Shown here one piece after another: positions 1 to 64,000 of a DNA stretch of 64,000 nucleotides. The position numbers were made by a program, and so were the translations under genes. The notes beneath the pieces are model-generated. The model was not told where the DNA came from and ran no database searches. It saw only the letters and a program-made list of their open reading frames with translations. Within the stretch, counting starts at the first letter, position 1. Each line of letters opens with the position of its first letter. This DNA is from Desulfobacterales bacterium (GTDB lineage: Bacteria > Desulfobacterota > Desulfobacteria > Desulfobacterales > JAHDSC01), in the NCBI GenBank assembly GCA_016931455.1, contig JAFGES010000054.1:62001-126000 (forward strand), read 5' to 3'.

Positions 1-174
1 GAACCTAAAAAACAAGGAATCGCAAGAGACATTGTCAGTGAAGCTCGCGCTGGATACAACACTATCATAATGGGACGAAGAGGATTGTCGGCAATTAAAG
101 AATTTTTCCTCGGAAGTGTTTCAAGTAAGGTCCTTAGCTTGGCAAAAGATATGTCGGTTATGGTTGTAGATTAA
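1..174 (+). CDS. Universal stress protein (UspA family), C-terminal fragment
   Basis: The gene enters from the left edge, so only the last 57 codons are visible. They encode the typical UspA C-terminal half: a strand ending in TIIMGRRG, then a loop and the GSVSSKVL segment. Together these make the G-2X-G-9X-G(S/T) ATP-binding signature of the family. The protein ends in a short hydrophobic strand (MSVMVVD) as UspA domains do. Frame 1 is open from base 1 to the TAA at 172-174. The role would be a cytoplasmic nucleotide-binding stress protein; whether it has one or two Usp domains cannot be seen. A hairpin terminator follows directly. Confidence 0.85.
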   Translation, partial: EPKKQGIARDIVSEARAGYNTIIMGRRGLSAIKEFFLGSVSSKVLSLAKDMSVMVVD

Positions 175-194
175 TTTTTTTAAATAAAATATAA

Positions 195-240
195 GAGCCG
201 CTGTTTTTTCAATTACAGCGGCTCATAACTCACTATTTTT
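195..240. terminator. Bidirectional intrinsic terminator
   Basis: A perfect 10-bp GC-rich stem (195-204 pairing with 215-224) has a 10-nt loop. A T-run follows on the plus side (235-243) and an A-rich tract lies on the other side. It sits between two convergent genes, the Usp gene and the minus-strand CBS gene, and can serve both. Confidence 0.8.
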
Positions 241-253
241 TTTATCAAACCGA

Positions 254-721
254 TTAATCAGTTTCTTCTACTTCGGGTATTATTGTTCTTAAAATATCCT
301 CTTTCCCCACAACTCCAACTAAAATGCCATTTTCCAAAACAGGTATCGTATGGAAATTTTTTTCAACCATCAGAGTTGCCACATCTTCAATAGTCGTTTC
401 CGGAGACACAGTAACGGGGTCGGTTGTCATAGCCTGAGCTACGGTAATTGCTGCGATTTTTTGAATTTCAGATTCAAGGTGCTTTTTGGAAGTTAATGAT
501 ATAAATCCATCTAAGAAGGTAAAGAGAGAAGGAATCGGTAGCTTTTTTTGCTGGGCGATCAAATCGCTCTGACAAATAATTCCCAACAGCTTTCCTTCCT
601 TATCTACAACGGGAATACCATTAATACGTTTTTCCAAAAGTATCTTTGAAGCAAAAATGATCTCGGTCTCAGGTGAAACCGTGATCGGCTTTTCCGTCAT
701 AATATCTTTGACTTGCAGCAT
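254..721 (-). CDS. CBS-domain pair protein
   Basis: 155 residues made of two CBS motifs and little else. CBS1 spans about residues 1-60 (MLQVKDIMTEKPITVSP...NGIPVVDKEGKLLGIICQSDL) and CBS2 about 90-150 (AQAMTTDPVTVSPETT...FHTIPVLENGILVGVVGKEDIL). Such stand-alone CBS pairs are cytoplasmic sensors that bind adenosyl ligands (AMP, ATP, SAM) and regulate partner proteins. The ligand and partner here are unknown. A good ribosome-binding site (AAGGTGAT) lies just upstream of the ATG at 721. It is convergent with the Usp gene; stress proteins and CBS proteins are often neighbours. Confidence 0.88.
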   Translation of the reverse strand: MLQVKDIMTEKPITVSPETEIIFASKILLEKRINGIPVVDKEGKLLGIICQSDLIAQQKKLPIPSLFTFLDGFISLTSKKHLESEIQKIAAITVAQAMTTDPVTVSPETTIEDVATLMVEKNFHTIPVLENGILVGVVGKEDILRTIIPEVEETD

Positions 722-788
722 TTTATCACCTTAATTTATTATATTGGAAGATCGAAGCCGGCTCTATCCTTTTTTTGAACAGCAAAAA

Positions 789-1337
789 CTAATTCGGCAA
801 ATAAAATTTATCTAAATTTTGATCTATTTTCCAAACTGAACCATCATCATTAAACTTCACAATAAAATTATTTCCTTCACCCCGGCAACCTACTGTGGAT
901 TCCTGCTGACTTGATTTTTCCAACTGTTGACACATTTCTTGAATGTAAGCTTTAAAAGGCATTCGAAATGATTCAACAATTGCCGTTTGTTCTTCCGAGT
1001 CACTATTTAAATAATTTTCCTTTGCAATCAGATAATTTAAATATAATTTAAAAAATTTTTCTTTTTCCTTTAAAGCCTGAAATTGTTTCATTTCGCTTTG
1101 TGAAAGTTGAATTTCTTTATTATTTTTTTGAGGTTTTAATGGTTTTTTCTCTAAATTAAATTTATAGCCATATCCAAAAGCTGCGGTTATAAATGCAGAA
1201 ATTATAGCGAAGAACGCCCATACTTGCGGTGGTTTTAAACATTTAAGAAGCTGCCAAAAACCTAGGGACAGACACTCATCCGGTACACGGTTACCGTTTC
1301 CTTTTTTTTCAATTTCCGGATTTACATTTTTTTTCAT
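789..1337 (-). CDS. Hypothetical protein with one membrane segment
   Basis: 182 residues, not recognised. Residues about 38-57 (VWAFFAIISAFITAAFGYGY) form one transmembrane helix after a positively charged N-terminus. A long lysine- and glutamine-rich, probably coiled-coil region follows (about 75-145), then a C-terminal strand-rich end (NNFIVKFNDDGSVWKIDQ). Five cysteines include two in the C-terminal half (EMCQQ and VGCRG). The most likely topology is a membrane-anchored protein with its bulk on one side. It lies 67 bases upstream of the CBS gene on the same strand, so co-transcription is possible. No function is proposed. Confidence 0.6.
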   Translation of the reverse strand: MKKNVNPEIEKKGNGNRVPDECLSLGFWQLLKCLKPPQVWAFFAIISAFITAAFGYGYKFNLEKKPLKPQKNNKEIQLSQSEMKQFQALKEKEKFFKLYLNYLIAKENYLNSDSEEQTAIVESFRMPFKAYIQEMCQQLEKSSQQESTVGCRGEGNNFIVKFNDDGSVWKIDQNLDKFYLPN

Positions 1338-1475
1338 TTTGGATTTACCTCAATCCTTATATTTTAATAATATTATACACATAATTTCAACCAAAACAAA
1401 ATTTTAAAATAATTTAATCTAAAATTTTTACCAATATCTATATAAATTGTAAAGAATGAACTTTTAGGGCAATGA

Positions 1476-1504
1476 TTGACACTGAAAAACAGTTTTGATA
1501 GCTA
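1476..1504 (+). promoter_or_regulatory. Sigma-70 promoter for purN
   Basis: TTGACA at 1476-1481, a 17-base spacer, and TAGCTA at 1499-1504. The -35 is a consensus match and the spacing is ideal. It lies about 50 bases before the purN start, whose ribosome-binding site AAGGAGAA precedes the ATG. Confidence 0.65.
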
Positions 1505-1552
1505 TAGATTTTCAGATGATTATCATTTAATTAAATAAGGAGAACTGAGAAA

Positions 1553-2353
1553 ATGGTTCAAAAAATCCGTATTGGTGCCCTGATTTCAGGAGGCGGTACC
1601 AATTTGCAAGCAATTATTGACGCCTGCGAATCAGAAAAAATAAATGGGAAAATGGTGTTTGTAGGTTCGGATAATCCGGAAGCCGGTGGCCTTGAAAGAG
1701 GGAAAAAACACGATATCCCAACTTTTTTTGTAGATTATGTTTCAATCCTTAGGGATTTCAAAAAAAACCCGAAGGATGCGATCCTACCTGATGATTTCAA
1801 TACGAATGATGTTCTTTCAAAACATTGCCTCTTTCCATCGGATTACAAAATAGAAAAAGTAAAAACCTTTATGCAATCAAGAGCGATTGCTGAGGCGAAG
1901 CTGATCGATAAAATGAATAATTATCCGTTTGATCTTTTAGTTCTTGCCGGTTTTATGAGAGCCTTAACCCCTTATTTTATTGATCGGATCAACTCCGATC
2001 CCGGCAATCCCCGCATCATGAACATTCATCCCGCTCTTTTGCCTGCATTTCCGGGTGTTGATGGGTATGGTGATACCTTTCGTTATGGATGTAAAGTTGG
2101 CGGTTGTACTGTTCATTTCATTGATTACGGTGAAGATTCAGGCCCGATTATTGGTCAAAAAGCATTTCAAATTGATAGCAATGACACCCTCGATACCATT
2201 AGGCAAAAGGGGCTAAAGTTGGAATGGGAGCTTTATCCGGAATGTATTCAACTTTTTGCTCAGGGACGTTTGAAGACTGTAAATAAAACTTACATTCTCC
2301 CGAATAATAAAAAAGCGCAGCGAACAGTGGTTGAAATACTACCGGAAATTTAA
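1553..2353 (+). CDS. purN: Phosphoribosylglycinamide formyltransferase
   Basis: This would catalyse the third step of purine synthesis, transferring a formyl group from 10-formyl-THF to GAR. The phosphate-binding loop ALISGGGTNLQAI is at about residues 9-21. The catalytic block is NIHPALLPAFPG (Asn and His), followed by VHFIDYGEDSGPII with the conserved Asp. At 266 residues it is clearly longer than the usual ~190-220. The extra length is mainly an insertion of about 40 residues after VDY (about 64-105), between the Rossmann half and the catalytic half, plus a C-terminal tail. The start has a strong AAGGAGAA site. No other purine gene is adjacent. Confidence 0.9.
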   Translation: MVQKIRIGALISGGGTNLQAIIDACESEKINGKMVFVGSDNPEAGGLERGKKHDIPTFFVDYVSILRDFKKNPKDAILPDDFNTNDVLSKHCLFPSDYKIEKVKTFMQSRAIAEAKLIDKMNNYPFDLLVLAGFMRALTPYFIDRINSDPGNPRIMNIHPALLPAFPGVDGYGDTFRYGCKVGGCTVHFIDYGEDSGPIIGQKAFQIDSNDTLDTIRQKGLKLEWELYPECIQLFAQGRLKTVNKTYILPNNKKAQRTVVEILPEI

Positions 2354-2389
2354 AACGACAAAGTACGCTTAATATAAAAAATATTCCGT

Positions 2390-3574
2390 TTATGTAATGA
2401 TCCCCTTAATAAGCGTCAGTTTCAAACCGCCGTGATAAAAAGGAATGAAGTTTAAATTGGGAAAATTTTCTTTTGCAAGTTTGCTGTTCGATGCAATCAG
2501 GGCTAGTTTCCACCCTATGTATTCTTTTTTCAGCTTATCGCTTATAGCGCAAAATATTTTGTTACTTTCGGATTTTGTACCTATTCTGAGTCCATAGGGA
2601 GGATTGATAATTACAAGGCCGGGGTACTGAACCAAATCCATTGGCGAAAGTTCAAAAAAATCTACACTATAAGTTTTAACAATATCAGATAGCTCATAAG
2701 CTTTAGCTTTTTTTTCAACATTTAGGCACATCTCTTTGTTTTTGTCGGAGGCAAAAATAATTTGTTTTTGAAAATTAATAAACCGGGTTCTTGCTTCACG
2801 TTTTATATATTCCCATCTTTTGGGTATAAAACTAGGCCATCGCATGAAGGCAAATTCTCGAAACCAGCCGGGAGGCATATTTTTTGACATTAAAGCTGCT
2901 TCAAGGGAGAAAGTCCCGGATCCGCACATTGGATCGATAAGCGGTTCCTTACAATTATATTCTGAAAGTTTTAGGAGGGCTGCCGCAATCGTCTCACGAA
3001 TCGGTGCTTTCCCCCCATACTGCTTAAGCCCACGCTTGTAGAGGTTATCTCCGCTGCTATCGATGGATACTATGAATCGGTCATTGGAAACTCTAACAAA
3101 TATTTGTTGTTTGTCATTTTTACTTTTTTCGATACAATCTTTCGGATCCAAACGCCTTTTAATGTTTTCTTCAAAAGAACAACGAATCAGATCTTTGTGA
3201 TAAAGTCTGGAATGGCTGGTAGTTACATGGATATGGATTGATGAACGGGGAGTCAAATAAAGCTCCCAGGAAAAATTTTCTAGATTTTTTGCAAGCTGTC
3301 TTAAATTGGTCGCTTTGAATTCACCTATTCGCATAAGAACTCTATTTGCAGTTCGAAGATTAAGGTTTGCAAGGTAACAATCATATAAGCGCCCCTTGAA
3401 TTCAATCCCTCCTCTTACAACGGCGGCCTCCTGATTTGAAAATGAAAGTGACCTTAACTCGTCTAAACAGAGTTTTTCAAGCCCGGGTGCTGTTACAATA
3501 AAAAAATCTTTTATTTGTCCGATTACATGTCTTTTAATACGTTTATAAAGCGGGTCTCTAAGATTTGATTTCAA
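2390..3574 (-). CDS. THUMP-domain class I RNA methyltransferase (RlmL/YpsC type)
   Basis: 394 residues in the order expected for the N-terminal half of RlmL and for YpsC-type enzymes. An N-terminal ferredoxin-like/THUMP region (about 15-160, starting FFIVTAPGLEKLCLDEL) binds RNA. A Rossmann methyltransferase domain follows, with the SAM loop DPMCGSGTFSLEAA (about 214-227) and the base-flipping motif IINPPYGLRIG (about 323-333), typical of N2-guanine or N6-adenine methylation. By family it should make m2G in 23S rRNA; the exact target is an inference. Its start overlaps the stop of the upstream exporter gene by 4 bases (ATGA), so the two are translationally coupled. Confidence 0.88.
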   Translation of the reverse strand: MKSNLRDPLYKRIKRHVIGQIKDFFIVTAPGLEKLCLDELRSLSFSNQEAAVVRGGIEFKGRLYDCYLANLNLRTANRVLMRIGEFKATNLRQLAKNLENFSWELYLTPRSSIHIHVTTSHSRLYHKDLIRCSFEENIKRRLDPKDCIEKSKNDKQQIFVRVSNDRFIVSIDSSGDNLYKRGLKQYGGKAPIRETIAAALLKLSEYNCKEPLIDPMCGSGTFSLEAALMSKNMPPGWFREFAFMRWPSFIPKRWEYIKREARTRFINFQKQIIFASDKNKEMCLNVEKKAKAYELSDIVKTYSVDFFELSPMDLVQYPGLVIINPPYGLRIGTKSESNKIFCAISDKLKKEYIGWKLALIASNSKLAKENFPNLNFIPFYHGGLKLTLIKGIIT

Positions 3575-4530
3575 TGTGTTTTCTTTTTCTTCTGATGTTG
3601 GGTACGTATAAAATCGGGAGCTTTATTGTCATTCTCATGCTTTAATTGTAAAAGAATGATCGCACTAATGACCATGGCTCCACCAAAAATTTGTAAAGGT
3701 TCCAAAATTTCATTCAAAAATAGATAAGATAGGATCGCAGCGGTTATCGGTTCGAGAGTGGCTGTAATGCTAGCCCGTGTTGAGCGAATCAAATTGATAC
3801 CTCGAAAATAAAGGCCAAATGGTAATAGCGTACCCAATGCGGCAATATATAAGATCCATACCCATTGAATGAAAGAATAATGGTGCATGAAAGCTGCAAA
3901 AGGGGGTTGCAGGATGTTCCAAACGATAGCAGCGAAAAACATAGCAAAAAAAAGCACTGTTTCCGGAGGATATCTGTGCATTCCATATTCACCATGAACC
4001 GAATACCAGGCAAATGCGATAGCGGCAAAGACTCCGGCGACAATTCCTTTATAATTTAGGGTTAAAAAATCAAGATTGTAAGCGCCTACGACTAGATAAC
4101 AACCGAGGCCTGCTCCCAAAAGTGCTATCAGATTTGCCGGATTCAATTTTTCACGGATAAACAACACGGAATGTAGCACGATAAAAAAAGGTGCCAGGTA
4201 TTCAAGTAAAATCGCGGCAGCCACTTTAATCTGACTAATTGCATAAAGATAGGTGAATTGAACGGAAGCCATCCCGACAATTCCGAGAACGATGAAATAT
4301 AATATATCTTTTGATGAAATTTTAAAGAAATGCGGGCGTCGGAATAAAAGACAGAAAAAAAGAATGCCGACTGAAATCGTCAGACGAAGCTGAACCAACT
4401 GAAAAGGAGAAATCCCACTATTGAAGAGAAACTTTGACGACGATCCGGATGTTGCCCACAATATAGCGGCAAGAATGACATAAAAATATCCACGTCCGCA
4501 GGGCTTATCAAATTCAGTTGTTTTCATCAT
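3571..4530 (-). CDS. DMT-superfamily (EamA) transporter
   Basis: 319 residues with about ten hydrophobic helices in two EamA repeats (about 15-155 and 165-305). The repeat signatures are visible: WATSGSSSKFLF near the start, and TRASITATLEPITAAILSYLFLNEIL near the end, which is the typical last-but-one segment of metabolite and drug exporters. The C-terminus is a charged cytoplasmic tail. It is probably an inner-membrane exporter of amino acids or metabolites; the substrate cannot be read. It is co-transcribed with the methyltransferase (4-base overlap). Confidence 0.88.
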   Translation of the reverse strand: MMKTTEFDKPCGRGYFYVILAAILWATSGSSSKFLFNSGISPFQLVQLRLTISVGILFFCLLFRRPHFFKISSKDILYFIVLGIVGMASVQFTYLYAISQIKVAAAILLEYLAPFFIVLHSVLFIREKLNPANLIALLGAGLGCYLVVGAYNLDFLTLNYKGIVAGVFAAIAFAWYSVHGEYGMHRYPPETVLFFAMFFAAIVWNILQPPFAAFMHHYSFIQWVWILYIAALGTLLPFGLYFRGINLIRSTRASITATLEPITAAILSYLFLNEILEPLQIFGGAMVISAIILLQLKHENDNKAPDFIRTQHQKKKKTH

Positions 4531-4586
4531 TCAGTTTTACCGGTATAATTAATTTAGATGATATTTTTCCATATGTTTTAACTCGA

Positions 4587-4615
4587 TTGACAACATAAAT
4601 CATTTTGGGTATCTA
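4587..4615 (+). promoter_or_regulatory. Sigma-70 promoter for ssb
   Basis: TTGACA at 4587-4592, a 17-base spacer, TATCTA at 4610-4615. It is 50 bases upstream of the ssb start and in the divergent gap with the EamA gene. Confidence 0.65.
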
Positions 4616-4667
4616 AGAAACAAAAATTAAAATTAATCATATTCAAAATTAAGGGGGATAAAAAAAT

Positions 4668-5096
4668 ATGGCAGGTCTTAACAAGGCAATCCTGATCGGT
4701 AATCTCGGCAAAGATCCTGAAGTCCGCTATACTCCAAGCGGGCTAGCCGTAGCGAATTTCAGCATTGCAACATCAGAAGCATGGTCGAATAAAAATGGAG
4801 AACGAGAAACCCGCACGGAGTGGCATCGGGTTGTGGCTTTCGGCAAATTAGGTGAAATATGCGGTGAATACCTTTCTAAGGGTAAACAAGTTTATATTGA
4901 AGGTCGTATTCAGACCAGAGAGTGGGAAGACAAAGATGGTAACAAAAGATATACAACCGAAATTGTAGCCTCTCAAATGCTTATGTTAGGATCAAGAGAC
5001 TTTACCGATTCCCCGAAAACGACGGGAGACACTCAAGCCTCTGATTTTTCGGAACCTTTATATCCAAATACCCCAAAGGATGACATTCCTTTTTAA
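4668..5096 (+). CDS. ssb: Single-stranded DNA-binding protein
   Basis: 142 residues with the full bacterial SSB layout. An OB fold occupies residues 1-105, starting [18 protein letters not shown], with [20 protein letters not shown] and the [15 protein letters not shown] strand. A short flexible linker follows, then the acidic C-terminal tip DDIPF that recruits replication and repair partners. The ribosome-binding site is AAGGGGGAT. It would coat single-stranded DNA as a tetramer in replication and repair. Confidence 0.97.
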
Positions 5097-5186
5097 ATCA
5101 AAATTTATAGCAATCAATCAGACTTTAAATTACTTAAGGTCATTGAGCGGCATGTCCGCTAATATCTCGTATAGAGAAGCAGACGG

Positions 5187-5223
5187 TTCATGCCCGCTAT
5201 GACTGCAGTGATGCGGGCATGAA
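5187..5223. terminator. Strong hairpin between convergent ssb and tatA
   Basis: A perfect 11-bp stem (5187-5197 with 5213-5223) has a 15-nt loop and sits between the convergent ssb and tatA genes. It is positioned as a shared terminator, but neither side has a clear T-tract, so termination may be factor-assisted or the hairpin may protect 3' ends. Confidence 0.5.
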
Positions 5224-5241
5224 TTAAAGCTGATGGAAAAA

Positions 5242-5427
5242 TTATGAAGACTTGTCCCCCTCATCGAGCTTATCGGTCTCTGAATTTTCAACCTCTTTCG
5301 TTGCCTTTTTGAAATTTTTAATTCCTTTACCAATACCTGATCCAATTTCCGGAAGCTTACCTGCTCCAAAAATGATCAGGATAATCACAAGGATAATTAT
5401 CAATTCCGGCATTCCAATCCCAAACAT
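5242..5427 (-). CDS. tatA: Twin-arginine translocase subunit TatA
   Basis: 61 residues. A short N-terminal transmembrane helix ([22 protein letters not shown]) is followed by the [23 protein letters not shown] hinge and amphipathic helix that define TatA/E. A charged tail comes last. It forms the pore of the Tat pathway, which exports folded cofactor-containing proteins such as dehydrogenases. TatB and TatC are not in the window. The ribosome-binding site AGGAGCACCTT precedes the ATG at 5427. Confidence 0.95.
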
Positions 5428-5575
5428 AAGGTGCTCCTAATTAGCTTTCATGGTTTGATTGAATATAAATTACATGTATATTAAATACATATTAAAATAA
5501 ATTTATCATTGAAACCTTTATGTGTCAATATCTTCCCGTTTTAGTTGAATTTTTATGCAATTTAGCAAGCTGTCA

Positions 5576-6358
5576 TTATATCTCGATATTGTATAGTCGA
5601 CAGCTGTTTTTCCATATAATCTTAGATAAAATTTCAGGATCTTCCTTTCTAACATCTGCCAACTTAAGCAAGACGGATTTGACAAAAGCAGGTTCATTAC
5701 GTTTAGTCCGATTTTTTTCCGGTGCCGGCGTCAAATAGGGCGCATCCGTTTCAATTACAATACGATCAACAGGAAGAGTTTGAACGAACTTGCGCAAATC
5801 AGTACCTCGATCTTTCAGTGTCAAAATACCCGTGATACCGATGAAAAAACCGATATTTAAATAATTATCCAACTCTTTTGCATTCCCGCTGAAACAGTGG
5901 ACGACCCCCTGCCTTTGGCCTTTGTAACGTTCATTCAGGATTTCAAGCAAGCGCCCCTTGCTGTCTCTTTCATGCAAAATAATCGGCAAATTCCGCTCAT
6001 CGGCAATATCAAGTTGTCTTTTAAACCATTTCTCCTGTTCTTTTCTAGGAGAATACATGCGGTTAAAATCCAACCCGATTTCTCCCCAGGCACAAACTTT
6101 GGGATGGTTGGAAAGTCCGCGAAGATATTGAAGGGTTTCTTCAGAACAATTTTTCGCTTCATGGGGATGTACACCGACGGCTGCATAGAAACCGGATCGT
6201 GATTCCGATAGCAAAACCGCTTGGGTTGAACTTTTTTGATCGATTCCGACAATTGTAAGCGCTTCAACCCCATTATGAATCAGCCGCTTAAATACATCTT
6301 CAATATCTTTATCATAGATTGAATCATCTAAATGACAATGCGTGTCAAATAGCTTCAT
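5576..6358 (-). CDS. tatD: TatD-family metal-dependent deoxyribonuclease
   Basis: 260 residues, normal for the family. All metal-binding blocks of this TIM-barrel hydrolase are present in order: DTHCHLDD (residues 5-12), GEIGLDF (about 92-98), LHERDSKG (about 129), HCFSGN (about 154) and ETDAPYLTP (about 203). Members are 3'-5' DNases or D-aminoacyl-tRNA/peptide hydrolases active in DNA repair. The name does not imply a Tat role, although tatA happens to be the next gene on the strand. No strong ribosome-binding site is seen at the chosen ATG. Confidence 0.93.
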   Translation of the reverse strand: MKLFDTHCHLDDSIYDKDIEDVFKRLIHNGVEALTIVGIDQKSSTQAVLLSESRSGFYAAVGVHPHEAKNCSEETLQYLRGLSNHPKVCAWGEIGLDFNRMYSPRKEQEKWFKRQLDIADERNLPIILHERDSKGRLLEILNERYKGQRQGVVHCFSGNAKELDNYLNIGFFIGITGILTLKDRGTDLRKFVQTLPVDRIVIETDAPYLTPAPEKNRTKRNEPAFVKSVLLKLADVRKEDPEILSKIIWKNSCRLYNIEI

Positions 6359-6473
6359 AATTAAATTGACCTGTTAAATTGACCTGTTTTTTAATCGATA
6401 AATTTTTGTTACAGCTCGGCATAAGTAATTGCAATCTTTATCATTGAAATTTAAGAATATCAATATTTTTAGG

Positions 6474-6502
6474 TTGACTTAATGCTGATTGCTTGATATT
6501 CG
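6474..6502 (+). promoter_or_regulatory. Probable promoter for nfnAB
   Basis: TTGACT at 6474-6479, a 17-base spacer, TATTCG at 6497-6502. It leaves a leader of about 90 bases before nfnA with no obvious structured element. The -10 is weak. Confidence 0.45.
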
Positions 6503-6601
6503 CCTCTTTTGGTAAAGTAACTTACCATTGCGAGGGGCGCGACTCCTGCTGGTTTTTAATAAAAAGTACATTTTATTATTTTACTTTTTTGGAGGTTTAA
6601 T

Positions 6602-7441
6602 ATGTTTAAAATTGTCGAACGTGAAGAGATGGCTCAAGGGACGGTAATTCGAAATGTGATTGATGCTCCCAAGATCGCCAAAAAGGCCAAACCCGGTCAG
6701 TTTGTAATCCTTAAAGCCGATGAGAAAGGTGAACGTATTCCGCTAACCATGGCCGATACGGATCCTGAAAAAGGTACTATTACAATTATTTACATGGTTG
6801 TAGGAAAATCTACTGCTCGTTTTAAGGACTTGAAGGTTGGTGAAGGCTACATGGATGTTATTGGTCCCCTGGGAAAAGCGACACACATTGAAAAAGTGGG
6901 TAAAGTTATATGCGTTGGTGGTGGTACCGGTGTTGCCGTACTACACCCCATTACACGTGCGCTCAAGCAGGCAGGCAATGATGTGACCTGTATTATCGGA
7001 GCTAAGACTAAAGACCTTCTCATTCTTGAAGATAAGATGAAGGCTGCTTCCAACACACTGTATGTCTGTACGGATGATGGATCATATGGTCGTCCCGGCT
7101 TTGTAACCGAGCAATTAAAAGATTGTTTGAACGAAGGTGGAATTAAACTTTGCGTTGGTATCGGCCCGGTACCGATGATGAAGTTTGTCTGCAAAATGAC
7201 AAAGGAATACGATGTACCGACGCTTGTTAGCCTGAATCCAATTATGGTTGATGGAACCGGTATGTGCGGTGGTTGCCGTGTAACGGTCGGCGGCGAGACT
7301 AAATTTGCATGCGTCGACGGACCTGAGTTTGATGGACATCAGGTTGACTTTGACGAACTTTTCCAACGCCTTGCTTCATATTTTGAAGAAGAAAAAAGGT
7401 GCTATAATGAGTATTGCAAATTGTCGGAATCAAAACTTTAA
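6602..7441 (+). CDS. nfnA: NADH-dependent ferredoxin:NADP+ oxidoreductase subunit A (NfnA)
   Basis: 279 residues of the ferredoxin-NADP reductase/dihydroorotate dehydrogenase electron-transfer fold. An FAD barrel comes first (KPGQFVILKADEKGERIPLTMAD), then an NAD site (VICVGGGTGVAVLHPITRAL, about 101-120) and a C-terminal [2Fe-2S] cluster (MCGGCRVTVGG...FACVDGPEFDGHQVDF). With the next gene it forms the flavin-based electron-bifurcating transhydrogenase NfnAB. NfnAB couples endergonic ferredoxin reduction by NADPH to NAD+ reduction, or runs in reverse. It is common in anaerobes, including sulfate reducers. A GGAGGT site precedes the ATG. By sequence alone it could be called a sulfide dehydrogenase-like subunit (SudB); the pairing favours Nfn. 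Confidence 0.92.
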   Translation: MFKIVEREEMAQGTVIRNVIDAPKIAKKAKPGQFVILKADEKGERIPLTMADTDPEKGTITIIYMVVGKSTARFKDLKVGEGYMDVIGPLGKATHIEKVGKVICVGGGTGVAVLHPITRALKQAGNDVTCIIGAKTKDLLILEDKMKAASNTLYVCTDDGSYGRPGFVTEQLKDCLNEGGIKLCVGIGPVPMMKFVCKMTKEYDVPTLVSLNPIMVDGTGMCGGCRVTVGGETKFACVDGPEFDGHQVDFDELFQRLASYFEEEKRCYNEYCKLSESKL

Positions 7442-7560
7442 TCGAGATTAATTAGAATCCGAAAAAATATTTTTGCAGCTATTTTTTAGTTTCAGATTAA
7501 AATCTAGGTTGATAGATATTTTGATCTTTTAAAGATCCAATCAGATATTTGGAGGATATT

Positions 7561-8973
7561 ATGGCGGAAAAACCAGCTAAAAAAGAACAAATAGGCAGGC
7601 AGCCGATGCCGGAACAAGACGCAAAGGTCAGAGCCAGAAATTTTGATGAAGTTCCCTTTGGGCTCGAACCCGAAGCAGCCATTTTGGAGGCCTCAAGATG
7701 CCTGCAATGTAAAAAACCGGCCTGTGTGGAGGGATGCCCGGTCAGTGTCGATATTCCAGCTTTTATTAAATTCGTTGCCGAGGGTAAATTTACTGATGCT
7801 ATCAGTAATATATGGCGCGTGAATGCACTGCCCGCAGTATGTGGCAGAGTATGTCCGCAGGAATTGCAGTGTGAAGGTAAATGTATTGTCGGCAAAAAAG
7901 GCGATCCCGTTGCTATTGGAAACTTGGAACGCTTTGTTGCAGACTATGAACGTAATAATCGTTTAGCCCCAATGCCTGAAAAGGCACCGGCAACCGGAAA
8001 AAAGGTTGCAGTTGTCGGCTCGGGTCCATCCGGTCTGACAGTTGCCGGTGACCTTATTCTTAAAGGTCACGAAGTAACGATTTTTGAGGCTTTCCATAAA
8101 CCCGGTGGCGTTTTGGTTTACGGAATTCCCGAATTTAGGCTTCCAAAAGAGATCGTATTCTCTGAAGTAGAAGGTCTTGAAAAACAGGGTGTAAAATTAA
8201 TTTGTAATGAGGTCGTCGGGCGAACCGTATCATTAGATGAGCTTTTTGAAGAAGGCTATGATGCTATTTATTTGGGTGTTGGTGCCGGTCTGCCGACATT
8301 GCTGGATGTACCGGGAAAAAACCTTATTGGGATCATGTCTGCCAATGAATATCTAACCCGCTCAAATTTGATGAAGGCCTACCTCTTCCCCGAATATGAC
8401 ACTCCCATCATTCTCGGCAAGAATGTGGTTACTCTAGGCGGTGGTAATGTGGCCATGGATTCAGCCAGAACTGCTTTACGTTTAGGTGCTGATTCATCCC
8501 GTATCGTTTATCGTCGGTCCAGAGCAGAACTGCCGGCAAGAGGAGCAGAAGTTCACCATGCGGAAGAAGAAGGTGTCGAATTCCATTTCCTCGCAGCTCC
8601 ACTGGAATTTAAAGGGGACGACAAAGGACGCGTTATCGGCATGAAAGTTCAGCAGATGGAATTGGGTGAACCTGATGCTTCCGGGCGTCGAAGACCTATT
8701 CCGGTTGAAGGTGAAATTTATGACTTAGAGTGCGATCTGGTGATCATTGCAGTCGGTGCAGGTGCCAATCCCTTGCTGACGCAATCGACAGAAGGTCTCG
8801 AACTGAATAAATGGGGATACATTGTTGCTGATCCTGCAACCGGCAAGACGAGCAAAAGAGGTGTCTGGGCAGGTGGTGACATTGTAACCGGTGCAGCTAC
8901 TGTAATTCTGGCCATGGGTGCCGGAAGAGATTCTGCCAACTCCATGCATGATTTTCTCACACGCGGATGGTAA
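7561..8973 (+). CDS. nfnB: NADPH-dependent glutamate synthase-like subunit (NfnB)
   Basis: About 470 residues, the size of GltA/NfnB. The N-terminal cysteine clusters CLQCKKPACVEGCPV and CGRVCPQELQCEGKC hold two [4Fe-4S] centres. The FAD site is VAVVGSGPSGLTVAGDL and the NADPH site VVTLGGGNVAMDSARTA. The C-terminal FAD motif is GVWAGGDIVTGAATVILAMGAGRDSA. It carries the bifurcating FAD of NfnAB. The ATG at 7561 was chosen because TTGGAGG lies 5-12 bases before it; an in-frame TTG at 7549 overlaps that site. It follows nfnA by 119 bases and is closed by an 18-bp terminator. No glutamate synthase large subunit is nearby, which supports Nfn over GltD. Confidence 0.93.
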   Translation: MAEKPAKKEQIGRQPMPEQDAKVRARNFDEVPFGLEPEAAILEASRCLQCKKPACVEGCPVSVDIPAFIKFVAEGKFTDAISNIWRVNALPAVCGRVCPQELQCEGKCIVGKKGDPVAIGNLERFVADYERNNRLAPMPEKAPATGKKVAVVGSGPSGLTVAGDLILKGHEVTIFEAFHKPGGVLVYGIPEFRLPKEIVFSEVEGLEKQGVKLICNEVVGRTVSLDELFEEGYDAIYLGVGAGLPTLLDVPGKNLIGIMSANEYLTRSNLMKAYLFPEYDTPIILGKNVVTLGGGNVAMDSARTALRLGADSSRIVYRRSRAELPARGAEVHHAEEEGVEFHFLAAPLEFKGDDKGRVIGMKVQQMELGEPDASGRRRPIPVEGEIYDLECDLVIIAVGAGANPLLTQSTEGLELNKWGYIVADPATGKTSKRGVWAGGDIVTGAATVILAMGAGRDSANSMHDFLTRGW

Positions 8974-9036
8974 TATCATAAAAAAAAGCCGGGTGGATCA
9001 TTTATTATATTAATTGTCCGGCTGTTTCATTATTAT

Positions 9037-9076
9037 ATAAATAAAAACCACGCCAAACGGCGTGGTTTTTATTTAT
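9037..9076 (+). terminator. Terminator of nfnAB
   Basis: A perfect 18-bp stem (9037-9054 with 9059-9076) closes on a 4-nt loop AAAC, and the 3' arm contains five Ts after the GC-rich part. It works on both strands but follows nfnB. Confidence 0.88.
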
Positions 9077-9097
9077 AGGTATCCCTTTCTTCCAGAC

Positions 9098-9407
9098 CTA
9101 ACCCAAGTTCACCAAAATAGATTAACCCAAGTTCATTCCACACCGTTTGGAGAGTGTCTACTGGGCATAACCGACAGAGGAATTTGTCATTTTGATTTTG
9201 TTGCTGATGATAACCGCTCTATGGCACTAAATCGTTTGCAGCAGACCTGGCCTAAAGCAAAATGGGTTGAAAATCAGGCCGGTATCAGTCTAATTGTAAA
9301 ACGTATTTTTAGGTTGAAATCTACTTTTAAATCCCGTCCTTTTCACTTGCTTCTTAAAGGAAAAAAGCAATGTTAGGGTGGGAAGCAATTAAAGTAGAGT
9401 TGAAATG
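9098..9407 (+). pseudogene. Remnant of an Ada-type methylated-DNA cysteine methyltransferase
   Basis: Residues from about TPFGECLLGITDRGICHFDF to PFHLLLKG match the central ribonuclease-like domain that precedes the catalytic domain in Ada/Ogt proteins. Upstream there is no AraC-type or zinc domain. Downstream the frame hits TAG at 9374-9376; another frame then reads GWEAIK, resembling the VWEAL that should follow. The PCHR active site is absent. The only possible start codons lie inside the nfnAB terminator hairpin. This is a decayed fragment and is not expected to be expressed. Confidence 0.72.
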
Positions 9408-9570
9408 AATAATCTGACCGTTATCTCCTAAAAAATATACTCATCACCAAGAAATATCAGCAATAAAATATTTTTAATATTATTATTAAGGTTTTTTTGT
9501 AATTGTCGATTATAAAAATTAAAAAAGAAACCAAAAATCATTAATATTAACGAATATGGAGGTAGTAAAA

Positions 9571-10092
9571 GTGAGAAATAAATATGTTCTGTATATCTCG
9601 ATTCTTTCAGTTCTATCATTATTAGTTACTTTATGGATTCCATCGACAATATTAGCTGCCGATACCGCCTCGCCTGAAGAGGTTATTCTAAAGGTAAGGG
9701 AAGCATCAAAATTTTTAAATTCGAAAGGCGATGCGGGTCTTAAAGAATTCATGCCTCCTTGCAAACAATGGGTTTGGAAAGATACATATATATGGGTCAT
9801 TGATCCCACAAAAATGACGGATGCTGCCCATCCCATAAAGCCCAAGCTATGTGGTATGGATCTTGCGGGTCTAAGAGATATAAAAGGAAGTTATTTTTTT
9901 GCCCAGTTCTGCGAGGTCGGTAAAGAGCCTAATGGTGGATGGGTTGAATATTGGTGGCCAAAGGTGGGGGAAAATAAACCATCAAGAAAAATATCGTATA
10001 TATTACCAGTTCCTAATACACCCTATCTCGTAGCATCGGGTATTTATAACGAATCCGTCACATTGGATGAATTAAAAAAACTCATTAAGTAA
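9571..10092 (+). CDS. Secreted Cache-like sensory domain protein
   Basis: About 173 residues. A signal peptide (VRNKYVLYISILSVLSLLVTLWIPSTILAAD) is followed by one compact domain. Its features, EEVILKVREASKFLNSKG, then YIWVIDPTKMTDAAHP, GMDLAGLRDIKG, WVEYWWPKVGE and SYILPVPNTPYLVASGIY, fit a single Cache (sCache_2-like) ligand-binding domain with no membrane anchor or output domain. The GTG at 9571 has GGAGG eight bases upstream; an in-frame ATG at 9556 overlaps that site. It lies just before a chemotaxis receptor that lacks a recognisable Cache domain, so it could be a periplasmic partner. The ligand is unknown. Confidence 0.75.
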   Translation: MRNKYVLYISILSVLSLLVTLWIPSTILAADTASPEEVILKVREASKFLNSKGDAGLKEFMPPCKQWVWKDTYIWVIDPTKMTDAAHPIKPKLCGMDLAGLRDIKGSYFFAQFCEVGKEPNGGWVEYWWPKVGENKPSRKISYILPVPNTPYLVASGIYNESVTLDELKKLIK

Positions 10093-10307
10093 TTCTTTTC
10101 TTTTGATTTAAAATCCTTGGAAAGCTTAACTCTACAATGCCGTATATGGTTCAACACAGGATAGGTTGTACACGTCAAACTTTAATTTACAAAATATATT
10201 TATATTGTGACTCAGGTTGATAGGTTGCTTTGTAGAGTTAATGTTTTCCACTTTGAAAAGGAATTATATTCATAGGGGGAGTGTTTTGCTTCGTCAGGGA
10301 GGAAATA

Positions 10308-10925
10308 TTGAAGGTATCCACTAAACTTTTTATTATAGTTTCTTTAGGCATAGTAATGATTGCTTTTCAATTTGGTATCAGTCAGTGGTTTAATCGAAAA
10401 ATAAATCATTTTAATAATAGCCTAAAAATAATCAATAATATCAATAAAAATGTATTGAGTGCAATTATTGAGGAAAAAAAGTTTCTAAAAAGCCATGAAA
10501 GCGAAGCATCAAGTGCGGTAAGTTCATTTTTAAAAAAAGCATCAAATAATATAGCAAAAGAATTAACCAACGCAAATGAATATCAAATCAATCTATTAGA
10601 AGAGCAAATTAGACAATATGAAACATGTTTTAATAATATGTATCAAGTTACTAAGGAACTCGATCACGCTAAGGCTAATCTTATAGATGATATTAATAAG
10701 ATTCATCAGTCAGGCCTAAAAAACCTTGATAAGATAAATGAAGAAATTTCGATTGCATTATCAAATGTAGAAGAGGTAAGCGAAACTATTAGACAAATAT
10801 CGGAGATAACCAAGAATACTCTTCTTGATGCAGAAGGAATAGTTTCGGCACTTACCCAAGATCTTCTTTTGAACGAAAATGAAAATTTATACAAAAAAAT
10901 ATTAATGAAACGATTTCCCGTTTAA
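10308..10925 (+). CDS. Methyl-accepting chemotaxis protein, 5' part (frameshifted)
   Basis: The first 205 codons of a chemoreceptor: a membrane segment ([20 protein letters not shown]), then a helical periplasmic region rich in heptads. The frame ends at 10923-10925, but inserting one A in the A7 run at 10893-10899 opens a continuous frame into the following ORF ([15 protein letters not shown]...[10 protein letters not shown]). The TTG at 10308 has an AGGGAGG site; a GTG at 10281 is also possible. The helical region resembles helical-bundle chemoreceptor sensing domains. See the 3' part. The lesion may be a sequencing error, a true mutation or transcriptional slippage. Confidence 0.75.
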
Positions 10926-11032
10926 ATGTACAAAGAGACAACTCCAAAGTTATAGCCAAATTTACAGAGGATCAAGACTACATTGATTTTTTACTGAATG
11001 CGACAAAAATCATAAACGAACTGCCTATCACA

Positions 11033-12235
11033 ATGAATAGCATTTATGATATTTGGCAAAAAAACAATGAGTTGATTAAAGATTTGGACGGCATTCGCAA
11101 ACAGCTTTTGGATAAGTCGCAATATGTTCTAAGTACATTAGAGACAAATTTAGCCCACTTAAATAAAAAACTTTTAACAATAAATATTGCCGTTTTTCTA
11201 ATTATTTTATTTGGTTTTATAATTGGGGGCATTAGCATTATTTGCTCCATTACAAAACCGCTTAATCGATCGATAAACAATCTATCTGAAGGGGTAATTA
11301 AACAAAAATCAGCTTCAAATCAGATTGCAGATGCAAGCCGATCTTTATCTGGTGGGGCCGCTGAAGCAGCAGCGGCAATAGAAGAAACATCTTCCTCCTT
11401 ACAAGAGATGGAATCGACAATCAAACAAAATGCTGAAAATGCAAAAGTAGCGGACCAACTAATGAAAAAGTCCAATGAAATTGTAAAAAGAGCAGATCGA
11501 TCAATCAATGATTTGTCAAATTCGATGGAAGAAATATCTTTAGCAAGTGAGGAGACATTCAAAATTGTAAAAAATATTGATGAAATTGCCTTTCAAACTA
11601 ATTTATTGGCTCTTAATGCCGCTGTCGAAGCCGCAAGAGCAGGTCAAGGGGGGGCGGGTTTTGCCGTGGTGGCGGATGAGGTCAGAAGTTTAGCAATTCG
11701 GTCTGCTGAGGCGGCAAAGAATACGTCCAATCTAATTGAAAAAACCGTTTCGAAAATTAAGAACGGTACTAAACTTCTTACAAATACTAATAATGATTTC
11801 ATAGACCTTGCTAAAAGTGTGGGAGATACAAATGAATTGATAGAACAAATAACATTTGCATCAGATGAACAAGCGCAGGGAATCGAACATATTAATGTGG
11901 CTATTGTCGGATTAGAAAAAATAACCCAACAAAATGCAGCCGGTGCAGATAAATACTCGGGTACAGCCGTTGATATGAAACGTCAAGCTGAGCAATTTCA
12001 ATTTGTTGTTGATGATCTTATTAAGATAACCGGGAAAAACACTGTAGAAGAAGGTATTATTTTAAGGGGAAATGGGTTTTTTAAGAGAGTAAAAAAAATT
12101 TTTGAGACCAAAGCCGGAAAAAATAAGCAAGGTTATGTGGAGATCAAATTCGATCAAATTGTTAAAAAAAATAATAAAAGGAAGAATACCAATGATGTGT
12201 TTGGGAAAGACTCCTGCCATACAAATGAGGTCTAA
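11033..12235 (+). CDS. Methyl-accepting chemotaxis protein, 3' part
   Basis: The remainder of the receptor. It has the second transmembrane helix ([22 protein letters not shown], about 50-72), a short HAMP-like linker, and a long signalling coiled coil. The coil contains the diagnostic hairpin tip [23 protein letters not shown] followed by [13 protein letters not shown] (about 183-218). Methylation-type helices flank the tip, with a Glu/Gln-rich N-terminal bundle ([17 protein letters not shown]). The tip would bind CheW/CheA. The charged C-terminus has no CheR-tethering pentapeptide. ATG 11033 is only the first ATG in this frame; homology extends upstream to about 10900 through the frameshift. 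Confidence 0.85.
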
Positions 12236-12298
12236 CGTGATCGCAATTTGAGCTGATTATGGTGTATATTGACTTGAATAATGAAAATATAGCCACGT

Positions 12299-14659
12299 TT
12301 ATTTTTTATCCAACACCTTACGGATAATTTCGGCAAGATCCTTTATTACAAGCGGCTTCAGTACAAATTCACTGATGCCTATAGCTTGTGCCTTTTCCGG
12401 CGTGATCACGTCACTAAATCCGGTGCAAAGAATAATAGGGATATCTGAGCGTATTTTTAAAATTTCTTCGGCCAGCATTACACCTGTCATATTCGGCATT
12501 GTCATATCGGTGATGACTAAATCGAATTGATTCGGTTCCAGCTTAAACAAATCAAAGGCTTGAATGCTGCTTGTTACGGCAACCACTTTATATCCAAGGT
12601 ACCCCAGTATCTCTTTACCGATATCGACCAGGGCTTGTTCATCGTCAATAAAAAGAATGCGCTCTTTTCCGGTATAATTATTTTCTTCTGTTGTATGATT
12701 TTCATTGGAGTGGTTAAGTTCTTTTTGTGAGTATGGAAAAAATACTTGAAACATTGTCCCTTTCCCCGGTTCGCTTTCAACATGGATATTAAAACCACAG
12801 CTTTTTACAATTCCGTGAACTACAGCTAATCCCAAGCCGGTTCCTTCGTTCATTTTTTTGGTTGTGAAATAAGGTTCAAAAATTCGTTTCATCAACTCCG
12901 GTGGGATACCATGCCCTGTATCTTTGACGGAAAGTTTCAGGTAAGGGCCCGGAAGCATATCTACAGATTTTGCCGGATTTTCTGAATCTACCCTTACCTT
13001 TGTTAGGCTGATTTCCAGCACCCCGCCTTTTTCACGCATTGCATGTGCTGCATTCGAGCAAAGATTAATCAAAACCTGATGGATTTGGGTAGGGTCGGCT
13101 TCGATCGGCCCTATATCATTATCAATGTGTTTACGTATTTCTATCGTGCTTGGTAGTGAGGCTCTTAGTAATTTGAGACTTTCTTTGAGAATTGAGTTGA
13201 TTGAAACCAGTCTCATCGATTGATCGCCTTGGCGGCTGAACGAAAGGATTTGGTTTACCAAATTTTTTGCGCGGTCCCCGGCTTTTAATACCTTTCTTAA
13301 GCTATTTTTTGCTTTGCTGTCATCAGGAACATGAAAAATTGAAAGTTCGGTATATCCTATAATGGCAGCAAGGATGTTGTTGAAATCATGGGCAATCCCG
13401 CCTGCCAGCGTACCGATTGCCTCCATTTTTTGTGCTTGCTGAAGTTGGGCCTCAAGGCGTTTTTGTTCGTTTTCAACGCGAACTCGTTCCGTCAGATCAT
13501 GGATTGAGATAAATACTTTTGACCATGTATTTTCATATCCCGGAGGGATGGACGTCTTTATCAAAACGTTGATTTCTTTGCCGGTCAGAGTTTTATTGAT
13601 GCATTCAGTTTCAAACATTTTAGAATTAGAGATAGCAATACATTTTTCCTTAAAAATAGAATCATGTGGGTCGGGATAGATTGCATCGAGGTTGGCAAAA
13701 AGTTCTTCTTTGCTTTTGGCCTCATAAAGCTGCAATGTGGCTCGGTTAACATCAATATTACCTATCAGTTGTTGACATTTTCTAAGAGCTTTCGGATGAT
13801 CGTCAAAAAATTTTCTAAAATCCTTAACTCCCTGATTCCTTAATTCATCAATATGCCTTTTTGCTTCAGAATAATCTTGTTCCCATAGGGAAATCGGAGA
13901 ATCTTCAAATAAGGCACGATATCGTTTTTCGCTTTGGCGAAGTTTTTCTTCCACTACATTACGTTTTTTGATTTGTTGCTTTAATTTTTTGTTTGCTTCT
14001 ACCAGCTTCGCCGTTCGATCTTCGACCCGCCGCTCTAATCGGCTATGAGCAATCCGTAGTTGTTTGATAGCTCGTTTACGAGTAATTTCCATGGCTGCCA
14101 GATTTGCAATCAAAAACAACATATCTAAATCGGATTGAGAAAAGACAGTCTTTGTGCGATTGGAGACATAAAGAACGCCAAGATTATCTGATCCCATTTG
14201 AATGGGAACGGCTATTCTGGAAATTACGCCTTCATCGGCAACAACATTATCGGCTATACGATCAAGAGATTTTTCGGAAAAATAATCTTCAACAATATAG
14301 CCTTTCCGCGTTTTTAAAATCAATCCACCCAGTCCCTTGCCGAATGGGATTTGAAGCTGCTTAAATGCTTCCGTATGGATGCCGGAGAATGTATGCATGA
14401 CAATATCATCACCGGTTTCATCTTTTAGGGCGATATATGCCGTATCTGTACTGAATAGTTCCCGGCTTTTATCCACTACAAGCTGGAGATTTTCATCTAG
14501 ACTGTTATCTGCCGTCATTGCGATGGCCAGGTCATACAGAACATGGAATTTTTTTAATTCGTTTTCAAGGTTTCTTTCTGTGTGATTGTCGTTGAGAGAT
14601 TGGTTTTCCGATCTATTGGTAGCATCTTCGAATTCATCGCGGTTTGACTTTTTGGACAT
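12299..14659 (-). CDS. Hybrid sensor histidine kinase / response regulator (GAF-PAS-HisKA-HATPase-REC)
   Basis: 786 residues and no membrane segment, so a cytoplasmic kinase. The domains in order are a GAF (about 30-195, LYDLAIAMTADNSLDENL...GKGLGGLILKTRKGYIVEDY), a coiled coil (200-245), a PAS-like region (about 250-385) and HisKA with phospho-acceptor GGIAHDFNNILAAIIGYTE (about 420). Then come a HATPase (N box NLCSNAAHAM, G1 DTGHGIPPE, G2 GTGLGLAVVHGI) and a C-terminal receiver (about 665-785) with acidic pocket FIDDE and phospho-Asp LVITDMTMPNMTG. It is a stand-alone gene; the output partner and signal are unknown. Confidence 0.92.
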   Translation of the reverse strand: MSKKSNRDEFEDATNRSENQSLNDNHTERNLENELKKFHVLYDLAIAMTADNSLDENLQLVVDKSRELFSTDTAYIALKDETGDDIVMHTFSGIHTEAFKQLQIPFGKGLGGLILKTRKGYIVEDYFSEKSLDRIADNVVADEGVISRIAVPIQMGSDNLGVLYVSNRTKTVFSQSDLDMLFLIANLAAMEITRKRAIKQLRIAHSRLERRVEDRTAKLVEANKKLKQQIKKRNVVEEKLRQSEKRYRALFEDSPISLWEQDYSEAKRHIDELRNQGVKDFRKFFDDHPKALRKCQQLIGNIDVNRATLQLYEAKSKEELFANLDAIYPDPHDSIFKEKCIAISNSKMFETECINKTLTGKEINVLIKTSIPPGYENTWSKVFISIHDLTERVRVENEQKRLEAQLQQAQKMEAIGTLAGGIAHDFNNILAAIIGYTELSIFHVPDDSKAKNSLRKVLKAGDRAKNLVNQILSFSRQGDQSMRLVSINSILKESLKLLRASLPSTIEIRKHIDNDIGPIEADPTQIHQVLINLCSNAAHAMREKGGVLEISLTKVRVDSENPAKSVDMLPGPYLKLSVKDTGHGIPPELMKRIFEPYFTTKKMNEGTGLGLAVVHGIVKSCGFNIHVESEPGKGTMFQVFFPYSQKELNHSNENHTTEENNYTGKERILFIDDEQALVDIGKEILGYLGYKVVAVTSSIQAFDLFKLEPNQFDLVITDMTMPNMTGVMLAEEILKIRSDIPIILCTGFSDVITPEKAQAIGISEFVLKPLVIKDLAEIIRKVLDKK

Positions 14660-14924
14660 TTGAGAGCCTCTGTTAAAGCACTGTTATGAGCAAATATTTT
14701 ATAATTAAAATAAATTATGTTCAATTCTTAATGGACCAAATATATGTAAAATAACATAGTCGCAATTTTTGTTGAAGGTTAAAATTTTAAAATAAAATTA
14801 AAAACTTTTATTTATCTTTAATGTACTAAACAGTTTTAGTATGATATATGTTGAAACCACAAAATTTTAAATCTCATTTTAATTGTTCCCAATACGGTTA
14901 TCCCGTTGTATCCGCAGAAAAGGC

Positions 14925-14952
14925 TTGACACGAGATTAGGCAATGCTTTAAT
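14925..14952 (+). promoter_or_regulatory. Promoter upstream of feoA
   Basis: TTGACA at 14925-14930, a 16-base spacer and TTTAAT at 14947-14952. It lies in the 370-base divergent gap between the hybrid kinase and feoA, which otherwise shows only AT-rich sequence. No Fur box was recognised. Confidence 0.5.
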
Positions 14953-15030
14953 TTAACAATTTTAGAAAAATAGTTGTCAAAGAATAGGCAACAAAGATCG
15001 GCGATTTCAATAAGTAGAAAGAAAAACACA

Positions 15031-15246
15031 ATGTTGCTAACAATGATAGATAACGGAAAACGAGTACGCTTTTTAAAAGTTAATGCAGGTCGCGGACTTC
15101 AAACCCGTTTGGCTTCCATGGGCCTATATCCCGGCGTTGAACTAGAGGTCATAAGCAACAATCCCCACGGCCCATTCATTGTAGATGTTAATGGCAGTCG
15201 TTTGATACTTGGAAAAGGAATGGCTCATAAAATTGTCGTTCAGTAA
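15031..15246 (+). CDS. feoA: FeoA-domain protein
   Basis: 71 residues from the ATG at 15031, the size of FeoA. The SH3-like fold is recognisable from RVRFLKVNAGRGLQTRLASMGLYPGVELEVISNNPHGPFIV and the ending RLILGKGMAHKIVV. FeoA proteins act on the cytosolic side of the ferrous iron transporter FeoB, which is not adjacent here. A longer frame from a TTG at 14974 is open but adds unrelated sequence close to the promoter, so the shorter start is preferred. No strong ribosome-binding site is visible. Confidence 0.85.
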   Translation: MLLTMIDNGKRVRFLKVNAGRGLQTRLASMGLYPGVELEVISNNPHGPFIVDVNGSRLILGKGMAHKIVVQ

Positions 15247-15306
15247 TTGTTATGCATCCTCTCGTTAATTGTTTCTGATTTATTGAATTTTCCAAGTGAG
15301 AATAAA

Positions 15307-15795
15307 TTAAAAACCTAAAGCCTTAAGCGCCTCATCAGCTTGACAAGGTGCTGCCGAAATCCAGTAAACCGTATCATTTCTATGAATAACATAGTGAATG
15401 TGATGCATACCCATGATGGTATAAAGAATTGCCCCTGGAATGTTTTGTCGGTTAAAATTATGAAACTTCAAATCGGGTGTATCACGAATACCGTCAACCA
15501 AAACAATTGCCTGCTGCCGTGCTTGAGTAATGTTGGGAGCACGTGATATCCATACCATGATGGCTTTCTGATTATCTTCTCCGTAATAAGCGATGACTCC
15601 CTGTTCCGCATAGATGATTTTAACTTCAAGCTGCTGGATTTCGTGAAATGCCTGAGGACCATAGATTAACCGCATACGCTCTAGTTCTCCGATATTTTTA
15701 GGGAGAAGCAATGCAACCGGCGGTTCCTGCGGTAATGAGACCGTAATAAAAATCGGTGATAAAATCAGGGATAAGACCAACAAGAATTGTTTCAT
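15307..15795 (-). CDS. Hypothetical exported protein
   Basis: 162 residues with an N-terminal signal sequence (MKQFLLVLSLILSPIFITVSL). The mature part is about 140 residues of alternating strands and helices, including EVKIIYAEQGVIAYYGEDNQKAIMVWISRAPN and HIHYVIHRNDTVYWISAAP, and ends EALKALGF. The pattern resembles small periplasmic proteins of unknown function that measure as one alpha/beta domain. I do not recognise a family. It is the next gene after the candidate selenoprotein ORF (28 bases apart) and mobB on the same strand, so it may share their transcript. Confidence 0.7.
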   Translation of the reverse strand: MKQFLLVLSLILSPIFITVSLPQEPPVALLLPKNIGELERMRLIYGPQAFHEIQQLEVKIIYAEQGVIAYYGEDNQKAIMVWISRAPNITQARQQAIVLVDGIRDTPDLKFHNFNRQNIPGAILYTIMGMHHIHYVIHRNDTVYWISAAPCQADEALKALGF

Positions 15796-15823
15796 TTTTG
15801 CAAAGAGTTCTTTATTGGGGAAA

Positions 15824-15973
15824 TCATGATTTGGAATCTTCCGTTTTGTTATTTTTTTTTGTCACCTGACAAGAATCTTTCAGTCAGGTAGAAATACCGA
15901 GTTTCGGTAGTATATATTTCTGCAAAAAAAACCAGAATATTATAACCAATAGTAAAATGATAATTTCTTTCAT
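15824..15973 (-). CDS. Candidate small membrane selenoprotein (UGA read as Sec)
   Basis: A 49-codon frame. ATG at 15973, a single transmembrane helix (IIILLLVIIFWFFLQKYIL), then LPKLGIST, an in-frame TGA at 15886-15884, and LKDSCQVTKKNNKTEDSKS before the TGA stop at 15826-15824. Read as Sec, the tail is U-x4-C, a plausible redox pair at the membrane face. Downstream of the UGA, bases +12 to +25 form a 5-bp stem with loop AGGU at +17 to +20. That loop sequence and distance closely match the known E. coli fdhF SECIS (loop AGGUCU at +18). The frame lies 48 bases downstream of mobB. I recall similar small membrane proteins with Cys at this position, but could not check. No good ribosome-binding site is seen. 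Confidence 0.55.
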
Positions 15974-16021
15974 TGCTTTTTATTGCAATAACTTGGGATA
16001 AAATAAAAGATGATATTTATA

Positions 16022-16537
16022 TTAAGGGGACATTGCACTAGCAGGTTTCTCCATTTGTAAGTATTTAATTTCTATTAGATCTGCTAATTTTTCAATTTCT
16101 TCCAAGCCGAATCGGGGAACATTAAGATCAATATCGGTATCGGTTACAAAGGCAATCAGGTTATGGTCTTTCAAGCTAAGCGGCTGTTTGTGTTTTCCTG
16201 AGCGAAAAATTTCTATCTTAGGCTTGTTTCCTTCACTATAACCCTCCGTAATTACCAAGTCCATTTCTTGAAAATATTTCTTGAGACCGTCCAAATTGTC
16301 GGAATTTTGATCCTTTATAAGTGCAATTTTACCGGGAGACGCAACTAGAACCGCATCCGCGCCGGCTCGCTTATGCCGCCAACTGTCTTTGCCTTTTTTA
16401 TCAATATCAAACCCGTGAAAGGCATGCTTGATGACACCCAAGCGATAACCCCGCTTCTTTAATTCAGGGATGAGTTTTTCGAGCAAAGTGGTTTTACCTG
16501 ATCCGGATTTGCCGATAACGGAAATGATTGGAGGCAT
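16022..16537 (-). CDS. mobB: Molybdopterin-guanine dinucleotide biosynthesis protein B
   Basis: 171 residues of a P-loop GTPase. The Walker A is VIGKSGSGKTTLLEKLI (residues 6-22). The MobB-specific segments follow: GVIKHAFHGFDIDKKGKDSWRHKRAGADAV (about 34-63) and VITEGYSEGNKPKIEIFR (about 95-112). It assists attachment of GMP to molybdopterin for formate dehydrogenases, reductases and similar molybdo- or tungstoenzymes, which in these bacteria are often also selenoproteins. The candidate small selenoprotein lies directly downstream. MobA is not in the window. Confidence 0.93.
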   Translation of the reverse strand: MPPIISVIGKSGSGKTTLLEKLIPELKKRGYRLGVIKHAFHGFDIDKKGKDSWRHKRAGADAVLVASPGKIALIKDQNSDNLDGLKKYFQEMDLVITEGYSEGNKPKIEIFRSGKHKQPLSLKDHNLIAFVTDTDIDLNVPRFGLEEIEKLADLIEIKYLQMEKPASAMSP

Positions 16538-16782
16538 GATAAGCTAATTATCTATTTTGGAGTTTCGGTTTCGCCAAAAAAACTTTTTTAACAAAATTAA
16601 ACTTCAATTAGATTATTGTCAAGTTAAATACAAAAAACGAATTCCGCTTGCTACCGATACGCCTGATCCGAAAAGTTATTTTAATTATATCAACAAAACG
16701 GGAATAAATTTGTGGTTGGTAAAATCCTTTATGAAATTCAGTGTGGGGTGCTGTTATTTAAGGAAAGAGGGGGGTATTCCGG

Positions 16783-17712
16783 TCAAAAAATGTATCTTGT
16801 CGGATTAATGGGGATACCGTTAAGACGAACTTCATAATAGATATAGGAATCAGTACGTTGTTCAGAGTCACCAGTGAGAGCAATAATTTCACCCCTTTGC
16901 ACCGTTTCACCCTTTTTTTTCAATATCTTTTGAAGATTTGCATAGCGGGTAACCATACCATGGCCATGGTCAATCACAATCAGTCGGCCCAGTCTTGAAT
17001 GCAGACCGGCAAATGTTATAAGTCCACTTCCGGTCGCAAAAACAGAGGTCCCTGATTGATTGGAAATATCTATCCCCTTATGAAATTCTCGTTTTCCAGT
17101 CAAAGAAGATTGGCGGAATCCGAATTCAGATATTACCTTTCCCTTTTTCACCGGACGGATTGAAGGGGTCGAAGCCAAGAGATTGCTTTGATAGTTACAA
17201 TCCTTAAGGAAAAACTTCAAATCTTCTCTTTGATTTTTTGATGCCGAATCGAAATGTTCTACCAATTGATTCATTTTGTTTTGATGGCTTATATTCTTTT
17301 GTTCGTGGCTAATATTTAATTCAAGATTATCGGATGCTGAGCCGCCAACACCAAAAAGAGAGTCCTGAGACTCAATTTTCTTGATGTCGGCTATCTTTCG
17401 AATCTTTTTTTCAAATTGGTTTAAATCAACCAAGTTGGACTTAAATGTATCTATTTTGCTTTTAAAATTATTAAGTTGCTGCTGCAAATTTTTCATCTCA
17501 TTCAATTGGATTGAAAATCTATTTTCTAGATCCGGTGTGTTCCGGAATGATTTTTTGAGATAGGCGTAATCGCAAATAATAAAGCCAAAAGCGATAATAG
17601 CGGCTGTGATTAAGGCACTTAGAAAGAATAGAAAGGTCTTGGAAACACTAGCTTGCCTGATGGGATAACGGCCCGTATCCCTTAACACAAAAAATGTAAT
17701 TTTTCTTTGCAT
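16783..17712 (-). CDS. LytM/M23-fold protein, probably non-catalytic
   Basis: 309 residues. A basic cytoplasmic start is followed by one membrane anchor (FLFFLSALITAAIIAFGFIICDYAYL, about 28-53), a periplasmic coiled coil (about 60-110) and a C-terminal LytM domain (about 190-309). The first two zinc ligands are kept (HKGIDI). The second half of the site is changed: the usual HLHYEV is YIYYEV, and YAHL is YANL. An M23 peptidase without these histidines should not cleave peptidoglycan. The better comparison is EnvC/NlpD-type activators of amidases, with a similar coiled-coil plus degenerate LytM plan. A promoter and an attenuator-like hairpin precede it. Confidence 0.85.
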   Translation of the reverse strand: MQRKITFFVLRDTGRYPIRQASVSKTFLFFLSALITAAIIAFGFIICDYAYLKKSFRNTPDLENRFSIQLNEMKNLQQQLNNFKSKIDTFKSNLVDLNQFEKKIRKIADIKKIESQDSLFGVGGSASDNLELNISHEQKNISHQNKMNQLVEHFDSASKNQREDLKFFLKDCNYQSNLLASTPSIRPVKKGKVISEFGFRQSSLTGKREFHKGIDISNQSGTSVFATGSGLITFAGLHSRLGRLIVIDHGHGMVTRYANLQKILKKKGETVQRGEIIALTGDSEQRTDSYIYYEVRLNGIPINPTRYIF

Positions 17713-17838
17713 GATAAATTACTTTATTTCAAAATTAATGGCATCGATTACAAGAATTTAGCAATAAGGTGAGTTGAACCATCTAATGAACTCAGCCGGG
17801 TATCGTTCGGATAACAATCAGATTAAAACTTTATAGAA

Positions 17839-17870
17839 TAAAAAAAGCCTTGAGTATTTCCACCCAAAGC
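17839..17870 (-). terminator. Intrinsic terminator inside the LytM leader
   Basis: A 10-bp stem with a GAAA tetraloop is followed, in the minus direction, by TTTTTTTATT. It lies 127 bases before the LytM start codon. Confidence 0.7.
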
Positions 17871-17952
17871 CATCTTTCAACTTGCCGGCAGGAATTCGAT
17901 TTTTAAGACCTTATTTTGACGGCTTCGTCCTTTCATTCTATGAAATATAAGT
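17839..17952 (-). ncRNA. Attenuator-type leader or small RNA upstream of the LytM gene
   Basis: Transcription from the promoter at 17987-17959 would start near 17952. The first ~115 bases carry a small hairpin (TTTCAT/ATGAAA), then GGACGAAGCCGTC, and a GC-rich stretch including CCTGCCGGCAAG. The segment ends in an intrinsic terminator: a 10-bp stem (17870-17861 with 17856-17847, including G-U pairs), a GAAA tetraloop and a seven-T run. Since no gene lies upstream on this strand, the terminator sits between promoter and gene. That means either a riboswitch or attenuator for the LytM gene, or an independent sRNA. I do not recognise the RNA class. Confidence 0.5.
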
Positions 17953-17958
17953 ATTAAA

Positions 17959-17987
17959 TTTATATAGCAAATTTCCGTACGTGTCAA
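17959..17987 (-). promoter_or_regulatory. Sigma-70 promoter for the LytM leader
   Basis: On the minus strand, TTGACA (17987-17982), exactly 17 bases of spacer, then TATAAA (17964-17959). It is one of the best consensus matches in the window. Confidence 0.7.
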
Positions 17988-18179
17988 AAAAAAAATCATC
18001 TACTTGACAATCAAAGATAAATAGATACATATTTCGTGAATATTCATAACTTTACATAATTATACGAACAATGTAATAATAAAAACTCATGAACAAATCA
18101 TTACGACATTGGAAAGGGTTTGCTCGGCTTTAAAAATTTTATGGTTTGATTATATGCGTTGAGAAAGGATAAGCGTGAC

Positions 18180-18512
18180 ATGACAAAAGAAAATGATATC
18201 GTTCTCATATATATAGAAGATAACCCGTTTATTTTCGCCAGAATAGAAGATATTTCTCCGGATGTTAAAGAAAATTGGTATCGGGTAAAATTACTTTTTC
18301 TTCAAATTCCTGTTCAGGAAATCACATGGATTTTAAGAGACATATATATAGACGGGGCTGACTTTACAATGGATGGAAAAAAAATGCGGCTGGAAAAAGT
18401 TGTTAGCCCAACGGCTTCTCGGGAAATTGAAGAGAGAGAAGAAGGCGAAAAAATAAAAAATCCGTCAAAAGAGGCCAAGGTGATATCACTGGCAGAACTG
18501 AAGAAAAAATAA
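18180..18512 (+). CDS. Hypothetical protein
   Basis: 110 residues from the ATG at 18180 (MTKENDIVLIYIEDNP). The first ~75 residues look like a small beta-rich domain (IVLIYIEDNPFIFARIEDISPD...WYRVKLLFLQIPVQEITWILRDIYIDG). The rest is a charged, Glu/Lys-rich tail ending AELKKK. It is not recognised. It lies 4 bases upstream of the DUF1848 gene and is therefore probably the first gene of a three-gene operon ending in dusB. An AAGGA site lies about 11 bases before the ATG; a TTG at 18159 is less likely. Confidence 0.7.
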   Translation: MTKENDIVLIYIEDNPFIFARIEDISPDVKENWYRVKLLFLQIPVQEITWILRDIYIDGADFTMDGKKMRLEKVVSPTASREIEEREEGEKIKNPSKEAKVISLAELKKK

Positions 18513-18516
18513 ATTC

Positions 18517-19449
18517 GTGAAATCTTCAAAGCAAATCGTTATCTCCGCCTCCAGAAGGACCGATATACCCGCATTTTATATGCAGTGGTTTATGTCGCAA
18601 ATTGAAAGAGGAACTTTCGAGGTAACAAACCCGTACAACCGACATATATCAGTTATACCCGCCACAGCGGAGAGGGTTCATACGATTGTCTTTTGGTCTA
18701 AAAATTTCGGTCCATTTATAAAAGGGGAATTCGGAAAAAAGTTAATCGATTGTGGATACAATCTTTTTTTCAACTTTACGATAAATTCAGATTCACCCTT
18801 ACTTGAACCGTATGTTCCGCGTCTAAGGAAACGGCTGGCTCAGCTTGAATACCTTTGCAAGCATTTTGATGTCAGGGGCATTGTCTGGAGATTTGATCCG
18901 ATTTGTTTTTATAAAACCAAAAACGATAAGATTAACGACAACCTTGGAGATTTTTCTTTAATTGCCCAAAAGGCTTCACAATCCGGAATCACCCGATGTA
19001 TAACAAGCTTCATGGATGATTATCCGAAGATTCGGAAAAGGATTGCCTCGATTCCCGGTTTTTCTTTTCGCTTTCCATCTCTGGAAAAGAAAAAAGAAAT
19101 TATATTGAAAATGGGAAAAGAGCTTGAGAGAAAAAATATAAGTTTATTTACATGTTGTGAAAAAGATCTTTTAGGATCGCTGGAGGTAAATTCCGGTATC
19201 AGGAAAAGTGCGTGCATCCCCAATGATCAATTGGTAGAAATATTCGGCGGTCATCTCTCATATAGAAAAGATGCCGGCCAAAGAATAAAGCAAGGATGTG
19301 GTTGCATGGTGTCGGCTGATATCGGTTCCTACCACCTTCACCCTTGTTATCACAACTGTCTTTTTTGTTATGCAAATCCGGCTTCCGGTTTTACAACCAA
19401 TAAAAATTTAAAGGCACAAAACATTTCAATATGCGAAAAAAAATCTTAA
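18517..19449 (+). CDS. DUF1848 family protein with C-terminal cysteine cluster
   Basis: 310 residues matching DUF1848. The N-terminus has ISASRRTDIPAFYMQWFM, then FWSKN and the barrel-like GIVWRFDPICFYK. The C-terminus has GCGCMVSADIG and PCYHNCLFCYANP. The CxxxCxxC-like cluster resembles that of radical SAM enzymes and suggests an Fe-S protein, but the family function is not established. The start is the GTG at 18517, 4 bases after the preceding gene. Its 3' end overlaps the dusB start by 19 bases, so all three genes should be translated from one mRNA. Confidence 0.88.
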   Translation: MKSSKQIVISASRRTDIPAFYMQWFMSQIERGTFEVTNPYNRHISVIPATAERVHTIVFWSKNFGPFIKGEFGKKLIDCGYNLFFNFTINSDSPLLEPYVPRLRKRLAQLEYLCKHFDVRGIVWRFDPICFYKTKNDKINDNLGDFSLIAQKASQSGITRCITSFMDDYPKIRKRIASIPGFSFRFPSLEKKKEIILKMGKELERKNISLFTCCEKDLLGSLEVNSGIRKSACIPNDQLVEIFGGHLSYRKDAGQRIKQGCGCMVSADIGSYHLHPCYHNCLFCYANPASGFTTNKNLKAQNISICEKKS

Positions 19450-20420
19450 TCGGCTCACTTTCACTAGATAATCTTACAATTTTAGCACCGCTAGCAGGAA
19501 TTACCAATTTGCCTTTCCGAATTTTGGCCAAAGAAGCCGGTTGTGCTTTGGTATGTTCAGAGATGATCAGTGCGAATGGTCTTGTTTACCAATCCAAAAA
19601 CACTACCCAGCTTCTCGATAGTATGCCTGAAGAAAAGCCGCTTGCCGTCCAAATTTTTGGTTCCGACCCTACGATAATGGCAGAGGCCGCAAAAATTGTT
19701 GAATCTTCAGGGGCTGACATTCTAGATATCAACTTCGGTTGTCCGGTTAAAAAAATAATTAAATCCGGCTCCGGAGTTGCGCTGATGCAATCACCTGAAA
19801 AGGCGGAAGATATTTTAAAAAATGTACGAAAATCGATCAAAATTCCATTGACGATAAAAATAAGGTCCGGATGGAATCCGGATGGGAAACAGGCCCTCAA
19901 AATAGCTGAAATTGCAGAAGCGTGTGGTGTGGACGCAATCACCGTCCATCCTCGAACTGCAAAACAAGGATTTGTGGGCTATGCAGATTGGACATTAATA
20001 AATACGATAAAAAGACGGGCTAAAATACCTATATTTGGAAACGGTGATATTGTTTCAGCGGAAGATGCCATGAAAATGCTCAATCAAACCGGCTGTGACG
20101 GTGTTATGATCGGTAGAGCGGCCATCGGAAGGCCATGGATTTTTTCCCAAGTAAATTCTCTGTTAAAGGGTGAAAACCTATCTCCAATTGACTTATCTTT
20201 ACATTCTGATGCAATGCTTCGTTATTTGAGAACGTCTGTAACCTACCTTGGGGAAAAACAAGCCTGTTACAGAATGCGCAGCCGTCTTGGCTGGTTTGTA
20301 AAAGGGCTGAATTACAGCAGTCAATTTCGCAACGCCATCAAGCAAATATCCTCCGAAACTGAAGCCGTCGGGATTATAAAAGGCTATATGAATGCTATCA
20401 AAAGCGACTCAGACAATTAA
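19431..20420 (+). CDS. dusB: tRNA-dihydrouridine synthase (DusB type)
   Basis: 329 residues, an FMN-dependent TIM barrel that reduces uridines in the tRNA D-loop. The signatures are LAPLAGITNLPFRILAKEAG (FMN end, about 20-39), the catalytic cysteine block DINFGCPVKKIIKSGSG (about 100-116), ITVHPRTAKQGFVGYADW (about 168-185) and GNGDIVSAEDA (about 204-214). A C-terminal helical RNA-binding domain includes the MRSRLGWFVKGL segment. It overlaps the DUF1848 gene and ends just before the convergent lipoprotein gene (4-base overlap of ends). Confidence 0.94.
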   Translation: MRKKILIGSLSLDNLTILAPLAGITNLPFRILAKEAGCALVCSEMISANGLVYQSKNTTQLLDSMPEEKPLAVQIFGSDPTIMAEAAKIVESSGADILDINFGCPVKKIIKSGSGVALMQSPEKAEDILKNVRKSIKIPLTIKIRSGWNPDGKQALKIAEIAEACGVDAITVHPRTAKQGFVGYADWTLINTIKRRAKIPIFGNGDIVSAEDAMKMLNQTGCDGVMIGRAAIGRPWIFSQVNSLLKGENLSPIDLSLHSDAMLRYLRTSVTYLGEKQACYRMRSRLGWFVKGLNYSSQFRNAIKQISSETEAVGIIKGYMNAIKSDSDN

Positions 20421-21382
20421 TTCTTTAACCAGACGGAACTCTCCTCGTGTATTTCACCGCCGGAGACGGTAACCGCTTCGGCTTTGTCGGGATAAACGGC
20501 AGTTATCTTTATCTCTGCTGTTTTAATGCCCGGAACAAAGAACCGTTCGCCGTTGACTCCTTCAATAATCTTATTGCAATTATGGACTTCAAGTATATCT
20601 CCTGATCGTAGGCCTATATTTTTTCCCGACGATATTACAATTTTTTCATTGATAATTGAAACGATATATCCTTTACATGAAGGCTGACTGACAACACCAC
20701 AGATTTTTTCCCCGATAATATCCGCGAGGTATTTCAAAGCAACTTGCAATTCTAATATGCTTTGAACATTTTTTTTAGTCTGGATGAGTTTAAAATCCGA
20801 CTCATCAACTTTAAATTCATGAACGAAACTTTCATCAAGGAGCTTTGCTGCTGTTTCGGTATCATAAATTTCAATAACGGTTTGGAGTCGGATAATTTTG
20901 CAGGTATCATTGAACCATAAAATTCCCCCATTCTTTTTTTCCCCGCTGATATTAATCAGTGCGCCGGTTATAATTGCATTTAAACCTAGTTGTCGACCTA
21001 TTTTTGCTAAAGCAAAGTTATCAATTTGACCCCATTCATGTTTCGGTATTTCAAATAGAGCATCAGGATATCCCTCATCACCCGGTTTGATAAGTAATAG
21101 ATCGGGAGTGCCTTTCTTAATTGTCTCGACAAGTGCCTTTTGTAAGTTTTGTTCAATGTTTTGGCCAATGAAAAGAGTTTGATTTTCAAAAGGCACAATA
21201 GCTACTTTTTTTTTCATATCTTTACCGGAAAACTTAATATCACGTGCAATCTTATTCGCTGTCTTCTTTATAGTATAAAAAGAGGAACACCCTGCAATTA
21301 AAGAAATAAAAACCGATAAAGATAACGTAAAAAAGAAAATTCGATATACATTTTTGAAAATTTTTGTGTCATGAAATTTCAT
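20417..21382 (-). CDS. Lipoprotein with CsgG/FlgT-like fold (function unknown)
   Basis: 321 residues. A signal sequence ends in a lipobox (SLIAGCSS, Cys about residue 32). A middle domain ([12 protein letters not shown]...[16 protein letters not shown]...[23 protein letters not shown]) has the assembly-lipoprotein look of CsgG/LpoB/FlgT-type domains. The C-terminal domain ([29 protein letters not shown]...[26 protein letters not shown]) resembles the FlgT C-terminal barrel seen in many outer-membrane lipoproteins. The role is probably in envelope assembly or secretion. It is downstream of queF, overlapping it by 14 bases. Confidence 0.75.
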
Positions 21383-21800
21383 TTTTTACCTCATAGACTG
21401 CCGTAACCTTAGTCGTAATGCCACCCCTTGCGCTAAAATCACCTATGATTTCCATCCGCTTGGGTTCAAGTACGGCAACAAGGTCATTTAGAATGCGATT
21501 CACCACATTCTCATAAAATATACCCACATTTCGATACTGTAATAAATAAAATTTGAGTGACTTCAATTCAACAATTTTCAAAGCAGGGGTGTATCGTATG
21601 GTCATGCAGCCGAAATCCGGAAGTCCCGTCATTGGGCACACGGATGTAAATTCCGGTTGTTGAATCATAATAACAATGTCGCGCTGTCCTTTGTATTGGT
21701 AATCGATGACATCGAGAACATTTTTTTTAACATTATCCGGACTTTCGATAGGATAGCGAACCCCTCTTTCGGAAATTGTGGACATGTTTTTTTGCTCCAT
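21369..21800 (-). CDS. queF: NADPH-dependent 7-cyano-7-deazaguanine reductase (preQ0 reductase)
   Basis: The enzyme reduces preQ0 to preQ1 for queuosine in tRNA. About 143 residues, the short unimodular QueF type. The catalytic cysteine and nearby Asp are in [14 protein letters not shown], and the QueF signature is [24 protein letters not shown]. The C-terminus [14 protein letters not shown] is the substrate-binding end. The ATG at 21800 has a TTGAGG site nine bases upstream. An in-frame TTG at 21815 falls within that site and is not preferred. Other queuosine genes are not in the window. Confidence 0.94.
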
Positions 21801-21917
21801 AATGATTAACCTCAAGGAAATATTATTTTATACAACAACTTGTTAATAAAATAAAAATTAATTTTCGTCAAACAATTGTCATTTCTATGTCGGCAATAAG
21901 GTCCATATCAAAGAGGC

Positions 21918-21946
21918 TTGACACTTGTCCATATTTCTGTTAACAG
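21918..21946 (+). promoter_or_regulatory. Possible promoter for the small protein at 21990
   Basis: TTGACA at 21918-21923, a 17-base spacer and TAACAG as a poor -10. The -35 context (ggcTTGACAc) is the same as at feoA. Confidence 0.4.
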
Positions 21947-21989
21947 TTCAATATTATTAAAAATAATACATAGAAAGAAGGCATATGAC

Positions 21990-22169
21990 ATGGGCTCGCT
22001 GGATGAACAAATTCTCAGGGCAACGAAAGAAATAATCGTTAAATTCATAGAAGTCGGAAGGCTGACACCCACCGGTTTTGAAGAAACATTTAAAAATACT
22101 TATCAAACAATTAAAGAAACTGTAAAGGATATACAAGAAGCGCCTGCACCTCAGGGTAAAAAAAAATAA
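21990..22169 (+). CDS. Small conserved-looking helical protein
   Basis: 59 residues from the ATG at 21990 (MGSLDEQILRATKEIIVKF). The body is two amphipathic helices, LRATKEIIVKFIEVGRLTPTGFEETF and YQTIKETVKDIQEA, with a Lys-rich end. The sequence looks like a conserved small protein of Desulfobacterota rather than chance, with good codon use and its own promoter, but no function is known to me. A longer frame from 21918 starts inside the -35 box and is not preferred. Confidence 0.65.
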   Translation: MGSLDEQILRATKEIIVKFIEVGRLTPTGFEETFKNTYQTIKETVKDIQEAPAPQGKKK

Positions 22170-22225
22170 TCAAAATCAGACTCGGTTAAAGATTTTGATA
22201 CCGACCGGATTTATTTTTTCATTAT
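22160..22225. terminator. Possible bidirectional terminator between convergent genes
   Basis: ATCAAAATC near 22168 and GATTTTGAT near 22192 can pair with a 12-14 nt loop, followed by a T-rich tract on the plus side at 22210-22217. It lies between the small-protein gene and the end of polA. The stem is AT-rich and weak. Confidence 0.35.
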
Positions 22226-24904
22226 TTAATGAGCTTCGGCCCAATTTTTACCCGATTCAACATTCACCTTCAACGGCGCTTTGAGGTTCCAGATTCCTTC
22301 CATGATCTGCTTGACCAGATTTTTTACAAGATTAAGTTCTTCAGGAGGTACTTCAAAAACAAGCTCATCATGGACCGTAAGCAACATTGCTGCTTTCAGA
22401 GACCTTTCCCTTAATGCCGCATCGACCTGAATCATGGCTAATTTGATAAGATCTGCAGCCGTACCTTGGATGGGGGTATTGATTGCAGCCCGTTCGGCAA
22501 ACAATCGTATATTTTTATTAAGACTGTCTATATCAGGCAAAAGGCGGATTCTTTCAAGAAGTGTACTCGTTCGTTTGTTTTTTTTCGCGGTTTTTATGGT
22601 CTCATCAATAAAATCTTTAACCCCTCGATATCTTGCAAAGTAATTATCGATGTAAGTTTTTGCCATCTTTTGACTAATGCCGAGCTCTTTGGAAAGACCA
22701 TACGGACTCATTCCATAAATAATACCGAAGTTTATCGCCTTTGCCTGTCTTCTGAGTTCAGGGGTGACAAACTCCGGAAAAACCTGAAAGACCTCGGTGG
22801 CTGTTCGGGTATGGATATCTTCATCTTCCATAAAAGCTTTTATCAAAATTGGGTCATTTGAGTAATGCGCTAAAATACGAAGTTCGATTTGGGAATAATC
22901 GGCGGAAACCAGAAGCCATCCGTTTTGGGGAATAAATGCTTTGCGTATTTCAATCCCCTCATCTGTTCGAATCGGAATATTTTGCAGATTCGGGTCGGAG
23001 CTGCTAAGTCGACCGGTGACAGTTACCGTTTGGTTATAAGAAGTATGGATACGTTCGGTTTCCGGATTAATCAGTTCAACTAATGCATCGGTATACGTTG
23101 ACTTTAATTTTGCCAATGTTCGATGCCTCAAAATCAAAACCGGCAATTCATGGTGTGCAGCCAGTGTATTCAAAACATCCACATCCGTAGAATACCCTGT
23201 TTTTTTAAGAGTCTTTTTTTGGACCGGCAGCTTGAGCTTTTCAAAAAGAATTTTTCCAAGCTGCTGCGAAGACTTGATATTAAATTCTTCACCCGCGATC
23301 GAATAGATTCGGTCTTCCATCTGCTCAAGCTGATTTTCAAAGGATTTGGAAAGGTTTTTGAGCTTGACTTTGTCGACGCAAATCCCCCGCATTTCCATCC
23401 GTAATAGAGTCGGCACAAGGGGCATCTCCACTTTTTCGAAAAGCTCTGTTAAACCGATATCTTCAAGTTTCGGCAGAAGAACGTGATACGCTTTCAGCGT
23501 AATATCCGCATCTTCGCAAGCATAGGGCACGGCCTTTTCGATCGGAACCTGTGTAAAGCTAATGGCTTTTTTACCTTTGCCCGTTATTTCCTGATAGGTA
23601 ATATTTTTGTGATCTAAAAAATCCAGGGCAATCTGGTCCAGATTGTGCGCCCGTTTGGAAGGATTAATCAAATATGATGCGAGCATCGTATCGAATATTA
23701 CACCTGCAAGATCGATTCCATATCGTTTAAGCACTATCCAATCGTACTTGATGTTTTGGCCGATTTTTTTGATATCCGGATTTTCAAGCAAGGGTTTCAA
23801 TAAGCTGAGAACTTCTCTGAGACAAAGTTGTTGCGGTGCTTCCGGGTATTGATGTGCACAAGCAATATAAAATGCTTCATCCGCTTTCGTAGAAAACGAA
23901 AGGCCTACGAGTTTTGCTCGCATTGGATCCTGGGAAGTGGTCTCTGTATCAATAGCAAATAATCCGGCAATTTCAATTTGTTCAATCAGATCGGAAAGTA
24001 AATCAATATCTTGAATCAATTGATATTTTTTCTGTTTATAATCGGTAACTCTCGGCAGGGCTTGCTGTAATTGCTTGAATTCCAGAATTTTAAACAATTC
24101 GAAGAGTTTTTGATTATCCGGTTGTTTGTGTTTGAATTTTTCCGGCTCAAACGGCAATTGTACTTGGGTATCGATGCGAACAAGCTGCCTACTTAAAAAC
24201 GCTTGGTCTTTATAGCGGATAAGATTCTCTTTTTGCTTTTTTTTTGTAATCGTATTTATATTTTCATAGATAGATGCTAAATTGCCGAAGGTTTTAATCA
24301 AAGAAACAGCAGTTTTTTGCCCGATTCCGGGTACCCCGGGGATATTGTCGGCTGTATCACCTGATAGACCCATAATATCAATGAGTTGCTTCGGCTCTAC
24401 GCCAAATGATTCTTTGATGTAACGACTATCGATCGTTTTTTCCTGCATGGGATCCCAAATAATAATTTGATCGGATACAAGCTGCATGAAATCCTTATCG
24501 CCGGTAACCATAACAACGGAAAAACCGGCCTCTTCCGCTCTACGGGCAAATGTGCCGATCAGATCATCCGCTTCGTAACCCTGCTTTTCAATCATCTGCA
24601 AGTTAAACCCTTTGATGATCTCTTTTATATATGGAATTTGAACGGCCAGATCTTCCGGCATCGGAGGCCGATTTGCCTTATAGGCTGCGTAAAGTTTATG
24701 TCTGAAGGTTGCTCCTTTGACGTCAAAAAAAATTGCCGCATATTCCGGGTCACAATCCTCCATAAGCTTTAAAAGCATACGTGTAAAGCCGTAAACGGCG
24801 TTTGTGGGAAGCCCTTTTGAGTTGGCGAGTTCCCGGATGGCGTGATAGGCTCTATGAATATAAGCGCTTCCGTCTATGAAATATATTATTTTTTTTTTAG
24901 TCAT
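22226..24904 (-). CDS. polA: DNA polymerase I
   Basis: 892 residues with all three domains. The 5'-3' exonuclease (1-290) has GYEADDLIGTFAR and GLSGDTADNIPGVPGIGQKTA. The 3'-5' proofreading domain (about 300-490) keeps the catalytic DxE in AIDTETTSQDP and the KIGQNIKYDW block, so proofreading looks intact. The family A polymerase has motif A DYSQIELRILAH, motif B RRQAKAINFGIIYGMSPYG and motif C TVHDELVFEVP. It acts in Okazaki-fragment maturation and repair. It is divergent from the CoA-binding protein gene. Confidence 0.97.
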   Translation of the reverse strand: MTKKKIIYFIDGSAYIHRAYHAIRELANSKGLPTNAVYGFTRMLLKLMEDCDPEYAAIFFDVKGATFRHKLYAAYKANRPPMPEDLAVQIPYIKEIIKGFNLQMIEKQGYEADDLIGTFARRAEEAGFSVVMVTGDKDFMQLVSDQIIIWDPMQEKTIDSRYIKESFGVEPKQLIDIMGLSGDTADNIPGVPGIGQKTAVSLIKTFGNLASIYENINTITKKKQKENLIRYKDQAFLSRQLVRIDTQVQLPFEPEKFKHKQPDNQKLFELFKILEFKQLQQALPRVTDYKQKKYQLIQDIDLLSDLIEQIEIAGLFAIDTETTSQDPMRAKLVGLSFSTKADEAFYIACAHQYPEAPQQLCLREVLSLLKPLLENPDIKKIGQNIKYDWIVLKRYGIDLAGVIFDTMLASYLINPSKRAHNLDQIALDFLDHKNITYQEITGKGKKAISFTQVPIEKAVPYACEDADITLKAYHVLLPKLEDIGLTELFEKVEMPLVPTLLRMEMRGICVDKVKLKNLSKSFENQLEQMEDRIYSIAGEEFNIKSSQQLGKILFEKLKLPVQKKTLKKTGYSTDVDVLNTLAAHHELPVLILRHRTLAKLKSTYTDALVELINPETERIHTSYNQTVTVTGRLSSSDPNLQNIPIRTDEGIEIRKAFIPQNGWLLVSADYSQIELRILAHYSNDPILIKAFMEDEDIHTRTATEVFQVFPEFVTPELRRQAKAINFGIIYGMSPYGLSKELGISQKMAKTYIDNYFARYRGVKDFIDETIKTAKKNKRTSTLLERIRLLPDIDSLNKNIRLFAERAAINTPIQGTAADLIKLAMIQVDAALRERSLKAAMLLTVHDELVFEVPPEELNLVKNLVKQIMEGIWNLKAPLKVNVESGKNWAEAH

Positions 24905-25015
24905 AATAATCTATATTTTATCATTTTATATGATTTCAAACTATGCTAATAAAATATTTTGTTTCTCATAAATGTTCGCATAAATAGTGCTTACCGATGA
25001 GAGGAGGATTTTATT

Positions 25016-25438
25016 GTGAAATCAGGTAAAATCATTACTGAAGAAAAAGAAATCAGAGAAATATTAAAAAATTCAAGCACAATAGCAGTTATAGGGTTGA
25101 GTACGCAACCGGATAAAGCCTCCTACAGAGTCGCCAAGTATCTTAAGGATCAAGGTTACCGAATTATCCCGATCCACCCCAATGCACAAGAGATACTTGG
25201 AGAAAAGGTTTCGGCATCCTTAGATGATATTAAGGAACCGGTTGATATTGTCGATGTATTCCGAAAATCCGAACAAATTCTCCCGCATGCAAAAGAAGCC
25301 GTCCGATTAAAGCCAAAGGTTTTCTGGATGCAGCTGAATATAGAAAATCAGGCCGCCGCAGAACTATTAGTTGCTGCGGGCATCAATGTCATAATGAACC
25401 AGTGCCTGATGGTCCAGCATAAACAGCTTATCAAATAA
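25016..25438 (+). CDS. CoA-binding domain protein (YccU-like)
   Basis: 140 residues forming one Rossmann CoA-binding domain. Its segments are STIAVIGLSTQPDKASYRVAKYL (residues about 21-43), GYRIIPIHPNAQEILGEKVSASLDDI (about 48-73), VDIVDVFRKSEQILPHAKEAV, then VFWMQLNIENQAAAELLVAAGINVIMNQCLM. The last block with its conserved Cys is typical of the small YccU group, which resembles the CoA-binding domain of succinyl-CoA synthetases. Its physiological role is unclear. The ribosome-binding site is GAGAGGAGGAT and the start is the GTG at 25016. Confidence 0.9.
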   Translation: MKSGKIITEEKEIREILKNSSTIAVIGLSTQPDKASYRVAKYLKDQGYRIIPIHPNAQEILGEKVSASLDDIKEPVDIVDVFRKSEQILPHAKEAVRLKPKVFWMQLNIENQAAAELLVAAGINVIMNQCLMVQHKQLIK

Positions 25439-25479
25439 TTTCAAAGCGGTTTCTCTTTGAGAAAAAGCACATTTTGCCT

Positions 25480-26094
25480 CTAAAAAAGAATTGCCTCAAG
25501 CTCCTTCAGGCTTTCGATATGATGATCTGCCGAAAGAGAGTTGTTTTTATATGCTACCAATGAGATACCCGCTGCTTTAGCGGCTATCTCATCAAGCTGT
25601 GAATCCCCCACATATATCGCCTCGTTAGGTTCGATATTAAAATGATTCAAAATTTTGATCAGCTGATCCGGATGCGGTTTAGGATGTTCAACATCCAGCG
25701 CACTGACGACTATATCAAAGCAGCCTTCAAGGTCGTGTTCAATCAGAACGTAATTCATCGTATCGGTCCTGTTTGTCGCGATTGCTGTTTTGTATTTCGG
25801 GCGCAATCTTTGAAGCAAAGGCCTTAAATAGGGCTCGATTTTCATATATTTTATAAATGGTATGTAGCTAATTTTCTTACAGTAATCGTTTGCTGCTTCA
25901 ATTTTCCGCCGATCTTCAAACAAATAGGCAAGAGACTCTTTTACAGTATGCATATGGGTATATGTAAACTGTTCAGGAGTCATAGCAGGTCGATCGAAAT
26001 GAGCCAGGATGTTATTATAATAATAGCTGTTTGCCTTCACTGAGTCAAAAAGAACACCATCACAGTCAAAAGCAACAACTTTGATATCCCTCAT
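25480..26094 (-). CDS. HAD-superfamily hydrolase (phosphoglycolate-phosphatase-like)
   Basis: 204 residues. The four HAD motifs are present: motif I AFDCDGVLFDS (nucleophile Asp, residues 8-18), motif II AIATNRTD (Thr/Asn at about 107), motif III Lys in HPKPHPDQLIK (about 136), and motif IV AIYVGDSQLDEIAAKAAG (about 158). A helical cap occupies about 20-85. The best comparison is with phosphoglycolate phosphatases and beta-phosphoglucomutase-like phosphatases; the substrate is unknown. Its start overlaps the stop of the DUF1573 candidate selenoprotein gene by 4 bases, implying coupled translation. Confidence 0.9.
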   Translation of the reverse strand: MRDIKVVAFDCDGVLFDSVKANSYYYNNILAHFDRPAMTPEQFTYTHMHTVKESLAYLFEDRRKIEAANDYCKKISYIPFIKYMKIEPYLRPLLQRLRPKYKTAIATNRTDTMNYVLIEHDLEGCFDIVVSALDVEHPKPHPDQLIKILNHFNIEPNEAIYVGDSQLDEIAAKAAGISLVAYKNNSLSADHHIESLKELEAILF

Positions 26095-26831
26095 GAATTT
26101 TGTTTTTTTCCTTTCTGTTTTTTTTCGAAAACATTACCGTAAACACTGATTTTGATTTCCGGCCGTATTTTGCTGTTTGTTTTCAATTCGATCGTATCAA
26201 AATATCGGCCCTTTTCTTTTTTTGTATTTTCAACGGTTAGGAGATATATAGTACCCTTTGGTTTTTTAAGTTCAGTTAATTTCAAGCGAATATTTTTGCC
26301 TTGTGTTGATTTGGCTTCAAGAATTTTAAAAAAATACTTTTTTTCAGGAATTATGGAAACTGATCTTACTATCGGCTGCCCGATAAGTCCTTCTAATTTT
26401 ACAAACTGTGGGTTGATGGTTACTAATTTTTCAACTTGTCCCGCAATGGTCAGACTGAAGTTCGGTTTCTGCTTGTCATTGGTCATGACGAGAATCGTTT
26501 TTTTGAGTCGTCTGCCACCATAACCGTTTGTATTGACTTTTATCGTTATCTTTCCCTCGCCACCGGCCGGGATTTGCCTTGTGTAAAAGGCAGCCGTGCA
26601 GCCTCAACCGGTTTTAACTTTCTCTATTTTCAAAGGGGCGGTGCCTTTGTTTTGGATAATATACTCATGGGTGATTTCAATGCCGTCTACAACCGGCTCA
26701 AAATCATAACTTGTTTCCGGTAAAATAACAGCTGGATAATTTTCGATTAGTTTTTCAGCCCCAGTGGCGACATTGATCAAAACACAGCTGCAAAATATAA
26801 ATAATAAGATTCCAAAAAGCTTTAATCTCAT
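26091..26831 (-). CDS. DUF1573 exported protein, candidate selenoprotein (UGA at conserved Cys)
   Basis: Two adjacent open frames join into one 246-residue protein if the TGA at 26606-26604 is read through. The frame is continuous, with no indel. The N-terminus has a signal peptide (MRLKLFGILLFIFCSCVLINVATGA). The DUF1573 core runs TSYDFEPVVDGIEITHEY, NKGTAPLKIEKVKTG, UGA, then GCTAAFYTRQIPAGGEGKITIKV. DUF1573 proteins carry Cys-Gly-Cys at this place; the paralogue at 56233 in this window has VCCGCEAKL. The UGA thus replaces the first Cys of CGC. After the UGA, bases +32 to +51 form a stem with a GGU loop at +40 to +42. This is SECIS-like but a little far, and a nearer hairpin lacks the loop G. 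The ATG at 26831 has a GAGGAG site. Confidence 0.65.
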
Positions 26832-26940
26832 TTTCACAACTCCTCTATTTAAAAAATAATGAAATGATAAGTGACACAATGCCTTTCTAAAATCAATTAA
26901 ATCTCTTCGGTTGTGGGGAAAGCCCATTATAAAAATAAAT

Positions 26941-26969
26941 TATCTATTTCGCATGCCATTAGATGTCAA
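26941..26969 (-). promoter_or_regulatory. Promoter of the DUF1573-HAD operon
   Basis: On the minus strand, TTGACA (26969-26964), a 17-base spacer, TAGATA (26946-26941) continuing to TAGATAAT. It is 110 bases before the DUF1573 start. Its presence argues that the gene with the in-frame UGA is transcribed as a normal gene. Confidence 0.6.
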
Positions 26970-27051
26970 GCTGTAACTTTACTATTTTTTTTACTAGAAA
27001 CACAGATCTAAAGTTTAAAATTCTATCCAAGCATATGAAAAACAAAAAATA

Positions 27052-29508
27052 TTATAGCATAAAAAAAGGATCTACATCCACAACAGTTTTGAAATGGTGA
27101 GTATTAAACTTCGGCATTCGGGTTGATAGCAATTGACGAATAAACTGATGGAGCGTTGTTGCATTTAAACCTTTCAAAAGGATCTGCCATCTATAGTACT
27201 TTGCAATTTTCGGCAGAGCAGCCTGAATAGGTCCGAGGATCTCAATACCTTCAAGAAAAGATGGGTATTGTTTTTGCAGAAGACTACACTGAGATCCAAT
27301 CTCCTTTGAAAGTTTTTCCGTCTTATCTTTATCTTTTCCGGAAATTTTTAGTTGGATCAATCTTGAAAAAGGAGGATACCGGAGTGCCTTTCGATAAAGG
27401 ATTTCTTGGTTGTAAAATAATTTGAAATCCTGATCTTTTGCAGATAAGATACTGAAATGTTGTGGATTATAAGTCTGCAAAATTACTTTCCCCGGGGCAT
27501 TGCCGCGTCCGGCCCTTCCAGCTACCTGTGAGAGCAGCTGAAAAGTTCTTTCACCGGCCCGGAAATCCGGAAAGTTCAGTGAGAGATCCGCGCAGATAAT
27601 GCCCACGAGCGTAATATTCGGAAAATCATGCCCTTTTGCAACCATTTGGGTTCCCACCAAAATATCGATCTTATGATTTCTAAGTTCTTTCAGTATCCGG
27701 ATTAAAGCTCCTTTTCGCTGCGTCGTATCATGATCCATACGGGCGACTCTTGCCTCCGGAAACAATGCCTTTAAGGCAATTTCAATCTTTTCCGTGCCGA
27801 CTCCCAGAAGCTTTATTTTAGATGAGCCGCACACTCGGCAACTTGAAACGGAAGACTTTGAGAAACCACAGAAATGGCATTGGTAGGCATGGTTTTTTTG
27901 ATGAAAGGTTAGTGAAATATCACAATTCTTACATCGCATAACATGGCCGCAAGCCGCACAAACCGGGAAATTTGCAAATCCCCTTCGATTTAAAAATAAA
28001 AGGACCTGTTCTCCACGATTCAAAGTCTCTTTCATTGCGACATGAAGCTCTGTGGTAATATGGCGATTAATTCCCCGGCTATCCCTGTATTTGCATAGAT
28101 CAACAACGTCAATTTCCGGTAAGGCTTGTTTATTCACTCGATGTTCTAGATTCAACTCGATAAATTTTTTTGTTTTAACATTATAATAGGATTGGACCGA
28201 AGGAGTAGCAGAGCCTAACAATACCACCGCATTTTGCATCTTCGCTCTTAACACGGCGAGATCTCGGGCATTGTAACGCAGACGGGTGTCCTGTTTATAG
28301 GATGTATCATGCTCCTCATCAACAACAATTACATCAATATGATCTAAAGGTGCAAAGACGGCGGATCTCGCTCCAATCACAATTGCCGTTTCCTTGCGCA
28401 TAATTCGTAGCCACTGATCAAAACGTTCACCTGCGGAAAGTCCACTATGCATAACAGCAATACAATCACCGAAACGGGCCCGGAATTGTCTTTCTACTTG
28501 AGATATGAGCGCAATTTCCGGAACCAGAGCCAACGCGGAATTTCCGCGTTTTACCGCTTCAGCAACGACATGCATATACACTTCGGTTTTGCCGCTTCCG
28601 GTAACGCCTGCCAGAAGAAAGGTTTTAAATCCTTTTCCTAGAGAATTGATAACCGTTGCAGTGACATTTTCCTGATTTTTGGTAAGCATTGGTGGGATAT
28701 CACGTGTAATCGGTTCACCGAACGGATCTCGGTAAGTCTCCTTTTTATAGATCTGAATAAATCCTGCATCCTTCATATAATTAATAAAATTGGATGATTC
28801 AGGAATCAATTGTTTCAATTTTTGTATAGAAATTTCACCATTGACCGCAAGGGTATCGATGATTTTCTTTCTGCAAGTATAAAATCGATCTTTGGGAATA
28901 TCTGATCGGATCAGTTTGATATAACGCTGCATTTTAGGTTTAATTGCGGTACTTTTTAGAGATAGACGCTTTGTTATTAAGCCGCGGATTTCCATCTTTT
29001 TAATCAACGCGTTTGGAACATCTTTATTATTTTTTTTGTAAAGATCTTTTAAGGAGCAGGATCTGTGTTTCAACTGCTGTAAAATTTCCCTTTCTATTGG
29101 TGTCGAAAACTCTGTTTGAATTGCTTGTTCCCCTTTTTTAGTAATGGCAATCGAAGCCGTATCATAAAGATTGATTCCACCAGGCAACGCACCTTTGATA
29201 ACTTCACCCAGAGGATAAATATAATAATCTGAAATCCATTTGAAAAAGGGGATCATCGATGCAGGGAAAAGAGGCTCTTCATCTAGAACATCAAGGATCT
29301 GCTTAATTTCTTTTTCGCAAATATTTTCAGAGGGACCAATGATATATCCGGTTACTCGACGACGGCCAAATGGAACCAGCACGCGTTTGCCTGGAAAAAT
29401 TAGAAAAAAAAGGCTTTTCGGAACTTGATAGGTAAAGGTTTTATAGACTGGAAGCGCAATAGCTACTTCTATATAGGGTGAATCCGATATCATTTTTAAT
29501 TGCACCAT
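27052..29508 (-). CDS. priA: Primosomal protein N' (replication restart helicase PriA)
   Basis: About 818 residues from the ATG at 29508. The 3'-DNA-binding domain is YIEVAIALPVYKTFTYQVPKSL...GKRVLVPFGRRRVTGYIIG. The helicase has Walker A AGVTGSGKTEVYMHV, DEEH box VVDEEHDTSYKQ and motif III LLGSATPS. The zinc domain has four Cys pairs (CAACG, CKNC, CHFCG, CRVCG). The motif V/VI region is GTQMVAKGHDFPNITLV and QVAGRAGRG. It reloads the replisome at stalled forks. Starts at 29586 or 29493 are also possible; 29586 would overlap the divergent gene. Confidence 0.95.
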   Translation of the reverse strand: MVQLKMISDSPYIEVAIALPVYKTFTYQVPKSLFFLIFPGKRVLVPFGRRRVTGYIIGPSENICEKEIKQILDVLDEEPLFPASMIPFFKWISDYYIYPLGEVIKGALPGGINLYDTASIAITKKGEQAIQTEFSTPIEREILQQLKHRSCSLKDLYKKNNKDVPNALIKKMEIRGLITKRLSLKSTAIKPKMQRYIKLIRSDIPKDRFYTCRKKIIDTLAVNGEISIQKLKQLIPESSNFINYMKDAGFIQIYKKETYRDPFGEPITRDIPPMLTKNQENVTATVINSLGKGFKTFLLAGVTGSGKTEVYMHVVAEAVKRGNSALALVPEIALISQVERQFRARFGDCIAVMHSGLSAGERFDQWLRIMRKETAIVIGARSAVFAPLDHIDVIVVDEEHDTSYKQDTRLRYNARDLAVLRAKMQNAVVLLGSATPSVQSYYNVKTKKFIELNLEHRVNKQALPEIDVVDLCKYRDSRGINRHITTELHVAMKETLNRGEQVLLFLNRRGFANFPVCAACGHVMRCKNCDISLTFHQKNHAYQCHFCGFSKSSVSSCRVCGSSKIKLLGVGTEKIEIALKALFPEARVARMDHDTTQRKGALIRILKELRNHKIDILVGTQMVAKGHDFPNITLVGIICADLSLNFPDFRAGERTFQLLSQVAGRAGRGNAPGKVILQTYNPQHFSILSAKDQDFKLFYNQEILYRKALRYPPFSRLIQLKISGKDKDKTEKLSKEIGSQCSLLQKQYPSFLEGIEILGPIQAALPKIAKYYRWQILLKGLNATTLHQFIRQLLSTRMPKFNTHHFKTVVDVDPFFML

Positions 29509-29564
29509 TGACTTTGCCGGCGTATGATAAATATTAATATTATTTATTTTGATCGGAGGTATAT

Positions 29565-29867
29565 ATGCATAACATTTCCAAACCATCCATGATTTTTTTA
29601 TTAGTTGCAGCCTTGGTTTTCGTTCCCTTCAGTACTGTCGCCATGGCAAACGAGATAAACTCCAAAAACGAAATGGCTGCGGAAAAAATGGCGGTTGATA
29701 TATTATTAGTCAGACCTTTTGGTATTGTCGCCACCGCTGTCGGAACGGTTCTTTTTATTGTATCGCTGCCCTTTTCAGCCTTAGGCGGAAATACACACAA
29801 GGTGTGGCAAAAAATGGTCGCAGAACCTGCTCAATATACATTTAAACGGCCGGTAGGTGATCTTTAA
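29565..29867 (+). CDS. Small exported or membrane protein
   Basis: 100 residues. A signal peptide (ISKPSMIFLLVAALVFVPFSTVAMA) is followed by a short linker (NEINSKNEMAAEKMAVDILLVRP), a second hydrophobic segment (GIVATAVGTVLFIVSLPFSALGG) and a tail with VWQKMVAEPAQYTFKRPVGD. I recognise the general look of a small conserved membrane protein in proteobacteria, but no function is known to me. The ribosome-binding site is GGAGGT. It is divergent from priA, with a start-to-start gap of under 60 bases. Confidence 0.75.
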   Translation: MHNISKPSMIFLLVAALVFVPFSTVAMANEINSKNEMAAEKMAVDILLVRPFGIVATAVGTVLFIVSLPFSALGGNTHKVWQKMVAEPAQYTFKRPVGDL

Positions 29868-29971
29868 TATCAGTTTCTTAAATTTTAAGAAAAAAATACC
29901 TAATTCTCGTTTCTGCCGATTGTACCGGCCGTGCTGTGAATTGATTCATTGAGATCTCGGGTGAATTCATT

Positions 29972-30760
29972 ATGCCATGGGTAACAAAAAAAATTCAAAT
30001 CAATATTCCTTTTAGGATGCTGATTGATTCCTATATTGAATATTTTATCAATCACCGCTTGAATCCTGAAATCGGTTTTGACGCTGCTACGTTGGAACAC
30101 TATTCATTAGCGGATTTTAGAAATATTGCGGAACAACTCTCTCAAAATTCTTTGACCGTTACTTTCCACGGACCTTTTATAGATTTATCCCCCGGTTCTC
30201 CGGATCCGGCGGTAAGAGCCTTAACCGGTCATCGTTTTGAACAAATACTAAAACTCATTCCGCTTTTCAATCCCAAAACCGTAGTTTGTCATACCGGTTA
30301 TGATCGCAAACGCTATGGGTATTTTAAAGACCAATGGCTCGAAAATAGTATGAAGATATGGTCTTGGTTTGGATCTCGTGTTAGGGACGAGGGCAGCCGA
30401 TTAATACTTGAAAATGTCTATGAACACCAGCCTGATGATATCCGACCGCTCTTAGAAGGTCTTTCTGATCAAAATGTCGGGTTTTGTCTAGATATTGGTC
30501 ATCAAACCGTTTTCAGCCACGCCTCAGCTGAAATCTGGCTGAAATCACTCGCTCCTTTCCTGGGGCAATTACACCTTCATGACAACTTAAAAAAATATGA
30601 CGATCACATAGCCTTAGGTCAAGGAGAAATCAACTTTCACCATTTTTTTGATTTATTAAAACATATAGAAAAAAAGCCTTCAATAATAACTCTTGAAATC
30701 CATAGACAAGAAGATCTTTGGCCAAGCATTGACTTTCTTGAAAAAATGTGGCCCTGGTAA
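29972..30760 (+). CDS. TIM-barrel sugar phosphate isomerase/epimerase-like protein
   Basis: 262 residues of the AP-endonuclease-family-2 / xylose-isomerase-like barrel. Metal-binding segments are seen: TVTFHGPFIDLSPGS (His, about 65), VVCHTGYD (His, about 108), LILENVYEHQP (Glu, about 150), GFCLDIGHQTVF (Asp and His, about 176), LHLHDNLKKYDDHIALGQGEI (about 202-222), then ITLEIH (Glu, about 241). This set of ligands is that of the sugar phosphate isomerase/epimerase family. The substrate is not predictable. The gene stands alone between the small membrane protein and the PagL-like gene. Confidence 0.85.
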   Translation: MPWVTKKIQINIPFRMLIDSYIEYFINHRLNPEIGFDAATLEHYSLADFRNIAEQLSQNSLTVTFHGPFIDLSPGSPDPAVRALTGHRFEQILKLIPLFNPKTVVCHTGYDRKRYGYFKDQWLENSMKIWSWFGSRVRDEGSRLILENVYEHQPDDIRPLLEGLSDQNVGFCLDIGHQTVFSHASAEIWLKSLAPFLGQLHLHDNLKKYDDHIALGQGEINFHHFFDLLKHIEKKPSIITLEIHRQEDLWPSIDFLEKMWPW

Positions 30761-30825
30761 TCTGCCTGCAAAAGCTGACACCGGTTCTTAGAAAAAACCA
30801 ACTGAGTTTTTCAATCTCCTCTTCT

Positions 30826-30872
30826 AACCCCTGGTGCAACGGGGGTGATCTTTGTAAACGGTGAAAGATCTC
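30826..30872 (+). promoter_or_regulatory. Structured leader before the PagL-like gene
   Basis: Two adjacent hairpins occupy the leader. One is a short stem CCCC/GGGG around 30827-30843. The second is a perfect 7-bp stem GATCTTT/AAAGATC (about 30848-30871). No T-run follows, so this is not a plain terminator. It ends about 15 bases before the AAGGAG site of the gene. Confidence 0.35.
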
Positions 30873-30901
30873 ATCAATAGATTCTATTGAAGGAGAATGA
30901 A

Positions 30902-31483
30902 TTGATAAGGCTATTTTCAATTGGGGTTATGATCCTCATGATCACTATCACTTGTCTTTGCAATGAACTATCGGCAAATGAAGATTGGGCCCTAACATTT
31001 TATGGCGGCCGGCTTTCCGTCAATAACCTGGGAGAAACGCTAACGCTGAAAGCTGATTATGAAAACTCCTATCTGGGTGTTTTGGCGTTGTCTAGAAAAA
31101 TCGGCTCTTTTATGCGTTTTATTGATTTTGAATTAGAAGGCCAGATAACACATCATTTTGGAGATCAAAATCATTTTGAAACCAATGGTTTGTTTGCAGT
31201 GCGATGGCTTCCGTTTTTCCGGAACAAGCACTTCGATACAAGTCTTGCAATAGGGGCAGGAATTTCTTATGCTTTCAAAACCCCGAAATTGGAAGCCATT
31301 GACCAGTCAAACACACCTAAAACCTTGGGATATCTTATGCTTGAACTCTCATTGACGACCGATGAAAATGCCGATTGGTGTTTTGTTATGAGAATTCATC
31401 ATCGATCCGGTGCCAACGGTCTATTCGGCGGTAGATTGGATGCCTCAAATGCTTGGTGTTTTGGAGTGAAATATCGATTCTAA
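30902..31483 (+). CDS. PagL-like lipid A 3-O-deacylase / acyloxyacyl hydrolase family barrel
   Basis: 193 residues. A signal peptide (LFSIGVMILMITITCLCNELSA) is followed by a small beta-barrel with alternating strands, ending in Phe (FGVKYRF) like outer-membrane proteins. The second-last strand holds RIHHRSGANGLFGG, which fits the PagL H-x-S catalytic pair; an acidic residue would be the third member. The family removes an acyl chain from lipid A in the outer membrane. The start is the TTG at 30902, six bases after AAGGAG; a TTG at 30887 overlaps that site. Confidence 0.72.
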   Translation: MIRLFSIGVMILMITITCLCNELSANEDWALTFYGGRLSVNNLGETLTLKADYENSYLGVLALSRKIGSFMRFIDFELEGQITHHFGDQNHFETNGLFAVRWLPFFRNKHFDTSLAIGAGISYAFKTPKLEAIDQSNTPKTLGYLMLELSLTTDENADWCFVMRIHHRSGANGLFGGRLDASNAWCFGVKYRF

Positions 31484-31623
31484 ATTAACCCCGACGTTGC
31501 ATAAATAATGACACAAAATAAAGGCAAAGAATTAAAATTTGCTATTTTCAAACATAGCGACTATGATAATAATATCAATATGTTTTTAAATAAAATCCCG
31601 GTCTTTCGGAAACCGAGTCTAAA

Positions 31624-32418
31624 ATGAATTATTTTCAAATAGAATCAAGAGATCAAATCATAAAATTTATTTCAATAGCCGTTGGTATTGGTTTATTATT
31701 ACTTGTTTCCAAATCCGAAAGTAATCAGAAATTTCCAGAACCAAAAGGTGCCGTAAATGATTATGCTGAAGTCATATCTCCGACCTATGTGGATCGGATG
31801 GAACGTATGGCTCGCGAAATACTTAAGAAAACCGAAACATCAATAGTTGTTGTAACAGTGAAAAGCATTGGTGATGAGAATCCGGATGAATATGCCAACC
31901 GGTTGTATGCGACTTGGGGAATCGGTAAAAAAGGAGAAGATAAAGGAATTTTGATTTTTTTAGCTGTAAAAGAAAGGCGGATTCGAATTGAAACCGGATA
32001 CGGAGTTGAAGGCATTCTTCCGGATGGACTGGTGGGCGAAATTCTCGATAAATATACAGTCCCCTATCTTAAAGACGGCAATTATGGTCAAGGCCTGGCC
32101 AATGCCGTATTTTCCTTTGCATCTGTTGTAGCCCAAAATGCGAATGTATCCTTAACCGATCGCCCTGCTATCGATAGCTCTAGATCAAAAAAGGAAAGCC
32201 GTGGTGGAAGTTTTTTAAGTTTGATTTTTCTATTTCTCATTATTGTTCCACTTCTTGGCACACGAAGAGGCCGGGCCATGCTCCCCATTATTTTATACAT
32301 GTTAATGAGCGGCGGAGGCAGAGGGAGAGGGGGAGGATTTGGAAGTTTCGGCGGTGGCGGTTTTGGAGGATTTGGCGGCGGCCTCAGCGGTGGCGGTGGA
32401 GCGAGCCGAGGATTCTGA
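31624..32418 (+). CDS. TPM-domain membrane protein (YgcG family)
   Basis: 264 residues. An N-terminal hydrophobic segment (FISIAVGIGLLLLVSK) is followed by a TPM domain (about 35-165: GAVNDYAEVISPTYVDRMERMA, then YANRLYATWGIGKKGEDKGILIFLAVKERRIRIETGYGVEG). A second membrane segment lies near 200 (SLIFLFLIIVPLLG). The C-terminus is a low-complexity Gly-rich tail ending GASRGF. TPM proteins have a thioredoxin-like fold and often occur with LemA, as here. Proposed roles include photosystem and metal-centre repair, but in bacteria the function is uncertain. It is 14 bases from the next gene. Confidence 0.85.
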   Translation: MNYFQIESRDQIIKFISIAVGIGLLLLVSKSESNQKFPEPKGAVNDYAEVISPTYVDRMERMAREILKKTETSIVVVTVKSIGDENPDEYANRLYATWGIGKKGEDKGILIFLAVKERRIRIETGYGVEGILPDGLVGEILDKYTVPYLKDGNYGQGLANAVFSFASVVAQNANVSLTDRPAIDSSRSKKESRGGSFLSLIFLFLIIVPLLGTRRGRAMLPIILYMLMSGGGRGRGGGFGSFGGGGFGGFGGGLSGGGGASRGF

Positions 32419-32432
32419 AGAAAGGCAATAAA

Positions 32433-33164
32433 ATGGCAAAGACACCTAAAAAACCGGAAGAAATATTTTCTGAGATTACGAAAGACTTCAAAGAGACCTT
32501 CGGAAATGATCTGCTTTCTATTATTCTCTACGGCAGCGGTGCCGATGGGAGTTACCAGCCCGGCAAATCGGATCTTAATTTTCTGATTATCCTTTCCGAA
32601 ACAGGCATCAATCATCTGGAAAAAGCGATTAAAACCGTTAGGTATTGGAAAAAAAGAAAGGTGGCAACCCCTTTTTTTATGACGGAGTCATACATCATGT
32701 CTTCCCTGGATTCATACCCTATCGAATTTCTCGATATGAAAAAAAACCATGTTCTGATTTTCGGTGAAGATATTCTAAACAGATTATCCTTCAATCCACA
32801 TTACATTAGGTTGCAGTGTGAAAGGGAACTAAAAGGTAAAATTCTGCATTTACGTGAAGGCTTTATAGAAACCCAAGGGCAAGAAAAACAACTGCGGAAT
32901 TTGATAAAAATATCTTTGAAGGCATTTATCGCAATTTTTAGGGCTCTGTTATCATTAAAAGATAAAGACATTCCGCGTGAAAGACGTAAAATTATTATCT
33001 CAACAGCGAAAGAGTTTAGCATCAATCCCGATATCTTTTTGAAATGTTTAGATATTAGGGAAGAAATCGACAATTTTTCATCATCTGATGTTCAAACGAT
33101 TTTTAAGGCCTATTTAAATGAAGTCGTCAAGCTAAGTGAGCTGATCGATAAGTTTGAAATTTAA
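32433..33164 (+). CDS. Nucleotidyltransferase-fold protein
   Basis: 243 residues. The N-terminal half contains the nucleotidyltransferase signature LLSIILYGSGADGSYQPGKSDLNFLII (residues 26-52), equivalent to GS-x10-(S)DxN. The second acidic position is Asn rather than Asp, so catalysis may be weak or absent. The C-terminal half is helical (LRNLIKISLKAFIAIFRALLSL), like a substrate-binding HEPN-like bundle. It is inserted between the TPM and LemA genes, which are usually direct neighbours. What it modifies is unknown. Confidence 0.78.
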   Translation: MAKTPKKPEEIFSEITKDFKETFGNDLLSIILYGSGADGSYQPGKSDLNFLIILSETGINHLEKAIKTVRYWKKRKVATPFFMTESYIMSSLDSYPIEFLDMKKNHVLIFGEDILNRLSFNPHYIRLQCERELKGKILHLREGFIETQGQEKQLRNLIKISLKAFIAIFRALLSLKDKDIPRERRKIIISTAKEFSINPDIFLKCLDIREEIDNFSSSDVQTIFKAYLNEVVKLSELIDKFEI

Positions 33165-33264
33165 TTGTTTTTTGATTTTCTCTCAAACCTCATGTCAAGG
33201 TCAAAAATTATTTCAAATGTTGTCAAATTTATGCACAAGTACTTAAATATAGGGAGTAAAACTA

Positions 33265-33840
33265 ATGAATAAAGGTAAAAAAAACCTTATTGTCATATTT
33301 TTAATTATTTTCGTTGTCATTTTAGCATTCTTTACCTTTTTCAAGGGGACCTATAATCAATTCGTTACTATGGATGAATCCGTAAAGGCAAGCTGGGCAC
33401 AAGTGGAAAATCAGTTTCAAAGGCGCTATGATTTGATTCCGAATCTTGTTGAGACGGTAAAAGGATACGCAAAGCAGGAAAAGGATGTACTGGTTGAAGT
33501 TACCAATGCAAGAGCAAAAGTCGGAGGGGCAGCCGATATACCTGCAAAAATCGGTGCAAATAATGAATTGGCCGGGGCTTTGAGTAGACTGCTTGTTGTA
33601 ATGGAACGGTATCCTGATCTCAAATCGAATCAAAATTTTATTCGTCTGCAGGATGAACTGGCAGGGACCGAAAATCGGATAGCGGTTGAGAGAAGACGTT
33701 ATAATGAAGCCGTTAAAACATACAACGTCACCATCAGAAGCTTTCCGGATAATCTATTGGCGAGTATTTTCGGTTTCCAAAAAGCCATACTATTTGAAGC
33801 GCCTTCGACAGCCAAGACGGCTCCTCAGGTTAAATTTTAA
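33265..33840 (+). CDS. lemA: LemA family protein
   Basis: 191 residues. One N-terminal membrane helix (LIVIFLIIFVVILAFFTFFKGTYNQFV) is followed by the LemA helical core VKASWAQVENQFQRRYDLIPNLVETVKGYA and ending KTYNVTIRSFPDNLLASIFGF. All family hallmarks are present. The function is unknown; LemA often pairs with TPM-domain proteins. A weak promoter (TTGTCA, 17 bases, TTAAAT) lies just upstream, so it may be transcribed separately from the TPM gene. A clear terminator follows. Confidence 0.94.
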   Translation: MNKGKKNLIVIFLIIFVVILAFFTFFKGTYNQFVTMDESVKASWAQVENQFQRRYDLIPNLVETVKGYAKQEKDVLVEVTNARAKVGGAADIPAKIGANNELAGALSRLLVVMERYPDLKSNQNFIRLQDELAGTENRIAVERRRYNEAVKTYNVTIRSFPDNLLASIFGFQKAILFEAPSTAKTAPQVKF

Positions 33841-33869
33841 TATTTAGAACCCTCGATGGGATTATACTA

Positions 33870-33908
33870 AAGAGTTGGTGTCTGATTCTTACACCAACTC
33901 TTCCTTTT
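33870..33908 (+). terminator. Terminator of lemA
   Basis: A 12-bp stem (33870-33881 with 33891-33902), a 9-nt loop, then TTCCTTTTTT. It isolates the TPM-LemA cluster from the LonB pair. Confidence 0.85.
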
Positions 33909-34095
33909 TTCTCAATTTTTTTATCCCCTTATATTCAATCCGTTTACTTTTTATCCCCTATTACGGAATATATATTGTTACAGGTGTGGTAAGACATTTT
34001 AGGATTCGGCATCCGTTACCGATATAAAAATATGCATTTACTTCTTTTATATTTTGGATAGTTATCTAGTCAGGCAATCAAATAGGAAAAAGCAA

Positions 34096-35289
34096 ATGGC
34101 ATCAAGTGATAGCAACCCAAAAAAATTGTTGCCGGGGGATATATGGGTAATTTCAAAAGGTAAATATTCTGATTTTGATTTAAGCTCAATTGGCGATGAA
34201 AGCAAAACCGACCCTGTTTGGGAATACCGTATATCTGAGTTAGCTCGATATATGCTGTGTCCCAACCCGATCGTACTAAAAAAGAAACTCATTGGATGTG
34301 AAGTTCATAAACATATGTGCATTTCACATCAAATTTTTGAAAAACTCAAAAGGCTGATTCCAAAAAATTCAAAGAATAAATTCAAACAAAATCCTATTCG
34401 CCCGGAGGTATTACTGTCCGGTTCCAAAATCATCTCAGAGTCTTTAAAAGATAAACATCTTGAGTCTCATATTCATAATATTCAGGAATTATTAAAGCCT
34501 TACGATCCCATTCAAAAAAAATTATCTGAATTAGATCCTAATCATGTATCTGAAATTATAGGGCTATGTGAAAATGTTGATGGCAAGCACTCCCTTTTAA
34601 ATTTACGAGGCAGTACGGAAGGAAAAATTCATTATATCAGAAGTTTCATTTTAAAAAATGTAGACGTTATAATTGAGAGGGCCCATATTGCAAACGGCCT
34701 GTTTGAAATGGGAGGATTTGATTTTGAATCTTATCAAACTGAGAAATCCTATCGGGTATTAAAATTTTTTAAAGATGGAAAGCCCCGAGCCTGTGTTCTA
34801 AACGAAAACAATAGAGTCGAATACTGGATTGAAGATTTAAAGCTATTACAGCATTTGCACCTTCTTGAGCAGTCGCTTCAGACAAATTCCCTTTTGAATG
34901 ATTCCTTCCTGTTATGCACAAAGGGCGGTGCAAAGCCATCAAAATTATTTTTCAATGAATTGAATATAGAATATTCTGAAGCAAATCTTCCAGGAATATA
35001 CCGAAATGTTTTCAGAAAGTATGATATCAGAGTCAATGAAAAAAATGTCCTCATAAATTCATTAAAAAAATCTCAGTTTGGAATTGCATTTAACTATGTT
35101 CCTCAATCGGATTCCGGTGGCAAAAAAATGTTCACCCATATTTCCGTGATGCATAACTTGAAAGCGCTTGAGCCGTTAAAAAATTATTTACCCCAATTAT
35201 ACGCTGAAATTAATAAAAAGGCTTCTGTAACGGAAGCAGGTCAGTATTATTTATTGGATTCCATAACAGGATGCCAAAATGAACAATGA
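34096..35289 (+). CDS. Unknown protein coupled to the LonB-type protease
   Basis: 397 residues from the ATG at 34096 (GGAAAA site upstream); a TTG at 34054 is possible. No family was recognised. There is no signal peptide or membrane segment, so it is probably cytoplasmic. The N-terminal part (LPGDIWVISKGKYSDFD...VWEYRISELARYML) looks alpha/beta. A helical middle (150-260) has VLLSGSKIISESLKD and VIIERAHIANGLFEMGGFDFESYQ. The last third is mixed, with LLCTKGGAKPSKLFFNELNIEYSEANLPG and FGIAFNYVPQS. Its end overlaps the protease start by 11 bases, strongly suggesting that both products work together, for example as adaptor, substrate or regulator. Confidence 0.75.
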   Translation: MASSDSNPKKLLPGDIWVISKGKYSDFDLSSIGDESKTDPVWEYRISELARYMLCPNPIVLKKKLIGCEVHKHMCISHQIFEKLKRLIPKNSKNKFKQNPIRPEVLLSGSKIISESLKDKHLESHIHNIQELLKPYDPIQKKLSELDPNHVSEIIGLCENVDGKHSLLNLRGSTEGKIHYIRSFILKNVDVIIERAHIANGLFEMGGFDFESYQTEKSYRVLKFFKDGKPRACVLNENNRVEYWIEDLKLLQHLHLLEQSLQTNSLLNDSFLLCTKGGAKPSKLFFNELNIEYSEANLPGIYRNVFRKYDIRVNEKNVLINSLKKSQFGIAFNYVPQSDSGGKKMFTHISVMHNLKALEPLKNYLPQLYAEINKKASVTEAGQYYLLDSITGCQNEQ

Positions 35290-37507
35290 TTATAAGGAAA
35301 ATGATTATCAATGGATCAAAGAATTAATTTTATATCCATGGAAATTGCAAAAAAATCTCGAATTCTTTCAAGACACTTCTCAGATTTCATTGCCTAAAGA
35401 TCCAATTGAAAAGGTTGTTTTTCAAAATAGCGCTAAAAAGGCCATAAGAAAAATTGCCCAAAATAAGGGGCATCTTCTGATGGTTGGGAGACCGGGTACA
35501 GGCAAATCAATGCTGGCAAAAATGTTTAATGAAGTGCTCGAACAATCACTCGGTGATTATTTAAAACCCAAAGAAGCTATTGTCGCTTATCCGGGAAAAG
35601 ACAAAAATCATATTCGGATTGCTTATGAAGATCCTGAAAAAATAGACAATTTAATATCAAATTTAAATATGGAGATAGAAGCTGCCAGAGACAGCAAGGA
35701 TGATTTTAATCTATCGGATCAAATAAATTCCGTCAGGAAAGTAAAAAAAATACTTTTTCTGGCTGCATGTGTCAGTGGGAGTGCAGGATTTTTTTTCCCG
35801 CCCGCCTTCGTTGCTACCGGGCTTTTCGGTATCGGTTCGATATTCATGTACTTACAAGAAAATAATCACAAGGCTCAAGAAAAAATCCAAAAAGAAATCA
35901 ATATCAGCAGGGGAAACGATGTTAAGTCTATAGCTGACATGGTTCCGGAAATCCTCTATGATCCCAGAAACGATAAGAGTTTGATGGCAAGAATATCTGA
36001 ACCGGATTCAAGAAATATGAAAGGAGGATTTAGACATGATCCTTATCAATCCGGCAATCTGCACACACCTTCACATAAACGGGCTTATCTGGGAGCGCAT
36101 GCGAAATCTCCAATTATTTATATTGATGAGTTGAAAACGCTGATTAAAGCCGGTTATATGTCACAATTGCTTGAAATAATGCAGAATAAGGAGTTTATTC
36201 TTGAAGGCGGAAAAAACACCGGCAGTGGTGCTGCCGATAGATCGGAAAATCCACTTAAAGCAAATAATATCATCGTCGCATGCTGTAATCATGATACCCT
36301 GCGACACCTTCAAGAAGAAGGGGATGGCGCTTTTCTCAGCAGAATAGAAGATAAGGGTGAAATTATCCATATGGAAAGTTCGGTTCCCGAAAATTGCGAA
36401 AATCTTAAACAAGTTGCTCAATATATTAAGCAGGAAATAATTAACCTTGGAAAAGAATTCACAAATGCATGGGGAGAAATTATCGAGAAGGAAGGATATA
36501 CTAGCGTAAAAAAACGGAGCGAGAAAATATTTGGTATGCGTCTTCCGGAAAATTATAAATTGCAGGAACGGGAATTTTCCAGGTCTGCTGTTTTGGAAAT
36601 CATCAAAGAACTTCGCTGTCGCTCATTCGATGGAAAGTTAAGTACAATATTGAGACCCATAAATGGTATCATTAAAGCGGCTGAATTTGAGGCGATTTTA
36701 GATGATGTTCAGATCGTCGAGTCAGAGCACGTCAGGCGTGCGATCCATCAACATTTAAGCCTTGAAGGTGCTATCAGCAAAGAAATTGCGAAACATAAAA
36801 AGGATCTTAAAAAGTATATCAGTTCTATGACCGATTCCATCGGCTATGTTGTGGGGCTATCAGTTATTCATTCAAAATCCAGCGGTCAAATGCACGGTCA
36901 ACCCTTGCCTATTCATTGTCAAATTAACGCCGGTGGATCGGACACTGTGGTTGCACCGGGGAAAACAGGCGATATTGCCGACGCAGCCGCACAAAATGTC
37001 AGGGCATCCATAAAAAAAGCTTTAAATAAAGTTGGTGCACCTTATGTGGGTTACGAAATGCATGTCGAATATATCCAAGCCCATGGTGGTGTGGAAGGCG
37101 ACAGTGCCTCCATTGCAATTGATATTGCATTGATATCGGATTATATTGAACAGCCCGTCAATCAGAAGTACGGGGTGACGGGTTCTTTAACCGGTGATAT
37201 CATTCTTGCAGTCGGCGGTGTCACCGAAAAAGTCCGATCCATAATGGATCCTGAACTCGGAATGGAAGGTGCATGCATTCCTTGGCAGAATAAGCATGAT
37301 GTCGAACCCTTATTAATTAATGCGGAATTTGAATATATACAAAAAGAAGAAGTTCCGGGTATACGGATCTATAGGACTGAACAAAGTAAAGAACCTTTTG
37401 ATATCTATTTCTGCAAGACAAAATACAATGCGTATAAAATCTTAATGGATTTAAGCCGAGAAGAAGTTGAGATCCGAATGGCCGAAAGAAGCAAGAGAGA
37501 TTTTTAA
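35279..37507 (+). CDS. Membrane-anchored LonB-type ATP-dependent protease
   Basis: 742 residues. An AAA+ domain has Walker A GRPGTGKS (70-77), then a hydrophobic insertion (about 158-192, KILFLAACVSGSAGFFFPPAF) that should anchor it to the inner membrane. Walker B is IIYIDE (279-284). The C-terminal Lon protease domain (about 515-715) has the Ser-Lys dyad: Ser609 in EGDSAS and Lys651 in GGVTEKV. The spacing of 42 is close to that of E. coli Lon. The membrane insertion between Walker A and B is the plan of archaeal LonB, rare in bacteria. No substrate is known; the upstream overlapping gene is the obvious partner. Confidence 0.9.
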   Translation: MNNDYKENDYQWIKELILYPWKLQKNLEFFQDTSQISLPKDPIEKVVFQNSAKKAIRKIAQNKGHLLMVGRPGTGKSMLAKMFNEVLEQSLGDYLKPKEAIVAYPGKDKNHIRIAYEDPEKIDNLISNLNMEIEAARDSKDDFNLSDQINSVRKVKKILFLAACVSGSAGFFFPPAFVATGLFGIGSIFMYLQENNHKAQEKIQKEINISRGNDVKSIADMVPEILYDPRNDKSLMARISEPDSRNMKGGFRHDPYQSGNLHTPSHKRAYLGAHAKSPIIYIDELKTLIKAGYMSQLLEIMQNKEFILEGGKNTGSGAADRSENPLKANNIIVACCNHDTLRHLQEEGDGAFLSRIEDKGEIIHMESSVPENCENLKQVAQYIKQEIINLGKEFTNAWGEIIEKEGYTSVKKRSEKIFGMRLPENYKLQEREFSRSAVLEIIKELRCRSFDGKLSTILRPINGIIKAAEFEAILDDVQIVESEHVRRAIHQHLSLEGAISKEIAKHKKDLKKYISSMTDSIGYVVGLSVIHSKSSGQMHGQPLPIHCQINAGGSDTVVAPGKTGDIADAAAQNVRASIKKALNKVGAPYVGYEMHVEYIQAHGGVEGDSASIAIDIALISDYIEQPVNQKYGVTGSLTGDIILAVGGVTEKVRSIMDPELGMEGACIPWQNKHDVEPLLINAEFEYIQKEEVPGIRIYRTEQSKEPFDIYFCKTKYNAYKILMDLSREEVEIRMAERSKRDF

Positions 37508-37759
37508 TTTTTGCAGCAGATGAAAACCACTTCAAAAACATACCCTACGGTTGACCAGAACCAAGCTGCCTTTCTTTGATCATTTTTTAAGCATTATCAA
37601 TTTCCCATCATCGATATCCACCCGAGTGTGAAACGTTCGTATGAATATGAAATAAATTTCTCAATATTTTGCCGCGGACGGTTTTGTAAAAAATAAATTT
37701 ATTGGGTAAAAATGATATAATTATTTGATATAGTTAAATATATTTATAGAATAGACCCT

Positions 37760-37776
37760 TTGGCATAATTTTTGAA
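37760..37776 (+). promoter_or_regulatory. Weak sigma-54-like promoter before the tandem riboswitches
   Basis: TTGGCAT at the -24 position and TTGAA at -12, with the right 10-base spacing after GG. The -12 GC is GA here, so the match is imperfect. Transcription from it would begin about 25-30 bases before the first riboswitch. Confidence 0.3.
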
Positions 37777-37809
37777 CCTATATGAGTAAAAAGCTGTTTT
37801 ACTAGAAAT

Positions 37810-37912
37810 TCCTAGATAAAGCCAAATCTGCCGTAAGGTAGAGACGGAATACTGCGGGTCCGTTAAGGACGGATAGCCGGGTTGCCTTGGAAATAAGGCA
37901 GTCCGGCTTTTT
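37810..37912 (+). promoter_or_regulatory. c-di-GMP-I (GEMM) riboswitch, copy 1, with terminator
   Basis: The element carries GCCAAA, a stem with a GUAA tetraloop (37827-37842, GNRA type), GACGGAATACTGCGGGTCC, a small TCCG/CGGA stem, and AGCCGGGTTGCC, the class I 3' signature. G-C to C-G covariation (GCCAAA with GACGG instead of GGCAAA with GACGC) keeps a known core pair. The terminator stem (14 bp, 37875-37908) uses the aptamer's AGCCGGGTTGCC as its 5' arm and ends in nine Ts. Ligand binding should therefore block termination (an ON switch). It is followed directly by a second copy. Confidence 0.75.
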
Positions 37913-37949
37913 TTTTGATTAGAAAACTAGAAGAAATAAAAATTTATAG

Positions 37950-38049
37950 ATAAAGCCAAATCTATCGTGAGGTAGAGACGGAAAGCTGCGGGTCCGTAGG
38001 GCGGATAGCCGGGTTGCCTTGGAAATAAGGCAGTCCGGCTTTTTTTTTG
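37950..38049 (+). promoter_or_regulatory. c-di-GMP-I (GEMM) riboswitch, copy 2, with terminator
   Basis: Nearly identical to copy 1 and in the same order. It has GCCAAA, a stem with GUGA tetraloop (37960-37975), GACGGAAAGCTGCGGGTCC, a TCCG/CGGA stem with a different loop, then AGCCGGGTTGCC. Differences from copy 1 fall in loops or preserve pairing, which supports a real RNA fold. The terminator (38007-38048) is the same 14-bp stem with a GGAAAT loop and a T8 run. The outer-membrane gene starts 36 bases after it. With two switches in series, both must bind ligand for read-through. Confidence 0.78.
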
Positions 38050-38083
38050 AAAAACGAAAGACAAGAATAGATAGGAGCAAACC

Positions 38084-38980
38084 ATGCGAAAAGTACAAGT
38101 TTTATTAATCATTTTTTTTTCTATTTTATTTTTTTCATCTTCATCAGAAGCGCTCAATGTCGACCTCGGCGCTGAATATACCAAAGGTAAGCATTACTAT
38201 CAAATGTCGGATTTTAAATTTGTATTAAATGGTGATAGTTATATGGGGGGAAAGTCTAAACTGGAATTCGAAAAGGAAAATTTTTATTTAACAGCCGAAC
38301 TTATGTTTCCTCACTTTCTGTTTGGACATAATCTGAATTTATCCATCAAAGGAGGGTTGGGTATAAAATCTTATGATGGAACAATGAAAGATAGTGATTG
38401 GCTGGAAAAAACAGGAGATAAAAGTATCTATTCCGAATCCGAGCTATCACTTGACGATTCGCTTTATTTTCAGATTGAAGAAGATATTGAGAGAAACCGT
38501 TTATTCGGCCGATTGGGCTATAAGATAGTATACGATAATTATACTGCATATAACACCTCCCAAGAGTCCAAACTTGCCGGCTACACAGCCGATGTTGCCG
38601 GAGAAACTTTAAACTATGAACTTTATCGGCATTCTTTTTATTTTGCACTGGGATATCATCTGGTTGAGCTTGAGTCTTTCAGCTTAGGATTATGCGGTAA
38701 ATTTGGGGGCTTTGCCTCTCGGGATAAGGACAGGCATGTTGCGCGGACGCCGATATTAGAGGCCGATGGAAGTGCTTTCGGCTATCTTTACGGTATTGAA
38801 ACCTGTCTTCATATTTATGAACTTTGGAATTTTCAATTGACGGGGACCATCAGTTACGAAACCTATTATGCGAGTGGGGAAATGGATCAATCAGCCGGTC
38901 AAAAACATGCTACCGCCAAAAATTATAAGGTAGAAGGAAACGATACAACATTTGCACTCAAGATAGGATATCGTTTCTGA
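38084..38980 (+). CDS. Outer-membrane beta-barrel protein under riboswitch control
   Basis: 298 residues. A signal peptide (MRKVQVLLIIFFSILFFSSSSEA) is followed by about ten alternating amphipathic strands, ending LKIGYRF with the terminal Phe of outer-membrane barrels. The size, the YMGGKSKLEF segment and the long extracellular-loop-like stretches resemble omptin-like barrels. The omptin catalytic pairs could not be placed with confidence, so protease activity is not claimed. The ribosome-binding site is AGGAGC. Expression should depend on c-di-GMP through the two upstream switches. Adhesion, export or surface remodelling are possible roles. Confidence 0.75.
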   Translation: MRKVQVLLIIFFSILFFSSSSEALNVDLGAEYTKGKHYYQMSDFKFVLNGDSYMGGKSKLEFEKENFYLTAELMFPHFLFGHNLNLSIKGGLGIKSYDGTMKDSDWLEKTGDKSIYSESELSLDDSLYFQIEEDIERNRLFGRLGYKIVYDNYTAYNTSQESKLAGYTADVAGETLNYELYRHSFYFALGYHLVELESFSLGLCGKFGGFASRDKDRHVARTPILEADGSAFGYLYGIETCLHIYELWNFQLTGTISYETYYASGEMDQSAGQKHATAKNYKVEGNDTTFALKIGYRF

Positions 38981-39007
38981 AAAATTAGATTTCTTCTAAT
39001 TTTTTTT
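38981..39007 (+). terminator. Terminator of the barrel gene
   Basis: AAAATTAGA (38981-38989) pairs with TCTAATTTT (38995-39003), followed by a T-run to 39007. It is AT-rich but well formed, immediately after the stop. Confidence 0.65.
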
Positions 39008-39090
39008 GAAAATCAAAAGTGATGAACTCGTAAAACGTCAAAATTGAGAAGGCAAAGTAAAAAGTGATATTTCAAGTGGTATTTCATTGA

Positions 39091-39119
39091 TTGACAGCCC
39101 AGTTCTGTTGGCTTATATT
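39091..39119 (+). promoter_or_regulatory. Sigma-70 promoter for dapL
   Basis: TTGACA at 39091-39096, 17 bases, TATATT at 39114-39119. It leaves a leader of about 175 bases before dapL in which no known riboswitch fold was recognised. Confidence 0.65.
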
Positions 39120-39301
39120 AACATCGTTTTGGTTAAACGGCATTGCCGACTTAAATGATAGTCATCTGTATATAATTATTGAGCATAAATTGATTTATGC
39201 CAATTTAAAAATTGCAGGTAGAAGCATAACGAATCAAGAAACCGGCCGATTAAAGACAATGCTTGAGGCCTTGGAAAATCATAAATGTTAGAGGTTGGGT
39301 T

Positions 39302-40528
39302 ATGATCAAAATCAATGAAAACTATCTGAAGCTTCGAGCTTCTTACCTATTTTCTGAAATAGCTAATCGGATTTCAACCTTCCAAGCCGCTCATCCGGAA
39401 AAAGAAATTGTCAAACTTGGTATCGGTGATGTTACCCAGGCTCTACCTCAAGCCTGCATTGAGGCATTTCACAGAGCCGTGGATGAAATGGCAAATGAAA
39501 GAACTTTCAAGGGATATGGACCTGAGCAGGGATATTCTTTTTTACGGGAAAAAATAGCGGCCTGGGATTTCCAAGCCCGAGGGGCGGATATTGCCGCAGA
39601 CGAAATTTTTATCAGCGACGGGGCGAAGTGCGATAGCGGTAATATTCAGGAAATATTTGCCCTTGAAACCAAAATTGCCATTCCTGATCCCGTCTACCCG
39701 GTGTATCTGGATACAAACGTAATGGCGGGACGTACCGGAAAATTTAACAATGGTCGATACGAAAATATCCTCTATTTAGAAGGAAATCTAGAAAACGGTT
39801 TCATACCGAACTTGCCTAATGAACCGGTTGACTTGATTTATCTGTGTTTTCCGAATAATCCAACCGGAGCCGTCATTACAAAGAATATGCTTCGGAATTG
39901 GGTTGAATTTGCCCGTGAAAACAGAGCACTCATTCTTTACGATGCAGCCTATGAAGCGTTTATTCGCGACGATAAATTGCCCAAATCCATTTACGAGGTT
40001 GAAGGAGCCCGGGAAGTCGCTATCGAATTCAGGAGTTTTTCTAAAACAGCTGGTTTCACCGGTACTCGCTGCGCATTTACAGTCGTTCCCAAAACCTGCA
40101 TGGCCTACGACCATGACGGCAATAAATACTCGCTTCACGCACTTTGGAACCGGCGTCACAGCACAAAGTTCAATGGCGTGTCCTATCCGGTACAAAGGGC
40201 TGCTGAAGCAGTTTACAGCCGGGAAGGATGGGCCCAGGTCCAAAGACTTATTCAATACTATCTTAAAAATGCATCTTTGATTCGCAGGGAAATAACCGAT
40301 TTGGGTTTTGAATGCGTAGGCGGCAAAAACTCTCCTTATATCTGGATAGACGGCCAAATGGATTCCTGGGAATTTTTTGACTTGTTGCTTGAAAAGGCCG
40401 GGGTGATTTGCACCCCCGGTGTCGGCTTTGGAAAATGCGGCGAAGGCTTTATTCGTATCAGTGCTTTTAATAGTTACGAGAACGTCAAAAAAGCAATGGC
40501 AAGGATCAAGGATGCCTTGACAAAATAA
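39302..40528 (+). CDS. dapL: LL-diaminopimelate aminotransferase
   Basis: 408 residues. A PLP fold-type I aminotransferase that makes LL-DAP from tetrahydrodipicolinate in one step, for lysine and peptidoglycan. DapL signatures include [20 protein letters not shown] at the start, [30 protein letters not shown] and [11 protein letters not shown]. The PLP-lysine block is [17 protein letters not shown] (Lys about 257). This one-step route is typical of Desulfobacterota, plants, Chlamydiae and some others. The ATG at 39302 follows a GAGG site; an in-frame ATG at 39263 has no support. Confidence 0.95.
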
Positions 40529-40588
40529 TCGTACGGTTTAAACTTTCCGAACATAACTTATTGATAAAGTAAAACTAACGTATATAGT

Positions 40589-41275
40589 ATGGCTAGAGAA
40601 AAAATACTCGTTGTTGACGACGAAGAAGATATCCTTGAACTTTTGCAATACAACCTTGTTAGAGAAGGTTATGATGTCATACCGGTCGCTTCCGGTGAAA
40701 AAGGACGCGAAATCGCTGAAAGAGAACAACCCGATCTCATACTTCTTGATCTTATGCTTCCGGGAATCAATGGGTTGGAAGTCACAAAAGCCCTTAAAAA
40801 AGACCTGAATACCCAAAACATCCCGATTATCATGCTGACGGCAAAGGGTGAAGAAGCCGATATCGTAACAGGCCTGGAACTGGGGGCTGATGATTATATT
40901 ACCAAACCATTTAGCCCAAGGATAGTGATCGCGAGAATACGAGCCGTTATGCGCAGAAAAGTAAGTGAAACTCAAGACCTCAGCTCGATAACAAGAATCC
41001 ATGACTTGATGATACATAATCAAAAGCGTAAGGTTTGGGCCGAAGGTGAACTGATTGACTTAACATATACGGAATTTCAGATTTTGGTTTTTCTTGCCGG
41101 ACGACCCGGATGGGTTTTTACCCGTTCCCAAATTGTTGATGCAGTCCGAGGAGTCGATTATCCGGTTACCGATCGCAGTGTTGATGTTCAAGTTGTGGGG
41201 TTAAGAAAAAAACTCGGCAATTGCGGAAAATATATAGAAACCGTGAGAGGAGTGGGTTACAGATTTATGGAATAG
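40589..41275 (+). CDS. phoB: PhoB-type response regulator
   Basis: 228 residues. A receiver domain (1-120) has acidic pocket VVDDEED, phospho-acceptor DLILLDLMLPGING, switch Thr in IIMLTAKGEE and Lys in YITKPFSP. An OmpR/PhoB winged helix follows (about 130-227), ending YIETVRGVGYRFME. The partner kinase phoR normally follows at once, with a TAG-aaa-ATGA junction. Here the junction is present but the kinase is 19.6 kb away at 60924, next to a second copy of this gene's last codons. It is likely to regulate phosphate-starvation genes, but no Pst/Phn cluster is adjacent. Confidence 0.9.
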   Translation: MAREKILVVDDEEDILELLQYNLVREGYDVIPVASGEKGREIAEREQPDLILLDLMLPGINGLEVTKALKKDLNTQNIPIIMLTAKGEEADIVTGLELGADDYITKPFSPRIVIARIRAVMRRKVSETQDLSSITRIHDLMIHNQKRKVWAEGELIDLTYTEFQILVFLAGRPGWVFTRSQIVDAVRGVDYPVTDRSVDVQVVGLRKKLGNCGKYIETVRGVGYRFME

Positions 41276-41282
41276 AAAATGA
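41249..41282 (+). repeat. 34-bp imperfect direct repeat, left copy (phoB 3' end)
   Basis: It covers the last codons of phoB (GVGYRFME-stop) plus AAAATGA. It matches 60894-60927 in 30 of 34 positions. The right copy precedes phoR and encodes the same protein end (GVGYGFKE-stop). Confidence 0.8.
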
Positions 41283-41501
41283 ATGGCATCGCTCACAAAA
41301 ATATTCTTTTCCAAAGGATAAGCCTACTGCAAAAAAATTACGGGTTCCGTTTTCATAAATACTGATAGAGTCGCAATATGGTGATTTACAATATAGGCTA
41401 AGTAGCAGTTTTGCGATTTAAAACTATTTTTAATTTAAGCCTATAGATTTTAAGTATTTAATATAATATAATATATTTTTTTAAACTGGATGCTTTAAAT
41501 A

Positions 41502-41517
41502 TGGCACATGCTTTGCT
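41502..41517 (+). promoter_or_regulatory. Sigma-54 (RpoN) promoter
   Basis: TGGCAC at 41502-41507 and TTGCT at 41513-41517, with exactly 10 bases between GG and GC. This is a near-consensus -24/-12 element. It lies about 120 bases before the NifX-like gene in an otherwise empty, very AT-rich 350-base gap, so transcription would need an activator binding upstream. Confidence 0.65.
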
Positions 41518-41622
41518 TTTATGAATCCCCCTGGAGATAGGGCCTGATGAAAATAACCTTCACAGCTTTTCAGCCGAAAGCATAAGGTAAAAAAGTTAAA
41601 GAGAATTAAATAGGAGGAATTA

Positions 41623-41961
41623 ATGCGTATTGCTATTCCGATTGCAAACGGAAAACTGTGTATGCACTTTGGGCATTGTGAGGAATTTGCCCTGATCGAT
41701 GTTGATTGCGACAAGAAAACAATTCTGAAAAATGAACGTATCGTCGCCCCTGTCCATCAGCCGGGACTTCTTCCCCGCTGGCTTGCAGAGCGCAACGCCG
41801 AGGTAATCATTGCCGGCGGTATGGGATCGCGTGCTCAGGAACTTTTTGCGCAGAATCAGATTAAAGTTGTGATCGGCGCGCCATCTGAAACGCCGGAGAA
41901 ACTGGTGGTTGCTTATCTTGAAGGAACCATGCAGTCCGGCGAAAATATATGTGATCATTGA
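41623..41961 (+). CDS. NifX/NifB-type dinitrogenase cofactor-like protein
   Basis: 112 residues. The RNase H-like NifX fold is seen in MRIAIPIANGKLCMHFGHCEEFALIDVD (1-28), a PGLLPRWLAERNAEVIIAGGMGSRAQELF helix-strand block (about 47-75), and IKVVIGAPSETPEKLVVAYLEG. Such small proteins bind Fe-S/Mo clusters; outside nitrogen fixation they act in poorly known metal-cluster handling, as in the ORP system of Desulfovibrio, which is also sigma-54 dependent. No nif genes are here. The site GGAGGAATTA precedes the ATG. It is followed by NifU-like and DsrE-like genes. Confidence 0.88.
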   Translation: MRIAIPIANGKLCMHFGHCEEFALIDVDCDKKTILKNERIVAPVHQPGLLPRWLAERNAEVIIAGGMGSRAQELFAQNQIKVVIGAPSETPEKLVVAYLEGTMQSGENICDH

Positions 41962-42092
41962 GATACTACTTCACCGGGGAGTTTGTCGGCAGATTCTTGA
42001 AGGTAAAATTATGCGATTAATTTAATGCGGGGATACTTTCCGGTGACTTAGTCTGGAATGAATTGAGTTTAAATTTGCTTTTTGAAAAAATC

Positions 42093-42494
42093 ATGGAAGT
42101 ACAAAAATTTAATTTCTGGCAGGATCACAGCAGACAATATCTTGAAATGGCTTTTCGCTTTGACCGGCGTAAAACGATAAATAACCCGGATGGATATGGT
42201 AAAAAAACAGGAAGTTGCGGTGATACCGTAGAAATGTTTTTAATCGTCCGTAATGACTGCATTGAATCGGTCTTTTATGAAATTGACGGCTGCCGGAATA
42301 CAAATGCATGTGCCAATACCGTAGCAGAACTCTCCGAAGGAAAAACAGTGGATGAAGCCTGGGAAATTATGCCGGATGATATTATTGATTATTTGAAAAC
42401 CTTACCTCGGGAAAATTATCATTGTGCGGAGCTATCAATGGGAGCTTTTTATTTGGCTTTAGCTAGTCTTCAAAAGAAAAAAACAAAAACATAG
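42093..42494 (+). CDS. NifU/IscU-like iron-sulfur scaffold protein
   Basis: 133 residues from the ATG at 42093. Scaffold-like cysteines are in TGSCGDTVEMFL (residues about 37-48), VFYEIDGCRNTNACANTVAEL (about 62-82) and NYHCAELSMGAFYLALA near the end. These correspond to the three cluster cysteines of IscU/NifU N-terminal domains, with an altered first motif (GSCGD). It probably assembles or carries an Fe-S cluster. No clear ribosome-binding site was found; a TTG at 42063 is the alternative start. The gene lies 131 bases after the NifX-like gene and may be co-transcribed from the sigma-54 promoter. Confidence 0.8.
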   Translation: MEVQKFNFWQDHSRQYLEMAFRFDRRKTINNPDGYGKKTGSCGDTVEMFLIVRNDCIESVFYEIDGCRNTNACANTVAELSEGKTVDEAWEIMPDDIIDYLKTLPRENYHCAELSMGAFYLALASLQKKKTKT

Positions 42495-42560
42495 ATAATC
42501 TACAGCTTAATCTATTATCAACATCTGAACAAAAAAAAATTATTTTCAAAAGGAAGAGGC

Positions 42561-42941
42561 ATGGCCAAAAAAATATTAATTATAGCAAACAATGGTCCGG
42601 AAGATCCCAATAGAGCGACTGTTCCTTTTTTAACTGCCAAGGCGATTGTCGAAAGGAAGATGGAGGTATCCATATGGCTTTACAACAATGCGGTTTATTT
42701 AATGCAGGAAGAAACAGTTGAAAACATCCAGGCCCCTGGGCTTCCACCCCTTGAAGATCTTTTGCTCTTTCTGACAAAGGTTCGCCCCATTCCTATATAT
42801 ATCGGTCTATCCTGTGCTATGGGTAGAGGACTTTGTGATGTCCATCAAAAACCGAAAGTCAAATTTGCAGCCGGCGAACTTTCAAATTCCGAAAAACTTG
42901 CTTTTTTAATCGAAGAAGCTGACACTGTTATTGGATTTTAA
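42561..42941 (+). CDS. DsrE-family sulfur-relay-like protein
   Basis: 126 residues of the DsrE/DsrF fold: KKILIIANNGPEDPNRATVPFLTAKAIVERKMEVSIWLYNNAVYLM (Rossmann-like start, residues 3-48), then LLFLTKVRPIPIYIGLSCAMGRGLC with two cysteines near 91 and 97, and KLAFLIEEADTVIGF. Proteins of this group bind or transfer sulfur in sulfur-oxidation and sulfate-reduction pathways and in tRNA thiolation. The specific partner is unknown. The ribosome-binding site is AGGAAGAGG. It completes the NifX-NifU-DsrE run. Confidence 0.85.
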   Translation: MAKKILIIANNGPEDPNRATVPFLTAKAIVERKMEVSIWLYNNAVYLMQEETVENIQAPGLPPLEDLLLFLTKVRPIPIYIGLSCAMGRGLCDVHQKPKVKFAAGELSNSEKLAFLIEEADTVIGF

Positions 42942-43012
42942 TACCTTTGACGGAAATCTGTAATGCTGTGAGGCCAAAAAAATTCTTTGAGTTTTCCTTC
43001 CACTGACCCACT

Positions 43013-43034
43013 TTGCTTCATCAAATTAATCGAA
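43013..43034 (+). repeat. 22-bp direct repeat, left copy
   Basis: Matches 43465-43486 with one mismatch (TTGCTTCATCAAATTAATCG against TTGCTTTATCAAATTAATCG). The pair brackets a toxin-antitoxin module. Confidence 0.7.
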
Positions 43035-43124
43035 TAATTATTAAATCTTCCTTCCACAAAAAGTTAAAGCGATAGTTTCGGATTAATTCTTGTAACGAAG
43101 ATCAACATTTGCTATATAAACAGC

Positions 43125-43325
43125 ATGACAAGATTACAGGAAATAGAAATAGCAGTGCAGAAACTTCCCAGCGATAAACTTGCTCAATTTCGACGTTGGT
43201 TTGAAGAATTCGATGCCCAGCAATGGGATGCTCAGTTCGAAAAAGATGTTGAGGCTGGGAAATTGGACGCTCTTGCAGATGAAGCCATTGAGGATCTGAA
43301 GGAAGGCCGTTGCACGTTGCTGTGA
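43125..43325 (+). CDS. Antitoxin-like protein
   Basis: 66 residues, MTRLQEIEIAVQKLPSDKLAQFRRWFEEFDAQQWDAQFEKD followed by an acidic tail. This matches the short helical antitoxins that accompany RelE/HigB-like toxins (the LPxxELxxFxxWFxxFD pattern). Its stop overlaps the GTG start of the next gene by 4 bases, as in type II pairs. The gene looks intact, while its toxin is broken. Confidence 0.75.
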   Translation: MTRLQEIEIAVQKLPSDKLAQFRRWFEEFDAQQWDAQFEKDVEAGKLDALADEAIEDLKEGRCTLL

Positions 43326-43537
43326 GACATTACGCCAGCCCACAATTCTGGAAGTTTTATTATCAACTCCCAACAGAAGTCCAAGATCTCGCTGATAACA
43401 GTTTCGAACTTCTCAAACAAAATCCTAAGCACCCATCATTATTATTCCTTTCACCTATCCTCTTTTGCTTTATCAAATTAATCGAATTTATTACCATCAT
43501 CAACAATCGGTATAATTCCCGGAGACCAATAGGGTAA
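43322..43537 (+). pseudogene. Truncated RelE/HigB-like toxin
   Basis: It starts at the GTG overlapping the antitoxin stop: VRHYASPQFWKFYYQLPTEVQDLADNSFELLKQNPKHPSL, the first ~40 residues of a RelE/HigB-like toxin. The rest of the domain (normally HFK..., the catalytic strands) is missing. The frame runs into unrelated AT-rich sequence that contains the second copy of the 22-bp repeat. The toxin half was probably lost by a deletion or insertion at the repeat, leaving a harmless remnant. Confidence 0.7.
43465..43486 (+). repeat. 22-bp direct repeat, right copy
   Basis: Second copy of the repeat at 43013-43034. It lies about 25 bases after the point where toxin homology stops. Confidence 0.7.
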
Positions 43538-43754
43538 CACAATTCGTAATAGTTGCCTTAATGCCAATGGCTTATTGGATTTAGGAGTCAATCAATTAGG
43601 AAAAAATATTACCAATTCTTATTTACCTAACTACATATTTTTATGCAATTTATTACAGGTATTACACATTGCTCAACTTGTAATTTTGAGTGTTTAAATT
43701 TATAAGTAATTTATTTAATAATGATATATAACTATTATCTAATTGACTAGTTTT

Positions 43755-43771
43755 TTGGTGCATATTTTGCA
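43755..43771 (+). promoter_or_regulatory. Possible sigma-54 promoter for the PEP-CTERM gene
   Basis: TTGG-TGC-ATATTT-TGCA: GG and GC are 10 bases apart, and TTGCA matches the -12 box, but the -24 box is TGGTGC rather than TGGCAC. It is about 187 bases before the gene. PEP-CTERM genes in many species are known to be RpoN/PrsR controlled. The rest of the 420-base gap 43538-43957 is AT-rich with no gene. Confidence 0.4.
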
Positions 43772-43957
43772 TTTTGCAGAGAAAAATTAATTTTTTTACT
43801 TTAGAAATGGGTAACCTATGTCTTGACATTTGTGACTTGCCAAATAGCCTTTATTAGTATGGGATATCTGGCTCTATAAAAACCTTCATCTTTGAAAGCG
43901 TAGTAAAAAAAAGCCCAATTTCTTGCTTTCAATGGTGAAAAGGGGGGGGTCTCTGTT

Positions 43958-44476
43958 ATGAAAAAAATTGGATATTTCCTTGCGGCAGCATTTTTTTTAT
44001 TGTCCTTTCATGTTGCTCCTGTCTTTTGTGTTCCTATAGATCTATCAGGTTTCATGGGTGATGCGACCAAATCCGGCGGAACGATTACTTTTATTGACGA
44101 CTTCACACAGCAATGGTATGCATACTATGATCCATCATATGATGTTGCTAACGATGCTGGTATTCTGTCATTTGATTACAGTTTGGATTTAGTGCCGGAC
44201 ACTATCAACGACTACCTGACATTGGAAATAGATTATCTTCCTGTAATCACCATAACAACAGAAGGTTCCGGAGATCTATCGTACGATATGCTCCCTTACC
44301 GGGGGCAGAGCATAGATTTGGCATGGGTTCTTTATTGGGGAGGAGACAATGATGCCGGGGGATCCATGGCCACCATATCCAATATTGATTTGACAACTAT
44401 TCCCGAACCGGCATCCATTTTGCTGATTGGTGCGGGAATGTTCGGATTGTTTTCGTTCAAAAGAAAAAAAAGCTAA
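43958..44476 (+). CDS. PEP-CTERM sorting-domain protein
   Basis: 172 residues. A signal peptide (MKKIGYFLAAAFFLLSFHVAPVFC) is followed by a strand-rich secreted domain of about 115 residues. The C-terminal PEP-CTERM signal is IPEPASILLIGAGMFGLFSFKRKKS: the PEP motif, a hydrophobic helix, then a basic cluster. The protein should be processed by an exosortase (EpsH) and displayed or released at the surface; no exosortase is in the window. The body (VPIDLSGFMGDATKSGGTITF, WYAYYDPSYDV) is typical of such proteins and has no further recognised function. Confidence 0.9.
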   Translation: MKKIGYFLAAAFFLLSFHVAPVFCVPIDLSGFMGDATKSGGTITFIDDFTQQWYAYYDPSYDVANDAGILSFDYSLDLVPDTINDYLTLEIDYLPVITITTEGSGDLSYDMLPYRGQSIDLAWVLYWGGDNDAGGSMATISNIDLTTIPEPASILLIGAGMFGLFSFKRKKS

Positions 44477-44512
44477 TTGCTTTAATCCTGAATTTCTGAA
44501 AAGCCACGCCGG

Positions 44513-44635
44513 TGTTTTTGTTTTTTCGCCGATTGCCGCAAACGGTGCGCCGGCACGGAAAGCCACGGGTCCATCTTTTCCAAGGAATCGCCGGGTTGCC
44601 GGAAATTTATATAAATTCTTATGCAGCCCGGTTTT
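44513..44635 (+). promoter_or_regulatory. GEMM-like riboswitch candidate before the PKD gene
   Basis: The 3' half (ACGGAAAGCCACGGGTCC, then GGAATCGCCGGGTTGCCGG) closely follows the two c-di-GMP-I elements at 37.8-38.0 kb, and a GCAAAC block and hairpin precede it. The first half differs (GCCGCAAACGGTGCGCC) and I could not fit it exactly to the class I core, so ligand identity is uncertain. The aptamer end CCGGGTTGC (44591-44599) pairs with GCAGCCCGG (44623-44631), followed by TTTT. That is the same terminator arrangement, again suggesting an ON switch. It lies 28 bases before the start of the PKD protein gene. Confidence 0.55.
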
Positions 44636-44662
44636 ACCCACAGCCGGCACAGGGGGGATAAG

Positions 44663-47600
44663 ATGGAAAGAAGAAGGTTTGCCTGTCTGCATTTTTTTTT
44701 AACGTGCGTCGTTTTAAGTCTTTTTTTAATCAATTCTACATCACCGGTATTTGCTCAGACGGATGTAACCAATTCGATCGAACTGGTAAAAGGTCGCCTT
44801 TTAGCAAACCGAGCCACGCTAATGGCCTATCTGGATGTCGGACTTAAGAATATCGGAAGTGAACCCATCCAAGGGCCAATATTGGCTGTGATCGACAGCG
44901 TGTCCACAGACCAGGTCACTGTTGAAAATGCCGATGGAACAACAGATGAAGGAAAACCCTATTACATTTACAACGGAGAATTGGGTGACGGTATTTTAGA
45001 CGTTCAGGAAACATCATCAACTAAACAGTGGACATTTCACAATCCGAACAATTTAAGATTTTATTACAATGTTATCATCTTGGTAGGCTTAGGCGATGAA
45101 ACGCCGCCCATCATGACTTTTACCAACCCGCCGCAAAGTTCCGTCATCAGCAACAACACGCCTTTGATTACCATAGAGTTTTCAGATGAAGGATCTGGTA
45201 TTGATATCGGTAAGTTTTCAGCGGAAATCGATGGTCAGGGTGCAACGGGCAGTTTCACGGTTTCAGAAACCGGTGCTGTTTGCCGGATTGTCGCTCCTTT
45301 GGCTGAGGGTACTCACCAACTTCTCGCCGCTATCAGCGATCTGGACGGCAATATCACGACAATCACGGTGGATTTTGAGGTTCGAGCCAGCTTTCAGCCT
45401 TTGCGATATTTATTTTCAGTCAAAGATAATGATTGGATCTTTGCTTCACCCGGTGACGGTACCTATGTGGATTACTATAGGAGGGATGAGTTGGGGATCT
45501 CCATTTTTTCCGATTTGGTGGGGATCAGTCAGGTTTTTCCTGAAGGTGGAGACCTTTATTTTACACTTAAGAATCAGAGCGGAATCCTGCAGTCGCCGCT
45601 TGACGGCAGCAATACTGTGTATCGAAGCAACACTCAATTGGGACTATCTGCTACCGATCAACTGGCTTCACTTCATATAGGAATCGACGGTAAAAGCGTA
45701 TTTTCGCTACAAGGGGTGGCCGACCTTCTGCAATCCGAAGGGGCCAATACCCATGCTTTTTATATGCAGAATGTGCAGCTCGGCTTGAGTGATTCGGATC
45801 CGGTCAATTGCCTTCACATCGGTTATGATAATACCGTTTATCTTTGCAATCCCGATGGCAGTGCAGTCCTCAAGTCAATCGGTGACGGAACCAACAGCAC
45901 ATTTCTCACCGATACTGATCTAGGTGTGCCGAATACTGAATTGAGCGCCTTTGCCATTTTACCGGAAACCACACCACCTCAGCTCACCATTACCAATCCT
46001 GCTGACGGGGCTTTCGTTAACACTACACTGCCAAACTTTACCGTCGCTTTCAGTGATTCGGAATCGGGAATTGCTACCGATAGCTTTCATGCTGAACTAG
46101 ACGGGACTGATGTTACCGATCTATTTGCGGTGACAACTACTGGTGCAAATTACCAAGTGGCCCAAGGCAATGAACTATCGGTAGATTCACATACCCTCGA
46201 TGTCAGTATTCAAGACCGGGTCGGCAACCAAAGCGATGCCACTTCCAATTTCAGTGTAGGTGTTTTACGGGCAATTCCAGGCGCAACACCGGTTTCCGGG
46301 CCTGCACCTTTGACCGTTCATTTTACAACGGATGGTGAAGATCCGGCCGGTACTATCCAGCGGTTTCGCTGGGATTTTGACGGTAACGGCAGCTATGATA
46401 CCTATGATGAAATGGCACAGGACTACAACCGTACCTACAATACACCTGGTAGCTACAACGCCACGCTGTACATTTGGAGCAGCACGGGAGCTTCAACTTC
46501 TGCAAGCATAACAATTACGGTACAAAATAATCCGCCTGTGGCCACCGCTGATATCCTTCCATCCAATGGTGAAGTGCCGCTGACGGCTCAACTGATCGGT
46601 TCCGGCAGCGATTCAGACGGCAGTATTGTATTGTATGAATGGGACCTTGACGGTGACGGAACCTTCGACTGGTCATCCTCTACAACCGGTAATACCACTT
46701 ACACTTACACAGTGGTTGGGAGTTATCAGGCTGTTTTTCGGGTTACCGATAACGACGGGCAAACGGCCACTGCATTAGCAGCCACAACTGTGGTGAATAC
46801 CGGTCCGCCGGGATCACCGACAGCAACGGCTTCAGCCAATCCAATTATAGGGAATGCACCTCTTAATGTTGCTTTTAACGGAACTGCAACAGATCCTAAT
46901 AATGATATTGTTCTCTACGAATGGGATTTTGATTGCGATGGTACGTATGATTGGTCTTCTGCAACTTCGGGAGTTACTTCTTACACTTATACTCAAGCAG
47001 GAACACATGTTGCCAAATTTAGAGTAACTGACAGCACCGGCCTGACCGGAGTAGACCAGATTCCCATTACCGTCAATATACAGACCGGTCTTTCGATTCA
47101 AAGTGATACCGTTGGCTTTATCGGCAACGGTATGACCGCTACCGCCAGCAGCCAGTACAGCTCGTCATATCCGCCAAGCAATGCACTCAATAATAGTAAT
47201 ACCTCCCGTTGGTTTTCCCGCAATGGTGATAGCGCCGGTGCTTGGTTTGAGGTTAGTTTCAATCAAGCACAAATTATTTCGAACTTATATATATATTGGT
47301 ACAGTACTTATTCATATAAAATGACTAGGGGTAGAATTGATGTTTATGACCAGTTTGGAGATATACTCTATTCGCAGGAACATGATTTTCCCAGCAGCCC
47401 ATCAAACATAGCTTTGCCTGACATCAATGATGCGATTCGAATTCGATGTACCGCAATCGCTACTACTAGTCAGACCTATATAGGGATAGGTCAATTTGTA
47501 GTTACCTCAATACCGATGCCCAATACTGAACCAATTCCTACGGGTACCAATATAAATACATCCATCAGTGCCGATTCACAAGTTTCCATCTTAATCAAAA

Positions 47601-48457
47601 ATGAAAACGGAGATGTGGTTCGAACTCTGGTGAATAACCAATTACGTAGCCTTGGAAATCACAGCGACTATTGGGATTGCCGGGATGATAGCGGAGCGGC
47701 TGTTAATGATGGTGTATACTATGCAGTGATGCAGTATGTTGTCGATGGTCAGGTCAGGACCTACGATTTGACCAACAGTACCGGAGGCGGACGATACAAC
47801 CCGCCGCGTTTGAATACGGGTGGATCGACATCAAGCCCCATGGTTTTTAAACCCTTTGAAGATGAGTTCTTGCCGGTTAATTTTACTTTAAGTAAAGCCT
47901 CGGAAGTCACCCTCTTTGTAGGGATTTTGTATACTACGGATACAAGGATTAAAACAGTGATCAACCGACAGGCATTACCCGCGGGGAATCATACTATCTA
48001 TTGGGATGGTACAGACGATAATGGAAATATCGCAGAGCCACCGCCTGGTAATTATTTTGTTCTCGGCATCTGGGGGTATTATCTGCCGAATAATGCTATG
48101 TTTATGACCGGTGGGAAACCAGTCATCACCAACGTTTCTGCCGATCCGAACTACTATAGCCCATTTAGTGAAAAATGCGATAATTTGGGTAATGGCGAAG
48201 GAATTGTTCTGACTTATAATATTTCTGAAAACGCTGATAATGTGCAACTCAGAGTCTACAGTATGGAAACTGGCAGCCTACTGAGAACAGCGATTCAGAA
48301 CAATATTTCAGCTGGAGAGAACTCCTTTTTCTGGGACGGAAAAAATAACAATGGAGAGTATGCCGACATTGGTGACTATCAAATTGGACTGGTTGCTACG
48401 GACCGACATGGTAACGCGTCCATGTTGAAATATGCTCTGGTTCGGATTGATTACTAA
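44663..48457 (+). CDS. Large secreted PKD/discoidin-type surface protein
   Basis: 1264 residues from the ATG at 44663 (GGGGGGATAAG site). A signal peptide (FACLHFFLTCVVLSLFLINSTSPVFAQ) is followed by Ig-like blocks (DETPPIMTFTNPPQSSVISNNTPLITI and a second at about 450). Then come three PKD domains (GATPVSGPAPLTVHF..., ATADILPSNGEVPLTAQL..., ASANPIIGNAPLNVAF...) with GDGTFDW motifs and an F5/8-type (discoidin-like) region of about 150 residues. FlgD-like Ig domains come last. Such mixes occur in adhesins. No C-terminal anchor was recognised. The RHS gene follows after 17 bases. Confidence 0.85.
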   Translation: MERRRFACLHFFLTCVVLSLFLINSTSPVFAQTDVTNSIELVKGRLLANRATLMAYLDVGLKNIGSEPIQGPILAVIDSVSTDQVTVENADGTTDEGKPYYIYNGELGDGILDVQETSSTKQWTFHNPNNLRFYYNVIILVGLGDETPPIMTFTNPPQSSVISNNTPLITIEFSDEGSGIDIGKFSAEIDGQGATGSFTVSETGAVCRIVAPLAEGTHQLLAAISDLDGNITTITVDFEVRASFQPLRYLFSVKDNDWIFASPGDGTYVDYYRRDELGISIFSDLVGISQVFPEGGDLYFTLKNQSGILQSPLDGSNTVYRSNTQLGLSATDQLASLHIGIDGKSVFSLQGVADLLQSEGANTHAFYMQNVQLGLSDSDPVNCLHIGYDNTVYLCNPDGSAVLKSIGDGTNSTFLTDTDLGVPNTELSAFAILPETTPPQLTITNPADGAFVNTTLPNFTVAFSDSESGIATDSFHAELDGTDVTDLFAVTTTGANYQVAQGNELSVDSHTLDVSIQDRVGNQSDATSNFSVGVLRAIPGATPVSGPAPLTVHFTTDGEDPAGTIQRFRWDFDGNGSYDTYDEMAQDYNRTYNTPGSYNATLYIWSSTGASTSASITITVQNNPPVATADILPSNGEVPLTAQLIGSGSDSDGSIVLYEWDLDGDGTFDWSSSTTGNTTYTYTVVGSYQAVFRVTDNDGQTATALAATTVVNTGPPGSPTATASANPIIGNAPLNVAFNGTATDPNNDIVLYEWDFDCDGTYDWSSATSGVTSYTYTQAGTHVAKFRVTDSTGLTGVDQIPITVNIQTGLSIQSDTVGFIGNGMTATASSQYSSSYPPSNALNNSNTSRWFSRNGDSAGAWFEVSFNQAQIISNLYIYWYSTYSYKMTRGRIDVYDQFGDILYSQEHDFPSSPSNIALPDINDAIRIRCTAIATTSQTYIGIGQFVVTSIPMPNTEPIPTGTNINTSISADSQVSILIKNENGDVVRTLVNNQLRSLGNHSDYWDCRDDSGAAVNDGVYYAVMQYVVDGQVRTYDLTNSTGGGRYNPPRLNTGGSTSSPMVFKPFEDEFLPVNFTLSKASEVTLFVGILYTTDTRIKTVINRQALPAGNHTIYWDGTDDNGNIAEPPPGNYFVLGIWGYYLPNNAMFMTGGKPVITNVSADPNYYSPFSEKCDNLGNGEGIVLTYNISENADNVQLRVYSMETGSLLRTAIQNNISAGENSFFWDGKNNNGEYADIGDYQIGLVATDRHGNASMLKYALVRIDY

Positions 48458-48474
48458 GGGAGGAAACAAGAAAG

Positions 48475-51400
48475 ATGAAAGCAAAAATCTTTTCTACGAT
48501 TTATACGCGAGTTATTGCTATAGCGGCATTCTCGATGATTATTGTTACCATTTTTTCTGGGACTGGTTTTTCTCGCAATTGGGATTGGGACCAGAATCAT
48601 GATTGCACTGAGGCTAAAAAAGGGGATGGTAACTGGGGCCGGTATGATTATGATGGCAATTTTACAAAAAATACCTACTCATCGAAAAAGTGTTGTGAAC
48701 TGCTTTGTAAAATTTGTCCAGTTTATGCCAATACTGGTCGTTATCAAAAGACGTTTATTGATCTGATCGTACCCGGTGTCGGACCTGCTCTTCAAATTAC
48801 AAGAACTTACAACAGCCAGGAGTGGTCTTCCAGCTTGTTGGGATATAGTTGGCACTTTAATTTTGGTAGGAAACTAATTATTTCGAGAGACAAAACCGGA
48901 GAGAAACGAATCGGTGTCCTTCTTGGAACTGGTGAAAAAAATTATTATCGCGAGGATCTTGATGGAACACTGACTCGAATTACCGAATATGGCGCAAATT
49001 ATGAGCTGATAAAAAGCGGAAGTAACACTTATACGATAAGGTATAAAAACGGTACTTGGTATGAAATTCGCGCTGACGGAAAGATCGAAAAAATTATTGA
49101 TAAAAACCAAAATGAAATGGTTTTTGCCTATGATACGGTTGGCTGTCTAAGTCGGATTACAAATGCATCAGGAAATTATGTTGATTTCACACTCGGCGCA
49201 AATGGTAAAATAGCAAGTGTCTCGGATAATTTGGGCAGAACGATAGCCTATGCCTACGATAATAACGGCAATCTAATATCGGTTACCGATCCCATAGGAA
49301 ATGTCAGTCGGTATGTATATAATAGCAATAATTATATGGTTAAGATTATCGACGCTAGGGGAAACACCATAGAGGCAGTGGCCTATGATAGCCATCAACC
49401 TCCTCGCGTTTCCTCATTTGTTGAAAAGGGGGAAATCTATACCATTGCCTATTTCGACGGGAGGACGGAAAAAACGGATTCCCATGGAAATAAGTGGACA
49501 TACTATTTTACTGATATTGGAGTTATAGAAAGAGTCGTTGATCCGCTGGGCAATGAAAAGAAACAGCAACTCAATAAAGTTACCGCTACCAGTATGGACT
49601 GGGAAGAGGATTTGAATAAGAATAGGACTACCTATACATATGATGATTATGGAAATATTGTAAGCAAGACGGACCCACTAGGTAATACTTGGACTTATAC
49701 ATATATCACTGGGACAGATCTGTTAGAGACAGAAATTGATCCTTTGGGGCGAATTACAAGTTTTGAGTATGATAGTAACGGAAGCCAAATTTCAATAATT
49801 AGAGATTCAGGTGGATCATTAGAAAATAGAATAAATTATACATATGATGAGAAGGGAAATCAAACTAGTATTACTGGTCCATTAGGAACTACAACCTATT
49901 ATGAGTATGACATAAATGGTAATGTGATTCTGGTCAGAGATTCATTGGGTGGTTTAACGTCTTATACTTATGATAACCGAGGAAATAGGCTTTCTGAAAC
50001 GTCTGCTCTTCAGAAAACAACCACTTTCTCTTATGATTTATTAGATCGTTTGGTTACGGTAACTGATCCCATAAGTAATACAATACATTATACTTATGAT
50101 GCAAATGGGAATCTGATATCTATATTATTGCCAAATGGCAATGGGATAACGTTTGAATATGATCAATATAATAGAGTCACAGAATCTTCTGATCCATTGG
50201 GAAATAGTAATCTGTATACATACGATGAAAATGATAATCTATTGACTGAAACAGATGCAAATGGATATACAACTTATTATATCTATGATGCTCTTGGCAG
50301 AAAAATTGGTGTTACAAATTCAGAAAATTATACTACCACCTATAGTTACGACGCAAATGGAAACCTAACTTCAATTATGGATGCAAATAATAATTTAACT
50401 ACTTTTATTTACGACTCCCTAAATAGAATTACTAAAAAAATATACTCTGATGGGAATTTTTATTCTTTTAGCTATGATGCATTAGGAAATAAAATCAAAC
50501 AAATTGATCCGAATGGCAATAAGATTGATTATACATATGATCGTCTAAACAGGTTAATTCGAAAATCATATCCAGACGGTACCACCGCTAATTTTTGGTA
50601 CGATAAGTCTAGTAGATTAATAAAAAGCTCAAACCCTGAAAGTGAACTGGATTACATTTATGACTCTCTTGGGAGAATAACTCAAAGTATACAAAACGGT
50701 AAGTCTATTCTTTACAGTTATGACTCTATTGGTAACCGCATATCAATGACTACACCTGAAGGTGAAACAGTTCAATACAGTTATAATGACGGTAATCTCA
50801 TGACCGGTTACCAACTGTCAAATGGAAAGGGAATTAATTATACCTATGATTCTATTGGGAGAATTATTAAAAAAGATTATTCCGGTGGATTATATACAAA
50901 CTTAAATTTTGATAATTCAGGTCGTTTAATTGGAATCGATCATATGAAAAGCGATGGTACAAAGATATACCAACAGCAAAACATCTTTGACAATATCGTA
51001 AATATTATTTCAAAAATAAATGACATAGGAACAACAAATTATTCCTATGATAGAATTTATCAACTTAAACATGTGGATCATCCAATTCAAAATGATGAGA
51101 TATTTAACTATGATCCGGTGGGAAATCGCATATATTCAGCTGATTATGATAACTGGGCGTATAACAATCGAAATCAATTGACTTCTTATGGCACAAAATC
51201 ATTCGTTTATGATTCTAATGGAAATACTATTCGGGAAATACACGGTTCACAAACAACTGAGTATGTATATAATTTTGAAAACAGGCTTATTCGGATAAAC
51301 TTCCCTGATGGTGACTATGCAGAGTTTAAGTATGATACGAAAGGAAGAAGAATTGAAAAAAATACGAATGGTATCATTTTTAAGTACCTTTGGGATAAAA

Positions 51401-52209
51401 AATCATTAATAGCAGAGTATGATGCTTCAGACAACTTAATTCAAAATTATTTTTATGGATACGGAGACATCAATCCTTCATTAATAATCAAAGATACAAG
51501 TTTATATTGGACTTTTGATGATCATTTGAATACTCCTCAGAAGGTCGTAAGCGAAACTGGAGATATTGTATGGGATGCCCAATATAAATCTTTTGGTGAA
51601 ACTAATATTTTAAATGAAGATTATTCTATAAAATTTAGGTTTCCAGGCCAATATGCGGATATTTATTCTGGATTATATTATAATATTAACAGATACTTTG
51701 ACTCAAGAATTGGCCGCTACTTAAACGAAGATCCTCTTGAGGCAGACAAATATACATATAGTTTGTATGTTTATGCTAAAAATAATCCTATAAGATATAT
51801 TGATCCTCTAGGACTTGAAGTGTATATGTGTAAACGACCATTGGATCTACCTTGGTGGGTGCCTATAGCATGTAGAGCTTTTTTTAATCCCTTACTATGT
51901 CAAGCATTTGAATCTCATGCTAGGCATTGCTATATTAAGATTTCAAGTTTAAATGAAACTTGGGGTTTTGATGGAAATGTAAATAGCCCTGATCCAAACC
52001 CTACTGGGGTTTGTGCACCAGCAACTGGTGGTGGTAACGAACAAGATTGCCAAGATAAATGTGTGCATGATAAAGCCTCGCAATCAAATCCACCTGACTA
52101 TAATTTCTTCACTCATAATTGCTGCCATTGGGCAAGAAATACGATTTCTAAATGTGGTTTGAAAAATCCATATCCAAATGTCAATTGGCCTTTTAATCCT
52201 GGCCCTTAA
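48475..52209 (+). CDS. RHS-repeat protein with permuted papain-like C-terminal domain
   Basis: 1244 residues. A signal-like start (MKAKIFSTIYTRVIAIAAFSMIIVTIFSG) precedes the RHS N-terminal region (LIVPGVGPALQITRTYNSQEW). A long array of YD repeats follows (TYTYDxxGNxxSxTDPLGN and variants, about 280-960), then the RHS core ending FRFPGQYADIYSGLYYNINRYFDSRIGRYLNEDPL...YIDPLGL (about 1115). The last ~130 residues differ: HARHCYIKI early and THNCCHWARNT late. This order, His then Asn-Cys-x-His, is that of permuted NlpC/P60 (LRAT/YiiX-like) hydrolases. It fits an RHS toxin tip. The neighbouring gene has no clear immunity look. Confidence 0.85.
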   Translation: MKAKIFSTIYTRVIAIAAFSMIIVTIFSGTGFSRNWDWDQNHDCTEAKKGDGNWGRYDYDGNFTKNTYSSKKCCELLCKICPVYANTGRYQKTFIDLIVPGVGPALQITRTYNSQEWSSSLLGYSWHFNFGRKLIISRDKTGEKRIGVLLGTGEKNYYREDLDGTLTRITEYGANYELIKSGSNTYTIRYKNGTWYEIRADGKIEKIIDKNQNEMVFAYDTVGCLSRITNASGNYVDFTLGANGKIASVSDNLGRTIAYAYDNNGNLISVTDPIGNVSRYVYNSNNYMVKIIDARGNTIEAVAYDSHQPPRVSSFVEKGEIYTIAYFDGRTEKTDSHGNKWTYYFTDIGVIERVVDPLGNEKKQQLNKVTATSMDWEEDLNKNRTTYTYDDYGNIVSKTDPLGNTWTYTYITGTDLLETEIDPLGRITSFEYDSNGSQISIIRDSGGSLENRINYTYDEKGNQTSITGPLGTTTYYEYDINGNVILVRDSLGGLTSYTYDNRGNRLSETSALQKTTTFSYDLLDRLVTVTDPISNTIHYTYDANGNLISILLPNGNGITFEYDQYNRVTESSDPLGNSNLYTYDENDNLLTETDANGYTTYYIYDALGRKIGVTNSENYTTTYSYDANGNLTSIMDANNNLTTFIYDSLNRITKKIYSDGNFYSFSYDALGNKIKQIDPNGNKIDYTYDRLNRLIRKSYPDGTTANFWYDKSSRLIKSSNPESELDYIYDSLGRITQSIQNGKSILYSYDSIGNRISMTTPEGETVQYSYNDGNLMTGYQLSNGKGINYTYDSIGRIIKKDYSGGLYTNLNFDNSGRLIGIDHMKSDGTKIYQQQNIFDNIVNIISKINDIGTTNYSYDRIYQLKHVDHPIQNDEIFNYDPVGNRIYSADYDNWAYNNRNQLTSYGTKSFVYDSNGNTIREIHGSQTTEYVYNFENRLIRINFPDGDYAEFKYDTKGRRIEKNTNGIIFKYLWDKKSLIAEYDASDNLIQNYFYGYGDINPSLIIKDTSLYWTFDDHLNTPQKVVSETGDIVWDAQYKSFGETNILNEDYSIKFRFPGQYADIYSGLYYNINRYFDSRIGRYLNEDPLEADKYTYSLYVYAKNNPIRYIDPLGLEVYMCKRPLDLPWWVPIACRAFFNPLLCQAFESHARHCYIKISSLNETWGFDGNVNSPDPNPTGVCAPATGGGNEQDCQDKCVHDKASQSNPPDYNFFTHNCCHWARNTISKCGLKNPYPNVNWPFNPGP

Positions 52210-52252
52210 GCGGTTATATTTACAAATTCAAATGTCATGAGATATTAGTATT

Positions 52253-53266
52253 ATGACTTTTTTTGGGTTATTCAAATTTTTTAAAATTTTTTTTAAAAGT
52301 ATCTTGTTAACTTCTTTTTTTTCAGGATTCATAATTACTAATTCTTTAGCATTTGATTTTAGAAACGATAAGGCATTGTTGAAGCTACAGAAAGATAATA
52401 AATGGAAAATTGTCGCAGGATTAGGAATCAGAGATTTATTTTTATTATCTTTTGATGGCAAATACGAACCTTTATTTTCAATAAATGAAGGTCCATTCTT
52501 AAATTATCCTACTTTTTCAACTGATGGTAGTAAAATTGCCTTTTGTTCATATGGTAAAGAAGATGAAATGATTATTTACGATACTTTGCAAAAGAAATTC
52601 GAAAAGCTTCTTGAAAAAATGCGTGTGTCATATTTATCGTGGTCACCAGACGGAGATAAGATATCATTTTTAACCAACTATGATCATCAAAATGAATGTA
52701 TGGATTTAGGAATTGTTCATCTTAAAAAAAGATCATATGAAATAGTTCTTAGAAAAAAAGTTACAGCGCTTTCTAATAGTACTCCTTCATGGTTTCCTGA
52801 TAGTAAAAGAATTTGTTTTGTAAGTATTGAAGGAAAAATAACTGTTATAGATATCCTTACAAAAGAATCTAAAACAATAATAGAAGGGGATGTTCCAACC
52901 ATATCCCCTGATGGTGAAACAATAGTATTTCGAGATGGAGGGGTTAAACGAAAAATTATTAACGATGAAATTCATTATAAAAGGAGTGGGAAAAATTTTT
53001 ATCTTTATCATCTTCCTTCAGGGAATATAAGTATTATTTTTAAAGGTACCCCTAAATTTTTTCAATGGGGAGGAAATGTATGGCAACAATTTCACTGGTC
53101 TCCTGATGGTAAGTACCTACTTTTTTTTCGGCCTGTTGAAACTCTTAAAGGGCCAAAAGAAAAAGTCTATCTTATGAAATTGAGTGAAAAGAAGAGCAGT
53201 TTGATCGGAGAAACTAAGCGTCACACACCTGGTGCGATTTCTTGGATTAGATCAAAGACGGAATGA
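52253..53266 (+). CDS. Secreted TolB-like beta-propeller protein
   Basis: 337 residues. An N-terminal hydrophobic segment (FKSILLTSFFSGFIITNSLAF) is followed by PD40/TolB-type propeller repeats. Repeats are visible at YPTFSTDGSKIAFCSYG, YLSWSPDGDKISFLTNY, TPSWFPDSKRICFVS, TISPDGETIVFRD and HWSPDGKYLLFF. It lies 43 bases downstream of the RHS gene and could act with it, for example as a secreted partner or an immunity factor; neither is established. The related gene at 53900 encodes a second, better conserved member of the same fold. Confidence 0.75.
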   Translation: MTFFGLFKFFKIFFKSILLTSFFSGFIITNSLAFDFRNDKALLKLQKDNKWKIVAGLGIRDLFLLSFDGKYEPLFSINEGPFLNYPTFSTDGSKIAFCSYGKEDEMIIYDTLQKKFEKLLEKMRVSYLSWSPDGDKISFLTNYDHQNECMDLGIVHLKKRSYEIVLRKKVTALSNSTPSWFPDSKRICFVSIEGKITVIDILTKESKTIIEGDVPTISPDGETIVFRDGGVKRKIINDEIHYKRSGKNFYLYHLPSGNISIIFKGTPKFFQWGGNVWQQFHWSPDGKYLLFFRPVETLKGPKEKVYLMKLSEKKSSLIGETKRHTPGAISWIRSKTE

Positions 53267-53311
53267 TGTGAAGATATAACCCATTACTGTATTACCTTGA
53301 AGGAGGTAGTT

Positions 53312-53788
53312 ATGCGTATTTTATGTATCTTTCAAAAAGACAACAAGAGACTAAACTTGTTAGGTTTTATTGCAATATTTTGCGTTTTTTCATTTCCTGT
53401 TTGCAGCTTTGCAAACATTACAGTAAAGTTCTATTGTCAACTCTCCATTCAATTGATGCAACAGGAAAATTCCAATTTTCAGGAGTTGATCGCTCTCGTG
53501 AATCAGTACCACGATGATAGAGAAACCTTAAATCAGCTGGAAGAGATAAAAAAAGTCGAATTTGCCCAGGCAAGGGACGCGATATTTTCATCCTATGGAA
53601 TTACGGACACCGAATACGGGACCTATATGGGCGCTAACGGTCATGCGGTTAATAAATATTTAGATGAAAATCCATCCATCAAACACCAGATCGATGACCT
53701 TTCCGTGCAGGTGAACAGCTTGATGGAACAATACGAAACTCTCAAAGGAGTTGAAGAAGATACTCCTGAAGAGCCCCCAATGGAGTAA
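53312..53788 (+). CDS. Hypothetical exported helical protein
   Basis: 158 residues from the ATG at 53312 (AAGGAGGTAGTT site). A signal peptide (LGFIAIFCVFSFPVCSFA) precedes a helical, charged body with heptad-like stretches (NQLEEIKKVEFAQARDAIFSSYG and LSVQVNSLMEQYETLKGV) and an acidic tail ending EEPPME. It is probably a periplasmic coiled-coil protein. No family was recognised. It sits between the two propeller genes and may belong to the same transcript as the first. Confidence 0.7.
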   Translation: MRILCIFQKDNKRLNLLGFIAIFCVFSFPVCSFANITVKFYCQLSIQLMQQENSNFQELIALVNQYHDDRETLNQLEEIKKVEFAQARDAIFSSYGITDTEYGTYMGANGHAVNKYLDENPSIKHQIDDLSVQVNSLMEQYETLKGVEEDTPEEPPME

Positions 53789-53815
53789 ATCCCCATACAA
53801 TAAATATGATTTACA

Positions 53816-53876
53816 ACCACTAAGGCCACAAAGATACACGAAGTTTTTTCTTCGAGTTCTTCGTGACCTTAGTGGT
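53816..53876. repeat. Palindromic intergenic repeat (REP-like)
   Basis: The left arm starts ACCACTAAGGCCACAAAG and the right arm ends TTCGTGACCTTAGTGGT. The two arms pair imperfectly over about 27 bases. The CACGAAG / CTTCGTG words are shared with the element at 54927-55011. Confidence 0.65.
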
Positions 53877-53899
53877 AAAATTTTAAAAGATTGCTCAGA

Positions 53900-54781
53900 A
53901 TGAAACTTCGTATTTTTATTTTCTTTTTATACCCTTTGCTGTTTTACAGTAGTACTTTGTATGCCGATATTGCTTTTGTGGCCAATACAAACGGCAATTG
54001 GGACCTGTTTATAGCCGATGATGACGGAAAAAATCCCGTTCAACTCACCCACACAGACTATGATGAAAAAGATCCATGCTGGTTCCCGAATCGCAAAAAA
54101 ATTGCCTATTCCGCCAGTGATGGTGGTATTTATGTGGCAGAGCTTGAAAGCGGTGAAACCAGACGGGTTGTGGAACATAATCGAAAAAGACCAGCGGTTA
54201 CCCCTAGCGTTTCTCCTAACGGGGGAAAGATCGCTTTTGCTCAATTTCGCCCGCCGGAAGAAAAAGATGATACCGATCTGATGATTTGCAATTTGAATAC
54301 AATGGAAACAACTCGGTTGCTTGATCAGCCTGCAATTCAAATCTGGCCGTCCTGGTCACCCGACGGAAAACGGATCGTCTATGCCAATGTGCATTGTTCC
54401 TCAGAGTGTGGACGGATTATACAGGAGTTGTGGGTTGCCGATTCACAAGGCAGGTGGTCCCGGCAGCTTTTGTTGACCCATGGATTCTCACAACAGCCCA
54501 TATGGTCGCCGGATGGCCGTAGGATCGCCTTTTCATCTGACCATAAAGGCAATTACGATATTTGGATGGTGAGCTTAGATGATTGGAAACTGCGACAATT
54601 GACTACAGATAACGGACTGGATGTCAAACCAGCCTGGTCGCCTGATGGAAAAAAACTGGCCTTTGTTTCGATGAGAAGCGGGTTGATGGAGATTTGGTTT
54701 AAAGATTTAAAAAATGGCAAACTGAAGAAGTTACAACCGTTTGGAGATAAGAAAGTGGAATGTAAGGATGTGGCTTGGTAA
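53900..54781 (+). CDS. Exported TolB-like (PD40) beta-propeller
   Basis: 293 residues. A signal peptide ([20 protein letters not shown]) is followed by six PD40 repeats, each with a WSPDGKKIAF-type core: [58 protein letters not shown] and [15 protein letters not shown]. This is the TolB propeller fold without the TolB N-terminal domain. Such proteins serve as periplasmic scaffolds or sensors. The ATG at 53900 is taken as the start; the ORF from 53891 adds three residues. Confidence 0.8.
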
Positions 54782-54806
54782 TTTTTTTTTGACTACGAAA
54801 AAAACA

Positions 54807-54923
54807 CCGATTCATCAAGCTCAATTGCTGACTTATATGAAATTGGCCAAAGTAGCCATTGGACTGTTAATGAATTTCAACGTGAAATATTTTAAAAATG
54901 GAATCAAGCAAATGGTATTATAA
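54807..54923 (+). pseudogene. C-terminal remnant of a GxxExxY protein
   Basis: [26 protein letters not shown] followed by KNGIKQMVL is the characteristic end of GxxExxY-family proteins (IHxAQLLTYLKLxxxxxGLLINFNV...GIxRxVL). No start or upstream domain remains; the frame is read from within the preceding gene's shadow. The palindromic repeat begins right after the stop, an association often seen for this family. Confidence 0.65.
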
Positions 54924-54926
54924 CCC

Positions 54927-55011
54927 CTTCGTGTTCTTTGTGTCCTTCGTGGTGAATTTAAAGAAAGCAAGTTCGCTGAATTTTCACTACGGAAGTACGA
55001 AAATCACGAAG
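54927..55011. repeat. Palindromic repeat with CTTCGTG/CACGAAG words
   Basis: CTTCGTG...TCCTTCGTGGTGAA on the left pairs with TTCACTACGGAAG...CACGAAG on the right, around a ~27-base centre. It shares its words with the element at 53816-53876. Together they bracket the propeller gene and the GxxExxY remnant. Confidence 0.65.
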
Positions 55012-55039
55012 ACTAATTCGGAGCTATGAAAGCTAAGTC

Positions 55040-56236
55040 ATGAAAAAAATTATTGTAATTTTACCTGCACTATTTCTGATCTATTCATGTACCACACTAC
55101 CATCACCCAAACCTCAATCAGTTCCTCCCCCCATGGAAACATTATCCTCTCCGGTTCTACCACCGGATCAACCGGTATTAACTGATCTGAGCAAAATTCA
55201 GCCGTCTATTGGCAAGCTCCTAAAAAATATTGCCGTTTCTAAAGCATCTTTTAATCCAAGCCGGCAAGAAAACATTACGATTTCATTTGACCTATTAAAG
55301 CCTGCCAAAACATTCGTGCATATTTATGACTCAGACCTTGGATTGATCAAAACTATCGGTTCGAATGGTTTTTTACAAACCGGTTCACAGTCGCTCATTT
55401 GGGACGGAAAGGACTTAGATGGTAGCATCGTTCCCGATGAAGCCTATTTTTTCATTATCGAAGCTGAAGATGAAACCGGCAACAAGGAAGTATATGACCC
55501 CACCATGTTCTCCGGCGGTGTGGAACACGACATCACCTCCGCTCAAGTCGATCCGCAAACCTACACCATCAATTATATTATGCCGGAGATGGGGCGTGTG
55601 ATGATCCGCATGGGGATTCAAAGTGGTCCTTTGATGAATCCGTTGATTGATTGGAAGCCCCGAGTAAAAGGAGCGATCACAGAATACTGGGATGGTAAAG
55701 ACAAGGACCATCTGGTCAACATTTATGAATCTCCTAACTTTAAAATGATCATTACTTATTTTACATTGCCTGAAAATTCGATCATTACATTTGGAAATCG
55801 AAAAATTGACTTTCGTGAATACAAAAAAACAGTGGCATCTGAAAGGCCCCAAATAGAAACCCCTAAATCATGGCGTCAAGGTCTTTCACCGCATTACAAT
55901 CTGCGAAGAACCCTAGACTACACACCCGATATCAACCTCGAATTTACCGGTAAAAAAGGAAACGATGATAATGGGTTGCCTATCCTTAACAAAAAAGCCG
56001 TCGTCAAAGTTACCCTTGGTGAAAAAGACCGAGCGATCTTCCAGAACAGTCAGTTTGAAATCTGTTTTTACCTGAACAAACAATTTTATGCCGAAGACGA
56101 AAGCGGGTACACCCCCTTTAACTGGGTTTGGGATCTCAACGATGTGAAAGCAGGTGAACATCTTTTGACCGTGAACATATCCAGCTTTAAGGACCAAATT
56201 GGTGTCATCAGCAAAAAGGTGAAGGTTGTCAAATGA
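55040..56236 (+). CDS. Lipoprotein with FlgD-like Ig domain
   Basis: 398 residues. A lipobox (LIYSCTT) places Cys17 as the lipid anchor, followed by a Pro-rich linker. The next domain (ENITISFDLLKPAKTFVHIYDSDLGLIKTI...QSLIWDGKDLDGSIVPDEAYFFIIEAED) is the FlgD-Ig/T9SS-like fold. The same type of domain closes the PKD protein at 44663. Two further strand-rich segments follow, ending in LLTVNISSFKDQIG. It is a surface or periplasmic lipoprotein of unknown task. Its stop overlaps the next gene's start by 4 bases. Confidence 0.78.
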   Translation: MKKIIVILPALFLIYSCTTLPSPKPQSVPPPMETLSSPVLPPDQPVLTDLSKIQPSIGKLLKNIAVSKASFNPSRQENITISFDLLKPAKTFVHIYDSDLGLIKTIGSNGFLQTGSQSLIWDGKDLDGSIVPDEAYFFIIEAEDETGNKEVYDPTMFSGGVEHDITSAQVDPQTYTINYIMPEMGRVMIRMGIQSGPLMNPLIDWKPRVKGAITEYWDGKDKDHLVNIYESPNFKMIITYFTLPENSIITFGNRKIDFREYKKTVASERPQIETPKSWRQGLSPHYNLRRTLDYTPDINLEFTGKKGNDDNGLPILNKKAVVKVTLGEKDRAIFQNSQFEICFYLNKQFYAEDESGYTPFNWVWDLNDVKAGEHLLTVNISSFKDQIGVISKKVKVVK

Positions 56237-56958
56237 TCATGGATATAAACTGGAAAAAGTCGGCGGTAATTCTGCTTGCAGTAGCAGTTATATCCGGATG
56301 TGCCGTAACACCCAATACAAATAAACGGGCTGGTCCAGCGCTCACCTTGGATAATGCCGTTTATGATTTTGAATATGCCGGTCCGACGCAAACCATTGAA
56401 CACGAATTCAGGTTCTCTAATACCGGAAAATCAGCTATTGCCATAACAGGCCTGTCAGTCTGTTGCGGCTGTGAAGCCAAGTTAACGACCACGCAACAAG
56501 AAGTTATTCCACCGGGTCAAAGTGGAACGGTTCTTGTCACCTGCACCCTGCCGCGATACGAAGGACCGTTTGAAAAGGTAATTACATTACATACCGGTGC
56601 ACCGGATACAGAGTCAATTCCCTTGTCCATAAAAGGTATGATAAAAAAAGATGTTGTTGTCATTCCATCTTCTGTTTTTTTCGATACTTTAAAAAAAGAG
56701 GAAACCTCACAAAAACGACTGCGGGTGCTTCAAATGTCAAACCATCGGCTGAGCATCAACAAAGTTGAAGCTGATCCAAACCTATATGCCATTGAATTTA
56801 CACGCTTTGATAACCGCAACCACAGAGGGTATGATGTTACTATAGAATTTTCGGCCAATGTGCCTGTAGGTATCTATAGTGATGTGATCACTATTTATAC
56901 CAATGATAAAAGAAGATCTAAAATTGATGTGCCTATCATTGCCCAAGTAGTTGAGTAA
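56233..56958 (+). CDS. DUF1573 lipoprotein
   Basis: 241 residues. The signal ends in a lipobox (AVISGCAV). The DUF1573 core runs AVYDFEYAGPTQTIEHEFRFSNTGKSAIAITGLSVCCGCEAKL, with Cys-Cys-Gly-Cys at the place where the 26091 homologue has Gly-UGA-Gly-Cys. It continues IPPGQSGTVLVTCTLP. A second Ig-like half (FFDTLKKEETSQKRLRVL...SDVITIYTNDKRRSKIDVPI) follows. It starts with ATG overlapping the upstream stop (ATGA). The function of DUF1573 is unknown; the CGC motif suggests redox or metal chemistry. The TGC codons here are the internal comparison for the UGA elsewhere. Confidence 0.88.
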   Translation: MIMDINWKKSAVILLAVAVISGCAVTPNTNKRAGPALTLDNAVYDFEYAGPTQTIEHEFRFSNTGKSAIAITGLSVCCGCEAKLTTTQQEVIPPGQSGTVLVTCTLPRYEGPFEKVITLHTGAPDTESIPLSIKGMIKKDVVVIPSSVFFDTLKKEETSQKRLRVLQMSNHRLSINKVEADPNLYAIEFTRFDNRNHRGYDVTIEFSANVPVGIYSDVITIYTNDKRRSKIDVPIIAQVVE

Positions 56959-56995
56959 AAATATAGCGTTACCAAATGAAGGAGGGGATTAAAAC

Positions 56996-58006
56996 ATGAA
57001 AAAAGCTGCCATTGGCCCATGGTACGTTCTATTTATTTTTATTTTATTGATTTCCATCAGTTATGCTGCTGAAGTGGTGGTTTACACCTCTGTGGATCAG
57101 ATATTTTCCCAACCTATTCTTAAGGATTACGAGAAGCAGACCGGTGTGACCCTCAAGGCGGTTTATGACGTGGAAGCGGCCAAAACCACCGGCCTGGTCA
57201 ACCGGCTTATTGCTGAGAAAAACAAACCGTGTTGTGATGTATTCTGGAATTCGGAAATCGGAAAGACGATTGTGCTGAAGCAAAAAGATGTATTGGCCCC
57301 CTATGTCTCGGCCTCTGCAAAGGAAATACCGCCGTTTCTGGTGGATCAGGACAAGTGCTGGACCGGTTTTGCCGCTCGGGCGCGGGTGTTGGTCTATAAC
57401 ACTCAGATGCTTAAAGAAAGCGAGTTGCCGGAATCAATCTTCGAACTCACAGAACCTAAATGGCGAGGCAAGGTGGCCATGGCTTATCCGCTATTCGGCA
57501 CCGCAGCCACCCATACCGCTGCCATGTTTACCACCTTCGGTAAGGAAAAGGCCAAAAACTACCTGAAGGCTCTCAAGGCCAATGATCTGGTGATTGTAGA
57601 TGGCAACTCAGTGGTACGGGATCTGGTGGTTGAGGGCCGCTACCCTCTAGGGATTACCGACACCGATGACGTCAATGTGGCTATTCAGGCCGGCAAGCCG
57701 GTAAAAATGATCTACCCGGATAAAACCGGTTTTGGAACTCTTCTCATCCCCAATACCGTGGCTCTGATTAAAAATGCACCCCACCCACAAGAAGGTAAGA
57801 AGCTTATTGATTACTTATTGAGCAAGGAAATCGAAAGTAAACTCGCCTTCAGCGAATCAGCCAACATGCCGGTTCGAGATGGCGTCAAAACGCCCCCCCA
57901 TGTGTCGGCCTATTCCAGCATCAAGGCTATGGAACTGGATTATTGCCAGGTTGCCGATACTATGCCTGAAGCGGCTCGGTTCTGTCAAAGCGTTTTTGTT
58001 CGCTGA
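56996..58006 (+). CDS. Fe(III)-type ABC transporter substrate-binding protein
   Basis: 336 residues. A signal peptide (YVLFIFILLISISYA) is followed by a family 1 solute-binding fold resembling FbpA/AfuA/FutA: EVVVYTSVDQIFSQPILKDYEKQTG, NRLIAEKNKPCCDVFWNSE, LVYNTQMLKESELP and GKVAMAYPLFGTAATH. Tyrosine ligands were not placed with certainty. It would bring iron or a similar trivalent cation to the permease encoded next (5 bases away). The three transporter genes have visibly higher GC than their neighbours. Confidence 0.88.
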   Translation: MKKAAIGPWYVLFIFILLISISYAAEVVVYTSVDQIFSQPILKDYEKQTGVTLKAVYDVEAAKTTGLVNRLIAEKNKPCCDVFWNSEIGKTIVLKQKDVLAPYVSASAKEIPPFLVDQDKCWTGFAARARVLVYNTQMLKESELPESIFELTEPKWRGKVAMAYPLFGTAATHTAAMFTTFGKEKAKNYLKALKANDLVIVDGNSVVRDLVVEGRYPLGITDTDDVNVAIQAGKPVKMIYPDKTGFGTLLIPNTVALIKNAPHPQEGKKLIDYLLSKEIESKLAFSESANMPVRDGVKTPPHVSAYSSIKAMELDYCQVADTMPEAARFCQSVFVR

Positions 58007-58011
58007 TAGCC

Positions 58012-59544
58012 ATGGCTCCGCCGCGTTTTTTTACTTCGGCAATGATCGGCAGTTTTGTCATTGTTGCCATCTTGCCGTTGGTATATATGGTCGTTATGCC
58101 CTTTGGGGAGAGTGCGGCGCCGACAAGCCTTTTGGACACCTTCGAAAACCGGCATCTTTTATGGGCCGCCAACAGTCTGATGATTGCAACCGGGACTTGC
58201 CTGTCTGCACTGGTTTTAGGAGCCGGTATCGCCTTTCTTGTTTGCAGAACCCACATGACAGGGGGCAGATGGCTCGGCTATGTTTTTATTCTTCCCCTGC
58301 TCATTCCACCGTATATTCATGCCATCGTATGGGCACACTTAAGCCCGCTGTTAGAATCTTCGATAGGATTTGATGTTCACAGTATCGCTGGGGTCATTTT
58401 CGTTTTAACGTTGGCCTATTTTCCATTTGTGACCATGACCACCATGGCCGGTTTAAAATCCATCGACCGCAATAAGGAAGAAGCGGCCTTAAGTGTTTAC
58501 AGGCCCATCAATGTGCTCGGACGGGTCACCTTGCCGCTATGTTTACCGAATATGCTTTCCGGTGGGGTCTTTGTTTTTGTTTTTTCGATTATAAATGTGG
58601 GAGTTGCCGACATTTTGCGCGTCAGGGTTTATCCATTGGAAATTTTTATTCAATTCAGTGCGTTTTTTGATACCTGGAAAGCCACATTATTGTCCTTTCC
58701 CATGACGGCTTTGACACTGATCCTGATCTTTGCTCAGCGCCGGTATATGGGGGATCGATCTTACGTGCATATCGGGGGCGGTGAAAAAATGCAAATTCGT
58801 TTTAATTTGGGACGCGCGGAGATTTTCTGCCAGCTTGCCTGTATGGGTATTATCGGATGTTCCGTTATGGTTCCCATCACAACTTTGTTGGTAAAGGCCG
58901 GTGGTGTTGCAACCTATTTACGAGTGCTGGATTCTTCGGTAAAGCCGATTTTATTGAGCTTCTCGGTAGCGGCTGTAGCGGCTGTTTTCACCACGATATT
59001 GGGCGGTGGGTTGGGATATCTTCAGCATCGGTTGGGAAAATTTGAGCAGATGCTACTTGCCCTGCTGGTATTTGTACCCTTTGCCGTTCCTGCTACTACC
59101 ATGGGAATCGGCTTGATCGGTGTATGGAATCGCTATCCCCTGCACTGGATTTACGGAAGCATGGTCATCATGATCATTGCCCACATGGCTCGTTTCACTC
59201 CCTATGCGACCGCGGTCATCCAATCCGGAATAGGGCAGGTCAGTGCCCGATTGGAAGAGGCAGCAGTTTTGTCCGGGGCTGGTTTTGTTTCCATTCTTTT
59301 AAATATTGTGACTGGGCTGACCCGGCGACATCTGGTGGTTGCAGCCTTTATCGTTTTTATCCTGGCTTTCGGCGAATTGGGAACCACTTTGCTGATCAGT
59401 CCGCCCGGGGTTGAAACGGTTCCGGTAAAAATATATAATTTGATGCACTATGGGGCGGAAGAGATGGTCGCCGCCTTGTGTATCATTCTGATGGTGATTA
59501 TTTTTTTAATTTCTTCGGTATTTTTATGGATACTGCGAAAATAG
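58012..59544 (+). CDS. Fe(III)-type ABC transporter permease (fused, FbpB-like)
   Basis: 510 residues, about twelve transmembrane helices in two six-helix permease halves, as in FbpB. Each half has an EAA-like loop (NKEEAALSVYRPINVLGRVTLPLCLPN at about 160, and EEAAVLSGAGFVSILLNIVTGLTRRH at about 420) that contacts the ATPase. The translocated substrate is probably ferric iron or a similar ion. It starts at the ATG at 58012 and ends 12-18 bases before the ATPase gene. Confidence 0.9.
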   Translation: MAPPRFFTSAMIGSFVIVAILPLVYMVVMPFGESAAPTSLLDTFENRHLLWAANSLMIATGTCLSALVLGAGIAFLVCRTHMTGGRWLGYVFILPLLIPPYIHAIVWAHLSPLLESSIGFDVHSIAGVIFVLTLAYFPFVTMTTMAGLKSIDRNKEEAALSVYRPINVLGRVTLPLCLPNMLSGGVFVFVFSIINVGVADILRVRVYPLEIFIQFSAFFDTWKATLLSFPMTALTLILIFAQRRYMGDRSYVHIGGGEKMQIRFNLGRAEIFCQLACMGIIGCSVMVPITTLLVKAGGVATYLRVLDSSVKPILLSFSVAAVAAVFTTILGGGLGYLQHRLGKFEQMLLALLVFVPFAVPATTMGIGLIGVWNRYPLHWIYGSMVIMIIAHMARFTPYATAVIQSGIGQVSARLEEAAVLSGAGFVSILLNIVTGLTRRHLVVAAFIVFILAFGELGTTLLISPPGVETVPVKIYNLMHYGAEEMVAALCIILMVIIFLISSVFLWILRK

Positions 59545-59562
59545 ACCTATAGACGAGTGGTA

Positions 59563-60279
59563 ATGATTGAGATTAAAAATATATCAAAGATGATTCAAGG
59601 TAAAGAGGTCTTGGAAAATGTTACCTTGAATATTGAAAAAGACCGTATTCTAGCATTGATTGGTCCCTCCGGGTGTGGTAAAACCACGCTTCTTCGCCTG
59701 GTCGCCGGGTTCGAAGTGCCGGATGAAGGCAGCATAACCATTGACGGCATTCAGGTTGGTGGCTCAAATTATGTTCTGCCCCCTCGCAAACGACAATTGG
59801 CCATGATTTTCCAAGACCTTGCTCTATGGCCCCATATGACGGCACTCCAGCATCTGGAGTATGTCATCCGACAAAAAAAACATCAAAACAATAACTTTGC
59901 CGATAAAATCAGTAGTCTTCTGGACGCCGTCAACCTAAATGGTCATTCCGATCGTTATCCACATCAGCTTTCAGGTGGTGAACAGCAGCGTCTGGCCATT
60001 GTGCGCGCGTTGGCCCAGGACCCCAAGTATCTGTTGATGGACGAACCATTCAGCAATCTTGATCCGATTTTAAAAGAAGAGCTGGAATTGTTCATCTCTC
60101 GCATTCAGTCCGAATCGGCAATCGGCATTGTGTATGTAACCCACAACATCAAGGACCTTGAACGAATAACCGATCAGATAGCGGTCATGCAAAACGGTAG
60201 GTTGATTCAGATCGGCAATAAAGAAGACGTTTTCAGAAATCCGGCCAACCGGTTTGTAGAAAAAATACTAGGAATCTAA
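59563..60279 (+). CDS. ABC transporter ATP-binding protein (FbpC-like)
   Basis: 238 residues. Walker A GPSGCGKTTLLRLVAGF, Q-loop IFQDLALWPHM, signature LSGGEQQRLAIVRALA, Walker B YLLMDEPFSNLDP and switch His in YVTHNIKDL are all intact. It is shorter than typical FbpC/PotA proteins (about 350) and lacks the C-terminal regulatory domain. The ATG at 59563 is preferred over the GTG at 59557. It energises the permease encoded upstream. The ChrB-like gene follows 3 bases later. Confidence 0.92.
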   Translation: MIEIKNISKMIQGKEVLENVTLNIEKDRILALIGPSGCGKTTLLRLVAGFEVPDEGSITIDGIQVGGSNYVLPPRKRQLAMIFQDLALWPHMTALQHLEYVIRQKKHQNNNFADKISSLLDAVNLNGHSDRYPHQLSGGEQQRLAIVRALAQDPKYLLMDEPFSNLDPILKEELELFISRIQSESAIGIVYVTHNIKDLERITDQIAVMQNGRLIQIGNKEDVFRNPANRFVEKILGI

Positions 60280-60282
60280 TGC

Positions 60283-60783
60283 ATGATGAAAGTAAACCGT
60301 ACCGGTTTTTATACATTTTCAATAGTTATGGGTATTGTATTTTTATTGATATGTCCCACTTCCGCAGTGTGTGAGTCACCCGATTCCGTCTTTTCTACTT
60401 GGGATATTTTTGAAGTGGATAAAATCGCTTCCATCTGGCTGATCAAGCGATTTGTGGATTCGGAGGCTCGCATCAAACTCTTTCCCAAGGGGGATATTAT
60501 TACGGAAGGAATTCCCTTCGACACACCCGACGCAAAATTTCGCCGGTATCACAATATTTCGACCTATGAGATGATCAGAAGACACTATAAGATTAATGAC
60601 ACGCGATGCTGCTATATTTCCAAAATCGTGCATGATATAGAGATCAACACTTGGGAAAAGAAGGTGATGGTTGAGTCCAGATCGGTTATAGATGCCGTTT
60701 CTAATATAATTAACGGTTCTTCCTCTTCTGAGGAAATTATAACTAAGGGCTTGAATTATTTCGATGAATTGTATAAAAATTGA
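60283..60783 (+). CDS. Exported ChrB C-terminal-domain-like protein
   Basis: 166 residues. A signal peptide (FYTFSIVMGIVFLLICPTSAVC) precedes a domain with WDIFEVDKIASIWLIKRFVDSEARIKLFP (about 40-68), EGIPFDTPDAKFRRYHNISTYEMIRRHYKI (about 75-105), then ISKIVHDIEINTWE and an acidic end. These blocks match the ChrB domain of chromate-resistance regulators. Here it stands alone and is exported rather than cytosolic and DNA-binding. It is 3 bases after the ABC ATPase gene, so it should be part of that operon and may assist metal uptake. Confidence 0.75.
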   Translation: MMKVNRTGFYTFSIVMGIVFLLICPTSAVCESPDSVFSTWDIFEVDKIASIWLIKRFVDSEARIKLFPKGDIITEGIPFDTPDAKFRRYHNISTYEMIRRHYKINDTRCCYISKIVHDIEINTWEKKVMVESRSVIDAVSNIINGSSSSEEIITKGLNYFDELYKN

Positions 60784-60893
60784 CATCTACTATACCTTTT
60801 AATCTTCACATTTGTATTTAAACTTTTTACATTGCCGTCTATACTCTTAAATCTATGTAAGTCAGAATGGATTGACAAAGGCCAACCTTCAAA

Positions 60894-60927
60894 GGCGTTG
60901 GTTACGGATTTAAGGAATAGAAAATGA
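60894..60927 (+). repeat. 34-bp imperfect direct repeat, right copy (phoB 3' end vestige)
   Basis: It encodes GVGYGFKE-stop and then AAAATGA, and matches the end of phoB at 41249-41282 in 30 of 34 positions. The preceding codons (T-F-K) also resemble the phoB end (T-V-R), but the rest of phoB is absent. Confidence 0.8.
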
Positions 60928-62708
60928 TAAAAAAAAAGCGTTTGATTTGGAAACTCTACCCTTCTTATCTTCTGATCACATTGATTGCACTGGTAACCGT
61001 AGGATGGTATGCCTCTGTTTCTTTCAGGTATTTCTTTTTTGAACAGAGTGCGGCGGATCTAAAAACCCGAGCGCTTCTTATAGCCCAATTGATTGAAAAT
61101 CACCTCTCACCCCTAAATGCAGATCAAATCGATATTATTTGCAAAGAAATTGGGAAAGCTTCATCTACCCGTATTACAATCATGCTTCCTTCCGGTAGAG
61201 TTGTTGGTGATTCTCTAACAATTCCTGATACTATGGATAATCATGCCGATCGACCTGAAATGATTGCAGCCTTAAAAAAAGGCTTAGGGATTTCAACTCG
61301 ATACAGCCGAACCCTAGAAAAAAACGTCAAGATCCTGTATGTAGCGATTCCATTGAAAATTAACACTCAAATTATGGCTGTCGCCAGACTTTCAGTACCC
61401 GTAACTTTGATTGAGAAAAAATTAAAGGGCATTCAAATCAGAATTGCTTTTGCAGGGGTTTTAATTGCATTGCTGGCTGCTTTTATCAGTTGGGTCGTTT
61501 CTCGGCGGATTAGTCGTCCGGTTGAAGATATAAAAGCAGGCGCTAAACGTTTTGCCCAAGGAGACTTGAAGCACAGATTACAAATCAAGGATTCAGAAGA
61601 AATTGCAAGCCTATCGGAAATGCTGAATCAAATGGCAGCCAAACTTGATGACCGTATTCAAACCACCACCCGTCATCGCAATGAGCTTGAGACGGTTCTT
61701 TTAAACATGCTGGAAGGCATCATCGCGGTGGATAAAAATGAACGAATCATTAGTATAAACCGGGCAGCCCTTCACATGTTTGATATTCATCCATCACAAC
61801 TTCAGAACCGTTTGCTTCAAGAAATTGTTAGAAATTTTGAATTGGAGCAACTTATCAAAAAGACCCTCTCTAGTGAAAGACCCATAGAAGGTGACATTAT
61901 TTTATATCAAAAAAGTGAAAGAATTCTTCACGCACATACCACCATGCTTAGAGATACCAATGACAAGCTAATTGGTGCGCTGGTGGTAATGAATGACGTT
62001 ACCCAACTCAGGCGGCTTGAAAACATGCGGCGTGATTTTGCAGCCAATGTTTCACATGAAATCAAAACTCCATTAACCGCAATAAAAGGATTTGTTGAAA
62101 CCCTGTGCCACGGTGCGGTAACGGATCCGGCTCAATATCGACACTTCCTCGCTATTATCGAAAAGCATGTCAACCGTTTGGCCGCTATTATTGAAGATCT
62201 CATGAATCTTTCAAGAATCGAACAGAGCGATGAAAAGAAAGAAATTCGAATTAAGGAAAATTCAATCCGGACTGTGATTCAAAATGCTATTCAAATCTGT
62301 AGGCCTCAAGCCATGGGAAAAGACATAGAGCTTGTTCTGAACTGCGATGAAGAAGTGACCGCCAAAATAGACCCACCGCTTATTGAACAGGCGATTGTGA
62401 ACCTCATAGACAATGCAATCAAATACAGTGGGGTTAAAAGTGAAATTCAAGTGGAAGTAAGTTTGGAAGAAACTGATGTTACGATCAGTATCAAAGACCA
62501 TGGAGTTGGAATTGCTAAAAAACATCTGCCGCGACTTTTTGAAAGATTTTACCGCGTCGATAAAGCCCGCAGCCGTAAATTGGGTGGCACCGGCCTGGGA
62601 CTAGCCATTGTCAAGCATATCGTTCAAGCACATGGCGGTTTTGTAACAGTTGATAGTATACTAGAAAAAGGAAGTGTTTTTAAAATTCACTTGCCAAAGA
62701 TAAAATGA
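60924..62708 (+). CDS. phoR: PhoR-type sensor histidine kinase
   Basis: 594 residues. TM1 is at about 14-35, followed by a periplasmic sensor region (about 40-165), TM2 (about 170-190, IAFAGVLIALLAAFISWVVS) and HAMP (RRISRPVEDIKAGAKRFAQGDLKHRL). A PAS domain follows (about 255-360, VLLNMLEGIIAVDKNERIISIN), then HisKA with phospho-His in FAANVSHEIKTPLTAIKGF (about 375) and HATPase boxes NLIDNAIKYSG, DHGVGIAKKHLP and GGTGLGLAIVKHIVQAHGG. This is the PhoR layout of Desulfobacterota. Its expected partner phoB is at 40589; a vestige of a phoB end precedes it. Confidence 0.92.
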   Translation: MIKKKRLIWKLYPSYLLITLIALVTVGWYASVSFRYFFFEQSAADLKTRALLIAQLIENHLSPLNADQIDIICKEIGKASSTRITIMLPSGRVVGDSLTIPDTMDNHADRPEMIAALKKGLGISTRYSRTLEKNVKILYVAIPLKINTQIMAVARLSVPVTLIEKKLKGIQIRIAFAGVLIALLAAFISWVVSRRISRPVEDIKAGAKRFAQGDLKHRLQIKDSEEIASLSEMLNQMAAKLDDRIQTTTRHRNELETVLLNMLEGIIAVDKNERIISINRAALHMFDIHPSQLQNRLLQEIVRNFELEQLIKKTLSSERPIEGDIILYQKSERILHAHTTMLRDTNDKLIGALVVMNDVTQLRRLENMRRDFAANVSHEIKTPLTAIKGFVETLCHGAVTDPAQYRHFLAIIEKHVNRLAAIIEDLMNLSRIEQSDEKKEIRIKENSIRTVIQNAIQICRPQAMGKDIELVLNCDEEVTAKIDPPLIEQAIVNLIDNAIKYSGVKSEIQVEVSLEETDVTISIKDHGVGIAKKHLPRLFERFYRVDKARSRKLGGTGLGLAIVKHIVQAHGGFVTVDSILEKGSVFKIHLPKIK

Positions 62709-62749
62709 CAATCCGTGTATTTTATTATGGTGTGACTAAAGAAAAAAAA

Positions 62750-63310
62750 TTATCCGAACTGTTGTAGGTATTGACATAATTTTTTAGCTCCCATTTTTAA
62801 AGGCCCGCTATTATCAATCACAAAATCTGCGTGTGGTAAATCTTTATGTTGAAATGCACGCTTTACACGTTCCCGGAATACGGGATCATTTTCAAATTCT
62901 CGTCCTCGTCCTTTGATTCTCTTCACCGATACTTCAACGGGTACGTTTACATAGATGACTTTAGCTTCGGGAATTTTCTTGCGCACTTCGGGTATAACCT
63001 CCCGGCTGACATTGACCATTGTATGTTCACCCTTATTGAGCCAAGTTACGATTTCCGCCGGTATCCCATAATCAAGGTCATAGGTATGCCATGTTAGGCA
63101 AAATTTGCCTTCTTCATTCAATTTTTTAAATTCTTCCGGAGTTACCGAAATAAATGGCTCGGTTCGATGAGGAGAGCGGGTAATATAGCGCTTGGGAATA
63201 CGAAATGGCTTTTTATCTTTAGGCCACATGTCCAAGACTTCTTGAATAAGTGCATCTTTCCCGGAGCCGGAATTGCCGACGATAAGAAATAGCTGGCCTC
63301 TATTTTCCAT
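62750..63310 (-). CDS. phnN: Ribose 1,5-bisphosphokinase-like (PhnN) P-loop kinase
   Basis: 186 residues. P-loop VGNSGSGKDALIQEVL (residues 11-26), then the guanylate-kinase-like block IPKRYITRSPHRTEPFISVTPEEF (about 38-61) and CLTWHTYDLDYGIPAEI (about 70-86). The end is ERVKRAFQHKDLPHADFVIDNSGPL. By family it phosphorylates ribose 1,5-bisphosphate to PRPP. No phosphonate-lyase genes are present, so its role may be PRPP supply or a related nucleotide kinase. It converges on phoR. Confidence 0.85.
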   Translation of the reverse strand: MENRGQLFLIVGNSGSGKDALIQEVLDMWPKDKKPFRIPKRYITRSPHRTEPFISVTPEEFKKLNEEGKFCLTWHTYDLDYGIPAEIVTWLNKGEHTMVNVSREVIPEVRKKIPEAKVIYVNVPVEVSVKRIKGRGREFENDPVFRERVKRAFQHKDLPHADFVIDNSGPLKMGAKKLCQYLQQFG

Positions 63311-63653
63311 AGCATCGATGTCTTTATAAATTTTACAAAAATAGGTTTGGATTCATTTTTGAATTTTTATCAAATTACGTGACCGTATAAGATCTTTACC
63401 TTAATTTTTTTATATACGGTCATTAAATGGTCATTACCTGACTATCAGAATCATCTATTTACATCGGTTCAACAACACATTTGCTTAAGGGAAAAAGTCC
63501 TGCTTGGTGTGAGGTTAAAAAATTTGACTTCAGCTTATAAACTTTGTTAATTATAAATACAGTATACGATTTCAGATGTCTCGGAAGCTAATGGAAAGCG
63601 GCCATCTATTTACCCTCTAACATCATCTTGGATGAGAAAGTGATGAATGGATT
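63311..63653. other. Intergenic gap with an inverted repeat
   Basis: No gene was seen in this gap. A perfect 10-bp inverted repeat TGACCGTATA / TATACGGTCA at 63380-63389 and 63413-63422 could be an operator or hairpin. A direct repeat GGTCATTA follows. A possible promoter (TTGACT, 17 bases, TTAATT) is at 63524-63552, about 100 bases before the small ORF. Confidence 0.45.
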
Positions 63654-63884
63654 ATGAAAATTAATGCAACCGTTAAACTAGCTCAAAAGTTGTTGATAGA
63701 ATTGATCCGAGCCAACCGTATCACTTTTTTGATCAATCAACCCGGAAATAGAGCAGACAGACAATTATTTGTGACCGATATGATCGTCAATGACAATGAA
63801 GGCAGAGAAGATTTGCAAATATCCTTAGATAAAGAACCTCTTACAAAAGCTGAATTGGAAACCGTTCTATCGACTGATAATTAA
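63654..63884 (+). CDS. Small hypothetical protein
   Basis: 76 residues, not recognised. It begins MKINATVKLAQKLLIELIRANRITFLINQPG and continues with a charged strand-rich half (RQLFVTDMIVNDNEGREDLQISLDKEPLTKAELETVL). There is no signal or membrane segment. Its codon use and a preceding promoter-like site support a real gene, but the evidence is modest. The flavin oxidoreductase gene starts 61 bases later. Confidence 0.5.
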   Translation: MKINATVKLAQKLLIELIRANRITFLINQPGNRADRQLFVTDMIVNDNEGREDLQISLDKEPLTKAELETVLSTDN

Positions 63885-63945
63885 AAACACCGGATTGTAC
63901 AACATATTGAATAAGATACTATGATTCATACCATTAGGAAACGTA

Positions 63946-64000
63946 ATGTTCAACGAGATATATGATATTGTAATTTTAGGCTCAGGACCTGCAGGGATTC
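63946..64000 (+). CDS. FAD-dependent oxidoreductase, N-terminal fragment (thioredoxin-reductase-like)
   Basis: Only 18 codons before the window ends. They encode MFNEIYDIVILGSGPAGI, the dinucleotide-binding GxGxxG motif at the start of thioredoxin reductase and related flavoproteins (YDIVILGSGPAGI). Which family member it is cannot be decided from this length. Confidence 0.6.
   Translation, partial: MFNEIYDIVILGSGPAGI

Follow-up and report, generated by a model that had tools for sequence, protein, structure and literature searches.

An in-frame UGA followed by a conserved two-hairpin RNA in a DUF1573 gene of the OS_HP2 family from a Desulfobacterales bacterium

The locus and its in-frame UGA

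The window analysed here is a stretch of 64,000 nucleotides from the genome of a Desulfobacterales bacterium. An earlier note on this DNA had joined two back-to-back open frames into one DUF1573 gene and called it a candidate new selenoprotein. We verified from the sequence that positions 26091-26831 of the minus strand form one frame, with a sole internal TGA (26606-26604) in the context K-T-G-UGA-G-C-T. The features discussed below, other than those of the RNA, are as follows.

25480-26094, minus strand: HAD-family hydrolase (PF13419, 4.8e-32), overlapping the stop of the selenoprotein gene by 4 bases (ATGA)
26091-26831, minus strand: predicted OS_HP2 / DUF1573 selenoprotein gene, 246 amino acids with Sec76, ordinary TGA stop at 26093-26091
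26604-26606, minus strand: in-frame TGA of the U-G-C motif, assigned to Sec from the aligned codons in homologues
26757-26831, minus strand: likely signal peptide, about residues 1-25, a hydrophobic N-terminus that is disordered in the structural model
26840-26845, minus strand: GAGGAG ribosome-binding site, 8 bases ahead of the selenoprotein ATG, identified from the sequence
27052-29586, minus strand: PriA helicase, the upstream neighbour
56233-56958, plus strand: DUF1573 paralogue with Cys codons (C-C-G-C) and a VISGC lipobox

The joined frame is a DUF1573 protein, as had been proposed: it matches PF07610 with an E value of 1.5e-19 and a score of 70.3 bits (gathering cut-off 26.1 bits). The coordinates likewise confirmed the 4-base overlap with the downstream hydrolase gene, and the ribosome-binding site deserves its description as good. 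The claim of a consensus promoter was overstated, since the elements TTGACA and TAGATA are present with 17 nt between them but fail a promoter scan, in which promoter-like sites were not enriched over shuffled sequences (7 versus 6.0 ± 2.5). The gene is a clean case of conventional gene calling cutting one gene into two.

Among 55 long loci, the HAD hydrolase neighbour is kept in 35 and PriA in 26. PolA lies further down from the selenoprotein gene, and the neighbourhood of PriA, HAD hydrolase and PolA is conserved across many genomes. None of these neighbours points to a redox pathway, and the neighbourhood gives no functional clue.

The UGA codon in homologues and the selenocysteine machinery

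Homologues were collected from genomes of the same order and phylum as the window (first set) and from named genomes (second set), and the codon aligned with the window TGA was read in each of them without assuming its identity. A single-protein query found no related loci; in the search for these, a broad alignment held no stretch conserved enough to serve as a query, and a narrower alignment succeeded. In the first set, which held 113 distinct homologues, the codon was TGA in 97, TGT in 9 and TGC in 7. Across both sets, 141 of the 159 distinct homologues had TGA, 9 had TGC, 9 had TGT and none had any other codon, so that the check for UGA or TGC proposed in the earlier note returned only TGA or Cys codons at the site. 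When 243 genomes of the order were searched, nearly all of the matches listed had one internal TGA. The residue ahead of the site is nearly always Gly in Sec members and more often Ser in Cys members. A phylogeny of 110 members requires no fewer than 9 switches between the Sec and Cys labels, and its strongly supported branches by themselves impose 5 or more. This indicates repeated exchange between Sec and Cys. As judged from these aligned sequences, conservation of the UGA is far from chance.

The genes selA, selB, selC and selD had been suggested as a check on the Sec reading, and the genome itself contains selA, selB and selD (SelA 609 bits, SelB 395 bits, SelD 380 bits) together with a tRNA-Sec (57.4 bits, loop CUUCAAA, anticodon UCA). 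This tRNA gene lacks its last 3' positions because the contig ends there; a genome of the same family (G001) has a complete tRNA-Sec with anticodon UCA. Some genomes of the order encode an additional SelB-like protein that exceeds the family cut-off (G014:C31, G016:C62 and G017:C16).

These observations bear on the possibility that a decaying Cys gene has acquired the TGA by nonsense mutation, or shows it through a sequencing error. A lone stop in a single draft genome would give that picture, but the same TGA recurs in 141 distinct homologues spread over dozens of families, with isolate genomes among them (Desulfosarcina alkanivorans and Desulfamplus magnetovallimortis, for example); the frame 3' of it is kept at 40-60% identity, and the RNA structure described below is conserved in the TGA members only. 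Disruption of the frame at other positions in homologues, which had been named as grounds against the Sec reading, was not seen, as they keep the frame and have UGA or Cys at the same codon. The tally of 141 TGA, 9 TGC and 9 TGT refutes an origin by nonsense mutation or error, to which we assign a negligible probability, and the earlier view that this is not a decaying gene holds. Reassignment of UGA is known from other lineages, and this precedent could suggest that the codon is read here as some other amino acid, or that it is passed by unspecific read-through. Against this, only Cys codons substitute for UGA, the genome has a full Sec system, and UGA serves as the true stop in 29 of 97 Sec homologues as well as in the window gene itself, making such a reading exceedingly improbable. 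Pseudogene, sequencing error and reassigned code were thus each considered and rejected for the window TGA.

Since only UGA or Cys codons occupy the site and the Sec machinery is in the genome, the gene appears to encode a selenoprotein and not a product of decay or error; we put the probability that this Desulfobacterales gene encodes a member of the known OS_HP2 / DUF1573 selenoprotein family at about 0.95. The frame matches the whole of NCBIfam model NF041425, 'OS_HP2 family (seleno)protein', with 157.1 bits (cut-off 100) over residues 37-134, and the U/C-G-C motif of that family was found in the 159 homologues with only Sec or Cys in first place. The family is listed as 'DUF1573 domain-containing protein, UGC' in PMC9312934 and PMC13188914, both of which give Zhang & Gladyshev 2007 as the source, and PMC2398784 includes OS_HP2 (pfam07610, UxC) among selenoproteins. 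According to the two former papers, which cite it, Zhang & Gladyshev 2007 discovered the family in an Olavius symbiont. In the Olavius Delta 1 symbiont, the copy (L134) shares this UGA with the window gene and is 51-55% identical. The window gene resembles the OS_HP2 / NF041425 family in domain, UGC motif, Sec position and host group, with no difference at the family level. The Sec part of the earlier claim is therefore strongly supported, but the protein is not new: its family was published in 2007 and has been catalogued since.

Several arrangements of these genes were noted in passing. Tandem DUF1573 genes occur as two Sec copies (L058) or as one Sec and one Cys copy (L128), and at L145 an intact Sec copy is immediately preceded by a broken Cys copy in frame pieces (about 1875-2690). 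Desulfamplus magnetovallimortis has a Cys form and a Sec form at separate loci (L192 and L199). In a Sec subgroup (L168, L178, L180, L183 and L189), additional repeats of the second Ig-like domain follow at the C-terminus.

The predicted protein and its paralogue

An AlphaFold2 model, built from 52 sequences with Cys replacing Sec, has two beta-sandwich domains and a mean pLDDT of 88. Its best structural matches are Ig domains of the HYDIN/SPD-2 type, from proteins of cilia and centrosomes, as well as cadherins and the Porphyromonas gingivalis structure 2qsv; a sequence search of solved structures gave chance-level matches only. By this model the product is built of two Ig-like domains of the HYDIN/SPD-2 type. 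The first of them carries Sec in a loop, Sec76 and Cys78 being placed between strands 67-73 and 79-83. The alignment of 52 sequences keeps Sec76/Cys, Gly77 and Cys78 throughout; a few distant Cys homologues have Ala at position 77. The Cys form of DUF1573 (PF07610, represented by 2qsv) has the Ig-like fold in common with the selenoprotein. The aligned Cys homologues keep a matching motif at the site, C-G-C or C-A-C, and differ in having Cys in place of Sec and in lacking the two RNA hairpins.

The product is probably exported, and Sec76-Gly-Cys78 would either engage in a selenosulfide or coordinate a soft metal, so that a redox or a metal-binding role may be envisaged. An exported binder of mercury, copper or arsenic, as opposed to a redox enzyme, is suggested by the U-G-C motif, which is of a soft-metal type, by an Ig-like fold with no enzyme among the best structural matches listed, and by the existence of a paralogue with C-C-G-C. 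However, there are no metal-resistance genes among the neighbours, and CxC/UxC pairs are found in thiol oxidoreductases too. We regard metal binding as possible, though not quite to be expected.

The paralogue at 56233 has C-C-G-C with TGC at the site aligned with the window UGA, as had been described, and is probably a lipoprotein because of its VISGC lipobox. The signal peptide of the selenoprotein, unlike that of the paralogue, has no lipobox.

Two conserved hairpins downstream of the UGA

The least ordinary feature of the locus, and the part that deserves specialist attention, is a conserved signal of two hairpins in the RNA that follows the UGA (numbered from that codon).

26575-26592, minus strand: hairpin 1 (+12 to +29), without a conserved G at the loop start; from covariation and codon controls; proposed SECIS spacer
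26553-26572, minus strand: hairpin 2 (+32 to +51), with an apical GGU loop; from pairing and energy; proposed SelB-binding part
26562-26564, minus strand: GGU apical loop of hairpin 2 (+40 to +42); GG in equal-length homologues

Both hairpins sit where the earlier note had placed them, the nearer lacking a loop G and the farther having its GGU loop at +40. In the 85 Sec members of equal length, the core pairs of hairpin 1 run from +13:+28 to +17:+24 and hairpin 2 spans +32:+51. All 85 have GG at +40/+41, an invariance that by itself proves nothing because a conserved Gly codon begins with these bases. Controls for coding constraint were more informative. Paired cells in the Sec homologues amounted to 87% for hairpin 1 and 94% for hairpin 2, and fell to 51% and 65% when synonymous codons were redrawn from each gene's own usage; the Cys homologues gave 45% and 56%. 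Shuffling codons between sequences within columns lowered hairpin 1 pairing to 79% (maximum 81% over 200 shuffles) and weakened the mean folding energy of both hairpins, while hairpin 2 pairing barely changed (93%) because its columns vary little.

Covariation was assessed in 52 sequences, where two-sided changes were found in 42 cells, compared with 10.0 ± 7.0 in shuffled alignments and 6-13 when the pairing was slid. In hairpin 1, all five core pairs show such changes, +14:+27 being C-G in 24 sequences, U-A in 23 and U-G in 4. In hairpin 2, several members whose protein has Ser or Leu in place of Pro preserve pairing through a shifted register. The members with a 3-nt insertion (L028, L075 and L184) carry it inside hairpin 1. 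Judged by these alignments, both hairpins are conserved far beyond coding constraint and are lost in the Cys homologues.

Folded alone, the window hairpins have energies of -7.0 kcal/mol (hairpin 1) and -9.5 kcal/mol (hairpin 2). As free RNA, the window segment +1 to +57 has an alternative fold at -19.3 kcal/mol, 2.8 better than the two-hairpin form at -16.5 kcal/mol, which is favoured only if the first 9-12 nt are sequestered, as by a ribosome.

The bacterial SECIS model (bSECISearch, summarised in PMC13188914) calls for a small loop starting with G at 16-37 nt from the UGA; its limits are a loop of 3-9 nt, a stem of 4-16 bp, a G in the first two loop positions and an energy of -7.5 kcal/mol or lower. 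Hairpin 2 resembles this consensus in its GGU triloop, its 7 pairs with an internal loop and its energy. It departs from it in that the window loop lies 39 nt from the UGA, with an extra conserved hairpin between. The stem had been called SECIS-like, which stands for loop, G, stem and energy but not for position, the GG at +40 being beyond the range, as the earlier note had itself flagged: the spacing is 39 nt along the chain and comes to 20-24 nt only with hairpin 1 folded away.

We propose that UGA codon 76 would be read as Sec by SelB and tRNA-Sec, directed by the structured RNA immediately downstream, in which hairpin 1 is followed by hairpin 2 and the GGU loop of the latter is the likely SelB contact. 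Hairpin 1, which encloses mostly 16-20 nt, may fold that length away, and the GGU loop would then have an effective distance of 20-24 nt from the UGA, like the loop of a standard bacterial SECIS. In these DUF1573 genes the SECIS would thus comprise two hairpins, the first a folded spacer that sets the distance of the GG loop, an idea that we advance tentatively and at somewhat below even odds. Effective distances were computed in the 113 of 141 Sec members whose minimum-energy fold has both hairpins: with hairpin 1 subtracted, the loop lies 17-29 nt from the UGA in every one of these, as against a raw 39-43 nt. The 3-nt insertions inside hairpin 1, and the position of the GG loop in selD of this genome (about +21), also favour the spacer reading. 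Alternatively, hairpin 2 alone could be the SECIS, at a longer spacing, and hairpin 1 could slow the ribosome or be an independent element. By itself hairpin 2 does satisfy the loop, stem and energy terms, and a 2026 review (PMC13188914) notes that a subset of accepted bacterial SECIS elements breaks the model. However, the strongest covariation is in hairpin 1, and the effective distances just given also weigh against a SECIS made of hairpin 2 alone, which we regard as a real possibility if short of probable. Should the folded-spacer reading be true, it would account for one class of the bacterial SECIS elements whose spacing departs from the consensus. More than 100 natural two-hairpin variants with clear covariation offer a testable case for how SelB tolerates elements that break the distance rule.

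The papers on OS_HP2 that were examined, all later than Zhang & Gladyshev 2007, do not describe the two-hairpin RNA. A covariance model of the two hairpins, run against the window's own genome, retrieved only the selenoprotein gene (77.6 bits); the next match scored 16.4 bits (E 0.27), so the element is shown in no other gene of the genome. The selD gene of this genome (L213, C71:3948-4874) is itself a selenoprotein gene, with an active-site UGA (GAG-U-ASK) and a hairpin whose GG loop lies at about +21.
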